NCBI RefSeq assembly: GCF_005796185.1 | Contig: NZ_VAHM01000006.1 | Location: 1-64,000 of the forward strand | Source of the DNA: Pseudarthrobacter sp. NamB4 | Lineage (GTDB): Bacteria > Actinomycetota > Actinomycetes > Actinomycetales > Micrococcaceae | Reading direction: 5' to 3' | Length of the DNA stretch: 64,000 nucleotides | Part shown: piece after piece, positions 1 to 64,000 of the stretch | Layout of the letters: each line of letters opens with the position of its first letter | How positions within the stretch are numbered: position 1 is the stretch's first letter | The notes under the pieces: model-generated | The model's database searches: none | Seen by the model: only the letters and a program-made list of their open reading frames with translations | What the model was told of the DNA's origin: nothing | Position numbers and translations under genes: made by a program

Positions 1-17
1 GCAGCAGCTCCAGGCAA

Positions 18-51
18 GGAAAGGCCGGCTCCATACGGAGCCGGCCTTTCC
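18..51. terminator. Intrinsic terminator hairpin
   Basis: A perfect 15-bp inverted repeat (GGAAAGGCCGGCTCC and its complement) closes a 4-base ATAC loop. The arms start with AAA and end with TTT, so it could work in both directions. It lies downstream of the leftward gene ending at 93 and probably also ends a rightward gene outside the window. Confidence 0.8.
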
Positions 52-92
52 GGCGTTTCGCGGTGTTTAACAAGGAGTGCTTCGTGCCTGCC

Positions 93-854
93 CTAACGCT
101 TGCCCTTTTTCCGTGATCCTTTGCCCCGCCCTTTGTCCGGATTGGGCGCATACCGCTGCGCAACCTTCGGTGCTTTTTTAGTGCCAGTGCCCCGGCGGTC
201 CGGTTTGGGTTCCTTCTTGACCTTGGCCGGCTGGGCGGAGGGCTGCCGGGAACTCTGAGCTGTTCGTCCGCGGACGATGCCAATGAATTCCTCGAGGACT
301 TCGTCCGTTGAGTCTGTTGGCCAGACCAGGGCGATTTCAGTTCCCGGCGCACCGCTGAGCGGCCTGGCCACGGTGTCCTTGACATTGAAGTGCCGGGCCA
401 CGGACATAGGCAGGATCACCATACCGGCACCGGCGGCGACCACCTGCAGGGCAGCTTCCGGTCCTCCGAGTGCTGTGACATCCATGAAGGATTCCTGCTC
501 CAGATCGGCAAGCGCCACTTCCTCAAAGACCGAGATTTCATGCCCCTTCGGAGCGACCACGACGGCCTGCTCCTCGTACAGCGGGATAACGCTCAGGCCC
601 TCGCGCTCAATAGGAAGGCGGACAAAGGCCATATCCGCCGAACCGGCGCGGACCGCCTCGACCTGCGGGCCGCCGTCGTGCATGAAGGAACGCAGCGGAA
701 CGTCCGGCATGCGCTCTTCCCAGCGACGGATCCACTTGCCCGGCGTTACGCCGGCGACATAGGCGATTCGGAGCTCGCGCGGTGCGTCCTGTTCAACAGG
801 ACCGGTGGGACCAGCTGGATCTGCATCCGGCGGGGAGCTATTGGAGGAGGGCAC
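93..854 (-). CDS. LysR-type substrate-binding domain protein without HTH
   Basis: The protein matches the effector-binding half of LysR-type regulators: an LRIAYVAG strand, a middle section with FVRLPIEREGL, and a GAGMVILPMSVARHF section typical of the second lobe. The N-terminal winged-helix DNA-binding domain is missing, so it is unlikely to bind DNA on its own. The C-terminal 60 residues are a Lys/Arg-rich tail, which could contact nucleic acid. Its effector is unknown. The start is uncertain: GTG at 854 leaves room for a promoter, whereas ATG at 893 would overlap the first codon of the divergent DUF5997 gene. In actinobacteria this type of protein is often found next to DUF5997, as here. 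Confidence 0.7.
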   Translation of the reverse strand: MPSSNSSPPDADPAGPTGPVEQDAPRELRIAYVAGVTPGKWIRRWEERMPDVPLRSFMHDGGPQVEAVRAGSADMAFVRLPIEREGLSVIPLYEEQAVVVAPKGHEISVFEEVALADLEQESFMDVTALGGPEAALQVVAAGAGMVILPMSVARHFNVKDTVARPLSGAPGTEIALVWPTDSTDEVLEEFIGIVRGRTAQSSRQPSAQPAKVKKEPKPDRRGTGTKKAPKVAQRYAPNPDKGRGKGSRKKGKR

Positions 855-891
855 GTCTTCACAGTACCGTCCACCCGGATACCCTTGAAGC

Positions 892-1293
892 ATGAGCTCT
901 GCTAACTCCCAGTCCATGAAGCCGGCCACCGTTGCCAAGAAACTTGGCATCTACCTGCCCGCCACACCGCAGGAGTTCCAGGATTCGACCATCACCCGTG
1001 CCGAGTTTGCGGAGCTCCAGGCCAACCCGCCGGAATGGCTTGCCGAACTCCGCCGCAACGGCCCGCACCCCCGCCCGGTAGTGGCCCAGAAGCTGAACAT
1101 CTCCATCGGCGGCCTGTCCCGCGGTGGTGTCGAGGAACCGCTGACGACGGCGGAAATCACCGCGCTGCTCCAGGCTCCCCCGCAGTGGCTGGTCACCGAA
1201 CGGGCCACACATGCCGCCGTCAGGGCCGAAGCCCAGCGCGTCAAGGAAGAGGCGGCTAAGAAGGCAGCCAAGAAAGCCCGCGCCGCAAAATAA
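892..1293 (+). CDS. DUF5997 family protein
   Basis: This 133-residue protein has the layout of actinobacterial DUF5997: a short N terminus (MKPATVAKKLGIYLPATP), a central stretch with paired NPPEWL and APPQWL motifs, and an Ala/Lys-rich basic tail. It has no membrane segment or signal peptide. The function of the family is unknown. It is transcribed divergently from the LysR-effector-like gene, with start codons almost touching; neither ATG 892 nor ATG 916 has a good ribosome binding site, so the mRNA may be leaderless. The family call rests on recalled resemblance. Confidence 0.75.
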   Translation: MSSANSQSMKPATVAKKLGIYLPATPQEFQDSTITRAEFAELQANPPEWLAELRRNGPHPRPVVAQKLNISIGGLSRGGVEEPLTTAEITALLQAPPQWLVTERATHAAVRAEAQRVKEEAAKKAAKKARAAK

Positions 1294-1388
1294 GGGCTCC
1301 GCCCGGCAACTCAGGAGCCTGTTCGAAGATCCAAACCTCAATGGACCGGTTCTGCGAACAAGCTTCTGTTGGGCGCGGCGGCTGCGCG

Positions 1389-1769
1389 TCAGTCCTGGTG
1401 CAGCTGGATGTAGTTTCCGCAGCCGTCGTCGAACACGGCGCTGATGCCGGAGGGATCCTCGGCCGGTTCGCTCTTGAAGGTAACCCCCGCCTTCACCAGC
1501 CGCTCGTACTCCGCCCGCACATCGGGAACGCCGAAAACAATGGCCGGGAGGCCCGCGTCGTGCACGGCATTCATGTACGTGGCACCGATCGGGTTGTCGC
1601 TGGGTTCCAGCAGCAAGCCCACGGAGCCTGCGGCCGCGCCCGGGTCCTTGATGATGAACACGTTGTGCTCGGGCATGGCCATCAGTGTGTCGAAACCCAG
1701 CGTCTCGGTGTAGAACCGGTGGGCGGCGGCAGGGTCCTTGACGTGAATACTGCACATTTTGATTCGCAT
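1389..1769 (-). CDS. VOC (glyoxalase/bleomycin resistance) superfamily protein
   Basis: A single vicinal-oxygen-chelate domain of 126 residues. The repeat features are visible: an opening strand MCSIHVKDPAAAHRFYTETLGF, and near the end a PSGISAVFDDGCGNYIQLHQ segment with the usual DG.GN.I.L ending. Such proteins bind a divalent metal and act as isomerases, dioxygenases or resistance proteins; the substrate cannot be told from sequence. The start ATG at 1769 is preceded by GGGGACC; a longer frame to 1799 exists but lies outside the fold. It is a stand-alone gene converging on DUF5997. Confidence 0.8.
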   Translation of the reverse strand: MRIKMCSIHVKDPAAAHRFYTETLGFDTLMAMPEHNVFIIKDPGAAAGSVGLLLEPSDNPIGATYMNAVHDAGLPAIVFGVPDVRAEYERLVKAGVTFKSEPAEDPSGISAVFDDGCGNYIQLHQD

Positions 1770-1924
1770 GGTCCCCAACATAGGCGGAGGCACTGACACC
1801 GGAAAGGCCAGCCACCGGACCTGCAGCCTGAAGGCGCTCCCATACGGAAGGACTTAGGCCGGAGTTGTCTTCCGGTTAATGCAGCGCCGGCCCCATGTTG
1901 GCTTTGCCGCCTTAGCTTCGGGTC

Positions 1925-2830
1925 GTGACCAGCATCCATGTTTTCCCCACCTCGCAGGAGCACGCTGTTCTTCGGAGACCTGCGGCCGGTTCCATCAGCA
2001 GCACCAGCAGTAGTTTCCTGCCCCGCCGGTTCCTCATCACCGCCCACCGGGGGGCCATGGCTTTGGCCCCCGAGAACTCCGGCCTTTCCTTCAGGCTTGC
2101 CGCCGCCGGTGGCGCCGACGAGATTGAGTTGGACGTCCGGTTTACGGCCGACGGAGTTCCCATAGTCCTGCACGATGCGACGCTTCGCCGCGTAGCAGCA
2201 GGTGATGGTCCCCTTCTGGACGTTCCCGTGGCGCAACTGTCCCTGGCGCAGGTCCGGTCGGTGACGCTCGAGTCGGGACATCCCGTTCTCACGCTCGCTG
2301 AAGCGCTTGATATCGCGGAGGTCCCGCTGCAGATCGAGATCAAGGATCCGGCTGCCGTGACCGCCGTGGCCCGCCTGCTCGGCAGCCGCACCGCCAGGCT
2401 GCCCCGCCTCAGGTTCAGCAGCTTCCTGCCTGAGGCCTTGGCATGGCTGCAGCAGCACCTGCCTGACGTTCCGAGGGGCCTGATTGTTGGAGAATATCCG
2501 GCCACTATCCGGCGGCAGGAGGCATTGTCGGCCTTGCTGGCAGGTGCCGGCGCCACCACGCTCTATTCCGGATTCCGGAACCTCACCCGGCGGGAGGTGG
2601 AACGCCTCCGCTGCAGGGACATCGACGTCCATGCCTGGCCGCTTTCGGGTTTTGAGGATCTTTGCCGGGCAACAAGGCTTGGGGCATGCGGCGGAACCGC
2701 CGATGACCCCGGCCGGGCGCGTGGATGGCTGGATTCGATGGCAGGCCCGGACTTTGACGGGCTGGACATGAACGGCGAAGCGCCTCCGCGGGACAGGCTG
2801 CACCGGATTCCACAGGACTGTTCAGGCTGA
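1925..2830 (+). CDS. Glycerophosphodiester phosphodiesterase family protein
   Basis: This is a GDPD-type TIM-barrel enzyme that would hydrolyse glycerophosphodiesters to glycerol-3-phosphate and an alcohol. The signature is clear: ITAHRG with the catalytic His, then APENS, E.DVRFTADGVPIVLHD with the metal-binding acids, and a later LQIEIKD strand. The C-terminal half is less typical and ends in a short basic tail. There is no convincing signal peptide. The frame opens at a GTG (1925), about 38 residues before the first barrel strand, so the true start may be further in. It stands alone between unrelated genes. Confidence 0.8.
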   Translation: MTSIHVFPTSQEHAVLRRPAAGSISSTSSSFLPRRFLITAHRGAMALAPENSGLSFRLAAAGGADEIELDVRFTADGVPIVLHDATLRRVAAGDGPLLDVPVAQLSLAQVRSVTLESGHPVLTLAEALDIAEVPLQIEIKDPAAVTAVARLLGSRTARLPRLRFSSFLPEALAWLQQHLPDVPRGLIVGEYPATIRRQEALSALLAGAGATTLYSGFRNLTRREVERLRCRDIDVHAWPLSGFEDLCRATRLGACGGTADDPGRARGWLDSMAGPDFDGLDMNGEAPPRDRLHRIPQDCSG

Positions 2831-2921
2831 CCTTCCTCAACCGTTGACCCTGCCTCCTGAACACGGTGCAATGGAGTAACCAGCCCGGGATTCCGAGGCC
2901 CGGGCGTGCGCTGGAGGTCAG

Positions 2922-3533
2922 GTGGCGGCCATGGGGGAAGCATTGTTCGAGGGAATGTTGCAGGGAGCCTGGGCCCTGATGCTCTGCGCCTCCGTGCTGG
3001 TTGCCAGTGTGGCTGCGACAGTCTTCGTGGTCCGGCGCCGTGCCCTTGCCGGAGACGACAGCCAGGTTGAGCGCTCGGACCAGCTGTTCTGGGACTTGTT
3101 CCTGGGCGCAGCTGTTGCTGTTCCTGCGCTGTTGATTCCCACCCTGCTCTCGCCGTGGACAGGCCTGTTCCTGGGAGGGGCGGGGGTGGCGGCCGGTATC
3201 GCTGCCTACCGCGGGACGCCAAAGTACCTGGCAAGGCGCAACGCCAAGAGGGAAAACCAGGCGCTTGGAACCGCGCAGGTGGCGGCGCAGGCGCAGCATG
3301 ACGAGCTGATCGCGCGGTGGCGCCGCTACGAACTGGACCCGGCGTGCAGCATCGATTTTCCGGCGCTGACGGATGTGCGCACGCCGGAAACGTCCGCCCT
3401 TATTAAGGCCATGCGCCATGCGGAGGCCCTGCGTCTGGTCGCCCACCGAAACTATCCCGACGCCGTCAGCAGCCTGGGTGCCAGCCTCGCCGCCGCTGAG
3501 AGGGCGGCCGGGCTTCCGGCGGAGCAGGCGTAG
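2922..3533 (+). CDS. Hypothetical membrane protein, two TM segments
   Basis: I do not recognise this 203-residue protein. It has a hydrophobic segment at about residues 12-35, a short basic stretch (RRRALAGDD), then a second hydrophobic hairpin at about 60-92 (LFLGAAVAVPALLIPTLL and AGVAAGIAAY). The rest is a hydrophilic, Ala-rich helical region containing RHAEALRLVAHRNYPDAVSSLGASL. The GTG at 2922 is chosen because GGAGG lies six bases upstream; an in-frame ATG follows at 2931. No enzymatic motif is visible. Confidence 0.65.
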   Translation: MAAMGEALFEGMLQGAWALMLCASVLVASVAATVFVVRRRALAGDDSQVERSDQLFWDLFLGAAVAVPALLIPTLLSPWTGLFLGGAGVAAGIAAYRGTPKYLARRNAKRENQALGTAQVAAQAQHDELIARWRRYELDPACSIDFPALTDVRTPETSALIKAMRHAEALRLVAHRNYPDAVSSLGASLAAAERAAGLPAEQA

Positions 3534-3609
3534 CAGGGGGAGCGCCAGACATTAAGGGGTGTGTCGGCGGCGCTGGAGCAGGCGGTAATGCCGGGGATAG
3601 CATCCCAAG

Positions 3610-4224
3610 ATGAAGCCAGACGAAATACGTGATCGTGACCAGTTCGGCCGGCTGCTGGAGGACCGCGGCGTGTGGCGGCAGGCCACCACCCTGGAAGCGG
3701 CCGGCGAGCTCACCGCCCGCTGGCTGGAGGGCGGCAGCTCCTACCAGCCAGGACACTTGGCTGCCGGCTTTGACGAGGAAACCTCCCCTATCGCAGCGGA
3801 GTTGGCGAAACTGAACCGGAACGGACTGTTTACCAAGGAGTCGCAGCCCGGCCTGAAGTCGGAGACAGCGGCGCAGCGGGAGTACGTGACAGGCTTCTGC
3901 AGCGCGGCTGTGGCCGGCGAACTGCTGTCGCTCTCCACCCGGACCGAGTTGGTGACCATAGCCCATGCCCCCGGTGAGTCGAGCAGCGCTGCCGTTCCGG
4001 TCACGCTGGCGGAGACGGAAGTGACCACGGTGCTGGGCTCCAGTGAGAACCCGGTGACTGGGGACCAGATCCGGGACTGGGCGGAGGAAACCAACGATTC
4101 CCTGGCGCTGCTGCTGGCTGACTCCTGGTACGTGGAAATCCTGGACCCGGTATGGGGCCGCAATGATGTCCTGCTGCCTGCGGTCCTTGAGTCACTGACC
4201 GGCAAGCTTAGGACAGCCACCTAA
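3610..4224 (+). CDS. DUF6919-like hypothetical protein
   Basis: A soluble 204-residue protein without signal peptide or TM segment. The N-terminal WRQATTLEAAGELTARWLEG, the following SYQPGH and DEET, and the central FCSAAVAGEL resemble the DUF6919 proteins of streptomycetes, whose function is unknown; this assignment is from memory. The ATG at 3610 follows a weak ribosome site. It is a single gene followed by a small hairpin at 4253-4275. Confidence 0.55.
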   Translation: MKPDEIRDRDQFGRLLEDRGVWRQATTLEAAGELTARWLEGGSSYQPGHLAAGFDEETSPIAAELAKLNRNGLFTKESQPGLKSETAAQREYVTGFCSAAVAGELLSLSTRTELVTIAHAPGESSSAAVPVTLAETEVTTVLGSSENPVTGDQIRDWAEETNDSLALLLADSWYVEILDPVWGRNDVLLPAVLESLTGKLRTAT

Positions 4225-4252
4225 CAGCTTCGGCCCCAAACACGACGAAGGC

Positions 4253-4275
4253 CGGGGCACCCCCAGGCTGCCCCG
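4253..4275 (+). terminator. Possible weak terminator
   Basis: CGGGGCA and TGCCCCG form a 7-bp stem with a 9-base C-rich loop just after the gene ending at 4224, followed by CCTTGTTTC. The U-tract is poor, so the call is tentative; it lies between two converging genes. Confidence 0.35.
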
Positions 4276-4292
4276 CCTTGTTTCGAGCGGCC

Positions 4293-4775
4293 TTAAAGCT
4301 CCACCGTGCCGCTTTCCCCGACGCTCATCCGGCTGTTGGTGACTTTAGACTTTACCCACTGGAACACAGTCGCTGCTGTCCCACCGGGGCTGGTCCAGTA
4401 CTCTGCCGAATCCGAGTCGATGCGCAGCAGGCACACTTCGGGAGTGTCCGGCCCGTCCGGGAACCAGGCTTCAACGGCCTGGTTCCACATCTCGCGGATC
4501 TTGGTTCGGTCCGTTACCACTTCCGCGGTTCCCGCCACGGACACCCACTCGGTGTTTTTGCCGAAGGCGACGTTCACGCGCGGGTCAGCCCGGACATGCG
4601 CAACCTGCGATGTGCCAAGGCCGGTGAAGAACCACATGTCGCCGTCGTCCTTGACTTCCTGGATGGCCAGCGGACGGCTGACGAGGGCACCTTCTTCGTT
4701 GATGGTGGTCAACATTCCGATCTTGGAATCGTTGATGATTTCCGTAACCTTGCCGATGCCCTGGGCGTCAGACAT
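4293..4775 (-). CDS. Pyridoxamine 5'-phosphate oxidase family protein (general stress protein 26-like)
   Basis: This 160-residue protein has the FMN-binding split-barrel fold of the general stress protein 26 group. It begins with a short helix and KIGMLTTINEEGALVSRPLAIQEV, continues with MWFFTGLGTSQVAHVRADPRVNVAFG, and has EVCLLRIDSDSAEYW near the end. Relatives bind FMN, FAD or F420; the substrate is unknown. Its upstream region holds a TAAGCATGCTTA palindrome at 4830-4841, which suggests repressor control. It is otherwise a single gene. Confidence 0.8.
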   Translation of the reverse strand: MSDAQGIGKVTEIINDSKIGMLTTINEEGALVSRPLAIQEVKDDGDMWFFTGLGTSQVAHVRADPRVNVAFGKNTEWVSVAGTAEVVTDRTKIREMWNQAVEAWFPDGPDTPEVCLLRIDSDSAEYWTSPGGTAATVFQWVKSKVTNSRMSVGESGTVEL

Positions 4776-4829
4776 GCCTCACCTCTTCGTCTGCAGTCGG
4801 GGACGCTCCCCATCCGGCCAGCCTATTAG

Positions 4830-4841
4830 TAAGCATGCTTA
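4830..4841. promoter_or_regulatory. Palindromic operator candidate upstream of the split-barrel gene
   Basis: TAAGCATGCTTA is a perfect 12-bp palindrome in an AT-rich patch 55 bases upstream of the leftward gene starting at 4775. On the minus strand a TACTAAT-like -10 element lies close by, so a bound protein would cover the promoter. The arrangement suits a MarR-type or similar dimeric repressor, but no regulator gene lies next to it. Confidence 0.45.
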
Positions 4842-4885
4842 TTTACCAGCGGACGTGTCGCCCCGACCGCGGGTAACCGCGGCGC

Positions 4886-6277
4886 TCAAGCGCCCGCAGG
4901 AACAGCCACCCTTGCCACTTCGGCGATGCGGGCAGCCGTCTGCCGGCCCGTGCGGATGGCACCGTCCACATGCTGGTAACCCTCGGCCGCAAGATCGGAG
5001 GAGGACCAATAGATAGGGCCAACGGCAGCGTGCTGGTACTTGCCGTCGCGGTGCAGGCCGCCCAGGTCGTAGCTGGCGGCGTACGCGCCGCGGGTCCATT
5101 CCTCGGACCCCCAGTCGGACTCGTAGTAAACCTCCGGCGTCAAAGCGGCGTCACCGAGGTAGCCGGCGATGGAGGCCAGGATCGCCTTCTTCCGGTCTTC
5201 GGCACTCAACTCGAAGACATCGTCGGCCTTTTCATCGGAGACAAAGCCCACCAGGGTGCCCCGGGAGTCGCCGTGGTTGGTGTTGTCGTAGACCTCCTGC
5301 ACCAGGGCGTCGGCGCCGAAGCAGGTGCCGGAGAGCCCGGCGTCCCGCCAGAACGGCTTGCTGTAGACCGCGTGCACCTTGATGACCAAGCCAAGGGATT
5401 GATGCTGGTGCATCTGGTGCTGGCGGCGCGGCAGGGGCGGGTCGAACGAGACGCGGGAATAGAGGTTGGGCGGCACGGCCATGATGACGAACCTGGCATT
5501 GACGGTAGCGCGGTCCGACTGGACCGTGACCCGGTGGCCGCCCTCGTCGTCCGGCTCCCACGTCACGGTGCGCACCGGGGTATTAAGGACGACATCGTCA
5601 CCCAGTTCCTGCGCCAGCAGCTGGGACACCTGCTGCATGCCGCCCACCACGCGCCGGTCCAGGATGAAGTCCTCGTCCGTCAGGTGGGTGAAGGAACCGG
5701 CGGAAGCTGCCATTAGGACTGCCTGCAGGGCGGAGAACGCGTGGGCCGGCTTGGTGAGCATGCCCCCGGCAACGAACAGGCCGATGTTCTTGCAGGCTTC
5801 TTCATTGGCCGAGTTCTGCCGCAGCCAATGGTGGAACGAGATGGTGTCCAGCTCGCGGGCCTTCGGGTGCGCCCAGGGTTCGGTGGCGCCGATTTCTGCG
5901 GCGAGTCCGTCCAGCAGGGACACCAGGCGGTCCATTTCGACGGCGGTGGCGGGCTCCACTGGGAAAGTGTCGCCGGTGTACCGGACGGGGATGCCGTCCG
6001 CGCCGAGGTACACTGACTCGCCCTGCCGGTAGCGGGGGTAGGTCTGCAGGCCGAGTTCGTCGAGGAGTTCAAGGAGGACGGCCTGGTCCGGCGAGACCCA
6101 CTGGCCGCCAATTTCCAGCATTGCGCCGTCTACAGTGCCGGTCCAGGTGCGGCCGCCAACCCGGTCACGCGCCTCAAGTACAGCAACGGTAAGTCCGGCC
6201 TTCTTCAGTTCGCGGGCTGCCGTCAGTCCGGAGGGGCCGGCTCCGACGACCACGACGTCGCGGTTCAGGTTCAGCAT
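4886..6277 (-). CDS. Flavin monoamine oxidase family protein
   Basis: An FAD-dependent amine oxidase of about 463 residues, which would oxidise an amine to an imine/aldehyde with release of hydrogen peroxide. The N terminus has the dinucleotide motif VVVVGAGPSGLTAARELKKAG, the downstream acid ending VLEARDRVGGRTWTG, and GGQWV. The C terminus has the second FAD contact (EGYQHVDGAIRTGRQTAARI). ATG 6277 is chosen because AGAGGAC precedes it at proper spacing; the frame stays open to 6334 but that part overlaps the operator. It is divergent from a TetR regulator, and the palindrome between them suggests control by that protein. The amine substrate cannot be told. Confidence 0.85.
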   Translation of the reverse strand: MLNLNRDVVVVGAGPSGLTAARELKKAGLTVAVLEARDRVGGRTWTGTVDGAMLEIGGQWVSPDQAVLLELLDELGLQTYPRYRQGESVYLGADGIPVRYTGDTFPVEPATAVEMDRLVSLLDGLAAEIGATEPWAHPKARELDTISFHHWLRQNSANEEACKNIGLFVAGGMLTKPAHAFSALQAVLMAASAGSFTHLTDEDFILDRRVVGGMQQVSQLLAQELGDDVVLNTPVRTVTWEPDDEGGHRVTVQSDRATVNARFVIMAVPPNLYSRVSFDPPLPRRQHQMHQHQSLGLVIKVHAVYSKPFWRDAGLSGTCFGADALVQEVYDNTNHGDSRGTLVGFVSDEKADDVFELSAEDRKKAILASIAGYLGDAALTPEVYYESDWGSEEWTRGAYAASYDLGGLHRDGKYQHAAVGPIYWSSSDLAAEGYQHVDGAIRTGRQTAARIAEVARVAVPAGA

Positions 6278-6316
6278 GATGTCCTCTCTGCCTCCCGGCG
6301 AAATAACCGGAAGCAC

Positions 6317-6337
6317 TAAATGAATAGCATTCATTTA
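6317..6337. promoter_or_regulatory. TetR-type operator between amine oxidase and regulator
   Basis: TAAATGAAT-AGC-ATTCATTTA is a perfect 9+9 inverted repeat with a 3-base centre, placed between two divergent genes. The length, AT-rich arms and position are typical of TetR-family operators. Inference: the product of the gene at 6417 binds here and controls both genes. Confidence 0.75.
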
Positions 6338-6416
6338 CCAGAACTATAGCCGGTTGCGCCGGGGACCGGAAGTGCCGGATGGAATAATGCAGGAGACCAC
6401 AACAGAAAGGGCAGGA

Positions 6417-7130
6417 ATGCCGGCAGCATCAGCCGCACAGGGACGCTCCACCGGAGATGTGGGCGTCCGACGACGGCGGGCCGGCCGCCCCTCCGCCGCC
6501 GTGCTGGACAAGGCCGGAATCACCGCTGCCGCCTTGGAGCTCATCAGCCGGAAGGGCTACGACGGCCTTACCATGGCCGCACTGGCGAAACAGCTCGAGG
6601 TCGCGCCGTCCGCCCTGTACAACCATGTGGCGGCCAAGCGTGACGTCCTGCTGCTCCTGGAAGACCACCTCACGTCACTGGTGGACGTTTCAGGCTTCGG
6701 CGCTGCAGCCTGGGAGGACGCCGTACGGACTTGGGCCTGGAGCTACCGGAACGTGTTCGCCGAGCACACCCCGTTGATTCCGGTGATCGCAGTGCTGCCT
6801 GTCACTGACGCGCCGCAGACCCTGGCCATGTACGAAACCGTGAGCAAGGGCTTCATCGAGGCAGGCTTCCCGCAGGAGCAGGTGGTGCCCGCCATTGTGG
6901 CGCTCGAGTCCTTCATTTTCGGGTCAGCGTACGACGTCACGGCGCCGGAGGACATCTTCGAGTCCGGCTCCCTTGCTGAGTCCACCCCGCACTTCACTGC
7001 CGCCGTCCGCAGCTCCGCCAGTGCCGCCGGCTGGGCCAGTGCCGGCGGGGAGCGGGGCCGGCCTGCCGATACCGCCTTCAAGCTGGGGCTTGAGCTGCTG
7101 ATCTCGGGGCTGGGGGCATTGCGGGGCTGA
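6417..7130 (+). CDS. TetR/AcrR family transcriptional regulator
   Basis: A one-component repressor of about 237 residues. The N-terminal HTH is intact: AGITAAALELISRKGYDGLTMAALAKQL, then the recognition helix region VAPSALYNHVAAKRDVL. The C-terminal ligand domain (TetR_C-like helices) includes the motif VVPAIVALESFIFGSAYD. ATG 6417 is chosen because AAAGGGCAGGA lies directly upstream; ATG 6387 would add ten residues. It is divergent from the amine oxidase and probably senses an amine-related ligand, which is inference from context only. Confidence 0.85.
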   Translation: MPAASAAQGRSTGDVGVRRRRAGRPSAAVLDKAGITAAALELISRKGYDGLTMAALAKQLEVAPSALYNHVAAKRDVLLLLEDHLTSLVDVSGFGAAAWEDAVRTWAWSYRNVFAEHTPLIPVIAVLPVTDAPQTLAMYETVSKGFIEAGFPQEQVVPAIVALESFIFGSAYDVTAPEDIFESGSLAESTPHFTAAVRSSASAAGWASAGGERGRPADTAFKLGLELLISGLGALRG

Positions 7131-7178
7131 CAGCCAAAGTGCAACAGAGCCTCCTCTCGCGATCGCGACCACTCACTG

Positions 7179-7207
7179 CTTGTAATACAAGTTTTTAACT
7201 TGTATCC
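7179..7207. promoter_or_regulatory. FadR/GntR-type operator upstream of the dehydratase
   Basis: CTTGTAATACAAG (7179-7191) is a perfect inverted repeat containing TTGTAATACAA, which fits the GT-N3-AC core of FadR-subfamily GntR sites. A second half site, ACTTGTAT, follows at 7198-7205, giving a possible tandem site overlapping the promoter. The regulator is probably the FCD-type GntR protein encoded just downstream of the dehydratase. Confidence 0.6.
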
Positions 7208-7252
7208 TAAGAAGGTGGGCGAAGGAGCCCAGTCCCGCCTCTAGGAGAACTC

Positions 7253-8380
7253 ATGAGCACCGTCGACCTGATCCGGCACGTAAAGCTGTCTACCGCCCGC
7301 CTCCCCCTTGCAGTTCCCATCAGCGACGCAAAAGTCTTCACCGGCCGGCAGAAACCCATGACCGAGGTTGTCTTCCTCTTCGCCGAAATCGCCACGGAAC
7401 TGGGCCACACCGGCGTCGGCTTCAGCTACTCCAAGCGGGCCGGCGGACCCGCTCAGTACGTGCACGCAAAGGAAGTGGCCGAAGGCATCATCGGCGAGGA
7501 CCCCAACGACATCGCCAAGATCTACACCAAGCTCCTGTGGGCCGGCGCCTCTGTGGGCCGCTCCGGCGTCGCCACGCAAGCACTCGCCGCCATCGACATC
7601 GCGCTCTACGACCTCAAGGCCAAGCGCGCCGGCCTGCCCCTGGCCAAGTTCCTCGGCTCCTACCGCGACTCCGTCCAGACCTACAACACCTCCGGCGGCT
7701 TCCTCAACGCCACCTTGGACGAGGTGAAGGCACGCGCCACCCAGTCCCTTGAAGAGGGCATCGGCGGCATCAAGATCAAGGTCGGCCTCCCGGACAGCAA
7801 GGAAGACCTGCACCGCGTGGCGGGCATCCGTGAACACATCGGTGGGGACGTTCCGCTCATGGTTGACGCCAACCAGCAGTGGGACCGTGCCACGGCACTG
7901 CGCATGGGCCGCCAGCTGGAGGAGTTCAACCTCATCTGGATCGAGGAACCCCTGGACGCCTATGATTTCGGGGGACACGCCCACCTGGCCAACGTCCTGG
8001 ACACCCCCATCGCCACCGGCGAGATGCTCGCGTCCGTGGCCGAGCACAAGGGCCTTATTGACGCCAACGGCTGCGACATCATCCAGCCGGACGCCCCCCG
8101 GGTGGGCGGCATCACCCAATTCCTCCGCCTGGCCGCCCTGGCGGACGAGCGGGGACTCGGCCTGGCACCGCACTTCGCCATGGAGATCCACCTGCACCTC
8201 GCCGCCGCCTACCCGCGCGAGCCCTGGGTGGAGCACTTCGACTGGCTTGACCCGCTGTTTAATGAACGCCTCGAGACCAAGGACGGCCGCATGATCGTTC
8301 CGGACCGCCCGGGCCTTGGCGTCACCCTCAGCGACCAGGCGCGCGCCTGGACCACCGACTCAGTGGAGTTCGGCAAGTAA
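7253..8380 (+). CDS. L-talarate/galactarate dehydratase (enolase superfamily)
   Basis: This 375-residue enzyme of the mandelate racemase group closely resembles, along its whole length, the Salmonella L-talarate/galactarate dehydratase as I recall it: PLAVPISDAKVFTGRQKP, GVGFSYSKRAGG, LLWAGASVGRSG, and the same ending region. The GIKIKVG motif carries the catalytic lysines, VDANQQWD the first metal ligand, WIEEPLDAYD and IATGEM the next ones, and APHFAMEIH the catalytic histidine. It would dehydrate hexarates to keto-deoxy acids. No transporter or later pathway enzyme is adjacent. ATG 7253 follows a CTAGGAGAAC ribosome site. The GntR gene directly downstream probably regulates it. Confidence 0.85.
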   Translation: MSTVDLIRHVKLSTARLPLAVPISDAKVFTGRQKPMTEVVFLFAEIATELGHTGVGFSYSKRAGGPAQYVHAKEVAEGIIGEDPNDIAKIYTKLLWAGASVGRSGVATQALAAIDIALYDLKAKRAGLPLAKFLGSYRDSVQTYNTSGGFLNATLDEVKARATQSLEEGIGGIKIKVGLPDSKEDLHRVAGIREHIGGDVPLMVDANQQWDRATALRMGRQLEEFNLIWIEEPLDAYDFGGHAHLANVLDTPIATGEMLASVAEHKGLIDANGCDIIQPDAPRVGGITQFLRLAALADERGLGLAPHFAMEIHLHLAAAYPREPWVEHFDWLDPLFNERLETKDGRMIVPDRPGLGVTLSDQARAWTTDSVEFGK

Positions 8381-8390
8381 CCTTGTTGCC

Positions 8391-9089
8391 ATGAGCCGGA
8401 ACCTCACCGCGGACCTCGCCGCAGACCTTCGCAACCGCATCGTGGACGGGGTCATCCAGCCGGGCGAGAAACTGCCGAGCGAAAACACGCTCATCAGTGA
8501 CTTCGGCGTCAGCCGGACCGTGGTGCGCGCGGCGCTGACGAGGCTCCAGGCCGAGGGACTTGTTGAAACCGAACGCGGACGCGGCAGCTTCGCCCTCACC
8601 CCGCCGTCGGACGGGCCCCAGGCAGCACCCGGGGCCCGTCCCGTGGCAACCATGGAGGACCGCCTCCACCTCCTTGAGTTCCGCATGGGCGTGGAAACGG
8701 AAGCCGCCGCCCTTGCCGCGCGGAACCACACCGAACGTCAACTGCGGGCTGTCAAGGCGGCTCTGGAGGAGTTCACTGCCAGTGCCGGGCACCCGGCGCA
8801 CGCCATGAAGTCCGACTTCGAGTTCCACCGCGCCGTCGCCGCAGCCTCCGGCAACCCTTACTACTCAGACTGCCTCGGCGCACTGGGCCAGACGATGATC
8901 GCAATGCCGCGCACCCGGCTGATGACCGGCGTCGAGCATTACGCCCGGGACCACTTCGACCAGGTGGTCCAGGAGCACCGGTCCATCTCGGATGCCATCG
9001 CGGACGGGGACGAGGCTGCCGCGGCGGCCGCCATGCGCAGCCACCTGGCGAATTCCCGACGCCGTTTCAAGGCTTCGGCGCGCCCCTGA
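8391..9089 (+). CDS. GntR family regulator, FadR subfamily (FCD domain)
   Basis: A 232-residue regulator. The N-terminal winged helix is clear (LRNRIVDGVIQPGEKLPSEN, then FGVSRTVVRAALTRLQAEGLVETERGRGSF). The C-terminal all-helical FCD domain follows, with EFRMGVETEAAALAA, SDFEFHRAVAAASGNPYY and a late EHRSISDAIADGDEAAA containing the expected metal-site histidines. It starts 10 bases after the dehydratase stop, so the two are probably one operon. The matching TTGTNNNACAA site upstream of the dehydratase fits autoregulation, with a sugar acid as the likely effector (inference). Confidence 0.85.
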   Translation: MSRNLTADLAADLRNRIVDGVIQPGEKLPSENTLISDFGVSRTVVRAALTRLQAEGLVETERGRGSFALTPPSDGPQAAPGARPVATMEDRLHLLEFRMGVETEAAALAARNHTERQLRAVKAALEEFTASAGHPAHAMKSDFEFHRAVAAASGNPYYSDCLGALGQTMIAMPRTRLMTGVEHYARDHFDQVVQEHRSISDAIADGDEAAAAAAMRSHLANSRRRFKASARP

Positions 9090-9198
9090 CCCGGAACGGG
9101 TCCCGGCCACCGCCCAAAGAACCAGGCTTGTTCGCAAACGGAACCTTGAAGGCCAGGACCCGCGAACAAGCCGGGGCATGCGGTCCACGTACAACGAA

Positions 9199-9230
9199 AA
9201 AGAGCCCCGGTCCTAAGACCGGGGCTCTTT
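9199..9230 (-). terminator. Terminator after tRNA-Leu
   Basis: AAAGAGCCCCGGTC and its perfect complement form a 14-bp stem with a 4-base loop. Reading leftward, the stem is followed by a run of T, so it ends the tRNA-Leu transcript. It can also serve the rightward GntR gene. Confidence 0.85.
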
Positions 9231-9238
9231 CATCTGCG

Positions 9239-9321
9239 TGCGCGAGGGGGGATTTGAACCCCCACGCCCTTTCGGACACTGGCACCTGAAGCCAGCGCGT
9301 CTGCCGTTCCGCCACTCGCGC
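9239..9321 (-). tRNA. tRNA-Leu (CAG anticodon)
   Basis: A class II tRNA with acceptor arms GCGCGAG/CTCGCGC, anticodon stem CTGGC/GCCAG with loop TTCAGGT (anticodon CAG), a long variable arm and the T-loop TTCAAAT. The discriminator base is A, as expected for leucine. The 3' CCA is not encoded (CGC follows), so it depends on the CCA-adding enzyme encoded at 59479. Confidence 0.95.
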
Positions 9322-9692
9322 GCAACTCCTCCACAAGTCCGGCAGGTTTCCCTAATCCGAAGCCTTGTAAAAGCAGCGAGATCAAGCATAACGGACACTG
9401 TAGGGAAAACACCAATTGAGCATCTCCTGCTCCACCGGAAGGGCAGGAAGGCTTCCCGGGCCGGGCCTGGTTTCTGCATCAAGCCACCCCGGGAAAGGGG
9501 CCTGCCAGCACCGCAACGCGAACTTTTGCAGGTGCCCGGGCGTTGCCGATTAAGGTCATTCACAGGCCTGCCCAGTAGTATCTGATGTAGGAGTGACTGC
9601 CGAAGGCGGGCACACCGCTGACTTGTGAGCTGCACTGACTGTGCGGCTCCTGAACTGAAACTGCACCGCAGCCGGGGGAAAGGAGAAGAACC
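9322..9692. other. Intergenic leader of the kinase operon
   Basis: A 371-base gap between tRNA-Leu and fhaA. I see no credible gene. It must hold the promoter of the rightward FHA/kinase operon; no -35/-10 pair is convincing by eye. AAAGGAG lies just before the fhaA start. Confidence 0.5.
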
Positions 9693-10436
9693 ATGGGTCT
9701 GCTGGACAAAGTTGAACGCGGCATTGAAAAGGCCGTACGGGGCGTCTTCTCCACCGGCTCCCGTGCGCAGGTTGAACCTGTGGAAATTGCCAGCAGGCTG
9801 CGCCGCGAAGTGGACCACAAATCCCTGACGGTCACGGCCGGCAGAACCCTGGCGCCGAACGTTTTCGACGTCCAGCTCAGCGATGACGACTTCAAGCGCG
9901 CCCAGGACTGGGGCACCCCGCTGGCCGAAGAACTCTGTGATGTGGTCATCAACCATGTCCGAAGCCAGGGCTACACCCTTCAGGGTTCGGTGCGGATCTC
10001 TTTCCGCAGGGACCCGGACCTTCGGCCCGGCGACTTTGAAATAGTCTCTTCCACGGAGAAATCCAGCGGCGCAGCAGGTGCCCGGGCACCGCGTCCCAAC
10101 TTACCGGCGGCGCCCAACCGGCAGCCGGTCAGGCTCCAGCCGGTACTGGACATCGACGGGCAGCGCTACTCCCTCAACGCGCCGTCCATAGTCCTTGGCA
10201 GGTCCTCCGACGCTGATATCCATGTTGAAGACACGGGCGTGTCACGGCGCCACCTGGAAATCCGTACGGCCAATGGAGTAACCAGCGCAGTGGACATGGG
10301 TTCCACCAACGGCAGCTACGTCAACGGCCAGAAGGTGTCAGGGAGCACTGAACTGACTGACGGCTCCACCATCACGATGGGACGGACAAAAATCATTTTC
10401 CGCCTTCTGCCCTCCAGCCCTGGTGGCCGCACATGA
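9693..10436 (+). CDS. fhaA: FhaA-like protein (DUF3662 and FHA domains)
   Basis: The first gene of the kinase operon. The N-terminal DUF3662 domain (residues 1-115, MGLLDKVERGIEKAVRGVF onward) is followed by a Pro-rich linker and a C-terminal FHA domain (about 150-240) with SIVLGRSSDADIHVEDTGVSRRHLEI and DMGSTNGSYVNG, the phosphothreonine-binding loops. Relatives bind phosphorylated partners of PknB, including the pseudokinase beside MurJ, and help control cell-wall synthesis; such a pseudokinase is encoded at 54734. The start has AAAGGAG upstream. Its last codons overlap the fhaB start. Confidence 0.92.
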   Translation: MGLLDKVERGIEKAVRGVFSTGSRAQVEPVEIASRLRREVDHKSLTVTAGRTLAPNVFDVQLSDDDFKRAQDWGTPLAEELCDVVINHVRSQGYTLQGSVRISFRRDPDLRPGDFEIVSSTEKSSGAAGARAPRPNLPAAPNRQPVRLQPVLDIDGQRYSLNAPSIVLGRSSDADIHVEDTGVSRRHLEIRTANGVTSAVDMGSTNGSYVNGQKVSGSTELTDGSTITMGRTKIIFRLLPSSPGGRT

Positions 10437-10915
10437 GTGACCTGACCATCACGGCCCTCAGGTTTGGCTTCCTCCTGCTCCTCTGGGTGCTGATCTTCAG
10501 CATCGTTTCGGCCATGCGCCGGGACCTGATGGTGGGGCGCAAAGCCGCCTCCGGTGCTCCCTCCATGCGCGAGGTCCGCAGGAACCCCGGACTTGCCGAT
10601 GCCGCGCCACAGCCGGTTAAGCAGCAGGCCCGCCAACTCGTGGTCATCGAGGGCCCGCTCAAGGGAACCTCCCTTCCGCTGGCTGCCAGCCCTATCCTGC
10701 TCGGACGCGCACAGGAAGCAACCCTGGTCCTGGAGGACGACTACGCCTCGGGCCGCCACGCCAGGCTGTTCCCCCAGGGCAGCCGCTGGTTCATTGAGGA
10801 CCTCGGTTCCACGAACGGAACCTACTTGGGGGACCAGCAACTTACCCGTGCCCTGCCGGTTGAGCCAGGGGTACCCGTGAGAATCGGCAAGACGGTCATC
10901 GAATTGAGGCCATAA
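10433..10915 (+). CDS. fhaB: FhaB-like membrane FHA protein
   Basis: A 160-residue protein with one N-terminal membrane segment (about residues 8-27, LRFGFLLLLWVLIFSIV), a linker, and a cytoplasmic FHA domain from about residue 70. The FHA signature is intact: PILLGRAQEATLVLEDDYASGRHARL and DLGSTNGTYLGD. In mycobacteria the equivalent (FipA) is a division-associated partner of PknB. The ATG overlaps the fhaA stop by four bases, which suggests translational coupling. Confidence 0.92.
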   Translation: MSDLTITALRFGFLLLLWVLIFSIVSAMRRDLMVGRKAASGAPSMREVRRNPGLADAAPQPVKQQARQLVVIEGPLKGTSLPLAASPILLGRAQEATLVLEDDYASGRHARLFPQGSRWFIEDLGSTNGTYLGDQQLTRALPVEPGVPVRIGKTVIELRP

Positions 10916-10917
10916 CC

Positions 10918-12654
10918 GTGGCCCTTCCGCAAGACCCCGCCAACGGGCCCCGGCCCGCGCAGCGGCCCCTCATCATGCGCTTTGCCGCGCGCTCGGATGT
11001 AGGCCGGATCCGCTCGAAGAACGACGACTCCGCCTACGCAGGCCGGCACCTGGCCATTGTTGCGGACGGCATGGGCGGCCATGCCGGCGGCGACGTTGCC
11101 TCCGCCGCCACTGTCCTGGACATGATCCACCTGGACCGTGGAGACTATGACGGCGATGCCGCCACAGTCCTGGCCGACGAAATCCAGACCGCGAATTCCC
11201 TGCTCTCCGAACTCGTGCACCAGAACCCCAAGCTGGCAGGGATGGGCACCACGGTCACGGCGCTCCTGCTGGCCGAGGGAAAGCTGCACTTCGCGCACAT
11301 CGGCGATTCCCGGGCCTACCGCCTGCGTGACGGCGAGTTCAAACAGGTCAGCGTGGACCACACCTTCGTGCAGCGGCTGATCGATGAAGGCCGGCTCAAG
11401 CCCGAGGAGGCGGAAAGCCACCCGCACAAGAACGTCCTGATGCGCGTGCTCGGCGACGTTGATGCCAGCCCTGAGCTCGACCTCGACACCTTGGACGTCC
11501 GGCCCGGAGACCGCTGGCTCCTGTGCTCCGACGGACTCAACTATGTCGCCGGCCATGCCGTGGAACGCACGATCAAGGAGACCAAGGACCTCCACGAGTG
11601 CGTCGAAACACTGGTGGACCTCACCCTGGAGGCAGGCTCCCCGGACAACGTCACCGTTGTGATGGTCGAAATCGTGGAAGAAACGCCCGACGACGTCAGT
11701 ACGGCCGCCGTCGACGTCATTCCTTCCACAGGCGCCGCCTCAGCCGCTGCCCGGGGGGCGTCAATAAGCATGTCGCAAAAGGAATCCGCGACGCTGGAGG
11801 CCGCGGTCCGAAATGCCCGGGCCAAAGACGCAACGGGCTCCGGTTCCCCCAAGGACAGTCTTGCCAAGGAAGAGGCCTCCGTTGGCGGTAATCCGCCGGG
11901 TGCTGCTTCGCAGGGCAATGAGCCGAAGGAGAATGAGGACTCCGGCTCAGTCGAACCGGGATCAACAGATCCCCACCTGGGTGAGCACCTTTCCGCGGAA
12001 GTCCTGCGTGAAGAGCTGGCCTCCCGGCCGCATGAACTGGTGGGTGCTGCAGCAGCGGCAGCAGAATCCGGTTCCATTCCCACCGTCGCCGGCCGCACGG
12101 TTGCCAGAAGGGCCGCCACGCTCCTGACCCACAAGGCCGAGCAGCCGGGCACCGACACCGAGGACACCTTGGTGCCGCTCAAGCCGCGCCGCTGGGTGAC
12201 CTGGTCCATTGCAGCAGCAGTTCTGGCGGTCCTGACGGTTGGCCTGTGGTTGGGCTACGCCTGGACCCAGACCCGCTACTACGTCGGCGAGTTCGATTCC
12301 CGCGTTGCCATCTACAACGGCGTCTCGCAGCGCCTTGGACCAATCCAGCTTTCCAGCCTCGAAGCCGTTACCGACATCCGGATGGACTCCCTGCCGCCCT
12401 TCTCCCAGCAGCGGGTCCGCCAAACCGTCCCCGCCAACGACCTCTACGACGCCCAGCGGATCGTGAAAAACCTCGAACTCACGGGGACCACCTCCCCGGA
12501 GGAGGAGTGCGCGACGCCGTCACCATCCCCGGGTGCATCCACACCTGCGCCCACGGAGCCCGCTTCTCCCGCACCCTCGCCGGATGCCTCTGCCGCCCCG
12601 GCAGGCTCCTCCCCGTCACCTAGTCCCACCGTCACCTGTGAGGCGGCCCGATGA
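10918..12654 (+). CDS. pstP: PP2C-type Ser/Thr protein phosphatase PstP
   Basis: The phosphatase that counteracts PknA/PknB. The PP2C domain spans about residues 15-245, with metal-binding acids in RSKNDDSAYAG, VADGMGGHAGGD, HIGDSRAYRL and GSPDNVTVV. A long low-complexity linker follows (about 250-415). Then come a membrane segment (about 424-446, WSIAAAVLAVLTVGLWLGYAW) and an extracellular part ending in a Pro/Ser/Ala-rich tail. At 578 residues it is slightly longer than the mycobacterial enzyme because of the linker and tail. It starts at GTG two bases after fhaB and overlaps rodA by four bases. Confidence 0.93.
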   Translation: MALPQDPANGPRPAQRPLIMRFAARSDVGRIRSKNDDSAYAGRHLAIVADGMGGHAGGDVASAATVLDMIHLDRGDYDGDAATVLADEIQTANSLLSELVHQNPKLAGMGTTVTALLLAEGKLHFAHIGDSRAYRLRDGEFKQVSVDHTFVQRLIDEGRLKPEEAESHPHKNVLMRVLGDVDASPELDLDTLDVRPGDRWLLCSDGLNYVAGHAVERTIKETKDLHECVETLVDLTLEAGSPDNVTVVMVEIVEETPDDVSTAAVDVIPSTGAASAAARGASISMSQKESATLEAAVRNARAKDATGSGSPKDSLAKEEASVGGNPPGAASQGNEPKENEDSGSVEPGSTDPHLGEHLSAEVLREELASRPHELVGAAAAAAESGSIPTVAGRTVARRAATLLTHKAEQPGTDTEDTLVPLKPRRWVTWSIAAAVLAVLTVGLWLGYAWTQTRYYVGEFDSRVAIYNGVSQRLGPIQLSSLEAVTDIRMDSLPPFSQQRVRQTVPANDLYDAQRIVKNLELTGTTSPEEECATPSPSPGASTPAPTEPASPAPSPDASAAPAGSSPSPSPTVTCEAAR

Positions 12655-14048
12655 GCCAACTCAGCACCACCCCCAAACCGCGGCGCAACGTTGAACTCGC
12701 GCTGCTCCTGCTGGCCCTGGCGGTCGGCATCGGCGCCAACATGCTGGTCGGCGTCGACCAGGAAAAGGCATTCGACTCGGATTTCTGGTTTCAGTCCAGC
12801 CTTCTGGCCGTCGCGGCCCTGGTGTTCCACGGGGTCCTCCGCTTCCGCGCTAAATATGCTGATCCGGTAATACTTCCGCTCGTCGTGGCGCTGAACGGTC
12901 TCGGGCTTGCCATGATCCACCGCCTCGACGCCCCGGGTGACGACACGGGCAACAATCAGCTCCGATGGACGCTGATAGCCATGGCTGTGGCCATCGCGGT
13001 CATCTGGTTCCTCAAGGACCACCGGATCCTGCGCCGATTCACGTTCATTTCACTGGCGGCCAGTGCCTTGCTGCTCATCCTGCCCCTGATCCCCGGAATC
13101 AGTGCGGGAGAGATCCTCGGCGCCCGGGTGTGGATCCGGCTCGGACCCATGACCTTCCAGCCCGGTGAAGTCGCCAAGATCACCTTGGCTATATTCTTTG
13201 CCGGGTATCTTTCCTCAAACCGCGACCTCATCCTGCTCGCCGGCCGGAAGATCGGGCCGCTGCAGTTCCCACGGTTCAAGGATATGGGACCGATGATCAC
13301 CGCCTGGCTGGTCAGCATTGGCGTGCTCATCTTCCAGCGCGACCTTGGTTCATCGGTACTGTTCTTCGGCCTGTTCATCGTGATGATCTACGTGGCCACC
13401 AGCCGCATCAGCTGGGTAGTAATCGGCCTTGCCCTGATCCTCGGCGGCGGGTTTGCGGCATCCCGCGTCTTCTCCCACGTGCAACTCCGCATCGACGGCT
13501 GGCTGAACGCCTTCACGCCCGAGGTTTACGACCGTTCGCCCGGCGGCAGCGGCCAAATTGTCCAGGGACTCTTCGGCATGGCCAACGGCGGACTGGTGGG
13601 AACCGGCCTGGGCCAGGGGCGCCCGGACCTGGTGCCGTTTGCCAACAGCGACATGATCATCGCCTCCCTCGGCGAGGAACTTGGCCTGGTGGGCCTCTTC
13701 GCCGTCGTCATGATGTACCTGCTGCTCTTTACCCGCGGCTTCCGCGCCGCCCTGGGCACCCGGGATGCCTTCGGAAAGCTCCTGGCCTGCGGGCTGTCCT
13801 TTGCCGTAGCGCTGCAGTGCTTCGTAGTCATCGGCGGTGTCACCCGCCTTATCCCGCTGACCGGACTGACCACGCCCTTCCTGGCCGCCGGCGGTTCATC
13901 CCTGCTGGCCAACTGGATCATCGTGGGCCTGCTGCTGATGATTTCGCACACGGCGCGTGGTCCGGTGGACACCACCCCGCTGAGGCCCGGTGAGGCTGCG
14001 GAATCCATGGGCATTGATACTCCAACCGAGGCGGTGAAGCAGGCGTGA
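12651..14048 (+). CDS. rodA: FtsW/RodA/SpoVE family glycosyltransferase (RodA)
   Basis: A SEDS-family peptidoglycan polymerase of 465 residues with about ten to twelve membrane segments. Family motifs are present: RVWIRLGPMTFQPGEVAKI in the central part, and NGGLVGTGLGQG followed by FANSDMIIASLGEELGL, which corresponds to the essential acidic loop. The late GLTTPFLAAGGSSLLANW is the usual C-terminal motif. Position between pstP and pbpA points to RodA, the partner of PbpA, instead of the division-specific FtsW. It is coupled to both neighbours by four-base overlaps. Confidence 0.93.
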   Translation: MSQLSTTPKPRRNVELALLLLALAVGIGANMLVGVDQEKAFDSDFWFQSSLLAVAALVFHGVLRFRAKYADPVILPLVVALNGLGLAMIHRLDAPGDDTGNNQLRWTLIAMAVAIAVIWFLKDHRILRRFTFISLAASALLLILPLIPGISAGEILGARVWIRLGPMTFQPGEVAKITLAIFFAGYLSSNRDLILLAGRKIGPLQFPRFKDMGPMITAWLVSIGVLIFQRDLGSSVLFFGLFIVMIYVATSRISWVVIGLALILGGGFAASRVFSHVQLRIDGWLNAFTPEVYDRSPGGSGQIVQGLFGMANGGLVGTGLGQGRPDLVPFANSDMIIASLGEELGLVGLFAVVMMYLLLFTRGFRAALGTRDAFGKLLACGLSFAVALQCFVVIGGVTRLIPLTGLTTPFLAAGGSSLLANWIIVGLLLMISHTARGPVDTTPLRPGEAAESMGIDTPTEAVKQA

Positions 14049-15505
14049 ACCAGGCAATACGGCACTCATGGGTGGCAGCCATCGCCATGTTCGCCCTGAT
14101 TTTCGGCGCCATCAGCTACGTCCAGGTGGTGGGGGCCGATGAGCTCAAGGCCAATCCGTGGAACCAGCGTGCCATCCTGCAGAACTACTGCAACGACCGC
14201 GGGGCAATCATCGTGGGCGGTTCCCCGGTAGCCGAGTCAGTGGAGGGTACCTCCGAGACCTGCAAGTTCCAGCGGACCTATCCGCAGCCCGAACTCTATG
14301 CCGGAATCACCGGGTACTTCTCGCAGAACTTTGGTGCCACCGGCCTGGAGCAGTCCATGGGCGAGGTGCTGACCGGCAACTCGGACCAGTTGTTCCTGGA
14401 CCGGGTGGGCCAGCTTTTCCTGGGGAACCAGCCGAAGGGCGCCTCGGTGGAGCTCACCATCGACCCCGAGATCCAGCAGCTCGCCTACAGCCTGATCCCG
14501 GACGGGCAGCGCGGGTCCATCGTGGTAACCAACCCGAAGACCGGGGCGATCCTGGCCATGGTTTCCAAGCCGTCCTACGATCCCAACCGGATCGCCACCC
14601 AGGACCCCACCGCCGAGAGCGCGAACATCAATGAACTGCTCAAGGTCCCCGGCATCAACCTGAACCAGAACGTCAGCGGTCCGACCGGCGAACTCCTGGC
14701 ACCCGGGTCCGTCTACAAACTGGTGGACACAGCCGCAGCCCTCGCATCCGGGAAGTACAACAAGGACAGTGTTCTCCCCAACCCGGCAGAAATGCCGTTC
14801 CCGGGCATTCAATACACGCTGCCCAACTATGCCGGCGGCAACTGCTATACCCGTGACACCGCCGGATTCGCGTTCGCCCTGCAGCAGTCCTGCAATACGC
14901 CGTTCGCGAGCATTGCGCTGGACCTCGGCAGGGATGCCATCGCGGAACAGGCTGCAAAGTTCGGGTTCGGCGAGGACATGGGAGACCAGCTCAAGCTCGG
15001 CTACGCCCAGGACAACAGTTTCCCGGACGACCTTGATGCTCCGGGGCTGGCACAGTCGGCCATCGGCCAGAAGGATGTCCGGGCGACCCCGCTCCAGGTG
15101 GCGCTGATGACCGCGGCGATCGCCAACGACGGTGTGCAGATGAGGCCGAACCTGATCAAGGCCCTGCGGTCCCCGGACCTGAGGATCATTGACGAACCGC
15201 AGCCGGAGCAGCTGCGCACCTCCACCACGCCGGAGATCGCCAACCAGATCACGGAGTGGATGGTCAGCGCGGTCAGCGAAGGCATCGCCAACCGGGCCGC
15301 CGTCCCCGGTGTCCAGGTGGCGGGCAAGACAGGAACTGCTGAGCTGGGAAACGGCAGCAACAACTCCTGGTTTACCGGTTTTGCCCCAGCGAACAACCCG
15401 CAGGTGGGTGTCACGATCGTCATGGAGGGCGTGGACATCACCACCGGAGCCCAGCTAACCAGTCCGAACGCGAAGAGAATTTTTGAGGCGGTGTTGAATA
15501 AGTGA
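14045..15505 (+). CDS. pbpA: Class B penicillin-binding protein PbpA
   Basis: A transpeptidase of 486 residues. An N-terminal membrane anchor (about 9-29) is followed by a non-catalytic domain and a transpeptidase domain with all three motifs: SVYK with the nucleophile at Ser222, SCN at 282-284, and KTGT at 428-431. It cross-links peptidoglycan with the glycan polymerase RodA, whose stop it overlaps. In mycobacteria the equivalent protein is controlled by PknB. The start is GTG inside an ATGA-like overlap. Confidence 0.93.
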
Positions 15506-17232
15506 GGCCTACAACCGGAATCACCCTCGGCGGCAGGTTCCAGCTGACAACGCGGATCGCGATTGGTGGCATGGGGGAAGTCTGGAAAGCGAAGGACCTC
15601 GTCCTGGGCCGCATCGTCGCCATCAAGGTGTTGAAGGAGGAATACACCGGTGACCCCGGGTTCCTCCAGCGTTTCCGTGCCGAGGCCCGCCACACCGCAC
15701 TGCTGAACCATGTTGGCATTGCCAACGTCTTCGATTACGGCGAGGAGGAGGGCTCTGCCTATCTGGTCATGGAACTGGTCCCGGGCCAGCCGCTCAGCAG
15801 CATCATCGAGCACGAGCAGGTCCTGTCGCCGGACCGCACCCTGTCCATCATTGCGCAGACCGCCCGTGCATTGGCTGTTGCGCACGCCCAGGGGCTGGTG
15901 CACCGGGATGTTAAGCCCGGCAACCTCCTGATCACTCCCGACGGTCGGGTTAAGGTCACCGATTTCGGGATCGCCCGCCTCGCCGACCAGGTGCCGCTCA
16001 CCCAGACCGGGCAGGTTATGGGCACCGCGCAATACCTGGCACCGGAGCAGGCCACCGGACAGACTGCCACCGGATCCTCGGACATCTACTCACTCGGCGT
16101 CATTGGATACGAGTGCCTGAGCGGCCACCGCCCCTTCTCGGGGGAATCCCAGATCGCCATCGCCCTGGCGCAGGTCAACGATGCTCCGCCGCCGCTTCCG
16201 GAAACGCTCCCCGCCCCGGTCCGTGCACTCCTGATGTCGATGCTGGCTAAGGACCCCAAGAACCGTCCCGAGAATGCCATCAAGCTGGCAGAGGCCGCCG
16301 AGGCCATCCGCAACGGCGACATCAGCGCCGCGCGCGCCGCGGTCCCAGGCATGCTCCTCTTTGACGCTGACACCGGCCCCATCACCGCTCCCGTGGACAC
16401 AACGACTGCCCCCACCGGCGTCATTGGTGCCCAGCGGGACACTTCCCCCACGCCGACGTCGGCCCTGCCGGTGCTCGGCGCGGGTGCGGCAGGTGCCGCC
16501 GCCGGGGCAGCAGCCGGCGCTGCCGGGGCATCTGCCGCGGACGGCGACGCCCCCCAAGGCGCCCTGGCCCGGGCCAATGCCCTCGCTGCCGAGCGCAATT
16601 GGGTTCCGGAAGAAACAACATACGACGACGAGCCCGCCGATGAGCCGCAGCGCAAGGGGCGCAGTCCATGGACCTGGCCGCTGATCGCCCTGATCCTGTT
16701 GCTCCTGTTTGCGCTGGTGGGTTTCTTCCTCAGCCAGCGGGGAATCCTTTTCCCGTCCAACGACCCCACCAGTGCGGCCACGACGAGCAGCCCCCAGACC
16801 ACCAGTGCCGCCCCCACCCGGACATCGCAGGCTCCTACACCCACTCCCACCCGGAACACACCGACGCAGGCCCCCACTCCCACCCAGGAACTGGTGAACG
16901 TGATACCGGCCGCCTACCTCGGCAAGGACTACCGGCAGGTCCAGGCCGAACTGGCCGCGCTGGGGCTCGCCGTCACGGTTGTTCCACAGGAAAGCACTGC
17001 AGCCGTACCGGGCAGGGTCCTGGAGCTGAACCCATCCGGCGCAGTGCCTGAAGGGACCCCCATCACCGTTATTTATGCCGTAGCTCCCGAGCCCGCACCT
17101 ACCACCAGTTCCGCTCCGGCTCCCACCCCGTCACCTACCACTTCCTCGGTGGCAGCGCCCACCCTGGAGTCCCCCCTGCCCGACTGCACCGACGGCGAAC
17201 TGCCGGGTGCCCCGCCAACCTGCAAGCCGTAG
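15502..17232 (+). CDS. pknA: Ser/Thr protein kinase PknA-like, with one PASTA repeat
   Basis: A transmembrane kinase of 576 residues. The kinase domain (about 10-270) keeps the catalytic residues: Gly-rich [10 protein letters not shown], Lys42, HRDVKPGN with Asp136, and DFG with Asp154, followed by [12 protein letters not shown]. An Ala-rich juxtamembrane region follows, then a membrane segment (about 389-410), a Thr/Pro-rich stalk and one PASTA-like repeat ([23 protein letters not shown]). Mycobacterial PknA has no PASTA domain, so this repeat is a difference. It starts with GTG overlapping the pbpA stop and ends 15 bases before pknB. Confidence 0.92.
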
Positions 17233-17247
17233 CCGCCAGGACAGCCC

Positions 17248-19197
17248 GTGAATGAGTCACCGCGCACACCGTTGCACCGGGAAGACAGCCTCCCGGTGGA
17301 TAACCGTCGCGTCTTGAGCGCCCGCTACGAGCTGGGCGGCCTGATCGGCCGCGGCGGCATGGCCGACGTCTACCGTGGAATCGATACCCGGCTGGGGCGG
17401 ACTGTAGCCATCAAGCTCCTGCGCCCGGACCTGGCACGCGATCCCCAGTTCCAGGCCCGGTTCAAGCGGGAGGCGCAGGCAGTGGCTGCCCTCAACCATT
17501 CATCCATCGTTGCCATCTACGACACAGGTGAGCACCTGGTCCACGACGGCTCGGAGGAGAACGTCCGGGTGCCCTACATCGTGATGGAGTTCGTGGAGGG
17601 TAAGACCATCCGCGAGCTCATCCGTGCCCGCGATGTCACCATCGACCAGGCAATCGACTACTGCCTCGGCGTACTCAGTGCCCTGGAGTACAGCCACAAG
17701 GCCGGGATCGTCCACCGGGACATCAAGCCAGCCAACGTGATGTACTGCGAAGGCACAAACTCGGTCAAGGTGATGGACTTCGGGATTGCCCGCGCCATCG
17801 CCGATTCCTCTGCCACCATGACCCAGACGCAGGCCGTGGTGGGCACGGCCCAGTACCTTTCGCCCGAGCAGGCCCGGGGCGAATCCGTGGACGCGCGCAG
17901 CGACCTTTACTCGGCTGCCTGCCTGCTCTACGAAATGCTGACATCCCGGCCGCCGTTCATTGGCGACAGCCCTGTTTCGGTGGCGTACCAGCATGTCCGG
18001 GAGATCCCCGAGCCTGCCAGCAGCCTGAACCCCCAGGTGGGTCCTGCCTTGGACAGCGTGCTGGCGAAGGCGCTGCAGAAGAACCGTGATGACCGGTTCC
18101 AGGATGCCGCTGCCTTCCGCCGTGCGCTCCGTGCGGCGAGGTCGGGGGTCCCGGTTCCCGCCGTGCCGGCCTCGGAAGCTCCCACCGACCCCAACGACCA
18201 TGTCCCGGCGCCGTCGGCTCCGGCCACCGGAGCCCTCGCGGTCACGGGCGCCGCTTTCCTTGACGACGCACCCACGGGCCGCCTGGCTGCAACCCATGCC
18301 GCCGGCCACCGGCCGGCCGTGCCCTTCACGCCCGACGCGGATGGTTCCGCTGCCGATGCCCTTCCCCTTGGCCTCCCTCCCGAACGTGAGCGGAGCGCAC
18401 GGCAGAAGTCGCGCCGTCGTGCGTGGATTGCCACGCTGGTTGTCTTCACCCTGCTGGTCCTTGCCGGCGGCGCCCTGTGGCTCACCAGCATTATCAACCG
18501 CCCCGCTCCCGTGATTCCTAAAGTCCAGGTCCCGGTGGTGGCTGCCATGACAGAGTCGGCGGCGCTGCAGGAATTGTACGGTGCCGATCTCGAACCCAGA
18601 ATAGTGCGGTCGCAGCATGAGACGGTGCCCAAGGGGATTGCCATCGGAACAGATCCTGCTTCCGGTGCCTCCCTGGACCCGGGGGCAGAGGTCGTCCTGA
18701 ACATCTCAGAGGGCCCAAGCGCCGTTATGATCCCGCAGGACCTGCCGGGCAAGACCGAAGCCGCGGCCAGGGATATCCTGCGCCAAAGCGGCCTGGTGGG
18801 AGCCCCTTCCACCACGATGGCCAACAGCGCCACGGTCCCGGCAGGCATTGTCATTACCACCAGCCCGGCCCCCGGACAAAGAGTGGCCCTGGACAGCACT
18901 GTTGAACTGGTGGTGTCCACCGGAAAGGTGATCGTCCCCGAGTTGCGCGGGCGCACCCGTGAAGAAGCAGAGGCAGCTCTCAAGGAACTGGGGCTGGTGC
19001 CGGTTGTCGCCGAGGCCGAAAACCCGCAGGTGGAACCCGGCAGGGTAACGGATCAGAGTGATCCGGCCAATGCCGCGGTGGAACAGGGCAAGACCGTCAC
19101 CATCGTAGTAGCCACGGCCCCGCCGCCCCCGCCGCCAAGCCCCACGCCTACGCCGACCCCCAAGCCGACCCCCAGCAAGGACGACGATGATGACTGA
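17248..19197 (+). CDS. pknB: Ser/Thr protein kinase PknB with PASTA domains
   Basis: A 649-residue transmembrane kinase that senses cell-wall fragments. The kinase domain (about 25-290) has RGGMADVYRG, Lys56, HRDIKPANV with Asp158 and DFG with Asp177. After an Ala/Pro linker comes one membrane segment (about 392-412) and then three PASTA repeats (about 420-625), each with the conserved VP..........A...L..GL pattern, and a Pro-rich/Asp-rich C terminus. It is the last gene of the operon and converges on the glutamine amidotransferase gene. Confidence 0.94.
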   Translation: MNESPRTPLHREDSLPVDNRRVLSARYELGGLIGRGGMADVYRGIDTRLGRTVAIKLLRPDLARDPQFQARFKREAQAVAALNHSSIVAIYDTGEHLVHDGSEENVRVPYIVMEFVEGKTIRELIRARDVTIDQAIDYCLGVLSALEYSHKAGIVHRDIKPANVMYCEGTNSVKVMDFGIARAIADSSATMTQTQAVVGTAQYLSPEQARGESVDARSDLYSAACLLYEMLTSRPPFIGDSPVSVAYQHVREIPEPASSLNPQVGPALDSVLAKALQKNRDDRFQDAAAFRRALRAARSGVPVPAVPASEAPTDPNDHVPAPSAPATGALAVTGAAFLDDAPTGRLAATHAAGHRPAVPFTPDADGSAADALPLGLPPERERSARQKSRRRAWIATLVVFTLLVLAGGALWLTSIINRPAPVIPKVQVPVVAAMTESAALQELYGADLEPRIVRSQHETVPKGIAIGTDPASGASLDPGAEVVLNISEGPSAVMIPQDLPGKTEAAARDILRQSGLVGAPSTTMANSATVPAGIVITTSPAPGQRVALDSTVELVVSTGKVIVPELRGRTREEAEAALKELGLVPVVAEAENPQVEPGRVTDQSDPANAAVEQGKTVTIVVATAPPPPPPSPTPTPTPKPTPSKDDDDD

Positions 19198-19221
19198 CCG
19201 TTCCCGGCGCGGTACGGTCAG
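19194..19221. terminator. Hairpin between converging pknB and pabA/trpG
   Basis: CTGACCGT and ACGGTCAG form an 8-bp stem with a 12-base G+C-rich loop, overlapping the stop codons of both converging genes. No U-tract is seen on either side, so termination strength is uncertain. Confidence 0.45.
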
Positions 19222-19859
19222 TGCTGGATGAGCGGGCTCAGTTTTGCTGCCCGGTCAGCCGCGCCTTTCATCCCCAGCGACTCCAGCCAGTTGCCCAGCA
19301 TCTGGTAGCCGCCCTCGGTCAGCACCGATTCGGGGTGGAACTGCACGCCGCACAAGGGTGCTGTCCGGTGCTGCAGCCCCATCACTACGCCTGAGGCAGT
19401 CTCTGCCGTGACCTCAAGGACGTCGGGGATGGATTCCCTGACGGCTGCCAGGGAGTGGTAGCGGGTTGCGGTAACGGGGGAGGGAAGCCCGGCAAAGACG
19501 CTGGTGCCGATGTGCTGGACCAGTGACGTCTTGCCGTGCATGAGTTCGGGAGCGTGCGTTACTTTCCCGCCGAAAGCTTCCGCGAGGGCCTGGTGCCCCA
19601 GGCAGACGCCGAACATGGGAACGCTGTTCTCGCCGCACCATCTGATCAGTTCAATGCAGACGCCGGCTTCAGCGGGATTGCCGGGACCGGGTGAGATCAG
19701 CACACCGTCCCGCGTCCTTGCCAGTTCAATGGCTTCAGCGAGCGTTACGTCGTCATTGCGGACAACGGTGGTCTCGGCACCGAGCTCCTGCAGGTACCCC
19801 ACGAGGGTGTAGACGAAGCTGTCGTAGTTATCCACCACGAGGATCTTTTTTGTGGTCAT
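19218..19859 (-). CDS. Glutamine amidotransferase, anthranilate/aminodeoxychorismate synthase component II
   Basis: A class I glutamine amidotransferase of 213 residues which supplies ammonia for anthranilate or 4-amino-4-deoxychorismate. It has the oxyanion-loop SPGPGNP, the nucleophile Cys86 in FGVCLGHQ, and the His-Glu pair in QFHPES. No synthase component I lies nearby, so the partner cannot be decided; it may serve both tryptophan and folate synthesis. ATG 19859 overlaps the stop codon of the upstream 56-residue gene (ATGA), so it belongs to a three-gene leftward operon with that gene and the sortase. Confidence 0.88.
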   Translation of the reverse strand: MTTKKILVVDNYDSFVYTLVGYLQELGAETTVVRNDDVTLAEAIELARTRDGVLISPGPGNPAEAGVCIELIRWCGENSVPMFGVCLGHQALAEAFGGKVTHAPELMHGKTSLVQHIGTSVFAGLPSPVTATRYHSLAAVRESIPDVLEVTAETASGVVMGLQHRTAPLCGVQFHPESVLTEGGYQMLGNWLESLGMKGAADRAAKLSPLIQH

Positions 19860-20026
19860 GGCTGGCTTGCTGAACCAATCGTTGAGTCGGTGAATGCGGT
19901 GTATTCGGACATCCAGGGGAAAAGGAACTGAACCATCAATACCAGTGCGGCGGCAATGAGCACCAATGAGGTGACGATCCGGAGCCAAAGTGGCCCGGGA
20001 AGGTGTCGGAAGATCCAGCCGTACAT
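19856..20026 (-). CDS. Small membrane protein, 56 residues
   Basis: This frame was found by reading the minus strand. It encodes MYGWIFRHLPGP, then one long hydrophobic segment (about residues 14-38, IVTSLVLIAAALVLMVQFLFPW), and a short polar tail. It begins two bases after the sortase stop and ends in an ATGA overlap with the glutamine amidotransferase. Tight coupling on both sides makes it credible as a real gene. I do not know a function. By position it may be co-translated with the sortase. Confidence 0.8.
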   Translation of the reverse strand: MYGWIFRHLPGPLWLRIVTSLVLIAAALVLMVQFLFPWMSEYTAFTDSTIGSASQP

Positions 20027-20028
20027 GT

Positions 20029-20817
20029 TCAGGCCTTTCCGGTCGCTGCGGCCACCCGGTCCGCAATCTCTGCCGGCGGTCCGGCGGAGGCGGGGCGCCA
20101 GCTGTCCAGCAGGGCGTACGCGATGATGCGTTCTTCTGCCCCGAAACGCGGGTTGCAGCTTGTCATCGTCAGGAATCTTTCGGTGGGGGCGGCGCCCGGG
20201 AGCGTGGGCACCGGCTCCAGCACATCGGTGCGGGAGGGCATCACGACCTGATTGTTCCGGAAGACGTAAACGTAGTAGCCGTCCCTGGTCTGGACGTAGA
20301 TCTTGTCCCCGGGAACCAACGTGTGGATATTGTCCAGGACCGCGCCGTGGGTCTGGCGGTGCCCGGCGACGGCAAAGTTGCCCACCGCTCCGGGCATGGC
20401 GGTGGTGTCGTAGTGCCCCAGCCCCAGGGTGTCCAGCACGTCACTGGTGGTTCCCTGCACGATGGGCCGGGTGTAGTTCGCGCCGAACCTCGGGATGTAC
20501 ATGATGCCGATGGTGCCGGCATGGGCGGGGGCTGACGCCACCACCGGCTCACCGAAGTCCTCTTCGCCGGCGGGCGGAGCGGAAGTATCCGGCGCCGCCG
20601 GAGGAGCAGCACCAAGGTCCTGGGCGAACTCCTTGATGACCTCGCTCTGCCGGGCGTCGGATTCGACGTTGGTCCACCACAGCTGCCAGGCGACGAAGAG
20701 CAGGAGGATGATGCCCGCCGTGATGAGCAGTTCGCCCACCACCTGGACCGTCCCGCGGAGAATCACGACGCCCGCAGGCGGCGCACCGGCTGGCCTTGCC
20801 TTCTCCTGCAATACCAC
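20029..20817 (-). CDS. Class E sortase
   Basis: A membrane-anchored transpeptidase of 262 residues. One N-terminal membrane segment (about 27-47) and a Pro/Ala linker lead into the sortase barrel. Catalytic residues are visible: His153 in AVAGHRQTHG, Cys221 in the motif TMTSC, and an Arg in the GAEER segment that follows. Class E enzymes of high-GC actinobacteria attach proteins with LAXTG-type signals; no substrate gene lies in this window. The GTG start at 20817 is chosen as the first in frame. It heads an operon with the small membrane protein and the amidotransferase, divergent from crgA. Confidence 0.9.
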   Translation of the reverse strand: MVLQEKARPAGAPPAGVVILRGTVQVVGELLITAGIILLLFVAWQLWWTNVESDARQSEVIKEFAQDLGAAPPAAPDTSAPPAGEEDFGEPVVASAPAHAGTIGIMYIPRFGANYTRPIVQGTTSDVLDTLGLGHYDTTAMPGAVGNFAVAGHRQTHGAVLDNIHTLVPGDKIYVQTRDGYYVYVFRNNQVVMPSRTDVLEPVPTLPGAAPTERFLTMTSCNPRFGAEERIIAYALLDSWRPASAGPPAEIADRVAAATGKA

Positions 20818-20991
20818 GCGTTCTCCTCCGGGCGGTTCGGGCGGGCACCGGCGGCCCCTGAACTGCGGCTAGAATTGGCTGCTAGTAAGAATCAAGATTT
20901 GACCAAGATCGTGCAGACCGCTGGCAATTTCCTTCTTGCAGGATACCAAGCCCGGAACGCCGAGCTTGCCTCAGTCAGCCAAGGAGAGCCA

Positions 20992-21246
20992 GTGCCCGAG
21001 TCAAAGCCACGCAAGAAGACTGCCAGCACCGTACAGCCGGCCTCTTCTTCCCAGACTTACAAACCCAACCCGGTATGGTTCAAGCCGGTTATGTTCGGCC
21101 TGATGCTCATCGGCCTTTTCTGGATCATCACGTTCTACATCAGTGAGGGCCGCTTTCCCGTCCAGGCATGGGAATCGTGGAACATTGTTGCCGGCTTCGG
21201 GATCGCCATTGTGGGCTTCCTGATGACCACCCGCTGGCGCTCCTAG
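20992..21246 (+). CDS. crgA: Cell division protein CrgA
   Basis: An 84-residue protein with the CrgA layout: a basic N terminus (PESKPRKKTAS), the motif NPVWFKPVMFGLMLIGLFWIITFY as first membrane segment, the short loop with FPVQAWESWN, and a second membrane segment ending in MTTRWR. CrgA is an actinobacterial septum component that recruits or inhibits divisome proteins. GTG 20992 is chosen because AGGAGA lies upstream and because the length equals the streptomycete protein; a longer frame opens at 20875 with a TTG and a non-conserved extension. Confidence 0.93.
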   Translation: MPESKPRKKTASTVQPASSSQTYKPNPVWFKPVMFGLMLIGLFWIITFYISEGRFPVQAWESWNIVAGFGIAIVGFLMTTRWRS

Positions 21247-21293
21247 CATCTTTCCGCCGGAGCCCGGCAGGTACGTCACGAAGGAGCGATCGC

Positions 21294-21947
21294 ATGGCTC
21301 CCGACACCGCAGATGTCATGCTGGGCGAGGACGGCCTGGCCCGTCCGGCGTGGGCTGCCTTCGATCCCTTGATGCGGGACTACTACGACCAGGAGTGGGG
21401 CCTCCCGGTCCGAGACGAGCAGGGGCTTTACGAGCGCATCTGCCTGGAGGGTTTCCAGGCCGGGCTTTCCTGGGCAACAATCCTGCGTAAACGCCCCGCT
21501 TTCCGCCAGGCGTTTTCTGGCTTCAACCCCGAGGCGGTGGCGGCGTTCACGGACGCCGACGTGGAGCGGCTGATGCAGGACCCGGGCATCGTGCGGAACC
21601 GCGCCAAGATCCTGGCCACCATCAAGAATGCCCGAGCCACACTCGCGCTGCGGGCAGAGGGAGGGCTGGTGGATTTTGTGTGGCAGTTCCAGCCCGTTGC
21701 TACCCCGCGGCCGATGGTCCATGCGGACATCCCCACGCAATCGGTTGAATCCATTGCACTTTCCAAGGCCCTCAGGAAGAAGGGCTTCTCCTTCGTCGGC
21801 CCTACCACCATGTTTGCCCTGATGGAAGCCATAGGAATGGTGGACACCCATCTGTTGGGAAGCCACCGCCGGGGGTCCTCCGGCATCTGGCCGGACGCCG
21901 CCCAGCCATCATCGAATACCGGCCAGCCACCAGCTACTGCCCGGTAG
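21294..21947 (+). CDS. tag: DNA-3-methyladenine glycosylase I
   Basis: A base-excision repair enzyme of 217 residues that removes 3-methyladenine. The family order is present: RPAWAAFDPLMRDYYDQEWGLPVRDEQGLYERICLEGFQAGLSW in the N-terminal half (kept here as the region 5-55), then the helix-hairpin part IVRNRAKILATIKNA and the late GFSFVGPTTMFALMEAIGMVDTH. The usual N-terminal zinc-site cysteine is not obvious. ATG 21294 follows GAAGGAG. It has a Ser/Gly/Pro-rich tail after the conserved core. Confidence 0.88.
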   Translation: MAPDTADVMLGEDGLARPAWAAFDPLMRDYYDQEWGLPVRDEQGLYERICLEGFQAGLSWATILRKRPAFRQAFSGFNPEAVAAFTDADVERLMQDPGIVRNRAKILATIKNARATLALRAEGGLVDFVWQFQPVATPRPMVHADIPTQSVESIALSKALRKKGFSFVGPTTMFALMEAIGMVDTHLLGSHRRGSSGIWPDAAQPSSNTGQPPATAR

Positions 21948-21979
21948 GCTGATCCGCTTTTCCCCAGCTGTTGGGAAAG

Positions 21980-23050
21980 TTATCCACAGTGTGGATAAGC
22001 TGCGGATACCTGTTCGCGGCGCAGCACCAGCGCGGGGCACCGGGCACTGGAGTCTACATTTGCGCGCCGCATGCAGTTATTAACACTGTGGAATACCTGT
22101 GGATAATCCTCCGGCGGAGGTTGCCGATCTAACGTTGTTGGCGAACCGGGTGGTGGCTGGTTATCGAAATCCGATTGAAGGCGTTCATGGTGATGACGAG
22201 CCAGCTGACCACTGAAAACTCCTCCTCCGACAGGTGTTGCCGCGCGTACGCCTCCTCTTGCTCCTGGGACAGGTGGCCCGGCAGTTCCGTGATGCTCTCC
22301 GCCAAGGCCAAGGCAGCGCGCTCTTTCTCCGTGAACAGCGCCGTGTCACGCCAGGCGGGCAGGACAGCCAGCCGTTGCTGGGTCTCTCCCTCCTGGAGGG
22401 CTTCCTGCATGTGGAGGTCCAGGCAGTAGGCGCAGCCGTTTAACTGGGAAATTCGTACGTTAAGGAGTTCCATCGTCCTCCGGTCGATGCCTGCGTCCCT
22501 GGCCGCTTCCTTGACCTTGAGTCCCAGGCCATTCAGGGACCGCCACAGGACCGGATGCTGCTTATCAAGGAAGATGTGCTTGGTGGTAGCTGTCATGGGC
22601 TCTCCTGGGACGGACGCTAATACACAAGGGTCGGCACCTGAAGCTTATCCACTTACCAACATGGCAATACCCACAACTTATCCACAGCTGTGGAAACACG
22701 ACAGGTTGAGGACGGCAGGAACGGCCAGCGCACTGTGATGCGGGCTCCCGGTATGCAGAAAACTACATGGCTGTTCTTATTAACAGTGTGTATAACCCTG
22801 TTGAAAGGGCGCGCGGCTGCCGGGCGGAAGGTGCTTTATTGCCTGAGCAGCCTTCAGTTATCCACACCGGCACGTTTTATCCATGGTTTGTCCACTTAAG
22901 AACAAGGCTATCCCCAGAACTTATCCACAGGTGTGGAGAAAAATGGGCGCATTTGGGGAAATTTGCCCGGGACTTGGCGGTTGTTGACTGACCAGGAGAA
23001 GAACTACAGGCGTGTAAGTTACCAACATTGTGGATAAGGGTTGTGGATAA
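21980..23050. other. DnaA-box cluster (possible origin-like or DnaA-binding locus)
   Basis: Perfect boxes TTATCCACA (or complement TGTGGATAA) lie at 21980-21988, 21990-21998, 22098-22106, 22678-22686, 22858-22866, 22921-22929, 23029-23037 and 23042-23050. A TTATACACA variant is at 22787-22795, and one-mismatch boxes occur at 22087 and 22645. The first two form a convergent pair with a single base between them. Three flank one side of the gene at 22129 and the rest lie in the AT-richer non-coding stretch 22597-23054. This is more perfect boxes than either flank of dnaA has. Confidence 0.8.
22129..22596 (-). CDS. Carboxymuconolactone decarboxylase family protein (AhpD-like)
   Basis: A 155-residue all-helical protein with the AhpD-type redox motif: Cys55 and Cys58 in NGCAYCLDLH, with His62. 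It has LLNVRISQL before the motif and FTEKERAALALAESIT after it. Such proteins act as alkylhydroperoxidase-like peroxidases or reductants. It is a single gene embedded between two groups of DnaA boxes, which may bring it under DnaA influence (inference). The ATG at 22596 follows GGAGAGCCC. Confidence 0.85.
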   Translation of the reverse strand: MTATTKHIFLDKQHPVLWRSLNGLGLKVKEAARDAGIDRRTMELLNVRISQLNGCAYCLDLHMQEALQEGETQQRLAVLPAWRDTALFTEKERAALALAESITELPGHLSQEQEEAYARQHLSEEEFSVVSWLVITMNAFNRISITSHHPVRQQR

Positions 23051-23054
23051 AGAA
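22597..23054. other. Non-coding stretch rich in DnaA boxes
   Basis: About 460 bases between the AhpD-like gene and the rhomboid terminator. I find no credible gene here. It is AT-richer than its surroundings and carries five perfect DnaA boxes, a TTATACACA box and several near matches. Confidence 0.7.
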
Positions 23055-23085
23055 AAACACCGCTGTCCCGAGGACAACGGTGTTT
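23055..23085 (-). terminator. Terminator after rhomboid gene
   Basis: AAACACCGCTGTCC pairs with GGACAACGGTGTTT around a 3-base loop, with one mismatch. Reading leftward it is followed by TTTTTCTTT, a good U-tract. It lies directly beside the last DnaA box of the cluster. Confidence 0.85.
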
Positions 23086-23123
23086 CCCTCTGCAGGCGCC
23101 GGTCCGGAGCCCTGAAGCTGGAG

Positions 23124-24002
23124 TTAGATGGAGACCCGTACCCAGCTCACGGCGATCAGCAGCGCCAGCACGGCCAGCAGGCCGGCGGCCTGCAGGAGCC
23201 CCTGGCGTGGGCTACGGGGGGTGTAGGCGAGGACTGCTGCGCACAGCCCGCCGGTGACGAGTCCGCCCAGATGGGCCTGCCAGGCGATTTGGGGAATGAG
23301 GAAACCGATGACCCCGTTGATCACGATCAGGACCCACAACTGCCGGGTTTCGCCGCCGCGTTGGCGCTGGACCAGCAGCATGGCACCAAAGAGCCCGAAG
23401 ATAGCTCCGGAGGCACCCACCACTCCCACCAGTCCCTGGCCGGGCACCAGCACGGGGTTCAGGAGCAGGTAGCCCACAGAGCCGCCCACGGCGGACAGCA
23501 GGTACAGCGCCAGGAAGCGGACCCTGCCGAGGAGCGGCTCGAGGGCCTGGCCGAAAATCCACAGCGTGTACATATTCAGCAGGATGTGCAGCAGGGAATC
23601 CGGCGAGTGCAGGAAGGCTGCCGTGAGCATGCGCCAGGGTTCGAAAACGCCGTACTGCGGCGTAGCGAAGATGTTGTTGTAGGCGAACTGTTCGTACACG
23701 GCCTGGCCCGGAACCAGCCACTGCAGCGCGTATACCACCACGCAGGCAGCGATGATCCCGAACGTCACCATAGGTTTGCCGCTGGCTACGGCGCCGCCGT
23801 AGACCGTCCGGACTTCCGGCGTCGTACGTTTTGTTTCGTTGACACAGTCAACGCATTGGAATCCGACGGCGGCCGCCCGCTGGCAGTCGGGGCACGCGGG
23901 ACGTCCGCAACGCTGGCAGCGCACATAGGAGGGCCGGTCCGGGTGCCGCGGGCAGACCGGAACCTGCGCGGACGGCTCAGCCGACGGAATTCCGTAACTC
24001 AT
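23124..24002 (-). CDS. Rhomboid family intramembrane serine protease
   Basis: A 292-residue membrane protease. The N terminus has a B-box-like zinc finger with CPRHPDRPSYVRC, CGRPACPDC and CVDC. The six-helix rhomboid core follows from about residue 77: WRMLTAAFLH and HILLNMYTLW motifs, the catalytic Ser198 in GASGA, and His244 in WQAHLGGL. Substrates are unknown. The zinc finger before the core is common in actinobacteria. It is probably co-transcribed with the upstream cyclophilin gene, ten bases away, and ends at the terminator 23055-23085. Confidence 0.92.
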   Translation of the reverse strand: MSYGIPSAEPSAQVPVCPRHPDRPSYVRCQRCGRPACPDCQRAAAVGFQCVDCVNETKRTTPEVRTVYGGAVASGKPMVTFGIIAACVVVYALQWLVPGQAVYEQFAYNNIFATPQYGVFEPWRMLTAAFLHSPDSLLHILLNMYTLWIFGQALEPLLGRVRFLALYLLSAVGGSVGYLLLNPVLVPGQGLVGVVGASGAIFGLFGAMLLVQRQRGGETRQLWVLIVINGVIGFLIPQIAWQAHLGGLVTGGLCAAVLAYTPRSPRQGLLQAAGLLAVLALLIAVSWVRVSI

Positions 24003-24011
24003 GGACGGGTG

Positions 24012-24557
24012 TTACAGCTGTTCAATGTCGATGCTGTTGATGGTGACGTCCTCCACGGGGCGGTCACCCATGCCGGTGCGCACGCCCTCAATCGCGTCCA
24101 CAACCTTCTTGGAGTCCTCGTCAGCCACCTCACCGAAGATGGTGTGCTTTCCCTGGAGCCAGTCAGTGGGGATGGTGGTGATGAAGAACTGGGAGCCGTT
24201 GGTTCCCTTGCCCATCTGGATGCCGGCGTTGGCCATGGCCAGCTTGTAGGGCTGGTTGAAGCTCAGTTCCGGGTGGATTTCGTCGTCGAAGCGGTAGCCG
24301 GGCCCCCCCGTTCCGCGGCCCAGCGGATCGCCGGCCTGGATCATGAAGTCCTTGATGATCCGGTGGAAGATGGTCCCGTTGTACAGCGGGGTGCCGGTCT
24401 TGTCCTCGCCCGTTTCCGGGTGCGTCCACGCCTGCTCGCCCGTGGCAAGGCCAACAAAGTTCTTGACGGTCTTCGGCGCGTGGTTGCCAAAGAGGTTGAC
24501 GACGATGTCGCCGAGGCTTGTGTGGATGGTTGCTTTTGCAGTTGCGATGGCAGTCAT
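24012..24557 (-). CDS. Peptidyl-prolyl cis-trans isomerase, cyclophilin type
   Basis: A cytoplasmic cyclophilin of 181 residues which catalyses proline isomerisation. Core motifs are present: TVKNFVGLA, FHRIIKDFMIQAGDPLGRGTG with the catalytic Arg and Gln, LAMANAG, and GSQFFITT, then KHTIFGEV. No signal peptide or lipobox is seen, matching the PpiA-type protein found near the origin in mycobacteria. It is divergent from the gene at 24712 and probably an operon with the rhomboid gene. Confidence 0.93.
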   Translation of the reverse strand: MTAIATAKATIHTSLGDIVVNLFGNHAPKTVKNFVGLATGEQAWTHPETGEDKTGTPLYNGTIFHRIIKDFMIQAGDPLGRGTGGPGYRFDDEIHPELSFNQPYKLAMANAGIQMGKGTNGSQFFITTIPTDWLQGKHTIFGEVADEDSKKVVDAIEGVRTGMGDRPVEDVTINSIDIEQL

Positions 24558-24711
24558 AACGTCATTCTTTCACGGCGCCCACAGGCAGAAAGGGCTCCGG
24601 CGAGAGTTCCGCGTTCGGTGAAATCTCCCTAAAATCCGCAGAGAGAATAGCCGGTGAACAGCAAGCCACGTAGGCTAACCACAAAACCGTCACATTAATC
24701 GGGAGGTAGTT

Positions 24712-25650
24712 GTGAAGAAATCGGATCGTATTGCCCGTGACCTTGAGTTGTCTGTAATCGGCGCCGTAGGAAACGCCAAGGATTGGGCTGCCCCCCGTGT
24801 GGAAGCAGCCGTGGACCTTCTGCAGCACAGCCTGGACACGGCATCCCCCAAGATCCAGGAGGGCCTTAAGACCGCTGCACACAACCTGGCTGACGGCGTG
24901 GCCACTGTGACTCCCCGAATCCAGGACGGCCTGGCGCAGCTTGCCCCGAAGATCAACGATGTTATGGAAGGGGCCTCCCCGCGCCTGCACGAGGCGCTGG
25001 ACAAGGCCACGCCCGTTGTCCTCAATGCCCGTGACCGCGTGGTGGTTGAGTACCTGCCGCGGCTGTCTGACCAGATCGGCCTCGCGTCGGATGCAGTCCA
25101 CCGCACGCTTGAAAGCACTCCGGCCCGCGTGGATGCCGTCGCCCAGAAGCTTGGCGATGCGGGCATCATCCACGCCATCCAGGAGCAGGCGCAGGCAACC
25201 GGCACCCAGCTGAAGGCAGCTGCCTCCGAGGCCGGACGCACCGTGGGCATCCAGCTCGTTCAGCCCGAACCGCCGAAGAAGCAGCGGGGATGGTTAATTT
25301 TCGGCGTCGTCGCCGCGGCTGTGGCTGCAGGTGTTGCCGCCTGGAAAGCCTCCAAGCCGGTTGAAGACCCGTGGAAGACGCCATCTCCGGTAACCCCCGC
25401 CCCTGTCCCGGCCACCACCGTAAACGACGTGCAGGAAGCAACGGCCGAGGCTGTGGAAAAGGCAGGAGCAGGTGCCGCTTCTGTTGCCGACGCCGCCGCC
25501 GGCAAGGTGGAGGAGTCCGGCGACAAGGCAAAGCACGTGGCTGAGAATGTTTCGGACAGCACGGCATCGGCCGGCGAGGAAGCAAAGACAGCCAGCCGGA
25601 ACGTCGCTTCAAACATCGGCAGCGGCGACAAGGGTACTGCCCAGTCCTGA
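24712..25650 (+). CDS. Hypothetical helical protein with one TM segment
   Basis: I do not recognise a named family. Residues 1-185 are a long amphipathic helical region with a recurring 11-residue-like spacing (ASPKIQEGLKTA, VTPRIQDGLAQLA, ASPRLHEALDKA), resembling apolipoprotein- or LEA-like helices. A hydrophobic segment follows (about 196-215, GWLIFGVVAAAVAAGVAAW), and then an Ala/Glu/Lys-rich disordered tail. GTG 24712 is chosen because GGGAGG precedes it. The protein may lie on the inner membrane face with the long helix in the cytoplasm (inference). It is a single gene, divergent from the cyclophilin. Confidence 0.75.
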   Translation: MKKSDRIARDLELSVIGAVGNAKDWAAPRVEAAVDLLQHSLDTASPKIQEGLKTAAHNLADGVATVTPRIQDGLAQLAPKINDVMEGASPRLHEALDKATPVVLNARDRVVVEYLPRLSDQIGLASDAVHRTLESTPARVDAVAQKLGDAGIIHAIQEQAQATGTQLKAAASEAGRTVGIQLVQPEPPKKQRGWLIFGVVAAAVAAGVAAWKASKPVEDPWKTPSPVTPAPVPATTVNDVQEATAEAVEKAGAGAASVADAAAGKVEESGDKAKHVAENVSDSTASAGEEAKTASRNVASNIGSGDKGTAQS

Positions 25651-25820
25651 TGCAGAGGTAAACGGTCCTGGTGTTTCCCGTCCTGCTGGGCGGGCAACAC
25701 CGGCAGGAAGTGGCTCCGTCCTTGGACGGGGCCATTTCTTTTCCCGGCCTTCTCTGTCCGCTCCTCTGCAGCCGGTCCGGCGTCCGGGGGCGAAAGCTGT
25801 TGGATGCTAGATTTGAACTG

Positions 25821-26696
25821 ATGTCAGCCGAACGATTCTCTGGGGATGCCTTGAACGACGCAGCAGACCTGCCCCGCGTGTCCATTGTTATCCCGGCCTA
25901 CAACGAGGAGAGCGTCATCCGGCAGTGCCTCATTGCCGCCATCTACCAGTCCGTGCCCGCCCACGAGATCGTGGTGGTGGACAATCTGTCCAAGGACCGA
26001 ACCGCCCAGATCGTGCGCCAGATGCAGCTCGAGTACCCCGAAAGCCCCCTGGTCCTGCTCAGCCAGGACAAGGAGCAGGGGCTTATCCCTACCCGGAACT
26101 TCGGCCTGGACCATGCCACGGGGGACATACTGGGCAGGATCGATGCTGACTCCGTTGTGGAGCCGGACTGGGTGGAACAGGTCCAGCGGGCTTTTCTCGA
26201 CCAGTCCGTGCAGGCGGCCACCGGGCCCGTGGTCTATTACGACATGCCAATGCGCCGTTTCGGCCTCAAAGCTGATGACAAGATGCGCCAGCTCATGCTC
26301 AAGCTTGCCAAGCACCAGTACCATTTCCTTTTCGGCTCCAACATGGCCCTGCGATCGTCCGCGTGGGACATCATCAGGACCGAGACGTGCCGGGACGAAA
26401 AGGACGAGATGCACGAGGACATCGACCTGTCCCTGCACCTGGCCGAGCACGACCTGAAGATCCAGTACTGCCCGCAGATGGTCTCGGGCATGTCGGCAAG
26501 GCGGCTTGAGGACTCACCCCGGGACTACCGCTATTACGTCACCCGGTTTGACCGCACCTACAAGGCGCACAACGTCAAGAAGATGGCGTTGAAGGCTCCG
26601 ATGGTGGTCTTCTTCTCGGTGTATTTCCCCGCCAAGCTCCTGCGGGCCATCCACACAGTCAATACAGCACAGCCGGTACGCCGCGGCGGCCAGTAA
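25821..26696 (+). CDS. Family 2 glycosyltransferase
   Basis: A 291-residue GT-A fold glycosyltransferase. It begins with VSIVIPAYNEESVIRQCL, continues with IVVVDNLSKDRT, and has the metal-binding GRIDADSVVEPDW. An acceptor-side DEMHEDIDLSLHL motif follows. A weakly hydrophobic segment near residue 265 (APMVVFFSVYFPAKLL) could touch the membrane. Donor and acceptor sugars are unknown. ATG 25821 has no good ribosome site, and TAGATT lies upstream, so the transcript may be leaderless. It converges on the EamA gene, four bases apart. Confidence 0.85.
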   Translation: MSAERFSGDALNDAADLPRVSIVIPAYNEESVIRQCLIAAIYQSVPAHEIVVVDNLSKDRTAQIVRQMQLEYPESPLVLLSQDKEQGLIPTRNFGLDHATGDILGRIDADSVVEPDWVEQVQRAFLDQSVQAATGPVVYYDMPMRRFGLKADDKMRQLMLKLAKHQYHFLFGSNMALRSSAWDIIRTETCRDEKDEMHEDIDLSLHLAEHDLKIQYCPQMVSGMSARRLEDSPRDYRYYVTRFDRTYKAHNVKKMALKAPMVVFFSVYFPAKLLRAIHTVNTAQPVRRGGQ

Positions 26697-26699
26697 AGG

Positions 26700-27641
26700 C
26701 TAGTCCGTCCCCAGCTCTGCAAGCGGCCGGTCCGACGGCGGTTCCTGCCCGGGAACCTTTCCCCGCCTTCCGGCCCTGCCTGGCCTTTGACCCGTAACGA
26801 CGACGGCGAGTCCCGCCAGGATCAGGGCCAGCCCGGCGTAGGTGCCGGCAGGGAGAGTCTCCTGCAGGAAGACAGCAGCAAGAATTGCCGCTCCAGGGAT
26901 TTCCAGGAGGATGATCATGGACACCAGGAGCGGACTCATGGTGGCCAGCAGGTGATTGAACGCCGTGTGCCCCACCAGCTGCGCACAGACGGTAATGGCC
27001 AGGATGCCCAGCCACCCCGCCGCCTCAAATCCCGCGAGCGGTTGGCCGCCCAGCACCGCCATGACGGCGACAGCCGCCGCGCACATCCCGTAGCAGAGCG
27101 CAGTGTACGTTCCGGTCGTCATACTTTGCCGTGCCTTTCCTCCCGCCAACGTGTAGAGGCCAGCCAGCACTCCGCCAGCCAGTGCCAGCAGGTCGCCCAG
27201 CAGTGCCTGCGGTGAGGAACCCATGTCGAACCCGGTGATGGCAACGACGCCGCCAAAAGCGATGCCGAGGCCGGCCAGCACCTGCCAGCGGTGGCGCGTC
27301 CCCCGGAAGAGCTGGAACACAGCGATCCATGCCGACTGCAGGCACACCAGGGCGGTTGCCGCTGCCACCGAGGTCAGCTGCAGCGACGTGATGAAGCAGG
27401 CGAAATGCAGCGCCAGTGCGACGCCGGCCAGCAGGCACCAGCGGAACTCGCCTTGCGTGATCCTGCCGAACTGCCGCGGCTCCCGGACCAAGGTGGGAGA
27501 GGCCATGACAACGGCACCGATGGCGTTACGCCAGAAGGCTATGGCGAGTGCACTCACGGTTGTGGCGCCGAGGGTGGCAGCAATCAGTGGTCCGGAGGAG
27601 GCCACACCCAGGACGCCGATGGCTGCAAGAAAGAAAGTCAC
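26700..27641 (-). CDS. EamA/DMT family transporter
   Basis: A drug/metabolite-type transporter of 313 residues with ten predicted membrane segments in two EamA repeats. The first repeat begins FFLAAIGVLGVASSGPLIAA and the second with LLGDLLALAGGVLAGLY; the late LLVSMIILLEIPGAAILAAVFLQETL is the usual last-repeat motif. A basic Gly/Arg/Pro-rich tail ends the protein. The substrate is unknown. The start is GTG 27641. Confidence 0.87.
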   Translation of the reverse strand: MTFFLAAIGVLGVASSGPLIAATLGATTVSALAIAFWRNAIGAVVMASPTLVREPRQFGRITQGEFRWCLLAGVALALHFACFITSLQLTSVAAATALVCLQSAWIAVFQLFRGTRHRWQVLAGLGIAFGGVVAITGFDMGSSPQALLGDLLALAGGVLAGLYTLAGGKARQSMTTGTYTALCYGMCAAAVAVMAVLGGQPLAGFEAAGWLGILAITVCAQLVGHTAFNHLLATMSPLLVSMIILLEIPGAAILAAVFLQETLPAGTYAGLALILAGLAVVVTGQRPGRAGRRGKVPGQEPPSDRPLAELGTD

Positions 27642-27720
27642 TGGACAACCCTAATGGGCGCTCTGCCGGGTTGCCTGCCGCGCTCTGCAGACCCGTCCGT
27701 ACGGTTGCTGGAGGAAAGCA

Positions 27721-27756
27721 AAAGTCCCGGCCAGCGTTTCCGCTGACCGGGACTTT
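27721..27756 (-). terminator. Terminator after tRNA-Ala
   Basis: AAAGTCCCGGCCAGCG pairs with CGCTGACCGGGACTTT around a TTTC loop, 16 bp with one mismatch. Reading leftward, TTTTGCTTT follows the stem. It ends the tRNA-Ala transcript. Confidence 0.85.
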
Positions 27757-27760
27757 CCTA

Positions 27761-27836
27761 TGGTGGAGGCACGGGGACTCGAACCCCGAACCCCCTGCTT
27801 GCAAAGCAGGTGCGCTACCAATTGCGCCATGCCCCC
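27761..27836 (-). tRNA. tRNA-Ala (TGC anticodon)
   Basis: Acceptor GGGGGCA pairs with TGCCTCC. The anticodon stem CCTGC/GCAGG has loop TTTGCAA with anticodon TGC, and the T-loop is TTCGAGT. The 3' CCA is encoded here, unlike in tRNA-Leu and tRNA-Ile of this window. Confidence 0.95.
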
Positions 27837-27908
27837 ATAAGAAGCAACCCGTCCATCATACCCTAGAACCCGGGAGCCTCTGACCGGCTCCGGTCCAGGG
27901 CGCCTGCG

Positions 27909-28025
27909 CTAGTCCACCGTGTCGGTTGACTTGCTCCAGACATCTTTCTGGGCCTCAGACTCCTGTGCTTTCCGGTAGACCAGGACGCCTGCGATCGCTG
28001 CTGCCAGTACAAGCAACTTCTTCAC
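27909..28025 (-). CDS. DLW-39 family protein
   Basis: A 38-residue protein read on the minus strand: MKKLLVLAAAIAGVLVYRK, then a polar tail ending WSKSTDTVD. This matches the actinobacterial DLW-39 family as I recall it, tiny proteins usually found near gyrA and the tRNA-Ile/tRNA-Ala pair, as here. It has a basic start and one hydrophobic helix, so it is membrane-associated. The function is unknown. GTG 28025 has GGGGAG upstream. Confidence 0.85.
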   Translation of the reverse strand: MKKLLVLAAAIAGVLVYRKAQESEAQKDVWSKSTDTVD

Positions 28026-28094
28026 ATGCTCCCCGTTCCGGTCCGGCTGCACATTGTGCGAACCAAACCTCCACTTGAACCTGCACAGGTTCCG

Positions 28095-28168
28095 TGGGCG
28101 TACCAGGACTTGAACCTGGGACCTCTTCGTTATCAGCGAAGCGCTCTAACCGCCTGAGCTATACGCCC
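28095..28168 (-). tRNA. tRNA-Ile (GAT anticodon)
   Basis: Acceptor GGGCGTA pairs with TACGCCC. The anticodon stem CTTCG/CGAAG has loop CTGATAA with anticodon GAT, and the T-loop is TTCAAGT. The discriminator is A and CCA is not encoded. Confidence 0.95.
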
Positions 28169-28211
28169 CGATGCCTCATCGGGCCGAGACATGACTTTAC
28201 AGCACATCCCG

Positions 28212-28257
28212 GCCCGATCTCAAATCGGGCAGTTTCACCGGCACAACGCCGGTAAAA
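28212..28257 (-). terminator. Double hairpin after DUF3566 gene
   Basis: Two short stems follow the leftward DUF3566 gene: TTTCACCGGC/GCCGGTAAAA (28233-28257, 5-base loop) and GCCCGAT/ATCGGGC (28212-28230). The first has the A/T flanks of a terminator. Together they separate the gyrase transcript from tRNA-Ile. Confidence 0.6.
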
Positions 28258-28265
28258 CCGGGACC

Positions 28266-28962
28266 TTAGTCGTCTGTGAGGGTGACGCCAACGCCGCCCA
28301 CCAGGGTGGCGGAGATGTTGTAAAGCACAGCGGAGAGCATGGACAGTGCGGTCAGCAGAACCACGTTGACCACAGCGATGATGGTGGCGAAGGATGCCAC
28401 CTGTCCCAGGGAAGCCACCTTCTTCAGTTCAAAGCCGCCGCCTTCGGTGCCGGCCAGGGTGCCCAGCAGGCTGTCCACCTGGTCGAAGATTCCTGTGAGG
28501 TCCAGAACGGTCCACAGAACGATGGCAGCAACCACCGTGACAATGCCCAAGGCGACGGACAGCAGGAATGCCATCTTCAGGACGGACCACGGGTCCACCT
28601 TGCTGATCAGCAGGCGGGCACGCCGGACTTTCGCCTTGGGAGCAGGCTTGACCAAACCGGGAGTGCCCTGCACCTGCGCGCCGGGGGCAGGTCGCTGGCC
28701 GGGCTGTCCTGCGGGACGCTGCCCGGGTTGGCCGGGAACCGGACCCTGGCCCTGCTGCCCTTGCTGTCCTGGCTGGCCCGGCTGGCCGCTGGGACGGTCA
28801 CCCTGGAGGGGCCGCTGGCCGGGAATTGGGGCACGCTGGCCCGGGGCAGCCGCAGGCGCCGAGGGCCGCTGCTGCGGACGGACGGGGGTGTTCACGCGTG
28901 GTGCGGCCGAGGGCCGGTTACCGTCGGGAACAGTGCTGTTCGACTTGGGAAATGAGTCGGGA

Positions 28963-28970
<8 letters not shown>
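28266..28970 (-). CDS. DUF3566 domain-containing membrane protein
   Basis: A 234-residue protein found downstream of gyrA in actinobacteria. The N-terminal 115 residues are a low-complexity Gly/Pro/Gln/Arg-rich stretch with repeated GQPGQ-type units. The C-terminal DUF3566 domain begins with [19 protein letters not shown] and has two membrane segments (about 140-165 and 198-222). The function is unknown. GTG 28970 overlaps the last eight bases of gyrA, so it is translationally coupled to gyrase. The low-complexity part makes nearby frames unreliable. Confidence 0.88.
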
Positions 28971-31641
<2,671 letters not shown>

Positions 31642-31697
31642 ATATTTATTTCCGTTTCAGGTATATGTCGGTATTCGAATATCTGAGGAAGTGCTTT

Positions 31698-33785
<2,088 letters not shown>

Positions 33786-34490
33786 AGGCGCTGTCGACTC
33801 CTCTGTTCTCAATGGTGGCCGGCCGAGTCCTCTCCCTGGGTTTCCTTCAGGAAATTCATCCGCCAACAGGCACGAACGTGTAGCGCAGGTGGCATGTTGG
33901 CGGAGGGATCCGCACTCCGCGTGCTGACAGCGCACGGAAAACGGACTCAGTCAACGTTTCACCGGCGCCCAGTTATCTACGACGATTCTACCGCGGATCG
34001 CGGCTTTTCCCCGCATTCCAGGACCGTCGGCGGGCACTTGCGTGGCTGTTAGAGGCCATTGGCCACGCCTAGGGCGCGCTGGCAGTACTACCTCTGGGTG
34101 ACCATACGCCCTCCGGCCTCCACGGGGCTCTATTCCCCCTTGGAAGCACGCCGGCGAATCCGGGCCGGGACATTCCTCCCGGGAACCATGGCAGTGGGAA
34201 GTTCGGCGACGCGGGCGGAGACCCTCAATTCCCACTTTTGCTGCGCAGCGGGAAGTGAAAAGACGATCGCCGACGAAAGTCGGCGTTTTTCCCCCGCCCT
34301 TCCGAAGTATTTCGAAAGAAAAGAGGGTTTAAAACGATAGAAATCGACAAGCTTCCCGTGTTAACTGATGGAGAGTTGTCGAACAACGATCTTTCCGGCT
34401 GCAGACGGCGGGTTTGCTGGAGCGATTAACTCAAACCCAGTACCCGGCCCGGCCCCGTCCGGCCGGCTCGCTGCATACAAGAGGAGCGCA
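33786..34490. other. 705-base intergenic region between gyrB and the ThuA gene
   Basis: A non-coding stretch between two divergent genes. It must hold the gyrB promoter on the minus strand and the ThuA-gene promoter on the plus strand. A good plus-strand terminator lies at 34268-34290. I see no credible gene; the frames here lack typical codon usage. Confidence 0.6.
34268..34290 (+). terminator. Orphan intrinsic terminator on the plus strand
   Basis: CGCCGAC-GAAA-GTCGGCG is a perfect 7-bp stem with a GNRA tetraloop, followed by TTTTT. It is 200 bases upstream of the ThuA gene, with no gene upstream of it on the plus strand. It may end a small RNA or act in the leader of the ThuA gene. Confidence 0.75.
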
Positions 34491-35633
34491 ATGAAGCGAT
34501 ACATCAGTAAGGCAACTTTCAGCATCATCGGAACGGCACTGGTTGTTCCTGCCCTGGCGATAACTCCAGCCCAGGCCGAGCCCGTTCAGGCTAAAACGGA
34601 GGTAACCCAAAACTATGACGTCCTCGTGGTTGGAAAAACCACCGGCTTCCGCCACAGCAGCATTGACGAGGCAACCACAGCGATCATGGCCCTCGGTGAG
34701 TCAAACGGGTTCACCGTCGATGTGTGGGACCCCCCGACCTCCACGCGGAACCAGGGTCAGCCCGAGCGGACGCTGCCAAGCACGCCCTTTACCAGCGCCT
34801 CGAACCTTTCCAAGTACGAGACGATTGTTTTCGTTTCCACGGTCGACGGCACAAACAACCTGGATCCCGCAAAGCCGACACTGCTCGATCAGGCCGAGCT
34901 TGCAGCATTCCAGGGCTATATCCGCGACGGCGGCGGGTTCGCCGGAGTCCATGCTGCCACCGATTCAATGCACACTGTCCCTTGGTACAGCCAGCTCACC
35001 GGCGGCGGCGCACGGTTCGTCAGCCATCCCGAGCAGCAGAACGCCGTCCAGATCGTTGAAGACAGCACTCATCCTTCCACGAGTCACCTTGGAGGAACCT
35101 GGACGCGCTTTGACGAGTGGTACAACTTCTCGCAAAGCCCCCGTGATTCCGTCCGCGTCCTCACAAACCTCGATGAAACCACCTACAACGCGCGCGGTGG
35201 CGCCATGGGTGCCGACCACCCGCTGTCCTGGTGCCAGAACTTCGAATCCGCCCGCTCCTGGTACACCGGCGGTGGCCATACGGAAGCATCGTACGTGGAT
35301 CCAGCCTTCCTTGAGCACCTCCTCGGCGGCATCGCATGGTCGGCCGGCGCGGCAAGCGGCGGCGGGAACTGCGTGACCTGGGCAGAGGTTGCATCACTGA
35401 CCGACGCACTGGTCACCGAAGGACAGATCTCCGCGAAGGTCGCTATCCAGCTGGCAAAACAGCTGGAGAAAGCCCAGGACCTGGCAGAAGCAGGCCTGCA
35501 TGCCGAGTCTGCAGAGAAATTGAACGCGGCTGCGGCCCAGGTCCGTGCCCATGTCGACAACCATTCCGAGGCCCACGGGCTGCTGCTCGGAAAGGTACGC
35601 GACCTGCAGACCTGGCAAAACGAACTGCAGTAA
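34491..35633 (+). CDS. Secreted ThuA domain protein with C-terminal FIMAH domain
   Basis: A 380-residue exported protein. A signal peptide (about 1-29, ending TPAQA) is followed by a ThuA-like, class I amidotransferase-like domain (about 35-300): YDVLVVGKTTGFRHSSIDEA, an internal DGGGFAGVHAATDS, YNFSQSPRD, and HPLSWCQNFESARSWYTGGGHT. Such domains often occur in sugar-related proteins. The last 70 residues (LTDALVTEGQISAKVAIQLAKQLEKA, within the region 310-378) match the FIMAH domain, a C-terminal helical module of secreted enzymes. ATG 34491 follows AAGAGGAG. It sits in a conserved replication block on the opposite strand, so it is probably a lineage-specific insertion. Confidence 0.87.
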   Translation: MKRYISKATFSIIGTALVVPALAITPAQAEPVQAKTEVTQNYDVLVVGKTTGFRHSSIDEATTAIMALGESNGFTVDVWDPPTSTRNQGQPERTLPSTPFTSASNLSKYETIVFVSTVDGTNNLDPAKPTLLDQAELAAFQGYIRDGGGFAGVHAATDSMHTVPWYSQLTGGGARFVSHPEQQNAVQIVEDSTHPSTSHLGGTWTRFDEWYNFSQSPRDSVRVLTNLDETTYNARGGAMGADHPLSWCQNFESARSWYTGGGHTEASYVDPAFLEHLLGGIAWSAGAASGGGNCVTWAEVASLTDALVTEGQISAKVAIQLAKQLEKAQDLAEAGLHAESAEKLNAAAAQVRAHVDNHSEAHGLLLGKVRDLQTWQNELQ

Positions 35634-35641
35634 CCGAAGGG

Positions 35642-35682
35642 CCTGCCGCGCTGGCACTCGTGTGACCAGCCAGTGCGGCAGG
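35642..35682 (+). terminator. Terminator after the ThuA gene
   Basis: CCTGCCGCGCTGGC pairs with GCCAGTGCGGCAGG around a 13-base loop, 14 bp with one G-T pair, nine bases after the stop codon. No U-tract follows, so it may be a factor-assisted or weak terminator. Confidence 0.6.
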
Positions 35683-35773
35683 CACTGACCACTGGACCCA
35701 CGAATGCCCGTCCACCCCGCTTTGTCGGCAAAGCCGGCAGAGGAACAAACCGCTTGGTCTGCAAAGGAAATTG

Positions 35774-36454
35774 ATGCTCGTGAACCGCTCTCCACATCCG
35801 TCCCGCACAAAGCGGATTCTTGCCACAGCCGCCCTGGCCGCCGGCTTGGTGGGGGTGACCGGTGCACTTGCCGCCGGGCAAACCCAGCCTGGCGGCGATG
35901 CCCGCCAAGCCAGTTCAATCGAGGCTGTTGCTGAGAGACTGGCTGCCGACCAAGCCCGTGAAAGGGCAGAACATAACGTGCATCTGACGAAAGCTGCCGG
36001 CGCCGCCCATGATCATATGGCCCACGTCCTGCAGGGACTCGCCTCCGCTGTACCCGTGGAGGGCCCTGTTAGTCCGCGTCCAGCCAGCATCGGTGATGTG
36101 GAGGAATGGAATCAGGACTTGGCCCTGGCGGTGTCAGTGCTGGAAGCAGTTGAAGAAGGCGCAAGCGAACAGGCGGTTACGCGGGAGGCTTTCATCGGCG
36201 CCGCTCATCTGCTCCAGTCAGCAGCAGGCGGCTATGGGCAACTTCTAAATGCGCCTGCCGCCGAACGTGAACTACTCGCTGCAACCGTGGCAGAGCGACG
36301 CGACGCAGCCGTGCGCCTCTGGCAGGCCGGGGCAGCACAGCTGGACAGCCTGACCGTGGGATCAGGTGGAGGGCATGTACACCTGTTCCTTGCTCCGGAC
36401 GGTGATCCTGATGCTGTCCCACAGGAGTTCCAGGAGCCGGACAGCCACAAGTGA
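35774..36454 (+). CDS. Hypothetical secreted protein
   Basis: I do not recognise this 226-residue protein. It starts with a basic region and a signal-peptide-like hydrophobic stretch (about residues 12-33, ILATAALAAGLVGVTGALAAG). The mature part is mostly helical and Ala/Glu-rich. It has scattered histidines in EHNVHLTKAAGAAHDHMAH and near the end in GGGHVHLFL, which could bind metal (inference). No lipobox is seen. ATG 35774 follows AAAGGAAA. It follows the ThuA gene on the plus strand, so the pair may have arrived together between gyrB and DUF721. Confidence 0.72.
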   Translation: MLVNRSPHPSRTKRILATAALAAGLVGVTGALAAGQTQPGGDARQASSIEAVAERLAADQARERAEHNVHLTKAAGAAHDHMAHVLQGLASAVPVEGPVSPRPASIGDVEEWNQDLALAVSVLEAVEEGASEQAVTREAFIGAAHLLQSAAGGYGQLLNAPAAERELLAATVAERRDAAVRLWQAGAAQLDSLTVGSGGGHVHLFLAPDGDPDAVPQEFQEPDSHK

Positions 36455-36531
36455 TCCGGCGGCCGCGTCCCGATAGTGAGGTGACATAAGGCTATTTGCT
36501 CCGTCAGCGGGTCCTCGAGGGCTTTGCCGGA

Positions 36532-37092
36532 CTACCCGTAAGTGTCCCGCGGTCCCCGGCCATTCACGGACCGTCCGCCCTTGCGCCAGCTCGGTGCAGC
36601 AGGGCCAAGTACCTGGATACTGGTAACCACGCCTTCGCCCAGTTCAACCCGGAACCTGTCCAGCAGGCTGGTGCTGAGGAGCCGCAACTGCGTGGCCCAT
36701 GCCGTTGAATCACAGCGGACGTGAAGGGTGGTGTCCGTAAAACTCTCCGGGGTGCAGTGCGCCGAAATTTCAGGCCCCACCAGTGTGTCCCACTCCGCCA
36801 TCACCGACCCCACTGCCACCGGGGAAGTCCAGCCGCGTTCGGCCACCAGGCGGCCAACCACCTTTCCCAGGCCAAGGGGGTCGCGGCCGGTGGAGTGGAA
36901 CTGGCTGAAACCGCGGGTATCGCGGAGGCCTTTTTTAGCTTTCGCCGATCCCGGGCGGGGTGCCGTGCGCCGGATTTCCCCACGCGCCGCAGCGGCCTCG
37001 CGCATGCGGTTCAGGGCAACCTGCGGAGCATCGATGGCGTCGGGATCGCGGCCGGGCTGAAGTCCGCCGCCTTTTTCATTGTCCCTGCTCAT
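36532..37092 (-). CDS. DUF721 domain-containing protein
   Basis: A 186-residue protein of the DciA-related DUF721 family. It has a disordered basic N terminus (about 1-75), then a KH-like core: GLGKVVGRLVAERGWTSPVAVGSVMAEWDTLVGPEISAHCTPESFTDTTLHV with STAWATQLRLL (described by the region 75-160). The family includes the DnaB-loader DciA, so a role in replication is plausible for this recF neighbour, but it has not been shown here. ATG 37092 overlaps the recF stop, so the two are coupled. The order dnaN-gnd-recF-DUF721 is typical of this lineage. Confidence 0.9.
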   Translation of the reverse strand: MSRDNEKGGGLQPGRDPDAIDAPQVALNRMREAAAARGEIRRTAPRPGSAKAKKGLRDTRGFSQFHSTGRDPLGLGKVVGRLVAERGWTSPVAVGSVMAEWDTLVGPEISAHCTPESFTDTTLHVRCDSTAWATQLRLLSTSLLDRFRVELGEGVVTSIQVLGPAAPSWRKGGRSVNGRGPRDTYG

Positions 37093-38287
37093 CAATACCT
37101 CCCGGGATAACCTTCACCCGCCGTCCGGACAGCTCTTCCGGGATATCGGCGTCGACGGCGGCGGTCACCAGGACCTGTTCCGCGCCGGAGACCGTTGCGG
37201 CCAGTTTACGCCGCCGCTGGACGTCCAGCTCGGCAAAAACGTCATCGAGGATCAGGATGGGGGCCGAACCTCCAGTGCGGGTGTCATCCAGCATCACGTA
37301 GTAGGAGGCAAGCCGTAGGGAGAGGCACATGGACCAGGTTTCGCCGTGGGAGGCATATCCCTTCGCGGGTGCCTGCCCCAGGACAAGGTCCAGTTCGTCG
37401 CGGTGCGGACCCACCAGTGAGATGCCCCGCTCGAGTTCCTTGCGGCGGGATTCAGCGAAAGCCCGGACGTAGCGTTCGGTGAGCTGCTCCACGGTGAACT
37501 GGCGCAGGTCCTCCCCGCCCGATGAAGCACCTCCAGCTCCGCTGACGGTAGCGCCTGCCAGCGGAGCGCCGTCGTCGTCCATCTGGTTTTGGAGGGTTGA
37601 ACGGTAGACGGCATCAGCGGGCTTTGACCCGTCAGTCAGCTCTGCGTACGCCCTCGCGAGGTGCGGGCGGAGACGTTCCACCAGCTCGAGGCGGGCGTGC
37701 AGCAGCTCGGCACCCGCCCTGGCCATGTGCTGGTCCCAAACATCCAGGGTTGACTCATGGGCGGCAGTGAACTTGCCGGCCCGGCCGGACTTGAGCAGGG
37801 CATTGCGTTGTTTCAGGACGCGGTCGTAATCGCTGCGCGTGGCGGCGTGGTGCGGAACGAGGCTGGCCAGCAGTTCATCCAGGAAGCGGCGGCGGTTGGA
37901 CGGATCCCCCTTCACCAGTGCCAGGTCCTCGGGTGCGAAAAGCACCATCTGGCAGATGCCCAGCAGGTCACGCGCGCGCACCGGGTTGCTGCGGTTAATG
38001 CGGCCGCGGTTGGCCCGGCCGGCATTGATCTCGAGTTCCAGGACGGTAGTCTGCCCGCCCCGGACCAGCCGTGCCCGGACCAGGGCCCGGTCAGTCCCGA
38101 ACCGCAGGAGTGGCGCATCGGAGCTCACCCGGTGGGAGCTGAGGGTGGCCAGGTAGCCGATGGCCTCCATCAGGTTGGTCTTGCCGATGCCGTTGGATCC
38201 CACCAGGACGGTGACACCCGGGCCCAGGGCAAGGTCCACTTGGGCATAGCTGCGGAAGTCAGTGAGGGAAAGGTGTTCCAGGTACAC
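37076..38287 (-). CDS. recF: DNA replication and repair protein RecF
   Basis: An SMC-like ATPase of 403 residues that helps load RecA at gaps. It has FRSYAQVDLALGPGVTVLVG, the Walker A GSNGIGKTN, a coiled-coil middle region, and Walker B LILDDVFAELD followed by RRRKLAATV. The start is GTG 38287, with GGTTCCC upstream. It is in the leftward dnaA-dnaN-gnd-recF-DUF721 operon and overlaps DUF721 by about 17 bases. Confidence 0.96.
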   Translation of the reverse strand: MYLEHLSLTDFRSYAQVDLALGPGVTVLVGSNGIGKTNLMEAIGYLATLSSHRVSSDAPLLRFGTDRALVRARLVRGGQTTVLELEINAGRANRGRINRSNPVRARDLLGICQMVLFAPEDLALVKGDPSNRRRFLDELLASLVPHHAATRSDYDRVLKQRNALLKSGRAGKFTAAHESTLDVWDQHMARAGAELLHARLELVERLRPHLARAYAELTDGSKPADAVYRSTLQNQMDDDGAPLAGATVSGAGGASSGGEDLRQFTVEQLTERYVRAFAESRRKELERGISLVGPHRDELDLVLGQAPAKGYASHGETWSMCLSLRLASYYVMLDDTRTGGSAPILILDDVFAELDVQRRRKLAATVSGAEQVLVTAAVDADIPEELSGRRVKVIPGGIDEQGQ

Positions 38288-38344
38288 GCGGAATTCGACA
38301 ATTCTGGGAACCTTATCGGGCTCCCGGTGGATGCTGTTTTGCGG

Positions 38345-39229
38345 CTACTTGGCGGGACGGGTGGCATGCCCGCCAAACTGGTGGCGCAGTGCGGACACCA
38401 TCTTCATGGCCGGTGAGCTGTCCTCCCGGGACTCGAAGCGGGCGAACAGTGCCGCCGTGATGGCAGGCGCCGGAATGGCGTTGGCAATGGCCTCTTCCAC
38501 GGTCCACCTGCCTTCACCGGAATCCTCGACGTAGTCGTCGATGTTCTGCAGGCCCGGATCCTCATCGAGCGCCTTGACCAGCAGGTCCAGCAGCCACGAC
38601 CGGACCACCGTGCCTTTCTGCCAGGCCCGGAAGGTGCCGGGCAGATCACTGATGATGTCCTTGGAGGCAAGGAGCTGGTAGCCCTCGGCATAGGCCTGCA
38701 TGAGGCCGTACTCAATTCCGTTGTGCACCATCTTGGCGTAGTGGCCAGCGCCGATTCCGCCCACGTGGACGAAGCTGTCCTCACGTTCGCCTTCAGGACG
38801 CAGCGCGTCAAAGACGGGAAGCGCGCGCTGGATATCCGCGGCATCGCCGCCGGCCATCAGGCCGTATCCGTTCTGCAGGCCCCAGACGCCTCCGGAGACG
38901 CCGCAGTCGACGAAACGGATCCCCTTGGCGGCGAGAAGCTCGCCGTGCTTCTGGTCCTCCGTGAACCGAGAGTTGCCGCCGTCGATCACCAGGTCACCTT
39001 TGTCGAGCTTCTCGCCCAGTTCGCTGATAACGGCGTCGGTGATGGCGCCGGCGGGAACCATGACCCAAATAAGCCGGGGTGCCGGAACTGTGGCCAGGAG
39101 TTCGTCGACGGAACCAACGTCAGAGGCGTCGGGGTTGCGGTCGTACCCGGTGACGTCAACACCGCCCTTGCGAATGCGTTCCCGCATGTTGAATCCCATT
39201 TTGCCAAGGCCGATCAGTCCGATGTGCAT
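38345..39229 (-). CDS. gnd: 6-phosphogluconate dehydrogenase, decarboxylating
   Basis: The short NAD-type 6-phosphogluconate dehydrogenase, 294 residues (the classical type has about 470). It has IGLIGLGKMGFNMRERI as dinucleotide fold, the catalytic part DCGVSGGVWGLQNGYGLMAGG, and HYAKMVHNGIEYGLMQAYAEGY with the Lys-Asn residues. It converts 6-phosphogluconate to ribulose-5-phosphate and CO2 in the pentose phosphate pathway. Its place between dnaN and recF is a usual actinobacterial feature. The frame is open to 39322, but ATG 39229 starts the Rossmann fold. Confidence 0.94.
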   Translation of the reverse strand: MHIGLIGLGKMGFNMRERIRKGGVDVTGYDRNPDASDVGSVDELLATVPAPRLIWVMVPAGAITDAVISELGEKLDKGDLVIDGGNSRFTEDQKHGELLAAKGIRFVDCGVSGGVWGLQNGYGLMAGGDAADIQRALPVFDALRPEGEREDSFVHVGGIGAGHYAKMVHNGIEYGLMQAYAEGYQLLASKDIISDLPGTFRAWQKGTVVRSWLLDLLVKALDEDPGLQNIDDYVEDSGEGRWTVEEAIANAIPAPAITAALFARFESREDSSPAMKMVSALRHQFGGHATRPAK

Positions 39230-39333
39230 TGTGGAACTCTTTTCTGCGCTAGGGAGCAGGGACAGGTCGCGGGCACCCCATCTGGGCAGCAAGGGGTGTC
39301 GTTTTGTGGTCCGGAATGACACCCTGGCGCTGC

Positions 39334-40458
39334 CTAGTTGGGAAGGCGGACGGGCATCACCAGGTAACGGTAGTCGTCCTGGTCCTCGCCGTCAGCGTCC
39401 GCCTGGGCTGTGATCATGGCGGGCTTCGGGGCAGTGGTGAACGAAAAGCGGACGAACTTGGTCTCGATTACGCTGAGGCCTTCCACCAGATAATGCGGGT
39501 TGAAGGCCACGGTGATGTCATCACCGGAAAGCTGCGCCTCAAGTTCTTCAGAAGCCTGGGCGTCTTCGCCTGTACCGGCATCCAAATTCAGTTGGCCCTG
39601 CGTGAAGGCCAGCCGCACCGGGGTGTTGCGCTCAGCCACGAGCGAGACACGGCGCACGGCTTCCACCAGCTCCTGGGTCTGGACTGTGGCATGGATAGGT
39701 GTTGAATCCGGGAACAGTGACCGGATCTTGGGGTAATCGCCGTCGACCAACAGGGACGTGGTGGTCCGCCCGCCGCTTTCGAAGCCGATGAGGCGGCTGT
39801 CGTCATCGGAGAGGGCCAGGCTGATGTCGCCGCTGTTGCCAAGTGTCTTGGCCACCTCGTTGAGCGTTTTCGCCTTGACCAGGGCACTGGTGGAAATTCC
39901 GGGAGTGACAGGCTTCCACGGCACTTCGCGCATGGCAAGACGGTAGCGGTCAGTGGCCAGGAGCGTGATGAGGTCGTCCTCGATTTCCATCCGCACACCA
40001 GTGAGGATGGGCAGGGTGTCATCCTTGCTCGCCGCGATGATCACTTGGGACACCGCCTGCGCGAAGGAGTCACCGGGAACTGTTCCGCTGATGGCCGGGA
40101 GTGCAGGAAGGGGCGGGTATTCAGCCTCAGGCATCGTGGCGAGGTGGAAGCTGCTTCGACGGCAGGTGAGGGTGACTTTATTCCCGTCGGTTTCCACGTC
40201 CACAGGAGCTGAGGGCAGGCTGCGGCAGATGTCAGCGAGAAGCCGGCCCGAAACCAGAATGGTGCCTTCATCGCGTATGTCCGCCGCGATCTCAAGACGT
40301 GCGGACGTCTCATAGTCGAAGCTGGAAAGGCTGACGGTCCCGGCTTCAGCCTTCAGCAGGAGGCCGGAAAGAACAGGCACAGGCGGCCGCGGAGACAACG
40401 ACCGGGCGGTCCAGGTGACGGCTTCTGCCAGGACGTCCCGATCGACTCTGAACTTCAC
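39334..40458 (-). CDS. dnaN: DNA polymerase III subunit beta (sliding clamp)
   Basis: The replication clamp, 374 residues, in three repeated domains. It begins VKFRVDRDVLAEAVTWTARSL and ends YRYLVMPVRLPN, the typical clamp C terminus. PVLSGLLL and LTGVRMEIEDDLITLLATDRYRLAMRE are as in the family. GTG 40458 starts the conserved N terminus; AGGCGGCA lies upstream. It lies downstream of dnaA across the dnaA-dnaN intergenic region. Confidence 0.96.
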   Translation of the reverse strand: MKFRVDRDVLAEAVTWTARSLSPRPPVPVLSGLLLKAEAGTVSLSSFDYETSARLEIAADIRDEGTILVSGRLLADICRSLPSAPVDVETDGNKVTLTCRRSSFHLATMPEAEYPPLPALPAISGTVPGDSFAQAVSQVIIAASKDDTLPILTGVRMEIEDDLITLLATDRYRLAMREVPWKPVTPGISTSALVKAKTLNEVAKTLGNSGDISLALSDDDSRLIGFESGGRTTTSLLVDGDYPKIRSLFPDSTPIHATVQTQELVEAVRRVSLVAERNTPVRLAFTQGQLNLDAGTGEDAQASEELEAQLSGDDITVAFNPHYLVEGLSVIETKFVRFSFTTAPKPAMITAQADADGEDQDDYRYLVMPVRLPN

Positions 40459-40997
40459 GGAAGGGTGCCGCCTTTCATTGCTGTTGCCATGTGAGCCCGG
40501 GAATTCCGCAGGGAAACTCCGGAAGATGTTTCCGGCGCTCCGGCCGGTGCATGGTCCGCGCAGATGGAAACCACACAAAAACCCAAGGATGGGAGCGCTT
40601 GCTGACAGCTTAGCCCGAAGATCCGGGATTAACCCATCCCCCAGGCCCCAGCCCCGCCTCTCCAGCGGGCCGGCAGGCCCCGCACCGGACGGACGGATCG
40701 ATCTTGTTGTTTGAGGGATTTCAATTTTTTGGGATTCGTAGTGTTAATAACTGCTGTGGATTCTGTGGATAACCGGCTTTTGAGGCTTGTATCCGCGGTT
40801 AAGCCCTGTTCACGGACTGTGCGTTACCTGGGTTTTAAACAGGGTGTGGATGGGGACAACGTAAAGGGCAGTTTTTGACGATCCACAGATGCCTTAAGGG
40901 TTTTAAGCCCATTAACCGCGCTTGTCCCCTTAACTATCCACAGGCTTATCCACATGCACCTGTTAATAAGGTACGGAGTGCGTGACGCGATGTGGAT
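40459..40997. other. Putative oriC, dnaA-dnaN intergenic region
   Basis: A 539-base non-coding region with perfect DnaA boxes at 40764-40772 and 40946-40954, near-matches at 40755, 40844 and 40934-40942, and an AT-rich block around 40698-40735 that could unwind. This is the usual place for actinobacterial oriC. No gene is visible. Confidence 0.75.
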
Positions 40998-42422
40998 TCA
41001 GGAGTCCCGCTGCTGCTGTTTGATCCGGTTGGTCAGCTCGGTCACCTGGTTGTAAATCACACGGCGCTCCGCCATCAGTTCCCGGATCTTCCTGTCCGCA
41101 TGGATCACCGTGGTGTGGTCGCGGCCGCCGAGTTCCTGGCCGATCTTGGGCAGTGACATGTCCGTCAGTTCCCGGCAGAGGTACATGGCGATCTGCCGGG
41201 CGGTGACGAGGGTCCGGGTCCGGGACTTGCTGCAGAGCTCCTCCATGCTGAGCTTGAAGTAGTCGGCCGTCTGCTGCAGGATCTGAGCAGAGGTGATTTC
41301 CTGGGCTCCGTCGTCCGTGATGAGGTCCTTGAGGACCATCTCGGCAAGGGCCACGTCAACGGGCTGGCGGTTCAGGCTGGCGAACGCGGTGACCCGGATG
41401 AGGGCGCCTTCAAGTTCGCGGATGTTGCTGGAGATCTTGGACGCTATGTACTCCAGGGCGTCATCCGGGGCGGACAGCCCTTCGCTCAGCGCTTTCTTGC
41501 GAAGGATGGCTATACGGGTTTCGAGTTCCGGGGGCTGGATGTCCGTCAGCAGGCCCCACTCGAACCGCGACTTCATGCGGTCTTCGAACCCAGCCAGCAA
41601 CTTGGGCGGCTGGTCGGAGGTGATGACCACCTGCTTGTTGTTGTTATGCAGGGAATTGAAAGTGTGGAAGAACTCCTCCAGCGTCCGGTCCTTGCCAGCC
41701 AGGAACTGGATGTCATCAATCAGCAGGACGTCCACGTTCCGGTAGGTGGTCTTGAAGCTGGCACCTTCGTCGTCACGGATGGAGTTGATGAAGTCGTTGG
41801 TGAATTCTTCAGAGTTGACGTACCTGACGCGGATTCCGCTGTAGAGGCGGCGTGCGTAGTGGCCGATGGCGTGCAGCAGGTGTGTCTTGCCGAGGCCGGA
41901 GTCCCCGTAGATGAACAGCGGGTTGTAGGCCTTCGCCGGCGCTTCGGCCACTGCGACGGCGGCAGCGTGGGCAAAGCGGTTGGAGGAACCGATCACAAAG
42001 GTGTCGAACACGTACTTGGGGTTGAGCCGGCCGAATTCATGGGACGTGCTGGGCAGCATGGGCTGCGGCTTCTGTTCGACGAGCTGGTCCGGGGAGAAGG
42101 AGGGTTCGACGACGGCGGGTTCAGCTTCCTGATGGATGGGAACCAGGTCGGTGTCCACGTCGATGGCGCAGCGGATGTCCTCCGAGAAGACGTTGTGCAG
42201 GGCGTCGTCCAGGGCTTCCTTCACCTGGGTCTGCAGGACTTCGCGGGTGAGTTCGTTGGGAACAGCCACCAGGAGCGTGGAGCCGATGAGGCCCTGGGCC
42301 TGGGCAAGGATGACAAAACCCCGCTGCCGCGGTGAAACGCGGTGATCCTGCTCCATCAGGCTGACCACCCGCCGCCAGGAACTTCCGACAGTATTGGCTT
42401 GGTTGGCTTCGTCTACCGTCAT
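40998..42422 (-). CDS. dnaA: Chromosomal replication initiator protein DnaA
   Basis: The AAA+ initiator, 474 residues. Domain I is residues 1-85, a short linker follows, then domain III with Walker [10 protein letters not shown], Walker [11 protein letters not shown] and [11 protein letters not shown]. Domain IV carries the DnaA-box-binding signature [18 protein letters not shown] 42422 follows GAGGGA at nine bases; TTG 42425 directly before it is less likely. It is followed by DnaA boxes on both sides. Confidence 0.98.
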
Positions 42423-42890
42423 CAATGGGTTCCCTCAAAACTTGCTTTGCCTGCATTGCCTGCAGCCGCAAGCACGGAACCAGGATCTGGTTCAGCTTCA
42501 TCCACAGGGTTATGCACAGCACGTGGATAATCGGCTACTGGGCCACTCTAGGGGATCAAAAGCCTAGAAGATAGCTGGCAACTAGCTTGTGGATAATTAC
42601 ACCGATGTCGTTCTGAAAAAGGGGTTGTGAGCCACTTCATCCACAGGCTTTCGGGGCATGTTAGGCACAGCTGGGGATAGCTTCCGCAAGCCACTCCGGT
42701 TTGACTCAAGGCTGCAAATTGCCCTAACGTTGTGAAGTCCTTTGTGTCCGCTTTTTGGCCCCATCTGAATCTTCCAGGCGCAGTGCGTCTGGGCAGCCGG
42801 GGGAAGCGTGCATATACAAAACTTAGCGTCGGCCAGTTCTTCCCCATACTGATCGGGTGGGCGCACCTTTGATCCACTGGAGTAACTAAC
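42423..42890. other. dnaA-rpmH intergenic region with DnaA boxes
   Basis: A 468-base divergent intergenic region. Perfect boxes are at 42510-42518 (TTATGCACA) and 42588-42596 (TGTGGATAA), with one-mismatch boxes at 42498-42506, 42522-42530 and 42637-42645. These lie near the dnaA promoter and suggest autoregulation or origin activity. It also holds the rpmH promoter. No gene is seen. Confidence 0.7.
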
Positions 42891-43028
42891 GTGAGCAAGC
42901 GGACTTTTCAGCCGAATAACCGCCGTCGAGCCAAAAAGCACGGCTTCCGCCTTCGTATGCGTACCCGTGCCGGCCGCGCCATCCTGGCAGCCCGCCGTGG
43001 CAAGGGCCGCACCGAGCTGTCGGCGTAA
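42891..43028 (+). CDS. rpmH: 50S ribosomal protein L34
   Basis: A 45-residue, very basic ribosomal protein read directly: [19 protein letters not shown], then [20 protein letters not shown] and a short end. This is the standard L34 sequence. It starts at GTG 42891 and opens the rightward rpmH-rnpA-yidD-yidC-jag-rsmG-parA-parB block. Confidence 0.96.
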
Positions 43029-43068
43029 ATAAATGACTCGTCGGTAGACATTTCTTTGCGAGTTTAAG

Positions 43069-43479
43069 GTGCTGGCCACCCGTAACCGTTTGAGGACTGC
43101 AGCCGATTTTTCAACAACTGTACGTTCCGGTGTCCGCAATGGACGCCGGAACGTAGTGTTATATACGGCAGCCATTGCTGCTGACGAACCCAGCCGGATC
43201 GGGTTCATCGTTTCCAAGAGTGTAGGGAACGCTGTGGTCAGGAACCTCGTTAAGAGGAGACTGAGGGAAGCAGGTGCTGCCTCACTGCGTGAGTACGGCA
43301 CCGGTTTTGCCATAGTGGTCCGCGCGCTTCCTGCGTCAGCTACTGCCAGCTGGGACCAGCTGCTGTCGGATTACAACGCAGCCTTGGAATCGACGATGAC
43401 CCGTCTGGCCGGCCGCCCTGCCAGGAATGCGGCCAACCGTTCGGCCGGTACAACACAGGAGGGGACACCGCGTGCGTAA
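43069..43479 (+). CDS. rnpA: Ribonuclease P protein component
   Basis: The protein subunit of RNase P, 136 residues, which assists tRNA 5' maturation. The core has [22 protein letters not shown], then [24 protein letters not shown], the family signature. The start is GTG 43069 with AAGG upstream. A Ser/Thr/Arg tail follows the conserved part. It follows rpmH and overlaps yidD by eight bases. Confidence 0.95.
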
Positions 43480-43867
43480 CGCCACCGCCGTCGTCGTTAC
43501 CTGTCTTCAACGCGGTGCCGCCGCTACCGGTCTGTTCCTCTGGAACCTGCCCCGGAACATCCTTATTTTGCTGCTGATGGCCTACCGCAAGGTGATTTCT
43601 CCCTTGTACGGGCAGGTGTGCCGCTTTTTTCCTTCATGCTCGGCCTATGCCCTTGAAGCGATTACAGTCCATGGTGCCGTCAAAGGAAGCTGGCTTGCTG
43701 TCCGGCGCCTCGGCCGCTGCCATCCATGGAACGCCGGCGGTGTGGACCACGTCCCCGCCGGTCATCGGGAATGGCCTGAGCACCAGACCCCCACAATTGT
43801 TGTGCTGAACAACCCGGACAAGTACCTGGCTGCTCGGACTGATGGAGAAGGCCGCAGGGCGGCCTGA
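43472..43867 (+). CDS. yidD: Membrane protein insertion efficiency factor YidD
   Basis: A 131-residue protein of the YidD family. It has [21 protein letters not shown], the conserved [15 protein letters not shown] and [22 protein letters not shown]. The C-terminal 40 residues are a non-conserved tail. GTG 43472 is chosen because of a strong AGGAGGGG site. It lies between rnpA and yidC, the standard order. Confidence 0.94.
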
Positions 43868-43883
43868 CGAATAGGGATAAGTA

Positions 43884-44855
43884 ATGGACTTCTTTGAAAC
43901 AATCATGTTTCCGTTCAAATGGCTTGTGTCCGTCATCATGGTGGGATTCCATGAGGGCCTAAGCGCCATTGGCATGCCGGAAGCCTCCGGCTGGACGTGG
44001 ACCCTGTCCATCATTGGCCTGGTGTTGGTGATCCGTGCGGCGCTGATTCCCGTGTTCGTCAAGCAGATCAAAGCACAGCGCGGCATGCAGCTGCTGCAGC
44101 CGGACCTGAAGAAGCTTCAGGACAAGTACAAGGGCAAGACGGACCAGCTGTCCCGCCAGGCAATGGCGCAGGAACAGATGGCCATGTACAAGAAGCACGG
44201 GACCAACCCGTTCTCGGCCTGCCTGCCCATGCTGATCCAGATGCCGTTCTTCTTTGCACTGTTCACGGTGCTGGCCGGTATTTCGACTGCGCGTGACGCG
44301 GGCGAAGGCATTGGCGCCATGAGCCACCAGCAGGTCACCCAGTTCGATGACTCCACTATTTTCGGGGCCACGCTGTCGGCGTCCCTGCTGCATGGCGGCG
44401 AGGGAAACCTCACTGCTGTCTGGATTCTCTCGATCATCATGATCCTGGCCATGACCGCTTCGCAGTTCATCACCCAGAAGCAGATCATGGCAAAGAACAT
44501 GTCCGAAGAAGCCATGGCGAGCCCGTTCATGCGCCAGCAGAAGATGATGCTCTACATCCTGCCGATCGTCTTCGGCGTTGGCGGCATCAACTTCCCCATC
44601 GGTGTCCTGATCTACTGGACCACCACCAACCTGTGGACCATGGGCCAGCAGTTCTTCGTGATCCGCCGCATGCCGACCCCGGGATCCCCCGCAGCGAAGG
44701 CCCTCGCCGAGCGACGCGCCGCCAAGGGTCTGCCGGCCCTCCCCATCCTGGGCGGCAAGAAGGAAGAAGCTGGCGATGCTGCCGCGGCTGCGGCCGTGGC
44801 ACAGGCTAAGGGCCAGCGCATCCAGCCACAACGCAAGAACAGGAAGAAGAAGTAA
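43884..44855 (+). CDS. yidC: Membrane protein insertase YidC
   Basis: An Oxa1-type insertase of 323 residues with about five membrane segments. The Gram-positive-type core is visible: WTLSIIGLVLVIRAALIPVFVKQIKAQRGMQLLQPDLKKLQDKYKGK (region 35-85), the cytoplasmic loop, PMLIQMPFFFALF, and the last membrane parts INFPIGVLIYWTTTNLWTMGQQ. A basic Ala/Lys-rich tail ends the protein. It inserts and folds inner membrane proteins, with or without SecYEG. The stop overlaps the jag start by one base. Confidence 0.96.
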   Translation: MDFFETIMFPFKWLVSVIMVGFHEGLSAIGMPEASGWTWTLSIIGLVLVIRAALIPVFVKQIKAQRGMQLLQPDLKKLQDKYKGKTDQLSRQAMAQEQMAMYKKHGTNPFSACLPMLIQMPFFFALFTVLAGISTARDAGEGIGAMSHQQVTQFDDSTIFGATLSASLLHGGEGNLTAVWILSIIMILAMTASQFITQKQIMAKNMSEEAMASPFMRQQKMMLYILPIVFGVGGINFPIGVLIYWTTTNLWTMGQQFFVIRRMPTPGSPAAKALAERRAAKGLPALPILGGKKEEAGDAAAAAAVAQAKGQRIQPQRKNRKKK

Positions 44856-45421
44856 TGTCAGCCGAGAGCACTGAACCCGCCCTGTCCGAGGAGATCACGG
44901 ACGACCAGGACGCCACCGCCAACGAGGGAACTTCCGCCCCCCAGGTCTCCTTGGCCAGCCGTCTTGAGGAAGAAGGGGACGTCGCAGCAGACTATCTTGA
45001 AGAGCTGCTCGACATTGCTGACATCGATGGCGACATCGATATCGAGGTACGCAACGGACGCACCTACATTTCGATCGTCACCGACGAAGAATCCGATGCG
45101 CTGGACAGCTTGGTAGGTGAGGACGGCGAGGTCCTCGAGGCGCTCCAGGAACTCACCAGGCTCTCGGTGTTGTCCGCAACGGACAACCGCTCACGGCTGG
45201 TGCTGGACATCAACGGGTACCGCCAGGAGCGTAGCGGCCACTTGCAGAAGATCGCTGAAGATGCGGCAGCTTCCGTGAAGGAAAGCGGCAAGCCGGTCGC
45301 ACTGGAACCGATGAGCGCCTATGAGCGCAAGATTGTCCATGATGCCGTGGCTGACCTTGGACTGGTCAGCGAGTCCGAGGGCGAAGGCGCCGGACGCCAC
45401 ATTGTTGTATCCGCAGACTAG
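44855..45421 (+). CDS. jag: Jag/KhpB-like R3H single-stranded nucleic acid-binding protein
   Basis: A 188-residue protein with an acidic N terminus, a KH-like domain (about 55-120, with DIDGDIDIEVRNGRTYISIV and ALQELTRLSVLSATD), and a C-terminal R3H domain (about 125-188, VALEPMSAYERKIVHDAVADL). Members bind RNA and control cell elongation in Firmicutes. Its ATG overlaps the last base of the yidC stop (TAATG), so it is coupled. Confidence 0.92.
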   Translation: MSAESTEPALSEEITDDQDATANEGTSAPQVSLASRLEEEGDVAADYLEELLDIADIDGDIDIEVRNGRTYISIVTDEESDALDSLVGEDGEVLEALQELTRLSVLSATDNRSRLVLDINGYRQERSGHLQKIAEDAAASVKESGKPVALEPMSAYERKIVHDAVADLGLVSESEGEGAGRHIVVSAD

Positions 45422-45442
45422 AGAATTGCTGATCCGCTAACC

Positions 45443-46087
45443 ATGGTTGACATCACGGCAACTGAGCTGGCCGCCGCTGAGAAGATTTTCGGCGACCGGC
45501 TGGACCTGGCAAAACGCTATGTGGAGCACCTGGCCACCTCCGGTACGGAACGCGGCCTCATCGGGCCGCGGGAGATACCGAGGCTTTGGAGCCGGCATGT
45601 CCTGAATTGCGCTGTCGTTGAAAGCGAGATCGCGGAGGGAAGCCATGTGGCTGACGTCGGCAGCGGCGCCGGACTGCCCGGCCTGTGCCTCGCCATTGCA
45701 CGTCCGGACCTGGAACTGACCCTGATCGAACCCTTGGAGCGCCGGGTGATCTGGCTCCAGGAAGTAGTGGACGATCTGGGGCTGGACAACGTGACGGTGA
45801 TGAGGACCCGGGCTGAGCTGGCGGTGGGACAGATTGAGGCGGATGTGGTGACTGCGCGGGCGGTGTCAGCCTTGACCAACCTCGCCGGCCTGACGATCCC
45901 CCTGCTTGCCGGCAAGGGAGAAGTGGTGGCCATCAAGGGCCGAAGCGCGGGCGAGGAGATCGAGAAGGCGGCAAAGACCATCCGCAAGCTTGGCGGCGTC
46001 GAAACCACCGTTGTCGCCGTGGGCGAGAACCTGCTTGAGGAACCCACTACCGTAGTCCGCATCGTTGTAAACAAGTCCCAAAAGTAG
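45443..46087 (+). CDS. rsmG: 16S rRNA (guanine-527-N7)-methyltransferase RsmG
   Basis: An SAM-dependent methyltransferase of 214 residues that modifies G527 of 16S rRNA. It has RYVEHLATSG, RLWSRHVLNCAVVE, the SAM motif VADVGSGAGLPGLCLAI, and LIEPLERRVIWL. The start ATG 45443 lies 21 bases after jag. It sits directly before parA, as usual. Confidence 0.94.
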   Translation: MVDITATELAAAEKIFGDRLDLAKRYVEHLATSGTERGLIGPREIPRLWSRHVLNCAVVESEIAEGSHVADVGSGAGLPGLCLAIARPDLELTLIEPLERRVIWLQEVVDDLGLDNVTVMRTRAELAVGQIEADVVTARAVSALTNLAGLTIPLLAGKGEVVAIKGRSAGEEIEKAAKTIRKLGGVETTVVAVGENLLEEPTTVVRIVVNKSQK

Positions 46088-46181
46088 GCCTGGTTCAGGC
46101 CCGGTGACCAAACTCTGCCGGGTCCAGCAGTTAGGCTAGAGAACGGCAGCATTTTGGCTGAATGAGAGTGAGTGTGCCCCA

Positions 46182-47249
46182 GTGACCAGTAGCGAAGCCT
46201 CCACGCAACGGATACCGCCGTTCGTGTCCTTGGGGTCAGCGCCTTCCGTCGCTGGTCTAGGTGGAGCCCCGGGAAGGGGCGGAATGCACCCGGAGAAGGT
46301 TTCAGACCGCTCTAAAACTGTCGAGGTTTCACGTGAAACAACCACTGTTGGTAGAGCCAACATTATCGACTCCATTGATGACTCAAGTCCCATAGCCCGC
46401 GAACTGGCGCACGAGACAAAACGTCGGGAACGGTTGGTGGGACGTAAACTGCCGCGGCCGGAAAATACCCGCGTGTTCACCGTCTCGAACCAGAAGGGTG
46501 GGGTCGGGAAAACCACCACCACGGTTAACATTGCGGCCGCTCTTGCTGCGGCTGGCCTCAACGTCCTGGTGATCGACATCGACCCTCAAGGCAATGCCTC
46601 AACGGCTTTGGGGATCGAGCACCATGCCGACGTGGACAGCATCTACGATGTCCTGATCAATGATGTTCCCCTCGCCGATGTAGTTGCCCAATGCCCGGAC
46701 ATCAGCAACCTGATCTGCGCTCCTGCCACCATCCATTTGGCAGGAGCAGAAATAGAACTCGTCTCGTTGGTGGCACGCGAGCAGCGGCTGCGGCGGGCGA
46801 TTGACGTTTATGCCAAGATCCGCGAGAAAAACGGCGAACAGCGCCTCGACTACATCTTTATCGACTGCCCGCCAAGCCTGGGACTATTGACAGTCAACGC
46901 CTTCTGCGCGGCCAACGAGGTGCTTATCCCCATCCAGTGCGAGTACTACGCACTTGAGGGCCTGAGCCAGCTCCTGAAGAACATTGAGATGATCCAAAAG
47001 CACCTCAATGCAGACTTGGTGGTTTCCACGATCCTCCTCACTATGTACGACGGCCGGACCAATCTGGCAGCCCAGGTGGCCGCTGAAGTGCGGCAACACT
47101 TCCCGGATCAGGTCCTGTCTGCTGTTGTCCCGCGTTCAGTGCGTATCTCCGAGGCCCCCAGCTACCAACAGACGGTCATGACGTACGACCCTTCCTCCAG
47201 TGGAGCCCTGTCTTACCTGGAAGCGGCTGCTGAAATAGCAGAACGCTAA
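46182..47249 (+). CDS. parA: Chromosome partitioning ATPase ParA
   Basis: A Walker-type ATPase of 355 residues that moves and orients origins with ParB. It has the deviant Walker A KGGVGKTTTTVN, DIDPQGNAST, the switch FIDCPPSLGLLTVNAF, and the NIEMIQKHL region. An N-terminal extension of about 90 residues precedes the ATPase. A perfect parS site lies inside this extension, coding for VSRET at residues 49-53. It starts at GTG 46182 and is followed by parB. Confidence 0.95.
   Translation: MTSSEASTQRIPPFVSLGSAPSVAGLGGAPGRGGMHPEKVSDRSKTVEVSRETTTVGRANIIDSIDDSSPIARELAHETKRRERLVGRKLPRPENTRVFTVSNQKGGVGKTTTTVNIAAALAAAGLNVLVIDIDPQGNASTALGIEHHADVDSIYDVLINDVPLADVVAQCPDISNLICAPATIHLAGAEIELVSLVAREQRLRRAIDVYAKIREKNGEQRLDYIFIDCPPSLGLLTVNAFCAANEVLIPIQCEYYALEGLSQLLKNIEMIQKHLNADLVVSTILLTMYDGRTNLAAQVAAEVRQHFPDQVLSAVVPRSVRISEAPSYQQTVMTYDPSSSGALSYLEAAAEIAER
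46326..46339. other. parS site inside parA
   Basis: GTTTCACGTGAAAC, perfect core of the ParB-binding centromere sequence, in frame within the parA N-terminal extension (V49 to the T of VSRET). Confidence 0.92.
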
Positions 47250-47312
47250 AATCTTCAAACTGCAACGACCGGAGCACGGCAAGGCCTGGCTCTACCACTG
47301 GAGGGATTACCA

Positions 47313-48596
47313 ATGAGCGAGAAGCGACGTGGCCTGGGCCGCGGTCTTGGCGCGCTGATTCCAAGTTCCGCCGCCGCCAACGGGTCGGGCAATGCGACGG
47401 CAGCGTCACGTCCGGTTGATCTCTTTTTCCCAGAGGGACGTAAGAAAACGGACTCTGGCTCGGAAAGCAGCGAACCCAGGCAGGCAACGGGGAATGCAGC
47501 GAACAAGCGTCCTTCTTCTGCCGCCGGCAAACCAGCCTCTGACAAGTCCCCGGCCAGCGGGACTCATGCTTCGAAGGGCACCTCGTCGAAGCCCCCCACA
47601 TCAAGCAACCCGGCGCTTGGCTCTGATACTGAAAAGGATGCTCCCGCCCAGCCGACGGAGGCTTCACAGGCTGAGGAATCCCTCGCTGATGTGACTGATG
47701 CAGCCCCTCACGACGCCTCAGCTGAACCAGCTGAGGTACCACCGGCAGTGTCCAGCGCCGGTGTGGAGCTGGTGGAGGTTCCGGGTGCCCACTTCGCCGA
47801 AATCCCTGTGGCGGACATCCACCCTAACCGCAAACAGCCGCGGTCCGTCTTCGATGAAGACGACATGGCGGAGCTCGTCCACTCCGTCCGCGAAATTGGC
47901 GTCCTCCAACCAATTGTGGTGCGGAAGTCAACCGAAGAGGGTGTCGAACCCTTCGAGTTGGTTATGGGTGAGCGCCGGTGGCGGGCGGTCCAGGCGGCTG
48001 GCCTCGACACCATTCCGGCAATCGTCAGGGATACCACTGACGACGACCTGCTGCGGGATGCGCTGCTGGAGAACCTGCACCGCAGCCAGCTGAATCCGCT
48101 GGAAGAAGCAGCGGCGTACCAGCAGCTCCTGGAAGATTTCGGAACCACCCACGAGCAACTCGCTGACCGTATCGGCCGTTCCCGTCCGCAGGTGTCAAAC
48201 ACCCTGCGACTCCTCAAACTGCCGCCGCTGGTCCAGCGACGAGTGGCAGCAGGCGTACTCTCCGCTGGACATGCACGGGCCCTCCTGGCCCTTCCTGACG
48301 CCGCTGCCATGGAGCGTCTGGCGCAGAGAATCGTTGCTGAAGGCATGTCGGTCCGCGCAACCGAGGAAGCGGTGGCGCTGTACCAGGACCCCTCGAAGCC
48401 GGCAAAGAACAACATTCCCCGCCCCGGTGCCCGCCATGAGCGCCTGGATTACCTTGCATCCTCGCTCTCTGACCGGCTGGACACGAACGTCAAGATATCC
48501 CTTGGGGTTCGTAAGGGAAAGGTCAGTATCGAGTTCGCCAGCGTTGAGGATTTGAACCGCATTATGGAGGTTCTGGCTCCAGGGGCAAACAACTAG
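47313..48596 (+). CDS. parB: Chromosome partitioning protein ParB
   Basis: The centromere-binding CTPase, 427 residues. The N-terminal 160 residues are low-complexity Ser/Ala/Pro/Glu-rich. The ParB/Sulfiredoxin-like CTPase domain follows with [25 protein letters not shown] and [14 protein letters not shown], then the HTH ([19 protein letters not shown]). The C-terminal dimer domain ends [11 protein letters not shown]. Its binding sites parS lie in parA and in the non-coding region directly downstream. It starts at ATG 47313 after GGAGGGA. Confidence 0.96.
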
Positions 48597-48610
48597 AGTA
48601 GAGTTCTTTG

Positions 48611-48640
48611 AAGGGCCTGATCCAACCGGATCGGGCCCTT
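48611..48640 (+). terminator. Terminator after parB
   Basis: AAGGGCCTGATCC pairs with GGATCGGGCCCTT around an AACC loop (13 bp with one T-G pair), 15 bases after the parB stop. GTCTTTG follows. Confidence 0.8.
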
Positions 48641-48908
48641 GTCTTTGCCCGCACGCTTCGGTACGAGGGAGAGCTCCCGATTTTTCTAACCTTCCTAGCT
48701 CCAGCAGCTTTGGGCGAAGCAGTTCCGCTATTGCTGATAGCGCCACGGAGTATAACTGTCCACGGTCGTTCTTTGCGGCAGGCGTAGCTTCCATCCCCTT
48801 CGGGCGAATCGACCCATGACCCATTGATGAAACTTTGAAGTTGCGCATCTGGTTCTATCGGAGTATGAGAAGGTAGCTGAACGGCGGGGCCCTCGTAACG
48901 AGCGCCGC

Positions 48909-48922
48909 GTTTCACGTGAAAC
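48909..48922. other. parS site
   Basis: Perfect GTTTCACGTGAAAC, about 310 bases after parB. A 12-base motif (TAGCTGAACGGC) lies 24 bases upstream and recurs before the parS at 49894. Confidence 0.92.
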
Positions 48923-49356
48923 GCTGCGAGGCCTTCACGACTTTGATCGATATTGTGACGCCCGGGCAAAGCCCTGTTCGGGCCACCACCTCTAGCGTGT
49001 AAGCCCCCCGACTGATCGTGCCCTCTCTCCGTATCTTGCGAGTTGCAGAGCTTTTCCTGGTGTTGCGACTGCTACGGTGTGGAAGCTCAAGGTACAGGAA
49101 CATCCCCAAGGCCTCACAGTATCATCCTGCTCTCTCGAAGGTTCTGTGCAGCTTCATACACTGCACGTTCTGCTACCACCGCCCCCTTACAGCGCAGATC
49201 TTCCTGGAAGCCGATACTTGGGCCTGCTGCTCGGGACACATGCCCGGTCCCGCGATCATCCGCATTGTCGTCGGGTCCTCGATCGAAGTCGCCTTGAAAT
49301 GATCCCTGTTGCCCGGTCTGGAGAACCAGGGCCGCCCTAATCGCGGCCAACATGGA

Positions 49357-49372
49357 TGTGTCACGTGGAACA
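49357..49372. other. Degenerate parS-like site
   Basis: TGTGTCACGTGGAACA matches the 16-base parS consensus (TGTTTCACGTGAAACA) at 14 positions and keeps the TCACGTG centre. Confidence 0.5.
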
Positions 49373-49893
49373 TCAGGCCTACCTGCTGACACATAATCTA
49401 GGCGCTGCGGGCGATAAAAGGCGACGAGCAAAGTAAACGACCCAAGTCGCACGACTGGCCGCGACTAGTGCATGCACAGAGTCCGAGGAACATGGCACCC
49501 AGCAGCGCGGCGGCGGGACCGAGCAGCCGAAGTAGCCGGGCGTGGAGGAGGGCGAGTCCGCCTCTGATTGGGCGCCTTCACTGGGCATGAAAATGCTCCG
49601 CGGAAGGGATTCCCTACTAGCCTTCAGGGCGATCATGCTGAAACCGGGCAGCGGGCTTCACAGCGTCCCGGGCTGGCTAGTCTTTTGCTCAAAGCGAGTC
49701 CCCTCTTCAGGCTTGGGACTACTTACGTGAGTTCTGGGGCTACTCGTATACGGCTAGCGCTTCGACCCACCGACGATGGGTCTGTGGCGCTTAGTGAGAC
49801 GGTCGAGGCCCTACTCTCCTACTCGCGGTGCGTTATCCCCGCTCCGCGCGCAGCGGCTCCGTGGCAAAATAAGCGGATAGCTGAACGGCCGCT

Positions 49894-49907
49894 GTTTCAC
49901 GTGAAAC
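49894..49907. other. parS site
   Basis: Perfect GTTTCACGTGAAAC; the full 16-base TGTTTCACGTGAAACA is present, with CGCT/AGCG symmetric flanks. Confidence 0.93.
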
Positions 49908-50684
49908 AGCGTTCTCTGCCTTCCAGGACATAATAAGAAGATACTCGGCCACGGGGTCGCGTCTACGGCCACAGGAATAAGCGCACCATGGGCCGAGATA
50001 CTTCCCGAGAGACCGCAGCCGACCCTGCAGGCTGTCATAGGGCTGCGAATCAGGGCGTTAGAGGACTACCGGAGATTCGAAGCCTACTCGAAGTACGACG
50101 ACCATTGGGTACCAAGAGGCGCCGCTCATCGTCATTACCCAACAGGCGATTCTTCTAGCGTGTTCTAGGGGCTACACGCCGCCTTCTTGAACACGCGCCT
50201 TTCAGATCCATAAGTACTCGCTCTCTCTTCCGCAGTGTCGCTCGCAGCGGATGGCTGCGAATTGCTCGGAACCACGGGAGGGCCTACTGCACGCAGGCGT
50301 GCGACCACCTGTCCGCGCTCCCCCGATAAGCCGTCCCCTATGGCATAACCGGATGTCATTGTCTACGGCTAACGGTGCAGAATGGAGGTCCAACCAGGGA
50401 GGAATCAGGCAGCGGTAAGAGCGCACCTTTGGCATGCGGCGTAACTAGGTCATGAGGAGGTTCTGCGAGGCACGCGAAAGTCGCATCAATGGAACGATCG
50501 TTCAGGTTTCGTGCTAGCTGCCGGAAAATTTGACGGGCTCCGTCAAGACGACGGACGCATCCAATGCAGACGACATACGGCCGGGGCCGCGTCGACGGTC
50601 ATATGCCTGCGAATTTGGATAGCGCGGGTGTGCCCGTCGCAAGGCGGCACCCTCGAAATGGTGCGGTGCTCCGGTGGATATAGC

Positions 50685-50693
50685 TGTGGATAA
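50685..50693 (-). other. DnaA box
   Basis: TGTGGATAA (complement of TTATCCACA), the first of three boxes in the same orientation within 390 bases of the parS locus. Confidence 0.75.
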
Positions 50694-50811
50694 CTGTGTG
50701 GACGGTGTAACTGCCTCTACCCACTCAGGACGGCGTTCGTTGCTATCCTGCCTGCACCCGACCGCCACGGATTAGTTCTGCTCTTGTTGCCGGAACGCCT
50801 GCCCGGTGGGC

Positions 50812-50825
50812 GTTTCACGTGAAAC
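50812..50825. other. parS site with extended palindrome
   Basis: Perfect GTTTCACGTGAAAC. The symmetry extends through the flanks (GGGC on the left and GCCC on the right), giving a 22-base perfect palindrome at 50808-50829. Confidence 0.92.
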
Positions 50826-51019
50826 GCCCATCCTCAGGCGCATGCAAGACTCAGGAGGGCCCTTTTTCACCCTGATATGGCTGTTCCGGTCCCGCCAAAC
50901 GGGGTCTATCCTCCGTTTGGCGAGGAGGTCTACCCGCCCATCTTTTTGTGCCCGCTTCAACGATGGGGGTGTGCCACGCCGTCCGGGACTTGTGCTCTCG
51001 AATTCGTTCTCTCTTGCCC

Positions 51020-51028
51020 TGTGGATAA
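51020..51028 (-). other. DnaA box
   Basis: Perfect TGTGGATAA, 38 bases before a third perfect box at 51066. Confidence 0.75.
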
Positions 51029-51065
51029 ATATGTGGAGAAGCTGCCGTGTGCCCTGTGGACCGGC

Positions 51066-51074
51066 TGTGGATAA
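51066..51074 (-). other. DnaA box
   Basis: Perfect TGTGGATAA, same orientation as the boxes at 50685 and 51020. Confidence 0.75.
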
Positions 51075-51667
51075 AAGCATCCGTGAGGTCTCAGAGATGC
51101 CGGTCCGGCGCTGTTTCCGCCCTGATCTGAACCGGGACGATCACGGGTTCATGCTGCTCCTATGGCCGAAGACGGGTCGCCCTCAGGTTGGCAAGCATCG
51201 GGTGGCCATCCAGTATCTGCGAATCCCGCAGGGTGTTTTGCTGGGCATTCAATGCGGGGTTGTTTGCGAGAGGTCGAAGCTGGAGCGGCATGGACGGACA
51301 AGATCCAGCAGGGCGGGTGGCTGAGTTTGTTACCCAGTGTCGCGCGCAAGTCCTATCGGCCCGCCCGCCAGGGGGTGCGAAGGCGGAACCGAGGAGCCGT
51401 CTGTGTATATTGACGTTATCGTAAGGCCATAAGTACTCGCGATCGCTCAGTAACACTTGGGTGCAGCCCGGCGCTTTCTCTACGAACACCCACGGTTCCG
51501 CGCATTGTCGCATCCGTGGGGTACGTTGGGCCAGGTAAAGACATGCGCTGGAAGGGTTTGCTGGACGTGCCACTGGTGCCCTTAGCTACTTCCGCATTAC
51601 AGTCGCGCATGATTAGGAACGACAAGCGACCGTACAGTCGCTCCTGAAGGGAAGAACCTGGTCGCTT

Positions 51668-51732
51668 GTTTCGAGTGAAACAAGCGACCGGAGGACCACT
51701 CGCCCCAGCGGCCCGTCTTAGTCGTGCACTGC
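51668..51732 (-). repeat. Inverted copy of a parS-containing module (decayed parS)
   Basis: The reverse complement of this 65-base segment matches 52062-52127 with about six differences. The parS in this copy reads GTTTCGAGTGAAAC (51668-51681), so the CACGTG centre is lost, although the arms GGTCGCTTGTTTC and GAAACAAGCGACC around it are still symmetric. Confidence 0.8.
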
Positions 51733-52061
51733 GCACCAATGTAGCTGGGCTTTCAGGTGGCCTTCGGGCAGGAAAGACCGGGCCTGCCTATTAGCTACAA
51801 CTCTTCTGCCGGTAACGGTGGTAGCACGGCCGGCCTATTGCAAGGGAGTACGCGCCGGATGGTAGCGACGTGCTGCCTTGGGCAGCTCTGCACGTTCTGA
51901 ACGGACTGCATGAGACGCTCAATACCGTACGCTGGACCAGCGGATTCTGGAAGCTTCGTTTGAGGCATAGCGGAGCTGACCGGGGCCACCAAACCGCCCC
52001 CACCCGCTTGGCTGTGGCTAGAAGCACAGCATATCGCCCTGCAGGTCGGCTGCCGTCTGGG

Positions 52062-52127
52062 GCAGTGCACGACAAAGACGGGCCGCTGGAGCGAGTGGGC
52101 CCTCCGGTCGCTTGTTTCACGTGAAAC
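52062..52127 (+). repeat. Copy of the parS-containing module (intact parS)
   Basis: Inverted partner of 51668-51732, separated by about 330 bases. It ends in the perfect parS at 52114-52127. Shared features include GCAGTGCACGAC at one end, GACGGGCCGCTGG in the middle and CCTCCGGTCGCTTG next to parS. Confidence 0.8.
52114..52127. other. parS site
   Basis: Perfect GTTTCACGTGAAAC at the end of the inverted module. The flanks CCGGTCGCTT and ACGCGGCCGG are largely complementary, extending the symmetry. Confidence 0.92.
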
Positions 52128-52482
52128 ACGCGGCCGGGCCCTCGAGTGCGGGCGGCGCATGCAGGATACGGCCTTGGCAAGACAAACGATGGGTGGGCGT
52201 CAAGGTGGCAATACCGAGTGCGGCCGCCCTCCCCACGAGGATGACGAACCATTGGTCTGAGCAGCTCGACCACCTGGTTCTTCCGGGCAAGTGCTTCTGC
52301 GCGCTAGCGACCTTGCAAAAGAAGCATCGATGCGAAATCGGCATCTCTATCCTTTTAAGCTATCGCCAGTACCTGGGCCTTGGGCCCTCGTGTAACCGGA
52401 GCCCGCGTTCGCAAGAGTTGCCCTAGCAGAAGTCCTGCTGCTGAGAATGCCTCCAGCTGGTAGGCGTCTGGGAATCGGTGCA

Positions 52483-52514
52483 CCTCCCCTCGGTTCACGT
52501 GAAACGAGGGGAGG
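52483..52514. other. parS-like site with 32-base palindrome
   Basis: The core at 52492-52505 reads GGTTCACGTGAAAC, one mismatch to parS. The flanks CCTCCCCTCG and CGAGGGGAGG are exactly complementary, so the whole 32 bases form a palindrome with a single mismatched pair. Confidence 0.75.
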
Positions 52515-52930
52515 AGCTGCATCAGCACGAAGGCTGGATACGGCGCTCTGCACCCGACAACGTGGCGCTTCAACAGGTAGCGGGGCTCGCGCCCGCTGAC
52601 GGCGATTAGAGGAAGCGCCGTCTCGCAGTCAATAGAGGCGCACTCGGACGTGCGACGTGATTCAGAGCCTAGCCGCCTATCAAGATCAAAGATCGATCAT
52701 TCGGGTCCGGTACCGTTCTGGCAAAGCATCGGGCGCAAACTGTGCACTGTTAGTTCCGCAACGGAAGCGTTGTCCTCGGATACGAGCACCATATGCGTCA
52801 TGGCTTGGCGTCTGAAGAATCTTTGACTGGGCACGTCAAGCGACTGCTTACCGTGAGGACTACTAGGCAGCGCTGCACCGCGAGCAGGTGAGTCAGCGAC
52901 GCTGGGCATGCAACGATGGCTGGAGCATCT

Positions 52931-52944
52931 GTTTCACGTGAAAC
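52931..52944. other. parS site
   Basis: Perfect GTTTCACGTGAAAC (full TGTTTCACGTGAAACA), about 100 bases from the trxA terminator and the last parS of the locus. Confidence 0.92.
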
Positions 52945-53045
52945 ACCATATGAGCTCCGTCTGCCTTCTACTAGCAGCGGCAACGTACGAAGCCACGAGA
53001 TGCAACCGGCACATCCGCCCACCCGGCAACTGTCACCTTAAACGA

Positions 53046-53078
53046 GAAATGACCACCGCCGCAGGCGGTGGTCATTTC
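53046..53078 (-). terminator. Terminator after trxA
   Basis: GAAATGACCACCGCC and its perfect complement form a 15-bp stem with a 3-base loop. Reading leftward it is followed by TCTCGTT. The A/T ends make it potentially bidirectional, and it closes the parS locus on this side. Confidence 0.8.
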
Positions 53079-53117
53079 GTTGTGACGCTGAGGTCTATTG
53101 GCGGTGACGCCTAAAGA

Positions 53118-53444
53118 CTAGGAAAGAACGTCGGAGAATTCCTTTTCGAAGAACTGCTTGGGCTTGGCACCGATGACGGTGTTCTTCACTTCCCCACCCT
53201 GGAACAGGTAGACAGCGGGAATCGAGGTAATGCCGTATTCGGCAGCGATAGCGGGGTTGTCATCGACGTTAACCTTGACAACGTCGACTTTCTCGCTGTA
53301 CTCGACGGAGATCTCATCCAGGATCGGGCCGAGTTTGCGGCAGGGGCCGCACCACTCTGCCCAGAAATCAACAATTACCGGCTTATCGGAGGACAGAACG
53401 TCCGTGCCGAAACTTGCGTCAGTTACATTTTTGGCGTTGCTCAT
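53118..53444 (-). CDS. trxA: Thioredoxin
   Basis: A 108-residue thioredoxin. The active site is WCGPC in VDFWAEWCGPCRKLGPIL, with the cis-Pro motif SIPAVYLF later. It reduces protein disulfides and is itself reduced by TrxB, encoded 35 bases upstream in the same operon. The pair is expected to be induced by disulfide stress because of the SigR-type promoter upstream of trxB. Confidence 0.96.
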   Translation of the reverse strand: MSNAKNVTDASFGTDVLSSDKPVIVDFWAEWCGPCRKLGPILDEISVEYSEKVDVVKVNVDDNPAIAAEYGITSIPAVYLFQGGEVKNTVIGAKPKQFFEKEFSDVLS

Positions 53445-53479
53445 AACCTTTTCTCTCTCTTCGGATAGCGGATCGGAAA

Positions 53480-54436
53480 TTATGCGGGGAGGTCTGCGAG
53501 GTAGTGCTCTACGTCAATGGCGGCCACGCATCCGGAGCCGGATGCAGTAATAGCCTGTCGGTAGGTGGGGTCAACCACATCGCCGGCAGCGAATACACCG
53601 CGGAGGCTGGTCTTGGAGCTGCGCCCTTCGACGGCAATGGTTCCCTCAGGCGTCAGCTCGAGGAGGTCCTTGACCAGGTCGGTCCTGGGATCATTGCCAA
53701 TCGCTACAAAGACGCCCGTGACCGGCAGTTCAGAAATCATGCCATCGAGAATGTTCCTCAATTTCAGGCCGGAGACCTTGTCATCCCCCAAAACATCTTC
53801 CACAGTACTGTTCCAGAGGAAGTTAATTTTCTCGTGTGCCAAGGCGCGCTCGGCCATGATCTTGGACGCCTTGAGCGAGTCGCGGCGGTGAACCACCGTA
53901 ACCGACCTTGCGAACTTCGTCAGGAACAGCGCCTCTTCCATGGCAGAGTCACCGCCGCCGATGACAGCGATGTCCTGATCCTTGAAGAAGAAACCGTCAC
54001 AGGTTGCGCACCAGCTGACACCGTGGCCTGAAAGGCGTTTCTCATTCGGCAGCCCGAGCTCCCGGTAAGCGGAACCTGTTGAGAGGATGACTGCTTTCGC
54101 CTGGAAGCTCTCGCCGGTGGCGATGGTCACGGTTTTCACAGGACCGGCCAGATTCAGTGCCGTCACATCCTCGAACTGAATCTCCGTGCCGAACCGCGCC
54201 GCCTGCTTTTCGAAGTTCTCCATCAAATCCGGACCCATGATCCCTTCCGGGAATCCCGGATAGTTCTCGACCTCCGTGGTGTTCATCAGCTCACCTCCGG
54301 CAGTGACGGAACCAGCCAGCAAGAGCGGCTTGAGGTTGGCGCGGGCAGTGTAGACAGCTGCCGTGTAACCAGCCGGGCCGGAGCCGACAATGATGACATC
54401 ACGTACTTCTGACGCCCTATTTTCTGCGGTGGTCAC
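53480..54436 (-). CDS. trxB: Thioredoxin-disulfide reductase
   Basis: An FAD/NADPH enzyme of 318 residues. It has the FAD fold [20 protein letters not shown], the redox pair CATC in [10 protein letters not shown], the NADPH motif [13 protein letters not shown], and the late [27 protein letters not shown] 54436 is chosen because of the AGGAAGAGG upstream. A SigR-type promoter lies about 60 bases upstream. Confidence 0.96.
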
Positions 54437-54495
54437 TGAACGGTGAACCTCTTCCTTTTTGACGCGCCTCCCGGTGGAGGCCGGCCACATGGCAC

Positions 54496-54521
54496 AACTG
54501 TTACTTGACGCCGAATATTCC
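54496..54521 (-). promoter_or_regulatory. SigR/SigH-type promoter of trxB-trxA
   Basis: On the minus strand GGAAT (54517-54521) and GTT (54496-54498) are separated by exactly 18 bases. GGAAT-N18-GTT is the consensus of the disulfide-stress sigma factor SigR of streptomycetes, whose classic target is trxBA. It is in the right place, about 60 bases upstream of the trxB start. Confidence 0.8.
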
Positions 54522-54733
54522 GGCGCGAATATCGGGTGAACAGCGCCGGAGAGACAGCCTGCGCCTGGGTAGGCGCCCTGACAAGGTTACAGTCCGGATG
54601 GCCGCACCCAGGCATCAGTTATTCAACCGTGCCGCTGTTGGGGTCCTCGCCGCTCCCCCGACGTAGCCGACACCAACGCACGCAGCGCGCACTGATTGGC
54701 CCGACGCCGTGCGCCCGCGTCTGTTGGCTGGTT

Positions 54734-56320
54734 TTACTTGACCGTGACCTCAGCGAGCCGGATGCCATACCCGTAACGTGTCTTCGGGGCAGCAAGCCGT
54801 GGTAGCGAGTTGATGGCGACAATTACGTACTGCGCCTGCACGGGCTCTGCCAAGGGCATGGTCAGCTCTGTGGACGTGAAACTGTTGGTCCCAACAGACT
54901 TGGCTCCATCGAGTGCAGGCCTGTCGTTGGTGTACACCGTGATGTTGCCGCCCGAACCGCCCAGCTGTGAAAGCGTGATGGAGGAAATCTTCGCCGGGTT
55001 TTCAAGCTTGACCACCAGCGGGACGCCCTCGGGTGCCAGTCCGCCCCAGTTCTCCGTCGCAAACTCCATGTCGGACCAGTAACTGGCGGCGTTACCGTCG
55101 TACGCCCTGACCAAGTCACGGTCGAAGGTGGCGGCGAAGTCGAAGGTCCCCTGCCTCGAAATGCTTTCAATAGCCGGAGGCACGGTGGGCGGAGCAGCAG
55201 ACGTAGGAGCCTGGGTTGCAGCCGAAGTGTTCGCCGGGGCACTGTTGGTGGCGGGTCCGGTAGGCGCAGCCTCCGGGTCAGGGGAGATGAAGCTGCCCAG
55301 GTTTGTCACGGCGAAGACCAGCCCCACGATGAGGACCACCGCAAGCAGTCCGCCCACCAGCCACCGCATGGAGCGTGGTTCGCGGCCAGGTTCAGGGTCG
55401 TTATTGTCGTAGCGGTCCTGGTCAGCCAGCAAAGCCCCGGAAGCACCCGTAGCGCCGGCACCAGCCGGAGAAGCCGACCGTGCAAACAGTGATGACTTCT
55501 TCTGCGCCGTCTGCGGTTCATTGTCCGCAGGCGCTGTCTCCGAAGGCTGCTCGTCCCTGTAGTCGTAGTCGTCATCCGACCAGAGTGACACCTTGGGCTT
55601 TGGCTCCGGGGTGCCCTCCGCCGCTCCTGAACCTGAAGCCGCATTGCGCTCTGCCTGTTCCCCGCCCCGCAGCGGGGAACGGTCAGCCGCGGCAGTCCCA
55701 CGTCCGGACCCACTGCCAGCAGCACCTGCTCCCCCAAGGGCGCCGCCAACAGCCGCTGCCCCGCCAACAGTGGAAGCCCCGGCGGGCCTGCGGCCGGAGG
55801 AAGGCGCGGTGGCCGGACGGACTGACGGCTTGGGCGGCACAACGGGTGCAGCACGGTAAGGATCAACCGGGTTGGGATGCCTATCCGCGTAGTTGATGTA
55901 TCCGGCCTCGACGTGGTCTTCCTCGTCGTAGGGTTCCGGCTCGTGGGACCTCGGCTGCCCGAAAATTTCGCTTCCCAGGGTGTCAGTGAAGAACGGCTCC
56001 ACATACGGAGGGTTCGAAGCCACCACAAGGTCCAGCAGGTCCGCGGCCGATGTGTGGTTGGTGATGAGGTAGGTGGCTGCCTCGGTCATGCCAAGGTCAA
56101 GGACCTGGACAGTGCCTGGGCGTTCACCGGTGGCAACTTCACGGGCGCTCTGCGCCACCTGTTCCGTATTTCCGGGCCCGGCCACCAGGATGCTGACGGG
56201 ACGGTTCAGGACCTGGTCGACGCCGTCCAGCACCAGATCGTGGTCGTGAGAGGCCAATACAGTGGCTGTGACCTTGTAGCGGCCGCCCAGTACTGATCCG
56301 ACATCGATCGGGTTGGACAC
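54734..56320 (-). CDS. Pseudokinase-type membrane protein (MurJ partner)
   Basis: A 528-residue protein encoded directly downstream of murJ. The N terminus (about 1-100, GSVLGGRYKVTATVLASHDHDLVLDG and NRPVSILVAGPG) is a degraded kinase domain without HRD or DFG motifs. It is followed by a disordered linker (about 130-315), a membrane segment (about 322-344, WLVGGLLAVVLIVGLVFAVT), and an extracellular beta-rich domain with RAYDGNAASYWSD and VPLVVKLENPAKISSITL, like a discoidin/galactose-binding fold. In mycobacteria the same parts are fused to MurJ, and the phosphorylated pseudokinase binds FhaA. Here it is a separate gene, 165 bases from murJ. Confidence 0.85.
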   Translation of the reverse strand: MSNPIDVGSVLGGRYKVTATVLASHDHDLVLDGVDQVLNRPVSILVAGPGNTEQVAQSAREVATGERPGTVQVLDLGMTEAATYLITNHTSAADLLDLVVASNPPYVEPFFTDTLGSEIFGQPRSHEPEPYDEEDHVEAGYINYADRHPNPVDPYRAAPVVPPKPSVRPATAPSSGRRPAGASTVGGAAAVGGALGGAGAAGSGSGRGTAAADRSPLRGGEQAERNAASGSGAAEGTPEPKPKVSLWSDDDYDYRDEQPSETAPADNEPQTAQKKSSLFARSASPAGAGATGASGALLADQDRYDNNDPEPGREPRSMRWLVGGLLAVVLIVGLVFAVTNLGSFISPDPEAAPTGPATNSAPANTSAATQAPTSAAPPTVPPAIESISRQGTFDFAATFDRDLVRAYDGNAASYWSDMEFATENWGGLAPEGVPLVVKLENPAKISSITLSQLGGSGGNITVYTNDRPALDGAKSVGTNSFTSTELTMPLAEPVQAQYVIVAINSLPRLAAPKTRYGYGIRLAEVTVK

Positions 56321-56485
56321 GTGTTCCTCCTAGACTGTCCGGGATTGCCGGCTTGGATGATGCAACCGCCGTTCAGCAGCCCGCCCGGCGGCTGACCCTG
56401 AATGCAACTACCCCTGTACCTTCACGATCCTAGCCGATTGTGCCCCTTCCCCCCGGAACAAAGACGTCCGGAAGCCGCGGGAAAG

Positions 56486-58720
56486 TCACTTTTTTCGCGG
56501 ACGCCGCGGCTTGAAATAAGGGTTCTCTCCGGCCTTCCCCTGGAAGGTGCGGCGGCCAGGCAACGGGATTTGCTCGCGCAGGAAACCTCCCCGGGCAGTG
56601 CTGGGCTGGTCCTCCCCCGGAAGGTAGCCGAGGTCGGAAGAATCCTGCCCGTCGTCGTCGGTGCGCTGGCTCCGCCGCGTCCCGTGGTGGTGGCCTTCCT
56701 GCTCCGGAGCCGGCCCGGCGCGGAAGGAAACAGCGTCGAACTCGCCCGAAATCCGCGGAATAAGCCCCGTGTCCACGGACGTGGTGGCGCGCTCCGGAGC
56801 CGCCCGCCTATGCTCACCGGACGGGTCACCAGGGGGAACGTCCGACGGCGGGGTCCCGCCTTCCGCGGCAGGGGCAGGTGGGCCGCCATTGCCGCGGCCC
56901 AGGCGGCCAAGGAGGGGGCGGAGCAGGTCGTGGAGTTCGGCCACGCGGAAGAGTTTGAGCAGGAAGAAGTAGGCCACCAGCATGACCGGGCCCACCACGA
57001 TGACCGTGATGAGGGCACTCAGCCGGTCGCGCCAGGCGAAGCCGTCGGGGCTGTAGCTGCCCATCAGCCACAATGCCCCGGCACCTGCGATGGCGGAACC
57101 CAGCGCCGCCCAGCCCATGCGGATGTAGGAGTTGGCGATCCGTGCCCCGTCCAGATGGCCCAGGAGACGCCGCAGGAAGAACGCACTGATAACAACGGAG
57201 AGGATATTTCCCACCATGTAAAGGACGGCGATGGCGTAGATGATCTGGGTGACCGGGAGGAACTGGATGGCGAACGCACCGGCCACGTAGACAACTGCCA
57301 GCTGCAGCTGGACGTAGAAGGGGGTGCGCGCATCCTCATTCGCGTAGAACACCCGGGACATCATGAAATTGGCGCTCATGAACGGTGTACTCAGCGCCAG
57401 GATGGTGAGCGTCTGGGCCAGCATGACGCCGTCCTGCCGGAGGCCGCCCGAGAAGAACATTCCCAGCGGACCCGCAAGGGCAAAGAGGGCCAGCGCGCCA
57501 AACACCGTGGCCACGGCCATGGTCCGCAGACCGTGCGAGAGGGCATCGCGGAGCTCGTCGCGGTTACCGTCCTGGGAGGCCCGCGTCATCCGGTTGAACA
57601 GCACCGTGGCAAGGGACAGCGCGATGATGGAGTGCGGCAGGAGATAGAGCTGGCTGGCCACCTCCAGGACGGCGTTTCCCGGCAGCATGTACGCCGCGGG
57701 GTCCCCCGCCTGCTGCAGCCGGAGGCGTTCCGCGCCGGGGATGGTGGCAATGCGCATGACGTACAGGAAGGCGAGTTGCCCGACGGCGGCAGTCAGCAAG
57801 GTCCACACGCTCAGTTTGGCTGCCTTGCCCAGCCCCACCCCGCGCCAGCCGAACCGCGGCCGGAGCCCCAGCTTCAGCTTCAGCACCGGGATCATCAGGA
57901 TGGCGGTCTGCGACACCACCCCGATGGTGGAGAATCCGGCAACCAGCAAAGTCTGGGTGCTTCCCCAGTTGTCCAGGGTGTGGGCATTGAATTCGTTGGC
58001 GCCGAAGATCCAGATAAACATGCCCAGCCCGGCAATGGCCACCAGGTTATTAAGGATGGGCGCCCACATGGCAGGGCCAAACGCGCCGTTGGCGTTCAGG
58101 ACCTGGGTGAGGAGGGCGTACAGGCCGTAGAAGAAGATTTGCGGCAGGCACCAGAAGGCAAAGGTCACGGCCAGCGCCTTTTGCGGCGGCGAGTATCCCT
58201 GAGTGGTCAGTTCAATGACCCATGGGGCCGCCAGCGTTACCAGTGCCGTCAGCCCCAGCAGCAGCAGGACAGCCAGCGTCAGCAGCCGGCTGATATAGTC
58301 CGCCCCCTTGTCCGGAGCCTTGCTGGCCTTGATGATCTGCGGCACCAGGACTGCATTGAATACCCCACCCGCCACCAGCAGGAAGATAAGGTTTGGCAGG
58401 TTGTTGGCGTTGATGAACGTGTCATTGACCGTGGAGCCCAGGCCCAGGGCGGTACCGAGCATCCAGGTCTTGCCGAAGCCCAGGAACCGCGACACCAGGG
58501 TTCCGGCCGCCATGATGGCACTGGACCGGGTTTCGCTGGCTTGGACAGCGCCGGTTTCTGCGCTGTCCGCTGCTGCGTTGGCCGCAGCCGCACCGGGCTG
58601 GGCTGCGCCCTCCATTGCGGGACCGTCCAGGGGAACACCGTCGCCGGGCACGCCATCTGGCGTGCCGCCGGGCCGCCCGGCTTGATCGGAAGGAAAATTG
58701 GAAGCTGACATCGAGTTCAT
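56486..58720 (-). CDS. murJ: Lipid II flippase MurJ
   Basis: A MATE/MVF-type flippase of 744 residues with about 14 membrane segments, which moves lipid II across the membrane. The core starts with AIMAAGTLVSRFLGFGKTWMLG and has TVNDTFINANNLPNLIFLLVAGGVFNAVLVPQI (region about 70-125). A Pro/Ala/Gly-rich extension of about 60 residues precedes it. A hydrophilic C-terminal tail of 130 residues (His/Arg/Asp-rich, ending FKPRRPRKK) follows, and mycobacterial MurJ instead has a pseudokinase there. The start ATG 58720 is followed by a second ATG at 58711. Confidence 0.93.
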   Translation of the reverse strand: MNSMSASNFPSDQAGRPGGTPDGVPGDGVPLDGPAMEGAAQPGAAAANAAADSAETGAVQASETRSSAIMAAGTLVSRFLGFGKTWMLGTALGLGSTVNDTFINANNLPNLIFLLVAGGVFNAVLVPQIIKASKAPDKGADYISRLLTLAVLLLLGLTALVTLAAPWVIELTTQGYSPPQKALAVTFAFWCLPQIFFYGLYALLTQVLNANGAFGPAMWAPILNNLVAIAGLGMFIWIFGANEFNAHTLDNWGSTQTLLVAGFSTIGVVSQTAILMIPVLKLKLGLRPRFGWRGVGLGKAAKLSVWTLLTAAVGQLAFLYVMRIATIPGAERLRLQQAGDPAAYMLPGNAVLEVASQLYLLPHSIIALSLATVLFNRMTRASQDGNRDELRDALSHGLRTMAVATVFGALALFALAGPLGMFFSGGLRQDGVMLAQTLTILALSTPFMSANFMMSRVFYANEDARTPFYVQLQLAVVYVAGAFAIQFLPVTQIIYAIAVLYMVGNILSVVISAFFLRRLLGHLDGARIANSYIRMGWAALGSAIAGAGALWLMGSYSPDGFAWRDRLSALITVIVVGPVMLVAYFFLLKLFRVAELHDLLRPLLGRLGRGNGGPPAPAAEGGTPPSDVPPGDPSGEHRRAAPERATTSVDTGLIPRISGEFDAVSFRAGPAPEQEGHHHGTRRSQRTDDDGQDSSDLGYLPGEDQPSTARGGFLREQIPLPGRRTFQGKAGENPYFKPRRPRKK

Positions 58721-58770
58721 CGTCTCACCCGCAGGCGCCTAACACCGCAATGCCGGGGGCAGTGGCCGCG

Positions 58771-59319
58771 CTAAAGGTGCTCGGGCAGGACTTCGCGGGC
58801 GAGATCGGCGATCCGGCGTTCATTGGGGAAGGACAGCTTCCGGGCCAGCTCCTGGATGGGAACCCATGCCACGTCCACGGCCTCCTGGTCCGGATCGTTT
58901 TCGATGGTTAGTTCGCCGCCGGTGGCCCGCAGGAGGTAGTGGTGCACGGTCTTGTGCACCCGGTGGCCGCTGACGGTGAACCAGTAGTCGATGCTTCCCA
59001 GCGGTGCCAGGATGTCGCCCTCGATACCGGTTTCCTCGGCAATTTCCCGGACAGCGGCCTGCTCGTTGTTTTCCTTGCCCTCCGGATGGCCCTTGGGGAG
59101 GCACCACTCCAAACGTCCGCCGCGGTTAAGGCGGGCGATGATCGCAACCCTCAACTCGGCGTCGGACGTGTCCACCACAACGCCCCCGGCGGAAACTTCC
59201 TCAACAGTGGGCAGTGAGGCCGGTGCCGAATGCTGGGCAGGGGCAACGTGCGCACCGATCGCCGACGGCAATGGTGCGTTTGTCCTCCTGCCTGGAGCGC
59301 TCGGTACTGGATGGGCCAT
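58771..59319 (-). CDS. NUDIX hydrolase
   Basis: A Nudix enzyme of 182 residues. An N-terminal basic/Ala-rich stretch (about 1-45) precedes the domain, which starts at VSAGGVVVDTSDAELRVAII. The Nudix box is intact: GHPEGKENNEQAAVREIAEETGI. The substrate cannot be told; closely similar actinobacterial proteins act on dinucleoside polyphosphates or mutagenic nucleotides (family knowledge). ATG 59319 is chosen since the longer frame to 59577 crosses into the cca promoter region. It is divergent from cca. Confidence 0.88.
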   Translation of the reverse strand: MAHPVPSAPGRRTNAPLPSAIGAHVAPAQHSAPASLPTVEEVSAGGVVVDTSDAELRVAIIARLNRGGRLEWCLPKGHPEGKENNEQAAVREIAEETGIEGDILAPLGSIDYWFTVSGHRVHKTVHHYLLRATGGELTIENDPDQEAVDVAWVPIQELARKLSFPNERRIADLAREVLPEHL

Positions 59320-59478
59320 GCAGTCCACTCTAACGACTGTTCCCCGTTCGTGATGACCGGAACATGACACCAACATGGACGGCATGTGACGCAGTTTGCG
59401 GCGGGTGGAGTGATTCAACCCGATCTTGACCCTATTTTGGCCTGCCGCGGCGCTGGTTTCTGACAAGCTTAAGTAACT

Positions 59479-60987
59479 ATGGCGCACGCACATCACAAGA
59501 CTGACTCCCAGACCGTCGATTTCCAGGTGGACCCGGTGGTCCTGGAGCTCGGCCAGCGCTTCGTGGACGCCGGTCATGAGCTGTCGCTGGTGGGTGGCCC
59601 GGTGCGGGACCTGTTCCTGGGCAGGACTTCCCCTGACCTGGATTTCACCACGGACGCAACGCCGGACCAGACCGTGGGTCTTATCAAGAAGTGGGCGGAC
59701 AACTACTGGGAGATCGGCCGGGCCTTCGGTACCATCGGCATGCGCAAAGCGGGCTTCCAGATCGAGATCACCACCTACCGGGCCGAGGCCTACGATCCTG
59801 ACTCACGCAAGCCTGTGGTGGCATTCGGCTCCTCCCTGACCGATGACCTGCTCCGGCGGGACTTCACCATCAACGCGATGGCGCTGAAGCTGCCGTCGCT
59901 GGAGCTGGTGGATCCCTTCGGCGGCGTCCGCGACCTCCACGCCTCGGTCCTGGCCACACCCGGCGCGCCCGAGCTTTCCTTCTCGGACGACCCGCTGCGG
60001 ATGATGCGCGCGGCGCGGTTCGCTGCCCAGCTGGGAGTCTCCGTCCGCGACGACGTCCGGCAGGCCATGACCCGGATGGCCGACCGCATCAGCATCATTT
60101 CGGCGGAACGGGTGCGTGACGAACTGGTCAAGCTCATCTGCGGAGCGCGCCCGCGCGTGGGGGTGGACCTGCTGGTGGATACCGGGCTGGCCGAGCATGT
60201 GCTGCCCGAGGTTTCCGCGCTGCGGCTTGAGTCCGACGAGCACCACCGGCACAAGGACGTGTACCAGCACTCCCTGCAGGTTCTGGAGCAGGCAGCGGAG
60301 CTGGAGACGGACGCCGAAGGCCCCGTGCCCGGGCCGGACTTTGTGCTGCGCTTTGCGGCATTGATGCACGACGTCGGCAAGCCGGCTACGCGACGGTTCG
60401 AACCGGGCGGAGCGGTAAGCTTCCGCCATCACGACATGGTGGGTGCCAAGCTCACCGCCAAACGAATGAAGGCGCTGCGTTTCGACAACGACTCCACCAA
60501 AGCGGTGGCCCGCCTGGTGGAGCTGCATATGCGCTTCTACGGCTACGGGGATGCCGGCTGGAGCGACTCGGCAGTCCGCCGCTACGTGACGGACGCCGGT
60601 CCCCTGCTGGAAAGGCTGCACCGGTTGACCCGCTCGGACGTCACCACACGCAACCAGCGAAAAGCGGAGCGGCTATCCTTCGCCTACGACGATCTGGAAG
60701 ACCGCATTGCGGCGCTGCGCGAGCAGGAATCCCTGGACGCTGTGCGGCCAGACCTCGACGGCGCCCGGATCATGGCACTCCTGAACCTCAAGCCCGGACC
60801 TATGGTGGGGCGCGCTTACAAGTTCCTGCTCAACGAGCGCATGGAAAACGGGCCCCTTCCCGTGGAGGAAGCGGAGGCGCGGCTCCTCCGCTGGTGGGAG
60901 GAACAGCCTGAATCAACGCCTGCCGCTCCCGTGGCCGGACAGTCTCCGGCCGGCGTCGAGCCTTCCCCTTCTGAGGAGTCCAAGTGA
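59479..60987 (+). CDS. cca: CCA tRNA nucleotidyltransferase
   Basis: The enzyme that adds CCA to tRNA 3' ends, 502 residues. It has the catalytic SLVGGPVRDLFLGRTSPDLDFTTD with its metal acids, FGTIGMRKAGFQIEITTYR, LRRDFTINAMALKL, and DDPLRMMRAARFAAQLG. A C-terminal HD domain follows (FAALMHDVGKPATR). It is needed here, since at least tRNA-Leu and tRNA-Ile in this window lack a coded CCA. Its stop overlaps the next gene by four bases. Confidence 0.95.
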   Translation: MAHAHHKTDSQTVDFQVDPVVLELGQRFVDAGHELSLVGGPVRDLFLGRTSPDLDFTTDATPDQTVGLIKKWADNYWEIGRAFGTIGMRKAGFQIEITTYRAEAYDPDSRKPVVAFGSSLTDDLLRRDFTINAMALKLPSLELVDPFGGVRDLHASVLATPGAPELSFSDDPLRMMRAARFAAQLGVSVRDDVRQAMTRMADRISIISAERVRDELVKLICGARPRVGVDLLVDTGLAEHVLPEVSALRLESDEHHRHKDVYQHSLQVLEQAAELETDAEGPVPGPDFVLRFAALMHDVGKPATRRFEPGGAVSFRHHDMVGAKLTAKRMKALRFDNDSTKAVARLVELHMRFYGYGDAGWSDSAVRRYVTDAGPLLERLHRLTRSDVTTRNQRKAERLSFAYDDLEDRIAALREQESLDAVRPDLDGARIMALLNLKPGPMVGRAYKFLLNERMENGPLPVEEAEARLLRWWEEQPESTPAAPVAGQSPAGVEPSPSEESK

Positions 60988-61568
60988 CCGTACCTGCCCT
61001 TGCCCCGCGCCCCCAGCTCTGGATCCTCCGCCACGGCGAGACGGAATGGTCCAAGAGCGGCCAGTACACCGGACTCACCGACCTCCCGCTTACCGTCGAG
61101 GGGGAACAGCAGGCCGTGGAGGCCAGGAAGGTTCTGGACCCGGTGGAGTTCGACCTGGTCCTGACCTCCCCCCTAAGGCGTGCAAGGCGCACCGCGGAGC
61201 TTGCCGGTTTCCCGGACGCCCAGCACGAACCCCTGGCCGTCGAATGGAACTACGGGGACTACGAGGGGATCAGCTCCGACCTGATCCGCAAGGACAATCC
61301 CGACTACCTGATCTGGACGCATGGCGTGCCCAACGGGGAAACCCTGGACGAGGTTGCCGCCCGGGCGGACAAGATCATCGGACGGGTGCTGGAGTCCGGG
61401 ATGGATAACGTGTTGATCGTGGCGCATGGCCATTTCTCGCGGATCCTCACCGCCCGCTGGCTGGAACTGCCACCCACAGAGGGCCGTCACTTCATCCTGG
61501 GAACCGCTAAAGTCTGCACCCTCGGCTGGGACAAAAAGACTCCCGCTATTGTCCGCTGGGGGCTTTAA
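60984..61568 (+). CDS. Histidine phosphatase / phosphoglycerate mutase family protein
   Basis: A 194-residue member of the histidine phosphatase superfamily. The catalytic LRHGETEWSKSGQYTGLTDLPLT contains the active His, and VAHGHFSRIL the second. It also has SPLRRARRTAELAG with the phosphate-binding Arg. At this length it is more like a phosphatase than a central glycolytic mutase, and its substrate is unknown. The start GTG 60984 overlaps the cca stop, so the two genes are coupled. Confidence 0.88.
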   Translation: MTVPALAPRPQLWILRHGETEWSKSGQYTGLTDLPLTVEGEQQAVEARKVLDPVEFDLVLTSPLRRARRTAELAGFPDAQHEPLAVEWNYGDYEGISSDLIRKDNPDYLIWTHGVPNGETLDEVAARADKIIGRVLESGMDNVLIVAHGHFSRILTARWLELPPTEGRHFILGTAKVCTLGWDKKTPAIVRWGL

Positions 61569-61620
61569 GGGACATTGCCGAAATCTGCCGGTCCTGCCAG
61601 GCGGCGGTAAGCTCAAACGC

Positions 61621-63087
61621 ATGCAGGAGACCCAACCGCCGGAGCGCCGAGGACGGTTACGGCTGGTGGTTCCCTCCAGGAGCGACGTGTTGCTCAGGAA
61701 CTTCACGGAGCTGGTGGGCGGACCTCTTGGGTCGAAGGCTGCTCCTGGGATGGTGTCGCCCGGGGCCTTCACAGTGGAGCGGGTACTGGTCATCCTGACC
61801 GTAGTGGCTGCGCTGGCCGGCATCCTCGTGAAGGGGTACTGCCGTGCCAACGGCTGGGAGTCCCCCACCCAGTTCTACGCCACGTGCTATTCCGACTTTC
61901 CCGAGCTTTTCCGTAACCGCGGGCTGGCGGAGGGACAGTTTCCCATCCTGGGCGGCGGCACCGCGTTTGAGTACCCGGCCCTGATCGCCCTGATCGCCGG
62001 AATAACCGCCTGGCTGGTCCCCGGTGCGGGGCTCTCGGATGTGCGGGTACTGGCATATTTCGATATCAACGCTGTGCTTCTGGCGGCCGCCACCGTGGTG
62101 GCTGTCCTGGCCACCGCGAGGACGGCAGGCCGGCGGCCGTGGGATGCAGCCATGGTGGCACTGGCTCCGGGCATCGTGCTTGCCGGGACCATCAACTGGG
62201 ACCTCTGGGCGTTAGCCCTGGTTGCAGTGGGCATGTATCTCTTCTCCCGCGAACGGCTGGTACTGGCCGGCGTCTTCATAGGGCTCGCAACCGCCGCGCA
62301 GGTGTATCCACCGCTCATCCTGGTCGCCATCCTCCTGCTTTCCTTGCGCACCGGGCGCTTCCAGCCGCTGTTGAAAACAGCAGGTTCGGCGGCCCTCTGC
62401 TGGTTCGCCGTGAACCTGCCGTTCGCCCTCGCGAACCCTGCGGGCTGGGCCTACTACTTCCAGTATTCGGCCGACCGCGACGCCGGCTACAGCTCCCCGT
62501 GGTTCGCCGTCAACCTGCTGCTGCAAAGGACCAGGGGACAGGAGTTGAGCGCTGCGACGGTGGACGTGCTGTCGTCCGGCTTTTTTGTTCTTGCCTGCGT
62601 CCTCATCGCGCTGGTTGCGCTCACGGCGCCCACCCGCCCGCGCCTGGCCCAACTGGCTTTCCTGATCGTGGCGGCTTTCATCCTGACGAACAAGGTCTAC
62701 TCCCCCCAGTTCGTGGTGTGGCTGATTCCACTGTTGGCCTTGGCGAGGCCCCGGTGGCGGGACTTCCTAGTCTGGCAGGGCATCGAAGGCCTGCACTGGG
62801 CCGCTGTCTGGATGTACCTTGGACAGGTGACCAGCGCAGGCTCTTCCCAGCACAACCTGGACATGCCCTACTACGTGCTGGCGGTGGCGGCGCACATGAC
62901 CGCAGTGGCCTACCTGATGGCGCGCGTGACGTGGGACATCTACGACCCCAATTACGACCCCATTCGGCGGCACCACCTGGACGATCCCCACGGCGGACCT
63001 TTTGCCGGTGCCCCGGACCGCTTTCGGCTGGACCTCCTCCACCCGAAGAACTCCCTACTCTTCCGGAAGGCCCCACCCCATGCCTGA
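61621..63087 (+). CDS. GT87/DUF2029-type mannosyltransferase-like membrane protein
   Basis: An integral membrane protein of 488 residues with about ten membrane segments, in the GT-C fold group of polyprenol-phosphate-dependent mannosyltransferases (DUF2029/GT87). The first membrane segment is near residue 55, followed by an extracytoplasmic loop with CYSDFPELFRNRGLA and PILGGGTAFEYPAL, an acidic stretch after TM1 that fits the family. A central AGTINWDLWALALVAVG and LIGLATAAQVYP-like segments follow. The acceptor is unknown. ATG 61621 has a weak ribosome site. It overlaps the next gene by eight bases. Confidence 0.83.
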   Translation: MQETQPPERRGRLRLVVPSRSDVLLRNFTELVGGPLGSKAAPGMVSPGAFTVERVLVILTVVAALAGILVKGYCRANGWESPTQFYATCYSDFPELFRNRGLAEGQFPILGGGTAFEYPALIALIAGITAWLVPGAGLSDVRVLAYFDINAVLLAAATVVAVLATARTAGRRPWDAAMVALAPGIVLAGTINWDLWALALVAVGMYLFSRERLVLAGVFIGLATAAQVYPPLILVAILLLSLRTGRFQPLLKTAGSAALCWFAVNLPFALANPAGWAYYFQYSADRDAGYSSPWFAVNLLLQRTRGQELSAATVDVLSSGFFVLACVLIALVALTAPTRPRLAQLAFLIVAAFILTNKVYSPQFVVWLIPLLALARPRWRDFLVWQGIEGLHWAAVWMYLGQVTSAGSSQHNLDMPYYVLAVAAHMTAVAYLMARVTWDIYDPNYDPIRRHHLDDPHGGPFAGAPDRFRLDLLHPKNSLLFRKAPPHA

Positions 63088-64000
63088 TGCAGTAGTTGTC
63101 GGAGCAGGACCGAACGGGCTGGCAGCAGCGGCGATAATCGCCCGTGCCGGGCTTTCGGTGGAAGTGTTCGAAGCTTCTTCCTCCATGGGCGGCGGAACGC
63201 GGACCTCGGAACTGATGCAGCCAGGGCACTTCCACGACATCTGCTCCGCCGTGCATCCCATGGCCCTGGCCTCGCCCTTCTTCCGGGCGTTCGAACTGGC
63301 GAACAGGGTGGAACTCGTCAGCCCTGACATCTCCTATGCGTCACCCCTGGACGGTGGACGGGCCGCCATCGCATACCGCTCATTGGACAGGACCGCTGCG
63401 GAACTTGGCAGGGACGGTGCTGCATACCGGCGCTTGATGGCACCCCTGGTCAGAAACATCGACGACGTCATGGACTTCACACAAAACCAGCTGTTAAGGA
63501 TTCCCCGCAATCCGCTGGTAGCCGGAATTTTCGGGCTGCGGACAATGGAACAGGGTTCCCGGGCCTGGAACGCCAGGTTTCGTGAGGACCTGGCCCCCGC
63601 CCTTCTGGCAGGCGTCGCCTCGCATGCCATCTCCCACCAGCCTTCGCTGGCTGCGTCCGGGGCCGGACTGATGCTCGGCGCACTCGGGCACGCACAGGGC
63701 TGGCCCATCCCCATCGGCGGCTCTGCTGCCATCTCCGCAGCACTCGCTGACGACATCCGTGCCCATGGGGGGCAGATCCACACCGCTGCCCCGATTGAGC
63801 GGCTCAAGGATCTTCCCGCCGCGCGGGCCACCCTGCTGAACGTTTCGCCCCGTGGACTGGTCCGCATGGCCGGGGATGCCCTGCCCGCCCGCTACCGCTC
63901 GTCGCTGGAGGCTTTCAGGTACGGCAACGGCTCCTGCAAGGTGGACTTCATCGTGTCAGGACCTGTTCCATGGCAGGCCCCGGGGCTGGCTGATGCCGGA
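63080..64000 (+). CDS. FAD-dependent oxidoreductase, phytoene dehydrogenase-like (partial)
   Basis: The gene runs off the right edge; 307 residues are visible without a stop. The N terminus has the FAD fold VVVGAGPNGLAAAAIIARAG and VEVFEAS followed by the GGGTRTSEL segment, as in CrtI/phytoene-desaturase-like enzymes. HFHDICSAVHPMAL, and later LGALGHAQGWPIPIGGSAAISAAL, are typical of this group. It is not necessarily a carotenoid enzyme, because many such proteins have unknown substrates. The ATG overlaps the end of the GT87 gene by eight bases. Confidence 0.88.
   Translation, partial: MPDAVVVGAGPNGLAAAAIIARAGLSVEVFEASSSMGGGTRTSELMQPGHFHDICSAVHPMALASPFFRAFELANRVELVSPDISYASPLDGGRAAIAYRSLDRTAAELGRDGAAYRRLMAPLVRNIDDVMDFTQNQLLRIPRNPLVAGIFGLRTMEQGSRAWNARFREDLAPALLAGVASHAISHQPSLAASGAGLMLGALGHAQGWPIPIGGSAAISAALADDIRAHGGQIHTAAPIERLKDLPAARATLLNVSPRGLVRMAGDALPARYRSSLEAFRYGNGSCKVDFIVSGPVPWQAPGLADAG

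Follow-up and report, generated by a model that had tools for sequence, protein, structure and literature searches.

Background

In Corynebacterium glutamicum, ParB is recruited to an origin-proximal cluster of ten parS sites, nine of them intergenic, which is described as spanning 35 kb at a distance of 73 kb from oriC, and of which a single site is reported to be enough for wild-type-like growth (PMC7083940). Clusters of DnaA boxes that lie outside the origin form a second class of chromosomal control element and are reported to restrain initiation. The essential boxes of Escherichia coli datA point in one direction; this cluster depends on an IHF site, is some 0.5 Mb away from oriC and is duplicated early after initiation (PMC5742627). 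Box clusters outside the origin are likewise reported to restrain initiation in Bacillus subtilis and Streptomyces coelicolor, where they are not located within a parS array by the cited accounts as far as these go (PMC5295017, PMC5742627); in B. subtilis a strong effect is described only when all six clusters are removed (PMC5295017). For E. coli it is further argued that boxes concentrated by the origin titrate DnaA through a broad density effect (PMC12371093). DARS1 and DARS2 are also small DnaA-box groups outside oriC, with a core in which box I is described as opposing boxes II and III (PMC5742627). Soj/ParA is reported to act on or bind DnaA, as is ParB in two species (PMC7022226).

The locus described here, from Pseudarthrobacter sp. 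NamB4, has elements of both classes. Like the C. glutamicum cluster it is origin-proximal, but nearly all of its parS sites are gathered in a single gene-free interval immediately 3' of parB that also contains DnaA boxes. Like datA, it holds a same-direction DnaA-box cluster outside the likely oriC, but its boxes stand in 12-bp tandem roughly 10 kb away from the likely oriC, at a locus that also holds parS; the likeness is one of layout. In contrast to the near-origin region of E. coli the array is compact, phased and oriented, and in contrast to DARS all of its perfect boxes point one way; no opposed perfect box, as a DARS-type three-box core would have, was found in 57 intervals of the genus. 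Our literature search returned no description of a gene-free parS interval with a DnaA-box array. We propose that the interval is probably the chromosome's centromere, a gene-free track for ParB loading and sliding with a built-in datA-like DnaA-binding array.

A gene-free interval between parB and trxA

The window (the whole stretch of 64,000 nucleotides that was analysed) contains parA, parB and trxA in the arrangement given in Table 1, with parB and trxA converging on a gap of 4,521 bp. The first-pass annotation had seen no credible gene in this gap, and the coding scans bear this out. With segments of at least 20 codons, the highest codon-model score in the interval was 8.1 bits (median of the shuffles 9.0, with 60 of 100 scoring as high), and with segments of at least 40 codons it was 7.4 bits (median 3.7, with 22 of 100 scoring as high), compared with 78.9 bits for parB and 39.7 bits for trxA. 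The interval also makes up the window's longest run free of coding signal, at 4,545 bp against 1,515 bp for the runner-up. Of its ORFs of 60 aa or more, approximately 33 in number, ten were scanned with Pfam and gave no match at E <=0.1, a tRNA scan of the interval found none, and the single Rfam match fell below the gathering score (E 0.61). The composition had been described as unlike that of the flanking genes; the interval does have a lower GC content than the window (0.594 vs 0.633), but the difference is modest.

Table 1. Coordinates of the features discussed, in positions of the window.
Feature	Position	Strand	Basis and remarks
dnaN-dnaA intergenic region, likely oriC	40579..40997	.	DnaA boxes 40764, 40934 (1 mismatch), 40946; AT-rich
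parA (GTG start as listed; contains one perfect parS)	46182..47249	+	Pfam AAA_31 / CbiA
Perfect parS inside parA	46326..46339	.	Motif scan, assembly scan
parB	47313..48596	+	Pfam ParB_N, HTH_ParB, ParB_C
Gene-free parS interval	48597..53117	.	4,521 bp; coding, ORF/Pfam and shuffle scans
Hairpin just 3' of parB, terminator-like, 13-pair stem	48611..48640	+	RNA fold z -5.5
Perfect parS	48909..48922	.	Motif scan, assembly scan
Degenerate parS, 2 mismatches	49358..49371	.	Motif scan; L001 has a one-mismatch site at the matching place
Perfect parS	49894..49907	.	Motif scan, assembly scan
DnaA-box group 1: GGTGGATAT (50673), perfect TGTGGATAA (50685), degenerate TGTGGACGG (50697)	50673..50705	-	12-bp steps; boxes as read on +
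Perfect parS between the two DnaA-box groups	50812..50825	.	Motif scan, assembly scan
DnaA-box group 2: perfect 51020-51028 and 51066-51074, one-mismatch 51032-51040	51020..51074	-	
Degenerate parS, 2 mismatches, within a long palindrome	51668..51681	.	Motif scan, RNA fold
Perfect parS, extended palindromic flanks	52114..52127	.	Motif scan, flank palindromy, RNA fold
One-mismatch parS, extended palindromic flanks	52492..52505	.	Motif scan, assembly scan, flank palindromy
Perfect parS	52931..52944	.	Motif scan, assembly scan
Terminator-like hairpin 3' of trxA, 15-pair stem	53046..53078	-	RNA fold z -5.6; terminator scan, both strands
trxA	53118..53444	-	Pfam Thioredoxin

It is very improbable that the interval encodes an overlooked conserved non-coding RNA or small proteins. 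Long hairpins do occur at several of its sites, and proteins shorter than about 70 codons would slip under the codon-model threshold, but the gathering score is reached by no Rfam match, there is no coding signal above shuffles and no Pfam domain in the ten scanned ORFs, and the spacers of relatives are about as similar to each other as shuffled DNA (see below). Hidden genes or RNAs were rejected within the reach of the Rfam, tRNA, codon-model, Pfam and shuffle tests. The hairpin on the parB side is absent from the output of the terminator scan, which requires a T run.

A motif scan with a 16-mer parS (<=3 mismatches) gave nine matches, against a shuffle mean of 0.06 and no shuffle of 100 that reached nine. 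These agree with the first-pass count of five perfect, one one-mismatch and two degenerate sites, plus a perfect site in parA. The 14-mer GTTTCACGTGAAAC, which we took to be the parS consensus, occurs with at most one mismatch at seven places in the whole 3.82-Mb assembly, all of them at the par locus (interval and parA). As in a ParABS centromere, several parS motifs adjoin parA-parB and lie near the replication origin, with distances to dnaA of roughly 6-12 kb in the window, the position of the origin itself being inferred.

Conservation of the interval across the genus

The parB-trxA interval could be measured in 57 cases in a same-genus sample. In 56 of these no ORF exceeded the coding threshold of 30 bits (at which genes shorter than about 70 codons could be missed), the length was 3.9-7.0 kb, and there were 6-11 parS sites; conserved coding genes in relatives, which would have contradicted the first-pass view of the interval, were not found there. 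The exception (L129) has two ORFs above the threshold, and the one that was tested matches an integrase core (Pfam). A set of 26 same-genus genomes contains 236 perfect parS sites, of which 235 lie within the par locus, counting the trxB-adjoining half of the G047 interval. A perfect parS like the one in parA precedes the parB stop by 2.15-2.35 kb in all 59 other same-genus regions that were fetched.

The order and spacing of parS sites were compared as collinear chains, in which spacings had to agree within 25% or 60 bp, with 200 random placements per pair as the null. They are kept beyond chance in six of the seven pairs tested. The window forms chains of 7/7 sites with L001 and 7/7 with L081, the L086/L098 chain is 11/11, and three further pairs are also full, with 0/200 random placements equal in each case; the spacing in L083/L085 is no better than chance (92/200 random placements as good). 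The spacers between the sites have diverged to slightly above shuffled identity: 0.455 for window/L001 (five shuffles 0.406-0.429), 0.419 for window/L081 and 0.462 for L086/L098 (five shuffles 0.412-0.423). The parS sites, their order and their rough spacing seem to be retained, while the sequence of the spacers is nearly free. Balanced neutral indels could account for the similar lengths of the interval in close pairs.

A DnaA-box array inside the interval

A dedicated centromere array, as proposed at first pass, agrees with the lack of ORFs above the threshold in 56 of 57 same-genus intervals, but that description is incomplete in that it overlooked an array of DnaA boxes which sits near the middle of the interval and is conserved across the genus. 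In its own genome, three of the 31 perfect boxes in 3.82 Mb are in the interval. The sequence TTATCCACA is present in 55 of 56 intervals and in none when each was resampled once by a Markov model. Perfect boxes occur at 0.424/kb in the intervals vs 0.005/kb in the fetched flanks, and in the 57 intervals 129 of them point one way and 0 the other; with a relaxed 8-mer box the counts are 306 in the main direction vs 45 reversed. The spacing from box to box is exactly 12 bp in 108 of 157 cases. Such 12-bp tandem pairs (<=1 mismatch) number 61 in 14 single-contig same-genus genomes, and by coordinate 45 fall in the interval, 14 just after dnaA, and two near the counterpart of 22-23 kb of the window.

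In 44 of 56 intervals the boxes form two groups 308-405 bp apart (typically about 345 bp), and in 38 of these 44 a parS lies between the groups, vs an expected 46%; six have no parS there, and the other 12 intervals do not have two multi-box groups. Two interrupted intervals (G047 and G032) each retain a pair of perfect boxes separated by 372-377 bp, and a parS that follows the first box at 104-111 bp. When the sequences between the box groups are aligned, parS is the sole strongly conserved block. DnaA boxes were rejected as a general trait of long parS intervals: 44 of the 54 intervals measured in other genera, long ones rich in parS among them, lack perfect boxes, which are found only in g1, g7 and g19. 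The node that joins the box-bearing groups in a FastTree phylogeny of ParA, ParB and TrxB has a support of 0.65, so that one gain followed by losses and two separate gains fit the history alike.

These data also bear on the simpler view that the interval is a plain parS array whose length is a tolerated leftover after loss of a cwlM-like gene, with the DnaA boxes as a separate, coincidental titration site. A gene with PG_binding_1 and Amidase_3 domains (Pfam), cwlM-like and beside trxA, fills the interval in L022 and L145, and a cwlM-like gene was also judged by eye from the translation to be present in L156 and L172. Several other genera have long intervals that lack DnaA boxes, and insertions are tolerated, as the integrase-core ORF of L129 and transposase-like ORFs in L006, L151 and L194 (judged by eye) indicate. 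A gene of about 1.2 kb is, however, far shorter than the 3.9-7.0 kb of the 56 intervals, a range that is held despite spacers near shuffled identity; parS spacing is kept beyond chance in six of seven pairs, and the geometry of parS and boxes is more regular than chance. We consider this simpler view unlikely.

The position of the origin

The dnaN-dnaA intergenic region, the likely oriC, is among the most AT-rich stretches of the window, with 60-bp windows down to GC 0.35. A true origin, or part of a bipartite one, that had been relocated into the parS array would be another reason for a DnaA-box module there. In the 14 same-genus genomes, 12-bp-phased same-direction boxes are found, two sites aside, only in the interval and just after dnaA, and the module has a slightly lower GC content than the sequence around it (0.54-0.59 in 100-bp bins vs about 0.60). 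In 6 of 55 intervals, including that of the window (-0.010 left, +0.050 right), GC skew turns from negative to positive across the module. Averaged over the 55 intervals, however, GC skew is above zero both before and after it (0.032 and 0.040), as is TA skew; the left side is not below 0 in 49 of 55, the right side is above 0 in 48 of 55, and left is lower than right in 34 of 55. The module has the DnaA boxes of an origin but no AT-rich unwinding element: its GC content is 0.583, none of the window's 40 most AT-rich 60-bp windows lies inside it, and it is unlike the dnaN-dnaA region with its low-GC windows and three boxes. Since the mean skew does not flip and an AT-rich element is lacking, a relocated origin was rejected as the main reading and is quite improbable; the array is probably not the origin. 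The minimum of the cumulative skew (64, 240 and 160 kb) is at another place, which in G001 and G011 lies about 20.8 kb past dnaA, but cumulative skew may follow gene strand, and it is thus no proof of an origin at dnaN-dnaA either.

Proposed function of the locus

If the interval is a centromere with a built-in DnaA-binding array, ParB-CTP clamps would load at roughly eight parS sites and then diffuse along DNA that is needed by no gene. The convergent flanking genes and their strong hairpins could shield this track on both sides, and are compatible with a silent interval. Roadblocks are reported to stop ParB diffusion in vitro; the same source also describes ParB as able to bypass roadblocks, and genes as having no strong effect on ParB occupancy by in vivo ChIP (PMC9242446), so that a gene-free track may be unnecessary. 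The two same-direction, 12-bp-stepped box groups, which are separated by about 345 bp and in most cases enclose a parS, would hold DnaA oligomers. At about 10 kb from the likely oriC they would be duplicated soon after initiation and could absorb DnaA as datA-type clusters do, and within the ParB complex the occupancy of ParB/ParA and that of DnaA could affect each other. This layout hints that one DNA element may serve both chromosome segregation and the control of replication.

More speculatively, and with rather low probability, the locus could be a combined control element in which ParB clamps at the parS between the box groups govern the assembly of DnaA oligomers, or in which DnaA oligomers gate ParB sliding and SMC loading, giving a feedback in cis on the next initiation that needs no diffusible ParA signal. 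Duplication and separation of the origin would then feed back in cis on the next round.

The interval resembles a regional element among natural bacterial centromeres, in that sites and approximate spacing are kept, the intervening sequence is nearly free, and genes are excluded. Editing this one non-coding locus can test which properties of the surrounding DNA are required for ParB sliding and SMC loading, and a DnaA array inside a centromere suggests a link in cis from segregation to initiation. The locus also illustrates that a long gene-less gap beside parB can be a genus-wide conserved locus.

A minor observation concerns the sequences that flank parS. Palindromy of these flanks was left out of the main claim because it is weak across the genus (3.02 complementary positions vs 2.60 by chance, 466 sites) and was not seen in g19, g22 or g23; in the window itself, 6.0 of 10 flank positions are complementary vs 2.6 by chance (six sites).

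A gene-free interval carrying parS sites

The first-pass annotation described the 4.5 kb between parB and trxA as holding no credible gene, and searches of this 4,521-bp interval agree. Its best codon-model segment of at least 20 codons scored 8.1 bits, a value equalled by 60 of 100 shuffles, and that of at least 40 codons scored 7.4 bits, equalled by 22 of 100 (matched settings); the flanking parB and trxA scored 78.9 and 39.7 bits. Of ~33 ORFs 60 aa or longer, ten were scanned and gave zero Pfam matches, the tRNA search found none, and the Rfam search returned nothing at gathering score. Strong hairpins (z ~ -5.5) lie 3′ of both flanking genes, at 48611-48640 after parB and 53046-53078 after trxA, and a simple promoter scan of 48400-53300 found 2 sites against 1.6 expected.

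A motif scan recovered the same parS sites as that annotation (five perfect, one with a single mismatch and two degenerate, with another in parA). Matches to the parS 16-mer with up to three mismatches numbered 9 against a shuffle mean of 0.06 (0/100 shuffles got to 9), and all seven places in the assembly matching the 14-mer with at most one mismatch are at the parA/parB-trxA locus. The claimed compositional difference stands but is modest, with a GC content of 0.594 versus 0.633 for the window. Palindromes of unusual length enclose parS at 51657-51691, 52104-52137 and 52480-52517 in the window; those of relatives are much weaker.

Features of the parB-trxA locus in the window
Feature	Position	Strand	Basis or remark
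parB	47313-48596	+	left flank of interval
trxA	53118-53444	-	right flank of interval
Perfect parS 14-mers in interval	48909, 49894, 50812, 52114, 52931		motif scan
parS 14-mer, one mismatch	52492		motif scan
parS 14-mers, two mismatches	49358, 51668		motif scan
Perfect parS 14-mer within parA	46326		motif scan
DnaA-box group 1	50673-50705		motif scan
DnaA-box group 2	51020-51074		motif scan; parS 50812 between groups

ParB was present in all 60 other genomes drawn from the genus, from which 59 regions were fetched (G048, on a short contig, was omitted); 56 regions with both interval ends in reach, plus the window, form the measured set. Comparison of interval length, parS number and gene content bore out the annotation across the genus, as 56 of the 57 intervals lack any ORF reaching the coding threshold of 30 bits (codon model). 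These 56 span 3,917-6,956 bp (median 5,291.5) and hold 6-11 parS sites with at most one mismatch (median 8). The exception, L129, is 9,357 bp long with two ORFs, and the one tested matched an integrase core. The L126 interval runs to the contig edge, and genomes G047 and G032 have an interrupted interval, the rest of the parS sites adjoining trxB ~14 kb farther along in G047 and ~8 kb in G032, with ORFs between. In 26 genomes of the genus there are 236 perfect parS sites, of which 228 are inside the fetched region and 202 lie between parB and trxA or the region end; of the eight outside, seven make up the far half of the G047 interval, and the eighth is a remote site in G023.

Spacer turnover and site persistence

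DNA between the sites has diverged nearly to shuffled identity, and the sites themselves persist. Between the window and L001 (Pseudarthrobacter sp. NamE5, the best named relative among the matches listed, ParB 88% identical), spacer identity is 0.455, versus 0.406-0.429 in five shuffles and 0.748 at 4-fold codon sites; identity at parS and box positions is 0.92. The L086/L098 pair behaves similarly (0.462; shuffles, 0.412-0.423; 4-fold sites, 0.754). Closer pairs are still alignable (L087/L090 spacers, 0.816 versus 0.794 at 4-fold sites), and for window/L081 spacer identity is 0.419 and 4-fold identity only 0.444.

Collinear chains, in which site spacings agree to within 25% or 60 bp, were scored in seven pairs relative to whichever member has fewer sites, and each pair was compared with 200 random placements. 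Full parS chains link the window with L001 and L081 (7/7 each), L086 with L098 (11/11) and L096 (10/10), L092 with L093 and L107 with L108 (9/9 each), and for each of these six pairs 0/200 placements were as good. L083/L085 (5/8) was no better than chance (92/200). Base-level alignment finds fewer common sites in distant pairs (window/L081, 1/6). Bacteria have a deletional bias, and because spacing is kept and the interval persists genus-wide in spite of it, interval length may be under selection, although similar lengths in close pairs could also result from balanced indels.

A DnaA-box array within the interval

A k-mer scan of 56 intervals of the genus, with parS masked and one Markov resample of each for comparison, found the DnaA-box word TTATCCACA in 55/56 intervals, far above the resamples, together with enriched overlapping box-like strings. 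Across the 57 intervals, 129 perfect boxes face one orientation and 0 the other, at a density of 0.424/kb versus 0.005/kb in the flanks; relaxed 8-mer counts are 306 versus 45. Neighbouring box-like words less than 60 bp apart follow an exact 12-bp step in 108/157 cases. The consensus of 55 aligned modules reads cgGTGGATAtc.cTGTGGATAACt.TGtGGAtaa, followed by parS and next by cTGTGGATAac..TGTG.Ata and ctGtGGAtAac; conservation between these elements is low. Two multi-box groups lie 308-405 bp apart in 44/56 intervals (one group in the other 12), the first at 0.35-0.51 of interval length, and parS falls between them in 38/44 versus 46% expected. In L109, L115, L116, L127 and L132 parS is instead on the opposite side, at 94-105 bp; in the interrupted G047 and G032 a pair of perfect boxes separated by 372-377 bp survives, with parS 104-111 bp past the first.

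Perfect boxes number 31 across the 3.82 Mb of the window's own genome, including 3 in the interval, 3 around dnaA and 8 at 21980-23050. In 14 single-contig genomes of the genus, 45 of 61 tandem pairs with a 12-bp step (at most one mismatch) lie in the interval, 14 directly past dnaA and 2 near the 22-23 kb counterpart (places assigned by coordinate, that of dnaA confirmed by a DnaA match in G001). Elsewhere in the family, perfect boxes occur in all measured intervals of two genera (g7, 7/7; g19, 3/3) and are absent from the 44 others measured, several of them long and parS-rich (6/60 regions had no trxA in reach). No comparably conserved motif was found in the intervals of other groups, each represented by few genomes. 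The box-bearing groups are non-contiguous on the tree, the node joining them being weak (support 0.65).

The eight boxes at 21980-23050, in both orientations, flank a carboxymuconolactone-decarboxylase-family gene ~18-20 kb from dnaA and appear to form a second near-origin DnaA-box locus. G001 and G011 have five perfect boxes each, 17-18 kb from dnaA, and G047 and G032 have six-box clusters.

The array is probably not the replication origin. Mean plus-strand GC skew is positive on either side of it (0.032 and 0.040, n=55), its sign changing across the module in 6/55 intervals, including the window (-0.010, +0.050). None of the window's 40 most AT-rich 60-bp windows falls inside the module; several are in the dnaN-dnaA region, alongside three boxes within one mismatch, and the origin is therefore likely to be dnaN-dnaA, ~10 kb from the array. 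Cumulative skew gave no clear origin position.

A possible role in segregation and initiation

Passages in the literature describe ParB as a clamp that loads at parS and slides along the DNA, where bound proteins block it but can be bypassed (PMC9242446). In E. coli, B. subtilis and S. coelicolor, non-origin DnaA-box clusters are reported to hold initiation back (PMC5742627), with a strong effect in B. subtilis only upon removal of six clusters (PMC5295017). DnaA is also a target of Soj/ParA in B. subtilis and, in two other species, a binding partner of ParB (PMC7022226). Given such behaviour, we infer that the interval may be a gene-free track for ParB, within which the array would sequester DnaA and double in copy number early. 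Against this, published passages indicate that one parS is enough in C. glutamicum (PMC7083940) and that ParB occupancy in vivo is not strongly shaped by genes (PMC9242446), and many relatives have parS in the interval but no array. None of the titles and abstract beginnings searched, whose coverage mostly excludes subscription literature, describes a parS interval that lacks genes and carries a DnaA array in this group.

parS sites in the wider family

Sampling covered at least 80 named loci, along with 60 regions representing further genera within the family, and in many family members the parB-trxA interval carries parS. For six outgroup loci included in the tree (Cellulomonas, Actinotalea, Sanguibacter, Occultella, Pedococcus and Phycicoccus), the interval has no parS with at most one mismatch; their parS sites are upstream of parB, and the interval holds ORFs above threshold. 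In L049, another Cellulomonas locus, one such gene matches D-Ala-D-Ala ligase. A PG_binding_1 and Amidase_3 gene adjoins trxA in some family members (tested in L022 and L145), and short intervals occur elsewhere in the family, the minimum being 57 bp (L030, Psychromicrobium silvestre). Besides L129, the parB-trxA intervals of L006, L151 and L194 contain ORFs that look transposase- or integrase-like by eye. Several relatives have parS 20-40 bp past parB, and in L003 a one-mismatch site lies within a terminator-like palindrome ~33 bp past the end of the parB match. The parS sites of genus g8 are mostly one-mismatch (1 perfect and 7 variant in L158, 2 and 8 in L160), possibly reflecting a shift of the motif. 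A repeated word around CAATATTGCC is common to four of the five intervals of L179-L183 (g22 and g23).
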